Of a stretch of 8,990 bases of DNA, positions 1 to 8,990 are shown piece after piece (within the stretch, counting starts at the first letter, position 1; the number at the start of each line of letters is the position of its first letter). The position numbers and the translations under genes were made by a program. This DNA is from Candidatus Rifleibacteriota bacterium (lineage in GTDB: Bacteria; Riflebacteria; Ozemobacteria; Ozemobacterales; Ozemobacteraceae): contig JAKQKW010000389.1 in assembly GCA_029560455.1 (NCBI GenBank), positions 1 through 8,990 of the forward strand. The letters run 5' to 3'. The notes beneath the pieces are model-generated. The model worked only from the letters and a program-made list of their open reading frames with translations. It did no database searches and was not told the origin of the DNA.

Positions 1-893
1 CCGGTGAGAAAGTAACAGCGATCGGTAAAAACCTGTTTGAAAGGAATTTCGAACACCTTCGAACCGGCAAAATATCTGCGACTGACGAGCTCGCGCAGTT
101 CCTTGCGGTCCATCTGGCTTGTTGAAGAAGCTTTTTTCGACACCGGCAGGCGTACAATCTTATCAGCCGGCAGGTGGCGAACCAGGTGTTCGAGTTCAGT
201 GCCTCTCTGCATCAATACAACCTTGTCAGGCTGCACGATGTCGAGTTTGGCTTTTTTGATGGCACGACCACCATCGCCCTGTACCCATCCGGTGGTGTCG
301 ATGATGAGAGCATCGGCTTCTTTTTCGGCCTTGCGCAGCATATCGACCAGCCCGGTAATGGCCGGTACAAAGTGCAGCCCCGGCGAATGGGCGCCGAGCA
401 TATACATATAGGTCGGGTTGATCTCAGTCAGAAAGATCGCCGGCTTTTTGAGAATCAGCATGCCAAAAGTGCCGGGGCAACCAATGTCTGACTGGCCGGT
501 ATCGCAGTCGAGAATCGCCGTTTTACCGACCTTTTCGAGCAGGCGGTTGGCCAGATAGGTGCTGAAAAAGGTTTTGCCGGTGTCGACTTCGCCGAGCACC
601 AGAACCTTATACAGAGAGCCCTTGACCTTTTCGCCGGCGATACGGTCGGCGAGTTGATCCCACTCGGCCGGAATCGAGCTGGCTTCCATTTTAGAGAGAG
701 CTTCGGGCTGAGCGTCTACTTCGCAGACACTGTCTTCGATGCCGAGCAGCGGTATCTTCTTGCCGACCGGAACCTCGACCTTTTCGCCAGCACCGACCTT
801 AGCGGCAATGATTTCGATGCTGCCGCCGGAAACGGTAACGGTCGCGGGGCCATTCAGCAGATAGAATTCATTTTTTTTGATTTTAAGCTGCAT
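1..893 (-). CDS. Clp1/Grc3-type polynucleotide 5'-hydroxyl kinase (3' end cut by window edge)
   Basis: This reading frame starts at the ATG at 893 and stays open to the left edge, giving 297 full codons; the C-terminus is missing. Residues 1-60 look like the N-terminal beta domain of Clp1/NOL9 proteins (FYLLNGPATVTV). The kinase domain follows: Walker A GEVDTGKT at 101-108, the DCDTGQSDIGCPG segment at 129-141 (compare DxDxGQ in Clp1), a LGAHSPG segment near 166-172, and TTGWVQGDGG at 200-209 (compare the TxGW motif of the family). Known members move the gamma phosphate of ATP or GTP to the 5'-OH end of RNA or DNA; yeast Grc3 acts in rRNA processing and archaeal Clp1 is an active kinase. It starts two bases after the stop of the preceding gene, with GGGG-type SD bases inside that gene's end, so translation is probably coupled. 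Family assignment is strong; the substrate is unknown. Confidence 0.85.
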   Translation of the reverse strand, partial: MQLKIKKNEFYLLNGPATVTVSGGSIEIIAAKVGAGEKVEVPVGKKIPLLGIEDSVCEVDAQPEALSKMEASSIPAEWDQLADRIAGEKVKGSLYKVLVLGEVDTGKTFFSTYLANRLLEKVGKTAILDCDTGQSDIGCPGTFGMLILKKPAIFLTEINPTYMYMLGAHSPGLHFVPAITGLVDMLRKAEKEADALIIDTTGWVQGDGGRAIKKAKLDIVQPDKVVLMQRGTELEHLVRHLPADKIVRLPVSKKASSTSQMDRKELRELVSRRYFAGSKVFEIPFKQVFTDRCYFLT

Positions 894-895
894 GA

Positions 896-1312
896 TTATT
901 TCTGCCCCTTGTCGAATACCAGTGAAGGCCACATTTCTTTGAGGACGTTGGTATTGATGACGGTGGCACGGCTTATTTCGCGCATGCCGAGATCTAGTTC
1001 ATCTTCTGAAGTCATCAGTTTGACTGCTTTCAGTTCGATGCCTTCGCCGTCTTTGCCCGATACGGTTCCGCACAGGCAGTCATCGCCGCTTTTGATGAAA
1101 ACGCGCTGACCGACTTCGAGTTCTTCGGGTTTGACGTTCTTTGTCACGCCACCGATACACATATTGACGATACCCGGGTAAAGCGGCACGTCTTCATAGA
1201 GCTTGACCAGCTGAGTTACCAGTTCTTTAACCAGCATCGGGTCTTTTTCTTCTTCGACGATGCGCTTGAGATACTTGATCAGACCGGGAAAGTCAGTTTC
1301 TTTAAATGACAT
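896..1312 (-). CDS. Unknown small protein between DHH phosphoesterase and Clp1-like kinase
   Basis: I do not recognise this 138-residue protein. Residues 1-45 are charged and should be helical (LIKYLKRIVEEE, LVKELVTQLVKLYEDV). Residues 65-120 look like a small beta barrel: VGQRVFIKSGDDCLCGTV at 67-84, then an acidic turn (KDGEG) and further strands up to TVINTNVL. That pattern resembles SH3-like or Sm-like folds, but the resemblance is by eye only. No signal peptide or membrane span is visible. The ATG at 1312 has AGGA about seven bases upstream. The start lies 10 bases after the DHH gene's stop, and the kinase starts two bases after this gene's stop, so the three genes should be made together. 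A binding or adaptor role for its two enzyme neighbours is possible but unproven. Confidence 0.8.
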   Translation of the reverse strand: MSFKETDFPGLIKYLKRIVEEEKDPMLVKELVTQLVKLYEDVPLYPGIVNMCIGGVTKNVKPEELEVGQRVFIKSGDDCLCGTVSGKDGEGIELKAVKLMTSEDELDLGMREISRATVINTNVLKEMWPSLVFDKGQK

Positions 1313-1322
1313 CAGGTTTCCT

Positions 1323-2747
1323 TTATTTTTTCAGATACTCGAGACCGAGCTTGTCGGCGCGGGCCTTCTGGGCGTCATCGAGTTTGCCGGCGGCAGCAAG
1401 GCGGTCATGCAGCTGCATTTCGCTGAGCACTTCGGTAACTCTGGTGAGAACGTCGCAGAAAGTGACCTTGTCGGTCTTGAAAGTGCATTCAGCCGCTTTC
1501 GGGTGACCGCCGCCGCTGATTTTATCTTTGTAATCGGCATAGCGCTTCTGCATTGAATCCTGCAGCTCGCCGCAGAACTTGCCTGAATGGACGCGATCGC
1601 CTGAGCCACGCACCGATACATGCGTGTAGTCATTGCTGACCGAACTGACCATGATGATCTGAGCAAGCTTGTCGCCGGCTTTCTGTTTGAGTTCGAACAG
1701 TTTGATCGAACCGATCATCGGCAGCAGCGGCACTTTCGGGCCGACGAAAAGATAAATCGAAGTTTCGTCGAGCTTGAGAATGCGGGCCGATGAGTCGAGA
1801 ATGCGGTTGGCGCTTTCCCAGTCCTGCAGGAAGTAGGCGAAAATCTTTTTGAGATTGCCCTGCTGCGGCTGCGGCAGAAGATTCACGAAATCATCGAGGG
1901 ATTTGATCTTTTTGACTTCGTTCATCTTGTCGGCAATGCCTTCAAGAGCGGTGGTGATACATTCGGCGTGGTTGACGTTCTTGAGCGCCGGTTCGCGGTC
2001 ATTGTAGAAATACGAGAACCCGCCGCCGCCGGTGGCATGCACATACTCGGTCACGCGCGAAAGCAGACAGGTGTGATCACGCTGTTCGGCGTCGAACATC
2101 GTCGGGCGTTCCTTTACCAGAGTCAGCAGATTCTTGAAATTCTGGCCGTATTCGACAAAGAAAGGCTTGGCAAAGTCAGCGAGAATGCCTTTGACCGGTT
2201 CAATAGCCCAGTCACCCTTGAGGCCCATCATGCACAGGAAATCGTCGAAATCTTCGCGTACACCGGCGAGAGCGGCGATACCGTGCGCGAGAATCGAGGT
2301 CGAGCACCAGGTATAAGCCGGCAGACTCGGGTTGAAATAGGTGCACTTTTCGGGGGCTGCCGGTGTCGGGTGATGATCGACAATGTAAACCGGCAGTTTA
2401 TCGGCAAAATTGTTATAGGGGGCTAGTGTGCCCTTGTCGAGCAGAAAGATCGCTTTGGCGCCGGTGGTTTCTTTCATCGCTGCTTCGAGTTGATCGGGCT
2501 GCAGCAGAAAGCCTTCGGGCATTTTCAGGTTAACTTTCCAGCCTTTTTTCTGCAACACTCGTTTAAAAATCAGGCCGCTGGTGATGCCATCCGGATCGTC
2601 GTGGCTGAAAACAAGGGCTGTGCCGGGTTTTTCGATTTCCTGCAGAATCTTCTGCAGGCCGGGGTTATTGGCCTTGAGTTTTTCCCATTGTGATTTGTAG
2701 CTCTCAACATCCTTGAATTCTGTCTGCAAAATGACCGCTTTTTCCAT
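1323..2747 (-). CDS. DHH/DHHA1 phosphoesterase, RecJ-like
   Basis: This 474-residue protein has the full set of DHH-superfamily motifs: HDDPDG at 49-54, the motif II aspartate in FLLDKG (D104), the DHH signature at 124-126 (VDHHP), a GDW aspartate at 179, and a C-terminal DHHA1 domain with SVRGSG at 377-382 and SGGGHPKAA at 411-419. These residues bind two metal ions, usually manganese, and cleave phosphodiester bonds. The length fits archaeal-type RecJ-like proteins; bacterial RecJ is longer and carries an extra OB domain that I do not see here. It probably acts in the cytoplasm as an exonuclease on DNA or RNA, but NrnA-like cleavage of short oligonucleotides cannot be excluded. The ATG at 2747 has an AGGA site six bases upstream. 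It is first in the DHH, unknown protein, kinase block and has its own promoter just upstream. Confidence 0.9.
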   Translation of the reverse strand: MEKAVILQTEFKDVESYKSQWEKLKANNPGLQKILQEIEKPGTALVFSHDDPDGITSGLIFKRVLQKKGWKVNLKMPEGFLLQPDQLEAAMKETTGAKAIFLLDKGTLAPYNNFADKLPVYIVDHHPTPAAPEKCTYFNPSLPAYTWCSTSILAHGIAALAGVREDFDDFLCMMGLKGDWAIEPVKGILADFAKPFFVEYGQNFKNLLTLVKERPTMFDAEQRDHTCLLSRVTEYVHATGGGGFSYFYNDREPALKNVNHAECITTALEGIADKMNEVKKIKSLDDFVNLLPQPQQGNLKKIFAYFLQDWESANRILDSSARILKLDETSIYLFVGPKVPLLPMIGSIKLFELKQKAGDKLAQIIMVSSVSNDYTHVSVRGSGDRVHSGKFCGELQDSMQKRYADYKDKISGGGHPKAAECTFKTDKVTFCDVLTRVTEVLSEMQLHDRLAAAGKLDDAQKARADKLGLEYLKK

Positions 2748-2756
2748 AATACATCC

Positions 2757-2780
2757 TTTCGGTTATTTAATTACCCGAAA
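2757..2780. repeat. Inverted repeat between promoter and start of the DHH gene
   Basis: TTTCGG at 2757-2762 and CCGAAA at 2775-2780 form a perfect 6-base inverted repeat around a 12-base AT-rich centre. It lies directly after the predicted -10 element and runs to the ribosome binding site of the DHH gene. The right arm is upstream of the expected transcription start, so a DNA operator fits better than an RNA hairpin. No U-run follows on the minus strand, so it is not an intrinsic terminator. Confidence 0.35.
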
Positions 2781-2810
2781 AGTATAGTTTGGATTAAAGT
2801 CTCTGGTCAA
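2781..2810 (-). promoter_or_regulatory. Sigma70-like promoter for the DHH-kinase block
   Basis: On the minus strand TTGACC (2805-2810) and TATACT (2781-2786) are separated by 18 bases. Five of six bases match in each box. The -35 box lies inside the last codons of the MBL gene. Transcription should begin near 2774 and leave a leader of about 27 bases with the AGGA site of the DHH gene. It would let the second block be made independently of the competence genes, although read-through from them also looks possible since no terminator is visible. Confidence 0.55.
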
Positions 2811-3750
2811 CTACAAATCTGTAATCTCTTGTATCTTTTCCGCCAATGAAAAGACGGATATTGCCGTGTCGATCGGTGCGATAGAGCTTGGTTCCGACCC
2901 TTTCATGATGGGAAATGGCGCGCGGTGACGGGTGCCTGAACGCATTGCTGCGACCAACGCTGATGATTCCAGTTTCTGCCTTGACCAGCTGCAGGAATGG
3001 CATATAATCGCTGGTGTCAGCGCCATGATGCGGCACCTTGAGAATCTGGCTGCGAATGCCCTCGCCGTATTTCATGATCTCACGTTCGGCATCCTCTTCG
3101 ATATCGCCGGCAAGAAGCGTCTGAACCTTGCCGTAACGCAGCAACAGAGCAACCGACATATTGTTCACTTCTGAGTATTCTTTTGAACTGACCGGCTTTT
3201 CGGGATTGATAACCTGCACAAACAGCTCGTTACCCCATTCCAGCACATCGCCGGCCTTAACACTTATGCGTTGAATCCGGTCTTTTTTGCATATTTCATC
3301 GTAGGTCTGCCAGGCTTCAGTGTTGAAGGTCGAAGGCGTCTCATAGATCTTGTCAACCTCGAACAGCCTGAGAACCGGAATAACACCACCCAGATGGTCG
3401 TTGTGCCAGTGCGTGATCACCAGACCGTCCAGCCGCGAAATCTTCTGACTGCGAAGATAATTCTGAATCAGTTCGCGACCCTCACGCCTTGCATCGGCAA
3501 CCGGAACATTGACACCGCCGTCAACGAGAAAAACCTTGCCCTTCGGGGTACGTATCAGAATCGCATCACCCTGCCCGACGTTAACAAAGTCGATACGCAG
3601 CCCGGGATTGAGGCTGACGCTGACAAGGCCGCCATGATCAGGGCTGAGAACCAGTGCCCACACAAAAATAACGACAATCAGCAGCATGAAGAAAACAAAA
3701 TTGGTTTTCTTCGACTGAAACGATTTCTGTTCGTAACCGTATCTGCTCAT
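2794..3750 (-). CDS. Membrane-anchored MBL-fold hydrolase of the ComEC C-terminal type
   Basis: This 318-residue protein has one membrane span at about 18-36 (NFVFFMLLIVVIFVWALVL) followed by an MBL domain that probably faces outside the cytoplasm, as a basic stretch (QKSFQSKKT) precedes the span. The domain matches ComEC/Rec2 C-terminal domains: FVNVGQGDAILI at 55-66, LVDGG at 75-79, the metal-binding THWHNDHLGG at 113-122, AGDIEEDAE at 214-222, VPHHGA at 239-244 and the late FRHPSP at 271-276. All expected metal ligands are present. In ComEC such a domain is thought to be the nuclease that degrades the non-imported DNA strand. The start is four bases after the ComEA-like gene's stop and two genes after comEC, whose own MBL domain has lost these residues, so it may replace that activity. 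A different phosphodiester substrate is possible. Confidence 0.9.
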   Translation of the reverse strand: MSRYGYEQKSFQSKKTNFVFFMLLIVVIFVWALVLSPDHGGLVSVSLNPGLRIDFVNVGQGDAILIRTPKGKVFLVDGGVNVPVADARREGRELIQNYLRSQKISRLDGLVITHWHNDHLGGVIPVLRLFEVDKIYETPSTFNTEAWQTYDEICKKDRIQRISVKAGDVLEWGNELFVQVINPEKPVSSKEYSEVNNMSVALLLRYGKVQTLLAGDIEEDAEREIMKYGEGIRSQILKVPHHGADTSDYMPFLQLVKAETGIISVGRSNAFRHPSPRAISHHERVGTKLYRTDRHGNIRLFIGGKDTRDYRFVVDQRL

Positions 3751-3754
3751 GCCG

Positions 3755-4375
3755 CTATTTCACCTCGACAAGGTTGATAAATTGTTTAAGGGCCTTATCT
3801 GTGACTCCGGGCACCTCTTTAAGATCTTCGAGCGAAAAGAAGCCGCCATTGCGATTGCGAAACTCAACTATTTTTTCGGCCATCTTTTTGCTGATACCCG
3901 GTAGAGCATTGAGTTCTTCTTCGCTAGCAAAATTAAGATTCAGCTTGTCGCCCCAGGCTGCCTGCCCTGAATGCCCGCCAATGGCGGTTGCATAATTCTC
4001 AAGAATGCGCAGGCGCCTTTTGGTCATGCCCTGAACGTTGAGCAACTCGTTCATGTCTTTTATCTCGCCCTTTTCTTTAATGTAGTCATAAACCCGCTTC
4101 GACAGGGTCGGTGTCATCTCGGGCAATGCCCTGATACTCTTGAGATCGGTGCGGTTCAGGTTAAGTTTACCGGCGTTTTCGGTTTCATTGAAGTTTGAAC
4201 CCTTCACCAGAACCGTCTGATCGGTGAGGCCGGCAATGTGGTCGATCTGCCTGAGCAGCTGCAGATTCTGGTTTCTGATGGTGGTAACCCTGACGATCAG
4301 CATCATGATGCCCATCGCCAGCATGGTGATGAGCAGAACGAATGCCAGTTTTTCGAGTCGGGTTAATACCATCAC
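3755..4375 (-). CDS. comEA: ComEA-like membrane-anchored protein with two HhH units
   Basis: The protein has 206 residues from the GTG at 4375, or 205 from the ATG at 4372. An N-terminal membrane span covers about 10-30, a linker follows, and two helix-hairpin-helix units lie at about 69-130 and 144-203. The second is a good ComEA-type unit (KLNLNFASEEELNALPGI, then FSLEDLKEVPGVTDKAL). The first has the same KLNLN opening but weaker hairpins (LPEMTP, VQGMTK). ComEA binds double-stranded DNA and hands it to the ComEC channel; most ComEA proteins have a single unit, so a tandem pair is less usual. The start overlaps the comEC stop (GTGA with GTG, TGATG with ATG), which indicates coupled translation. 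AAGGA lies six bases before GTG and nine before ATG, so the two starts cannot be separated by sequence alone. Other HhH proteins remain possible, but the ComEC neighbour supports this call. Confidence 0.85.
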   Translation of the reverse strand: MMVLTRLEKLAFVLLITMLAMGIMMLIVRVTTIRNQNLQLLRQIDHIAGLTDQTVLVKGSNFNETENAGKLNLNRTDLKSIRALPEMTPTLSKRVYDYIKEKGEIKDMNELLNVQGMTKRRLRILENYATAIGGHSGQAAWGDKLNLNFASEEELNALPGISKKMAEKIVEFRNRNGGFFSLEDLKEVPGVTDKALKQFINLVEVK

Positions 4376-7323
4376 TGCTGGTCCTTGACAAAAATATTTG
4401 CCTGCACCCGGTTACGGCTCTGGTCAACCTGCACAGCGCCGCTTTCAGAAGTCATATATACCTTGACCGGCCACTGCCTGAACCTCTGCGGGTAGCTGCG
4501 GCTGCGCGAGGTAATGGTTGATGCCAGATGATAGTTTTCCATCAGCCACGACGACGGAAACCGGTAACTGACAGCCACTCCCTCAGGATTCTGAGATTTG
4601 ACAAACTTCTCGAACGCTTCAATCGGTGCCGGCAGGTCGGCGACAAAAATGAAGTCAGGCTTGAAATTGACAATCTCTTCAAGTTTATAGGCATTGCCTG
4701 GGAGAAACAGATAATTTCGTTCTTTGTGCGAAATTTTAAGTATCAGCCCGTCATAATACTGCTGGAAACTGCCATCTGCCGTTGTGGTCTGCGGTGCCAG
4801 CACTTCGATCTGGCCTGCCGCGTCAAGAATTTTGTCACCGGCTTTAACCCTCTGCACCGGAATCTTGTAACGATAGACATCTTCGATCAGCTGGTTGTAT
4901 GAATCGAAAGCGAGTTCCCAGAAATAGGATGGCGGAACCCCTGCATTCATGCCGCTTTTGATGCGCTTTTCAAATTTGAGGTCGCCAAGAAGAAAGGTGC
5001 GGGCATAGTCTTCGAAACTTATTCTGCGGCCATCTTCAGGCAGCGGAAACGGAACGTAAATTTTATTGACCCGGTAATTGGCCATTACCGAACGCAGCCC
5101 GGAAATTCTCTCGGGCAGAGCCGAACTGAGAATTACCGCATTGACCTCGCGTGCCTGTTTGCCCGAAAGGGCGGGCTGCACAACCCTTTCGCCGCGGTCT
5201 GATCCGGCCAGCGGGTCATTGAGCCCCGCATCGATGAGGGCAACACGACCGTCAGCCTCGATAAGCAGCGATGAGCCATAGCCGACATCAAGCATGGTCA
5301 GGCGCATTTCCGGGGTTCTCTCGATGCCGCTGAGCATAAATACGCCACTGCCGACGAGCCCGATCATTATAAAAATGCCGAGAGCCGCCAGCGAATTGCG
5401 GTATTCGTCGTCTTCCCAGAGGTCAGAGACTGCGGCAGTTATTGCCAGCGCCCAGGTTTTGATGTCGCTGTAAAAATAGGCAAGGTGCAAAATAAGGTAA
5501 TAAAACAGCAGGGCTCCGAAGCCCGGCTGCGATACTCTCGGAAACGGAATCAGAATCGCGAAAAACGATGCCATGCCGAGGAAAAATTTGACGCCCAGCC
5601 AGTTGGCAGCATTGAGCACCAGTGCCAGCGGCATGCCGACAACCGGTATAAAAGCTCCGATCAGGCCGGCAATCAGCCCGAGCTGGACGATAACACCAAT
5701 CAGCGGAATCGCGATCAGATTGGCGATCGGTGAGGCCAGCGAAAACTGCCCGAAATAATAAGCCGAAAGCGGCCCCATCATTGCTACCAGAATGGCGACC
5801 TGTGCCGAGAGAAAAGACTGCAGCCAGCCAGGCAGCATTTCGAAAGCGAAACTCTGAAAGGTTGAGCGATCAGACAGCCGGCTGGCGAGCGACAGGGTAA
5901 CGAAAAAATACAGCCCGGTGAGCGGAAAGAAATACGGGTGCAGCACCAGCGACTTGCCGACAATGATGGCGAGATAGAAAAAGAAGGTGGCGGCAGCGGC
6001 AACCAGCAGGCCCGGCCCGCGCAGCATGCGTTTGAGAATTCCCTGTGAGGGCTCTGAAAACATTGCGAGCGCGTATATTGCCATGACCGAAAGGGTAAAA
6101 CTCGGCTCGGTAAGCTGCAGCGGGCTCATAAACAGTATAAAGACACAGGCGACCGAAAGAGAAAACAGCACCGACATCTTGAAACCAAGACCGGCCAGGT
6201 AGGCCCGCGCCAGTATAAAAAGGCTGTTCATCAGGGCAGCACGCACCGCAGAGCTTGGCCAGCCGACAATCAGAGCAAAAGTAAATAGAGAAAACACTAT
6301 GATTGGTGCAAAAACACGCAATGGCACTCTGAACATCGCGAAAATACCGTAAAGCAGGCCGGCAATGATGGTGACGTGCAGCCCGGAAACGGCCAGAACG
6401 TGCGAAACGCCGGTCATTCTGAATTCCTGGCCGATTTTAGCCGGCAGGCCCCCCTTCAGGCCGAGAAGAACCCCGCCAAGAAAGCTCGATTCAGGGTAAG
6501 GCATCGTCTGTTTGATGACTTTCAATATCTCTGTCTTAACGTGCAAAGCGAATCGATACCAGATCGAACCGCCTTCGACTTCTTCGATTACCCTTAAAGA
6601 AGCTTTGCGTGGCACAATCCGGATCGTGCGAAAGATACCGCGGTTGCGCAGATGACTTTTATAATCGAGCGAACCTGGGTTGCGGCGCTCAGATGCTTCT
6701 GAAAGCTGACCGTCAATTTCGATTACCTGATTGAATCTGACTTCTCTGAAGGCATCGGTATCTTCAAAAACCTGTGCAAGAATCAGGCCGCCGGTAACCG
6801 GTTCAGCTTCAGACTGATCGACAACGGTTTCATATTCGGGCTTTTTCTTGCGACTGCGCCCCTCTTCGCTGCCACCGTCGACTCTGACTCTTTTGCGGTC
6901 GACGCGACGAATCGTTTCGGGCTGCACAAGAACCTCGAGGTGATCATTTTTCAATACCGGTTCTTCAAGAATGCGGCCTCTGATTCGCCAGTTGGTGCTT
7001 TCGTCGTGCTTTTCACATATCGTTTGCAGATGACCACGATAGTCGTGTCGCAGCTCTGAAATATAGCGGAAAGCCCCGAAAGAGCCGGCAGTCAGCAGCA
7101 GAAAGACCAGCGTCAGAATCGGCAGGGCTTCTTCATCTTCTCTGATAGCACCAAGATTGCCCGAAAGAAGATTCGAGCTGTGTCGATACCAGAACGGAAT
7201 CGCGGCGCAGAGGCCGAATACGCCGGTAAGAAGCAGAAACAGACCGCTGGCCGTGGCGCCGCTGATAACGGCAAAAGCCATACCGGAAATGAAGGCAAGG
7301 GTAAGAAGAATAAAGGTCAGCAA
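4372..7323 (-). CDS. comEC: ComEC/Rec2-type DNA uptake channel with degenerate C-terminal MBL domain
   Basis: This 983-residue membrane protein is long for the family. Two N-terminal spans cover about 1-45, with another near 67-85, then a soluble OB-like region runs to about 240 and includes a basic insert at 138-175. The competence domain covers about 275-600: FLGGVLLGLKGGLP at 281-294, VSHVLAVSGLHV at 306-317, SSAVRAALMN at 357-366 and SPIANLIAIPLIG at 531-543. It forms the inner-membrane pore for incoming single-stranded DNA in transformation. The C-terminal MBL domain keeps the fold markers LDVGYGSSLLI (678-688) and LIDAG (696-700), but the metal motif THxHxDH reads SSALPER at 733-739, and no PHHG or HPSP follows. 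The domain is probably catalytically dead. The start is a TTG at 7323, one base after the preceding stop; an in-frame stop a few codons upstream leaves no ATG. The gene overlaps the ComEA-like gene. Confidence 0.93.
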   Translation of the reverse strand: MLTFILLTLAFISGMAFAVISGATASGLFLLLTGVFGLCAAIPFWYRHSSNLLSGNLGAIREDEEALPILTLVFLLLTAGSFGAFRYISELRHDYRGHLQTICEKHDESTNWRIRGRILEEPVLKNDHLEVLVQPETIRRVDRKRVRVDGGSEEGRSRKKKPEYETVVDQSEAEPVTGGLILAQVFEDTDAFREVRFNQVIEIDGQLSEASERRNPGSLDYKSHLRNRGIFRTIRIVPRKASLRVIEEVEGGSIWYRFALHVKTEILKVIKQTMPYPESSFLGGVLLGLKGGLPAKIGQEFRMTGVSHVLAVSGLHVTIIAGLLYGIFAMFRVPLRVFAPIIVFSLFTFALIVGWPSSAVRAALMNSLFILARAYLAGLGFKMSVLFSLSVACVFILFMSPLQLTEPSFTLSVMAIYALAMFSEPSQGILKRMLRGPGLLVAAAATFFFYLAIIVGKSLVLHPYFFPLTGLYFFVTLSLASRLSDRSTFQSFAFEMLPGWLQSFLSAQVAILVAMMGPLSAYYFGQFSLASPIANLIAIPLIGVIVQLGLIAGLIGAFIPVVGMPLALVLNAANWLGVKFFLGMASFFAILIPFPRVSQPGFGALLFYYLILHLAYFYSDIKTWALAITAAVSDLWEDDEYRNSLAALGIFIMIGLVGSGVFMLSGIERTPEMRLTMLDVGYGSSLLIEADGRVALIDAGLNDPLAGSDRGERVVQPALSGKQAREVNAVILSSALPERISGLRSVMANYRVNKIYVPFPLPEDGRRISFEDYARTFLLGDLKFEKRIKSGMNAGVPPSYFWELAFDSYNQLIEDVYRYKIPVQRVKAGDKILDAAGQIEVLAPQTTTADGSFQQYYDGLILKISHKERNYLFLPGNAYKLEEIVNFKPDFIFVADLPAPIEAFEKFVKSQNPEGVAVSYRFPSSWLMENYHLASTITSRSRSYPQRFRQWPVKVYMTSESGAVQVDQSRNRVQANIFVKDQQ

Positions 7324-7324
7324 A

Positions 7325-7513
7325 TCAATCCGTTCCCTTTTCCTGTTTTATATGTGGGTAATATTCAAGGTTCGACAGCAGATTGTCTTTAACACGGTAA
7401 TCAGATTTGACCACCAGCACCAGACCGCCGGCAATCAGCGAAATTACCACCAGAAGGATCAGAAATTTCGTGCCGTCTGCGCCCGGGTCGTTTTCAGGCT
7501 TTTTTTCTGACAT
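7325..7513 (-). CDS. Small single-span membrane protein, unknown
   Basis: This 62-residue protein has a polar N-terminus of 16 residues, one hydrophobic span at about 17-35 (KFLILLVVISLIAGGLVLVV) and a charged tail of about 27 residues. I do not recognise a family. The span has glycines near its middle and no cysteine lipobox or signal-peptidase site, so it is probably a stably inserted membrane protein with the tail outside. The ATG at 7513 has an AGGA site nine bases upstream, at the very end of the preceding gene. Its stop is one base before the comEC TTG start, so comEC translation may depend on it. It could be an accessory subunit of the DNA-uptake complex, but that rests on position alone. 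Confidence 0.7.
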   Translation of the reverse strand: MSEKKPENDPGADGTKFLILLVVISLIAGGLVLVVKSDYRVKDNLLSNLEYYPHIKQEKGTD

Positions 7514-7524
7514 CTGTCAGGGTC

Positions 7525-8304
7525 CTATTCCATGGCTGTCCAGGCGTTGGTTTTCTGTACCCAGTCACTGAAAAGGGTAAAGAATTTTTCAAAATCGAAA
7601 CTGGTGATCTGTCTGAAGCAGGCTTCTGAATCCATGTCTTCAAGTGCGTACATCAGAGTTGAATATTTGGTGAAAAAACTGTCGCAGTAGATACCAAGCA
7701 GCAGCCTGACCATGTAGAAAGACTGAAAAAGCGCCAGTTGCCGACGATTGGCATCCGGAATCAGGTTGATATCTTTGATCATGATCTGCGGTTTGATCAG
7801 CTGATTTGCCTTCTGGGCTTCCTGGAGGCGGGTCCAGCCGGTCTGCAGCCATTCACGGCTGTCTTTGCGAATCTTGTAGGCTGCCTGCAGAGCAAAGCCT
7901 TCGCGCAGCCACGATGGCGTACGCCATTGTCTTATCTGCAGTTCACGCTCGTTGACGCGGTTGTTGAAAAACAGATGACCAAGTTCTCTGGCAGCAACTT
8001 CACCGATTGCCGTGTCAAGCTTTTCGGCAAGCAGAAAGATTGAGTTGCTCTGGTAGTCGAGGCGAATCGCTTCCCCGACTTTGGGGGCCTGGCCAGTGAC
8101 CTTTTCGAATTCAGACTCGCTTTTGATGATGTAAAAAGCTCCGGAAGGGTCATCCTGAAAGTTGAAAACCTGTTTAAAAAGACTTGTTGAACGATCAAGG
8201 CTGTCGAGCAGTTCTTCGGCGGCCAGGCTTTCGCTGATATCAAAGAAAACAGAGTAGTTTCTCAGTTCAAACTTCTGATTTAAAGATAGTGCTGACGCTT
8301 GCAT
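7525..8304 (-). CDS. Peptidase-MA-like (gluzincin) protein with altered HExxH motif
   Basis: From the ATG at 8304 this is a 259-residue protein. The middle resembles peptidase-MA-like metallopeptidases: a FYIIKSESEFEKVTG segment at about 57-71, then AARELGHLF at 104-112 and TPSWLREGFALQAAY at 129-143. In active members the metal motif is HExxH with a downstream WxxEG glutamate. Here the first histidine is arginine (R106), while E107, H110 and E135 are kept. The AGA codon differs from both His codons at all three positions, so a simple read error is unlikely. It may be inactive as a peptidase. No signal peptide is visible, unlike many relatives. I chose 8304 over the upstream in-frame ATG at 8340 because GGGAG lies six bases before 8304, and the predicted -10 box overlaps the codons just after 8340. 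It leads the competence block. Confidence 0.8.
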   Translation of the reverse strand: MQASALSLNQKFELRNYSVFFDISESLAAEELLDSLDRSTSLFKQVFNFQDDPSGAFYIIKSESEFEKVTGQAPKVGEAIRLDYQSNSIFLLAEKLDTAIGEVAARELGHLFFNNRVNERELQIRQWRTPSWLREGFALQAAYKIRKDSREWLQTGWTRLQEAQKANQLIKPQIMIKDINLIPDANRRQLALFQSFYMVRLLLGIYCDSFFTKYSTLMYALEDMDSEACFRQITSFDFEKFFTLFSDWVQKTNAWTAME

Positions 8305-8331
8305 GACATTCTCCCGGTTCAGATTAGCTAC

Positions 8332-8360
8332 AGCATACAATCAACCGGTTGTTTTATCAA
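8332..8360 (-). promoter_or_regulatory. Sigma70-like promoter for the competence block
   Basis: On the minus strand TTGATA (8355-8360) and TATGCT (8332-8337) are spaced 17 bases apart. The -35 box matches consensus at five positions and the -10 box at four. The start point would be near 8325, leaving a leader of about 21 bases with GGGAG at 8311-8315 before the ATG at 8304. The spacer contains the perfect palindrome CAACCGGTTG at 8342-8351, a possible operator. Confidence 0.5.
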
Positions 8361-8367
8361 GTCAGCA

Positions 8368-8416
8368 AGTGAGATTGACTTCCATAGCACGGTAAATTAT
8401 ATTGATTAGTGAGATT
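8368..8416. repeat. Two direct copies of AGTGAGATT, 40 bases apart
   Basis: AGTGAGATT occurs at 8368-8376 and again at 8408-8416. The first copy overlaps the left end of the plus-strand -35 box, and the second covers the expected plus-strand start point. The 40-base spacing is close to four helical turns, so two bound proteins would face nearly the same side of the DNA. This is a candidate paired operator for the divergent region. Confidence 0.4.
8375..8403 (+). promoter_or_regulatory. Sigma70-like promoter for the cNMP-binding/ATPase gene
   Basis: TTGACT (8375-8380) and TATATT (8398-8403) are separated by exactly 17 bases, with five of six matches in each box, making it the strongest promoter in the window by eye. 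Transcription should begin near 8410 and give a leader of about 36 bases. The leader holds a small stem-loop (AGATT at 8412-8416 with AATCT at 8422-8426) before the AGGA site at 8437-8440. The -35 box lies 14 bases from the -35 box of the divergent competence promoter. Confidence 0.65.
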
Positions 8417-8445
8417 CTAAAAATCTACATAAAAACAGGATCATT

Positions 8446-8990
8446 ATGGAACTTGATAAAATTGAACTGTTTTCGTCTCTCAGTCATGGAGAAATAACCC
8501 AAATCGCCGGTATCGCCCGCAGGGTGCACCTTGCCCGCGGTGAGGCTGTTTTCAGTGAGGGCGATTACGAAAAAAACATTTATATAGTTGAAACCGGCCA
8601 GGTCGAAATTTACAAAAGAACACCGCTTAACGGCGAACAATCGATCGCCATCATGAAAAATGGTGATTACTTCGGTGAAATGGCCTTTTTCGAAAAGGTC
8701 TCCACCCGTTCAGCCTCAGCCAGAACCCTGCAGACCACCTCGCTGATCGTCATCGAGGGGCCTGATTTCGAAAGGCTTATTCACAGTTATCCCTCTATCA
8801 GCCTTAAGCTTCTGGCCACTCTGTCTTCGCGACTTCGCGAAACCAACCGCATGATTACCAGCGGTCCGGGCCCCCAGAGCGCCGGTCAGGCCCAGGTTGC
8901 CAGAAAAGAATGTCAACTGCTGACTGTTGCTTCTGCAAAAGATGGCTACGGCAAAACCACTTTTGCCACCTCTCTTGCCCGCATGCTGGC
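8446..8990 (+). CDS. Cyclic-nucleotide-binding domain fused to MinD/ParA-type ATPase (3' end cut)
   Basis: The frame opens at the ATG at 8446, five bases after AGGA, and runs off the right edge after 181 codons. Residues 5-130 form a CRP-type cyclic-nucleotide-binding domain: LFSSLSHGEI at 8-17, EGDYEKNIYIVETGQVEIYK at 38-57, and the phosphate-binding cassette FGEMAFF at 76-82 with TRSASART at 87-94. The cassette keeps the glutamate and arginine that contact cAMP or cGMP in CRP-like proteins. A proline/glycine/glutamine linker (about 139-152) follows instead of the DNA-binding helix-turn-helix of CRP. Then LLTVASAKDGYGKTT at 158-172 gives a deviant Walker A motif with the extra lysine (K165) typical of MinD/ParA ATPases. 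The likely role is a nucleotide-sensing ATPase that positions or regulates something at a membrane, pilus or nucleoid. The target is unknown, and the ATPase part is only seen at its first motif. Confidence 0.85.
   Translation, partial: MELDKIELFSSLSHGEITQIAGIARRVHLARGEAVFSEGDYEKNIYIVETGQVEIYKRTPLNGEQSIAIMKNGDYFGEMAFFEKVSTRSASARTLQTTSLIVIEGPDFERLIHSYPSISLKLLATLSSRLRETNRMITSGPGPQSAGQAQVARKECQLLTVASAKDGYGKTTFATSLARML

Follow-up and report, generated by a model that had tools for sequence, protein, structure and literature searches.

A gene for a Clp1/Grc3-type kinase standing in line with a gene for a RecJ-like nuclease raises the question whether the two enzymes work on the same nucleic acid ends, and in which cellular process. 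The window analysed here, a stretch of 8,990 nucleotides from a Candidatus Rifleibacteriota bacterium, contains such an arrangement with a third gene in between, and the three genes are called DHH, SML, and KIN in their order on the minus strand (Table 1). A first-pass annotation had read them as a possible module that phosphorylates and then degrades ends carrying a 5'-OH as produced by toxins, RNases, or damage. Its description of the locus holds. The ORF list and the sequence both give gaps of 10 bases between DHH and SML and of 2 bases between SML and KIN, and the RecJ-like gene lies in the kinase's apparent transcription unit. KIN is truncated by the window edge, running from the ATG at 893 to base 1 with about 297 residues present, the full length being about 417 residues in most of its relatives. 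The comEC-, comEA-, and MBL-like genes are found directly 5' of the trio on the same strand.

Table 1. Location of the trio, its upstream neighbours, and the candidate promoter in the window.
Feature	Position	Strand	Basis
KIN, Clp1/Grc3-type polynucleotide 5'-kinase	1..893	-	CLP1_P 5.9e-36, motifs, PDB matches
SML, 138-aa protein, no known family	896..1312	-	ORF list
DHH, RecJ-like DHH/DHHA1 phosphoesterase, 474 aa	1323..2747	-	ORF list and Pfam
Sigma-70-like promoter TTGACC-18-TATACT before DHH-SML-KIN	2781..2810	-	10/12 positions match
MBL-fold protein, 318 aa, upstream neighbour	2794..3750	-	Lactamase_B 7.9e-16
ComEA-like helix-hairpin-helix protein, 206 aa	3755..4375	-	HHH_3 3.5e-29
ComEC-like DNA-uptake channel protein, 983 aa	4372..7323	-	Competence, DUF4131; Lactamase_B match below cut-off

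The assignment of KIN to the Clp1/Grc3-type kinases with Walker A and TxGW motifs was borne out. KIN scores 124.5 bits against the Pfam family CLP1_P (cut-off 26.6), the copy in the window carries GEVDTGKT, DCDTGQ, TTGW, and DRK-x-LR, and Walker A, Walker B, the TxGW clasp, and the lid arginine are intact. The key residues of these motifs are invariant or nearly so across 18 relatives, and for 56 KIN proteins of the module the intact motifs are the commonest forms among the variants listed. The closest solved kin in the PDB are Clp1, NOL9, and Grc3. The KIN profile aligns onto the N-terminal part of Clp1 from position 16-18, and a second match, to NOL9 at the C-terminus, reaches only 2 bits. 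KIN shares the CLP1_P domain, Walker A and B, the clasp, and the lid also with Ts-Clp1 of Thermus scotoductus, but Ts-Clp1 has only about 27 kDa whereas KIN comprises about 417 residues with flanking N- and C-terminal parts (PMC6777427). Among the compared sequences KIN forms a group of its own, and unlike Clp1, Grc3, and NOL9 it is accompanied by SML and often by DHH, with no splicing or rRNA-processing partner recognised.

DHH scores 30.4 bits against PF01368 (cut-off 28.1), while its DHHA1 part reaches 23.5 bits, just below the cut-off of 25.9, with conserved GGGH and SxR motifs. The DHH and DHHA1 domain and metal-binding motifs of RecJ are present. The predicted model has a RecJ-type core fold and fits RecJ better than the NrnA/GdpP type. 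DHH is probably a nuclease, with the 5'-3' RecJ and the 3'-5' MjaRecJ2 both among the nearest folds. Bacterial RecJ folds score higher, and for this reason a c-di-NMP or pAp role is considered less likely. DHH resembles the RecJ and archaeal RecJ proteins (DrRecJ, MjaRecJ1/2, PfuRecJ/GAN) in predicted core fold and in the DHH, DHHA1, and SxR motifs, but it stays far below the RecJ equivalog cut-offs (34.5 versus 396.9 bits for TIGR00644, 49.8 versus 360 bits for the archaeal NF053576), Pfam finds no match to the RecJ OB domain PF17768, which the RecJ genes in L120 and L030 do match, and it has a 5'-kinase as neighbour. Of the 5'-phosphate pocket, the SxR is kept (S378 and R380, compared with Ser371 and Arg373 of Deinococcus radiodurans RecJ). 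Arg109 of DrRecJ has no evident counterpart by motif spacing, which weighs little because the RecJ-type gene of L120 apparently lacks it as well. Arg280 could not be placed, the profile alignment of DHH to RecJ covering 114 columns and nothing beyond the DHH domain. That some RecJ-type enzymes favour a 5'-phosphate agrees with a report in which Methanocaldococcus jannaschii RecJ1 and the 5' activity of RecJ2 are stimulated by it (PMC5615345).

The gene order is not a peculiarity of this genome. Confinement of the adjacency to a single genome, which the first-pass annotation had named as speaking against its reading, does not apply. KIN occurs at 45 genome loci whose labels name many phyla, SML is located directly upstream in 44 of them (the contig of the remaining one ends there), and DHH is near KIN in 34. 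The adjacency of the trio is conserved far beyond chance and far beyond this genome, recurring in several little-known bacterial groups and one archaeal group, the Hadarchaeota. Both genomes examined from the phylum of G017 carry KIN; G279 and G280 have no DHH, and in Endomicrobia it is located elsewhere. Weak matches to PF16575 that stayed below its cut-off did not enter the counts. DHH, which the first-pass annotation paired with the kinase, is a frequent neighbour, but the strictest pair is SML and KIN. The same six of 247 Elusimicrobiota genomes carry both, and among 55 other Clp1 genes inspected in archaea none comes with SML. SML is therefore the closest partner of the kinase and DHH a frequent one. 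Mirror-tree correlations rose from r 0.71-0.91 over 43 loci to 0.91-0.94 over 40 after exclusion of L111 (its DHH match is the other archaeal gene) and of L021 and L032 (partial genes); shared descent alone can produce such values, and they were thus not used as evidence for interaction. The 138-residue SML, an unknown gene in the first-pass annotation, belongs to no known family: Pfam gives no match at E 0.1, including any Sm, LSm, or Hfq family. In the predicted model the N-terminal half is helical and the beta part is weakly like Sm/LSm, from which SML differs by the extra helical half and by only three assigned strands; the likeness may be just a common arrangement. Four Elusimicrobiota genomes gave weak matches to SML (L052-L055, E 1e-4 to 1e-3), of which three came up again in a second search (L054 did not). 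All four were dropped because L053, the one scanned, is a serine hydroxymethyltransferase. Two weak archaeal matches, in G581 and G554, lie within frames of 452 and 554 residues and were dropped as well.

The setting of the trio suggests nucleic acid recycling. Nucleoside phosphorylase, deaminase, or dGTPase genes are found at 14 of 26 loci outside the Riflebacteria, and ComEC/ComEA genes at 14 of 19 Riflebacteria-type loci. In Elusimicrobiota nucleoside-salvage genes adjoin DHH even where KIN and SML are missing. Because DHH adjoins salvage genes in Elusimicrobiota and DNA-uptake genes in Riflebacteria, scavenging or recycling fits the bacteria better than the response to toxins or damage that had been proposed, and PADLOC matched no defence-system model to a full-length KIN relative (P0001), SML, or DHH. 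Rfam at gathering thresholds and a plasmid collection searched in 'near' mode gave no match. What the sequences show is a conserved cassette in which SML stays with KIN, with the catalytic motifs intact, a RecJ-type core predicted for DHH, and a salvage or uptake setting. We tentatively regard DHH-SML-KIN as a nucleic acid end-processing and salvage module, a reading to which we give somewhat less than even chances. KIN would use ATP to phosphorylate single-stranded fragments of RNA or DNA that end in a 5'-OH. SML would be its dedicated partner, made in step with it and probably a nucleic-acid-binding or regulatory subunit, and DHH would then trim the fragments to mononucleotides. In bacteria these might enter recycling through phosphorylases, deaminases, and dGTPase, or the module might follow DNA uptake through ComEC/ComEA. 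To phosphorylate and then degrade is a plausible order of events for the trio; we infer this order as well as the catalysis, the physical association, and the scavenging role.

Another reading is that SML and KIN form an RNA 5'-kinase complex for RNA maturation or quality control, acting on tRNA or rRNA processing products as the eukaryotic Grc3/NOL9 and Clp1 do, with DHH as an associated 3'-5' or 5'-3' RNA exonuclease and the salvage genes as mere operon mates. The solved kin of KIN and the weakly Sm/LSm-like part of SML would agree with this, as would MjaRecJ2, close in fold to DHH and preferring RNA (PMC5615345). The Hadarchaeota cassette also fits: unlike those of bacteria, it lies among KEOPS and ribosomal genes (one locus scanned). 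Searches with bacterial queries at E 1e-8, which could overlook diverged archaeal versions, found no salvage genes there or next to other Clp1 genes of archaea. However, the bacterial setting of KIN is one of nucleosides and DNA uptake, and the Pfam-scanned neighbours, part of all, include no RNA ligase, RtcB, cyclic phosphodiesterase, or splicing gene. In addition, of the 247 Elusimicrobiota genomes 241 have no KIN above the cut-off, and of the 39 Riflebacteria genomes 20 have none, so that there seems to be no general need for KIN. Absences in these genome searches are not absolute, since scoring covered the first-look candidates only and in large sets only some of them. We consider RNA maturation rather unlikely.

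KIN could also be a small-molecule kinase of salvage, accepting nucleosides, dinucleotides, or another nucleoside derivative instead of polynucleotides, and DHH a nanoRNase or phosphodiesterase supplying them. For example, the second Clp1-type gene of G008 sits in a run of adenosine deaminase, cytidine deaminase, and kinase (L127), and in L025, L028, and four Endomicrobia loci the gene immediately 5' of SML is of the adenosine-deaminase type. Against this reading are the retained clasp and lid motifs of a polynucleotide kinase, a DHH model closer to RecJ than to NrnA, and the deoxynucleoside-kinase-like gene that several of these operons already have; we take it as improbable. Slightly more doubtful still is a role in DNA repair or in the processing of transformed DNA, in which single-stranded ends of incoming or damaged DNA would be trimmed by the module for recombination rather than for food. 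The ComEC, ComEA, and MBL genes 5' of the trio in Riflebacteria would suit such a role, and so would the predicted RecJ-type fold and the RecJ or RecJ-like genes that adjoin DHH in Endomicrobia, L030, and Hadarchaeota. But it leaves the deaminases and phosphorylases unexplained, Ts-Clp1 prefers RNA as substrate (PMC6777427), and among the Pfam-scanned neighbours there is no recombinase, ligase, or SSB, and an SbcD-like gene in L018 only.

In eukaryotes, the rRNA-processing complexes Grc3-Las1 of yeast and NOL9-LAS1L likewise pair a Clp1-type kinase with a nuclease function. Las1 is a HEPN endonuclease, whereas the probable nuclease near KIN is of the DHH/DHHA1 type, and Pfam detects no Las1 or HEPN match among the eight scanned proteins of the window. 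Taken furthest, the trio might be an undescribed machine shared by several phyla of bacteria and one of archaea. A Clp1-type kinase in permanent complex with an Sm-like protein would phosphorylate scavenged or spent RNA and DNA fragments with 5'-OH ends, which would then pass to a RecJ-like exonuclease, a prokaryotic counterpart, serving recycling, of the Grc3-Las1 type of coupling. We hold this extended form to be unlikely. In the surveyed literature Ts-Clp1 is the one Clp1-type kinase of bacteria that has been characterised, and no cellular role is assigned to these kinases. The KIN group, with its fixed unnamed partner and frequent nuclease neighbour in bacteria and archaea, offers a concrete system in which such a role can be tested, brings a small protein family so far without annotation into view, and hints at how lineages that are poorly cultured might recycle RNA or DNA with 5'-OH ends.

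The single promoter expected 5' of the trio has a candidate. Promoter-like sites as such are not enriched in the window (seven, compared with 6.1 in shuffles), and the site before the trio was followed through 17 upstream regions, one from the window and 16 from Riflebacteria-type loci (of the 19 such loci, L002, L015, and L019 were left out). TTGACN-N16-18-TATA[AC]T matches 13 of these, the shuffling expectation being 0.007, a figure that is no probability because the upstream sequences are related. The promoter-like site of the trio is thus kept within the Riflebacteria.

Three genes follow each other on one strand of the window, a RecJ-like DHH/DHHA1 gene (DHH), a gene for a weakly Sm/LSm-like protein (SML), and a Clp1/Grc3-type kinase gene (KIN), and the tight packing described in the first-pass annotation is borne out by the gaps listed in the table. 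In most relatives the full KIN protein has about 417 residues. The best database matches of KIN, SML, and DHH are 95%, 99%, and 99% identical, respectively, and that of SML carries the name Candidatus Rifleibacterium sp., so that the window stems from a relative of Candidatus Rifleibacterium; a Pfam profile scan of the window proteins gave no family match for SML. On the upstream side of DHH, MBL-fold-, ComEA-, and ComEC-like genes (Pfam) adjoin on the same strand.

Features of the window and their coordinates
Feature	Coordinates	Strand	Description
DHH	2747-1323	-	474 aa; DHH domain over cut-off, DHHA1 just under its own
SML	1312-896	-	138 aa; 10-base gap to DHH
KIN	893-1	-	CLP1_P 124.5 bits; 2-base gap to SML; cut by window end
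271-aa protein	7525-8340	-	weak M1/MA-type metallopeptidase matches only
Cyclic-nucleotide-binding domain gene	8446-8988	+	domain, then a weak ParA/MinD-like P-loop start; runs off the window

That DHH, SML, and KIN constitute a conserved module is almost certain. Scanning a species-level genome collection with a KIN alignment, by way of two short kinase motifs that detect this subfamily only, resulted in 45 loci, whose titles (submitters' labels) name Riflebacteria, Ozemobacter, Elusimicrobia, Endomicrobia, Hydrogenedentota, Mcinerneyibacteriota, UBP18, Caldiserica, Spirochaetes, Hadarchaeum MAGs, and others. The trio, whose adjacency was to be checked by homologue searches, recurs: SML is located immediately upstream of KIN in 44 of the 45 loci (the remaining contig, L002, begins 31 bases before KIN), and 34 of the fetched stretches include DHH, which adjoins SML on its upstream side in 27 and is separated from it by intervening genes in seven. 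Eleven loci have no DHH in the stretch. In three of these (L002, L022, and L024) the contig breaks off no more than about 1.6 kb 5' of SML or KIN; genome searches covered the others except L042 and revealed a DHH orthologue elsewhere for L029, L031, L039 (taken to be genome G068), L043, and L044, and none for L019 (taken to be G280) and L040. Among the titles and abstract openings of open-licence literature on Clp1/Grc3, Riflebacteria, Hadarchaeota, RecJ, and nucleoside salvage there was no paper on this module; in PMC6777427, on the Thermus scotoductus kinase, the words "neighbor" and "RecJ" are absent and "operon" appears solely in a reference, and PMC10470531 mentions neither Clp1 nor a kinase.

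Among 39 Riflebacteria, KIN is over the cut-off in 19, SML is present in 19, and DHH (counted at E up to 1e-40) in 19, with KIN and SML together in 18 and all three in 16. The exceptions to the KIN/SML pairing are G289, at a contig end, and G276 (L119:8881-9451), in which KIN residues 1-343 are deleted and SML carries a frameshift, whereas DHH remains intact. This may represent a natural loss of KIN and SML, or an assembly error, the genome being a MAG. G279 and G280 have kept SML-KIN and lack DHH by genome search. Such an arrangement is seen in L215 and L217, stretches from two Riflebacteria genomes, where the MBL-fold gene is followed directly by SML-KIN and DHH was found neither there nor elsewhere in the genome; in G288 and G290 DHH is present but cut by the contig end. 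In 247 Elusimicrobiota genomes, evenly drawn from a larger group, KIN is over the cut-off in six and SML in the same six (the SML profile had rows from five of them; the kinase family is independent of that profile), and DHH in these six and seven others. KIN is over the cut-off in 14 of 28 Hadarchaeota, including a 158-aa remnant in G307, SML is present in 12, always adjoining KIN, and DHH adjoins KIN or SML in 12; G323 has DHH-KIN without SML, and G320 SML-KIN without DHH. Both genomes of the G017 phylum contain all three. Judged by gene content, SML-KIN is a tight pair and DHH a frequent partner also found on its own.

As control we used 297 relatives of G022, comprising Hadarchaeota and other genomes, taken to be archaea. 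Clp1 is over the cut-off in 81, 14 of them Hadarchaeota, and 55 Clp1 genes from 54 of the 67 non-Hadarchaeota Clp1 genomes were examined; the flanks covered about 3.5 kb either way for 40 of them, or less where a contig ended, and about 1.4 kb on the upstream side for the other 15. Within these flanks an SML or DHH orthologue was found near none of the 55, and a different DHH gene (E 2e-12) near one. SML at E <1e-20 is present in 12 of the 297, every one a Hadarchaeota genome with KIN. The 56 module kinases are split from these 55 other Clp1 with a support of 0.974, and the only other Clp1 grouping with them is that of L127. This gene (L127:5154-6470, minus strand) is the second Clp1-type gene of G008 and stands, without SML, after adenosine deaminase and cytidine deaminase genes. 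The Hadarchaeota KIN form a separate deep branch, which disfavours a recent transfer. The KIN of L015, labelled Elusimicrobia and from a genome grouped with Elusimicrobiota, clusters among Riflebacteria in the KIN tree; this may reflect transfer or mis-binning.

In the window, a TTGACC-18-TATACT site ends 33 bases 5' of the DHH start codon. In isolation it is no proof, because seven promoter-like sites were found in the window versus 6.1 in shuffles. However, of 17 upstream regions, taken from the window and from 16 of the 19 Riflebacteria-type loci (all but L002, L015, and L019), 13 carry TTGACN-N16-18-TATA[AC]T versus 0.007 expected from shuffling, a figure that is no probability given that the sequences are related. 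This recurrence supports the single promoter before DHH-SML-KIN proposed earlier; read-through from the comEC side is also possible.

KIN can be predicted with good confidence to be an active 5'-OH kinase, and DHH, with equal confidence, an oligonucleotide exonuclease; that the product of KIN feeds DHH is a more tentative proposal. 5'-OH fragments would be phosphorylated by KIN and thereby become accessible to an exonuclease using 5'-phosphate ends, which is the phosphorylate-then-degrade mechanism of the first-pass annotation but serving recycling. The bacterial gene setting argues for nucleic-acid recycling, perhaps including DNA taken up, and there is about an even chance that this is the main role in bacteria. 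Riflebacteria-type loci contain ComEC- or ComEA-like genes in 14 of 19 and salvage genes in none. The latter (purine and pyrimidine nucleoside phosphorylases, PNP and PyNP, MTA phosphorylase, MTAP, adenosine deaminase, and dGTPase) were sought by BLAST to labelled examples named by Pfam and NCBIfam, and at least one is present in the fetched stretch of 14 of the 26 loci outside this group. On a single strand of L025, a stretch of no more than 12 kb encodes PNP, PyNP, DHH, MTAP, adenosine deaminase, SML, KIN, and dGTPase. Where DHH does not adjoin KIN (L120-L125), phosphorylases are present in five of six stretches, the 5.2-kb contig L124 having none. In all seven Elusimicrobiota genomes with DHH but without KIN and SML, DHH is followed on its own strand by an MTAP/PNP-type gene, with an overlap in five and gaps of 31 and 223 bases in the others. 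Their further neighbours, identified by Pfam in L208 only, include TIM-barrel (7/7), kinase-like (6/7), and adenosine deaminase genes (4/7), and a ComEC-like gene on the opposite strand, with two intervening genes (3/7). RNA processing may be the role instead in view of the Hadarchaeota setting: in L117, the locus scanned, the cassette is flanked by an archaeal RecJ-like and a Pcc1-like gene, surrounded by TsaD/Kae1, RIO-type kinase, Ham1, S15, class II tRNA synthetase, and S3Ae genes. Gene lengths and order are similar in the other Hadarchaeota loci, and the BLAST searches revealed salvage genes in none of ten.

Around DHH and MTAP in L208 (4046-9896), a xylose-isomerase-like TIM barrel is paired twice with a small deoxynucleoside-kinase-like protein, and such a double pair is also present in the nucleoside-salvage stretches L210, L211, L212, L025, and L028. 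Just upstream of DHH stands a RecJ gene with an RNase_T/DEDDh exonuclease domain between DHH and DHHA1 and an OB domain behind (L120:10045-12267, minus strand, and L030:5610-7919, the two loci of the domain scan), and probably also in L121 and L123.
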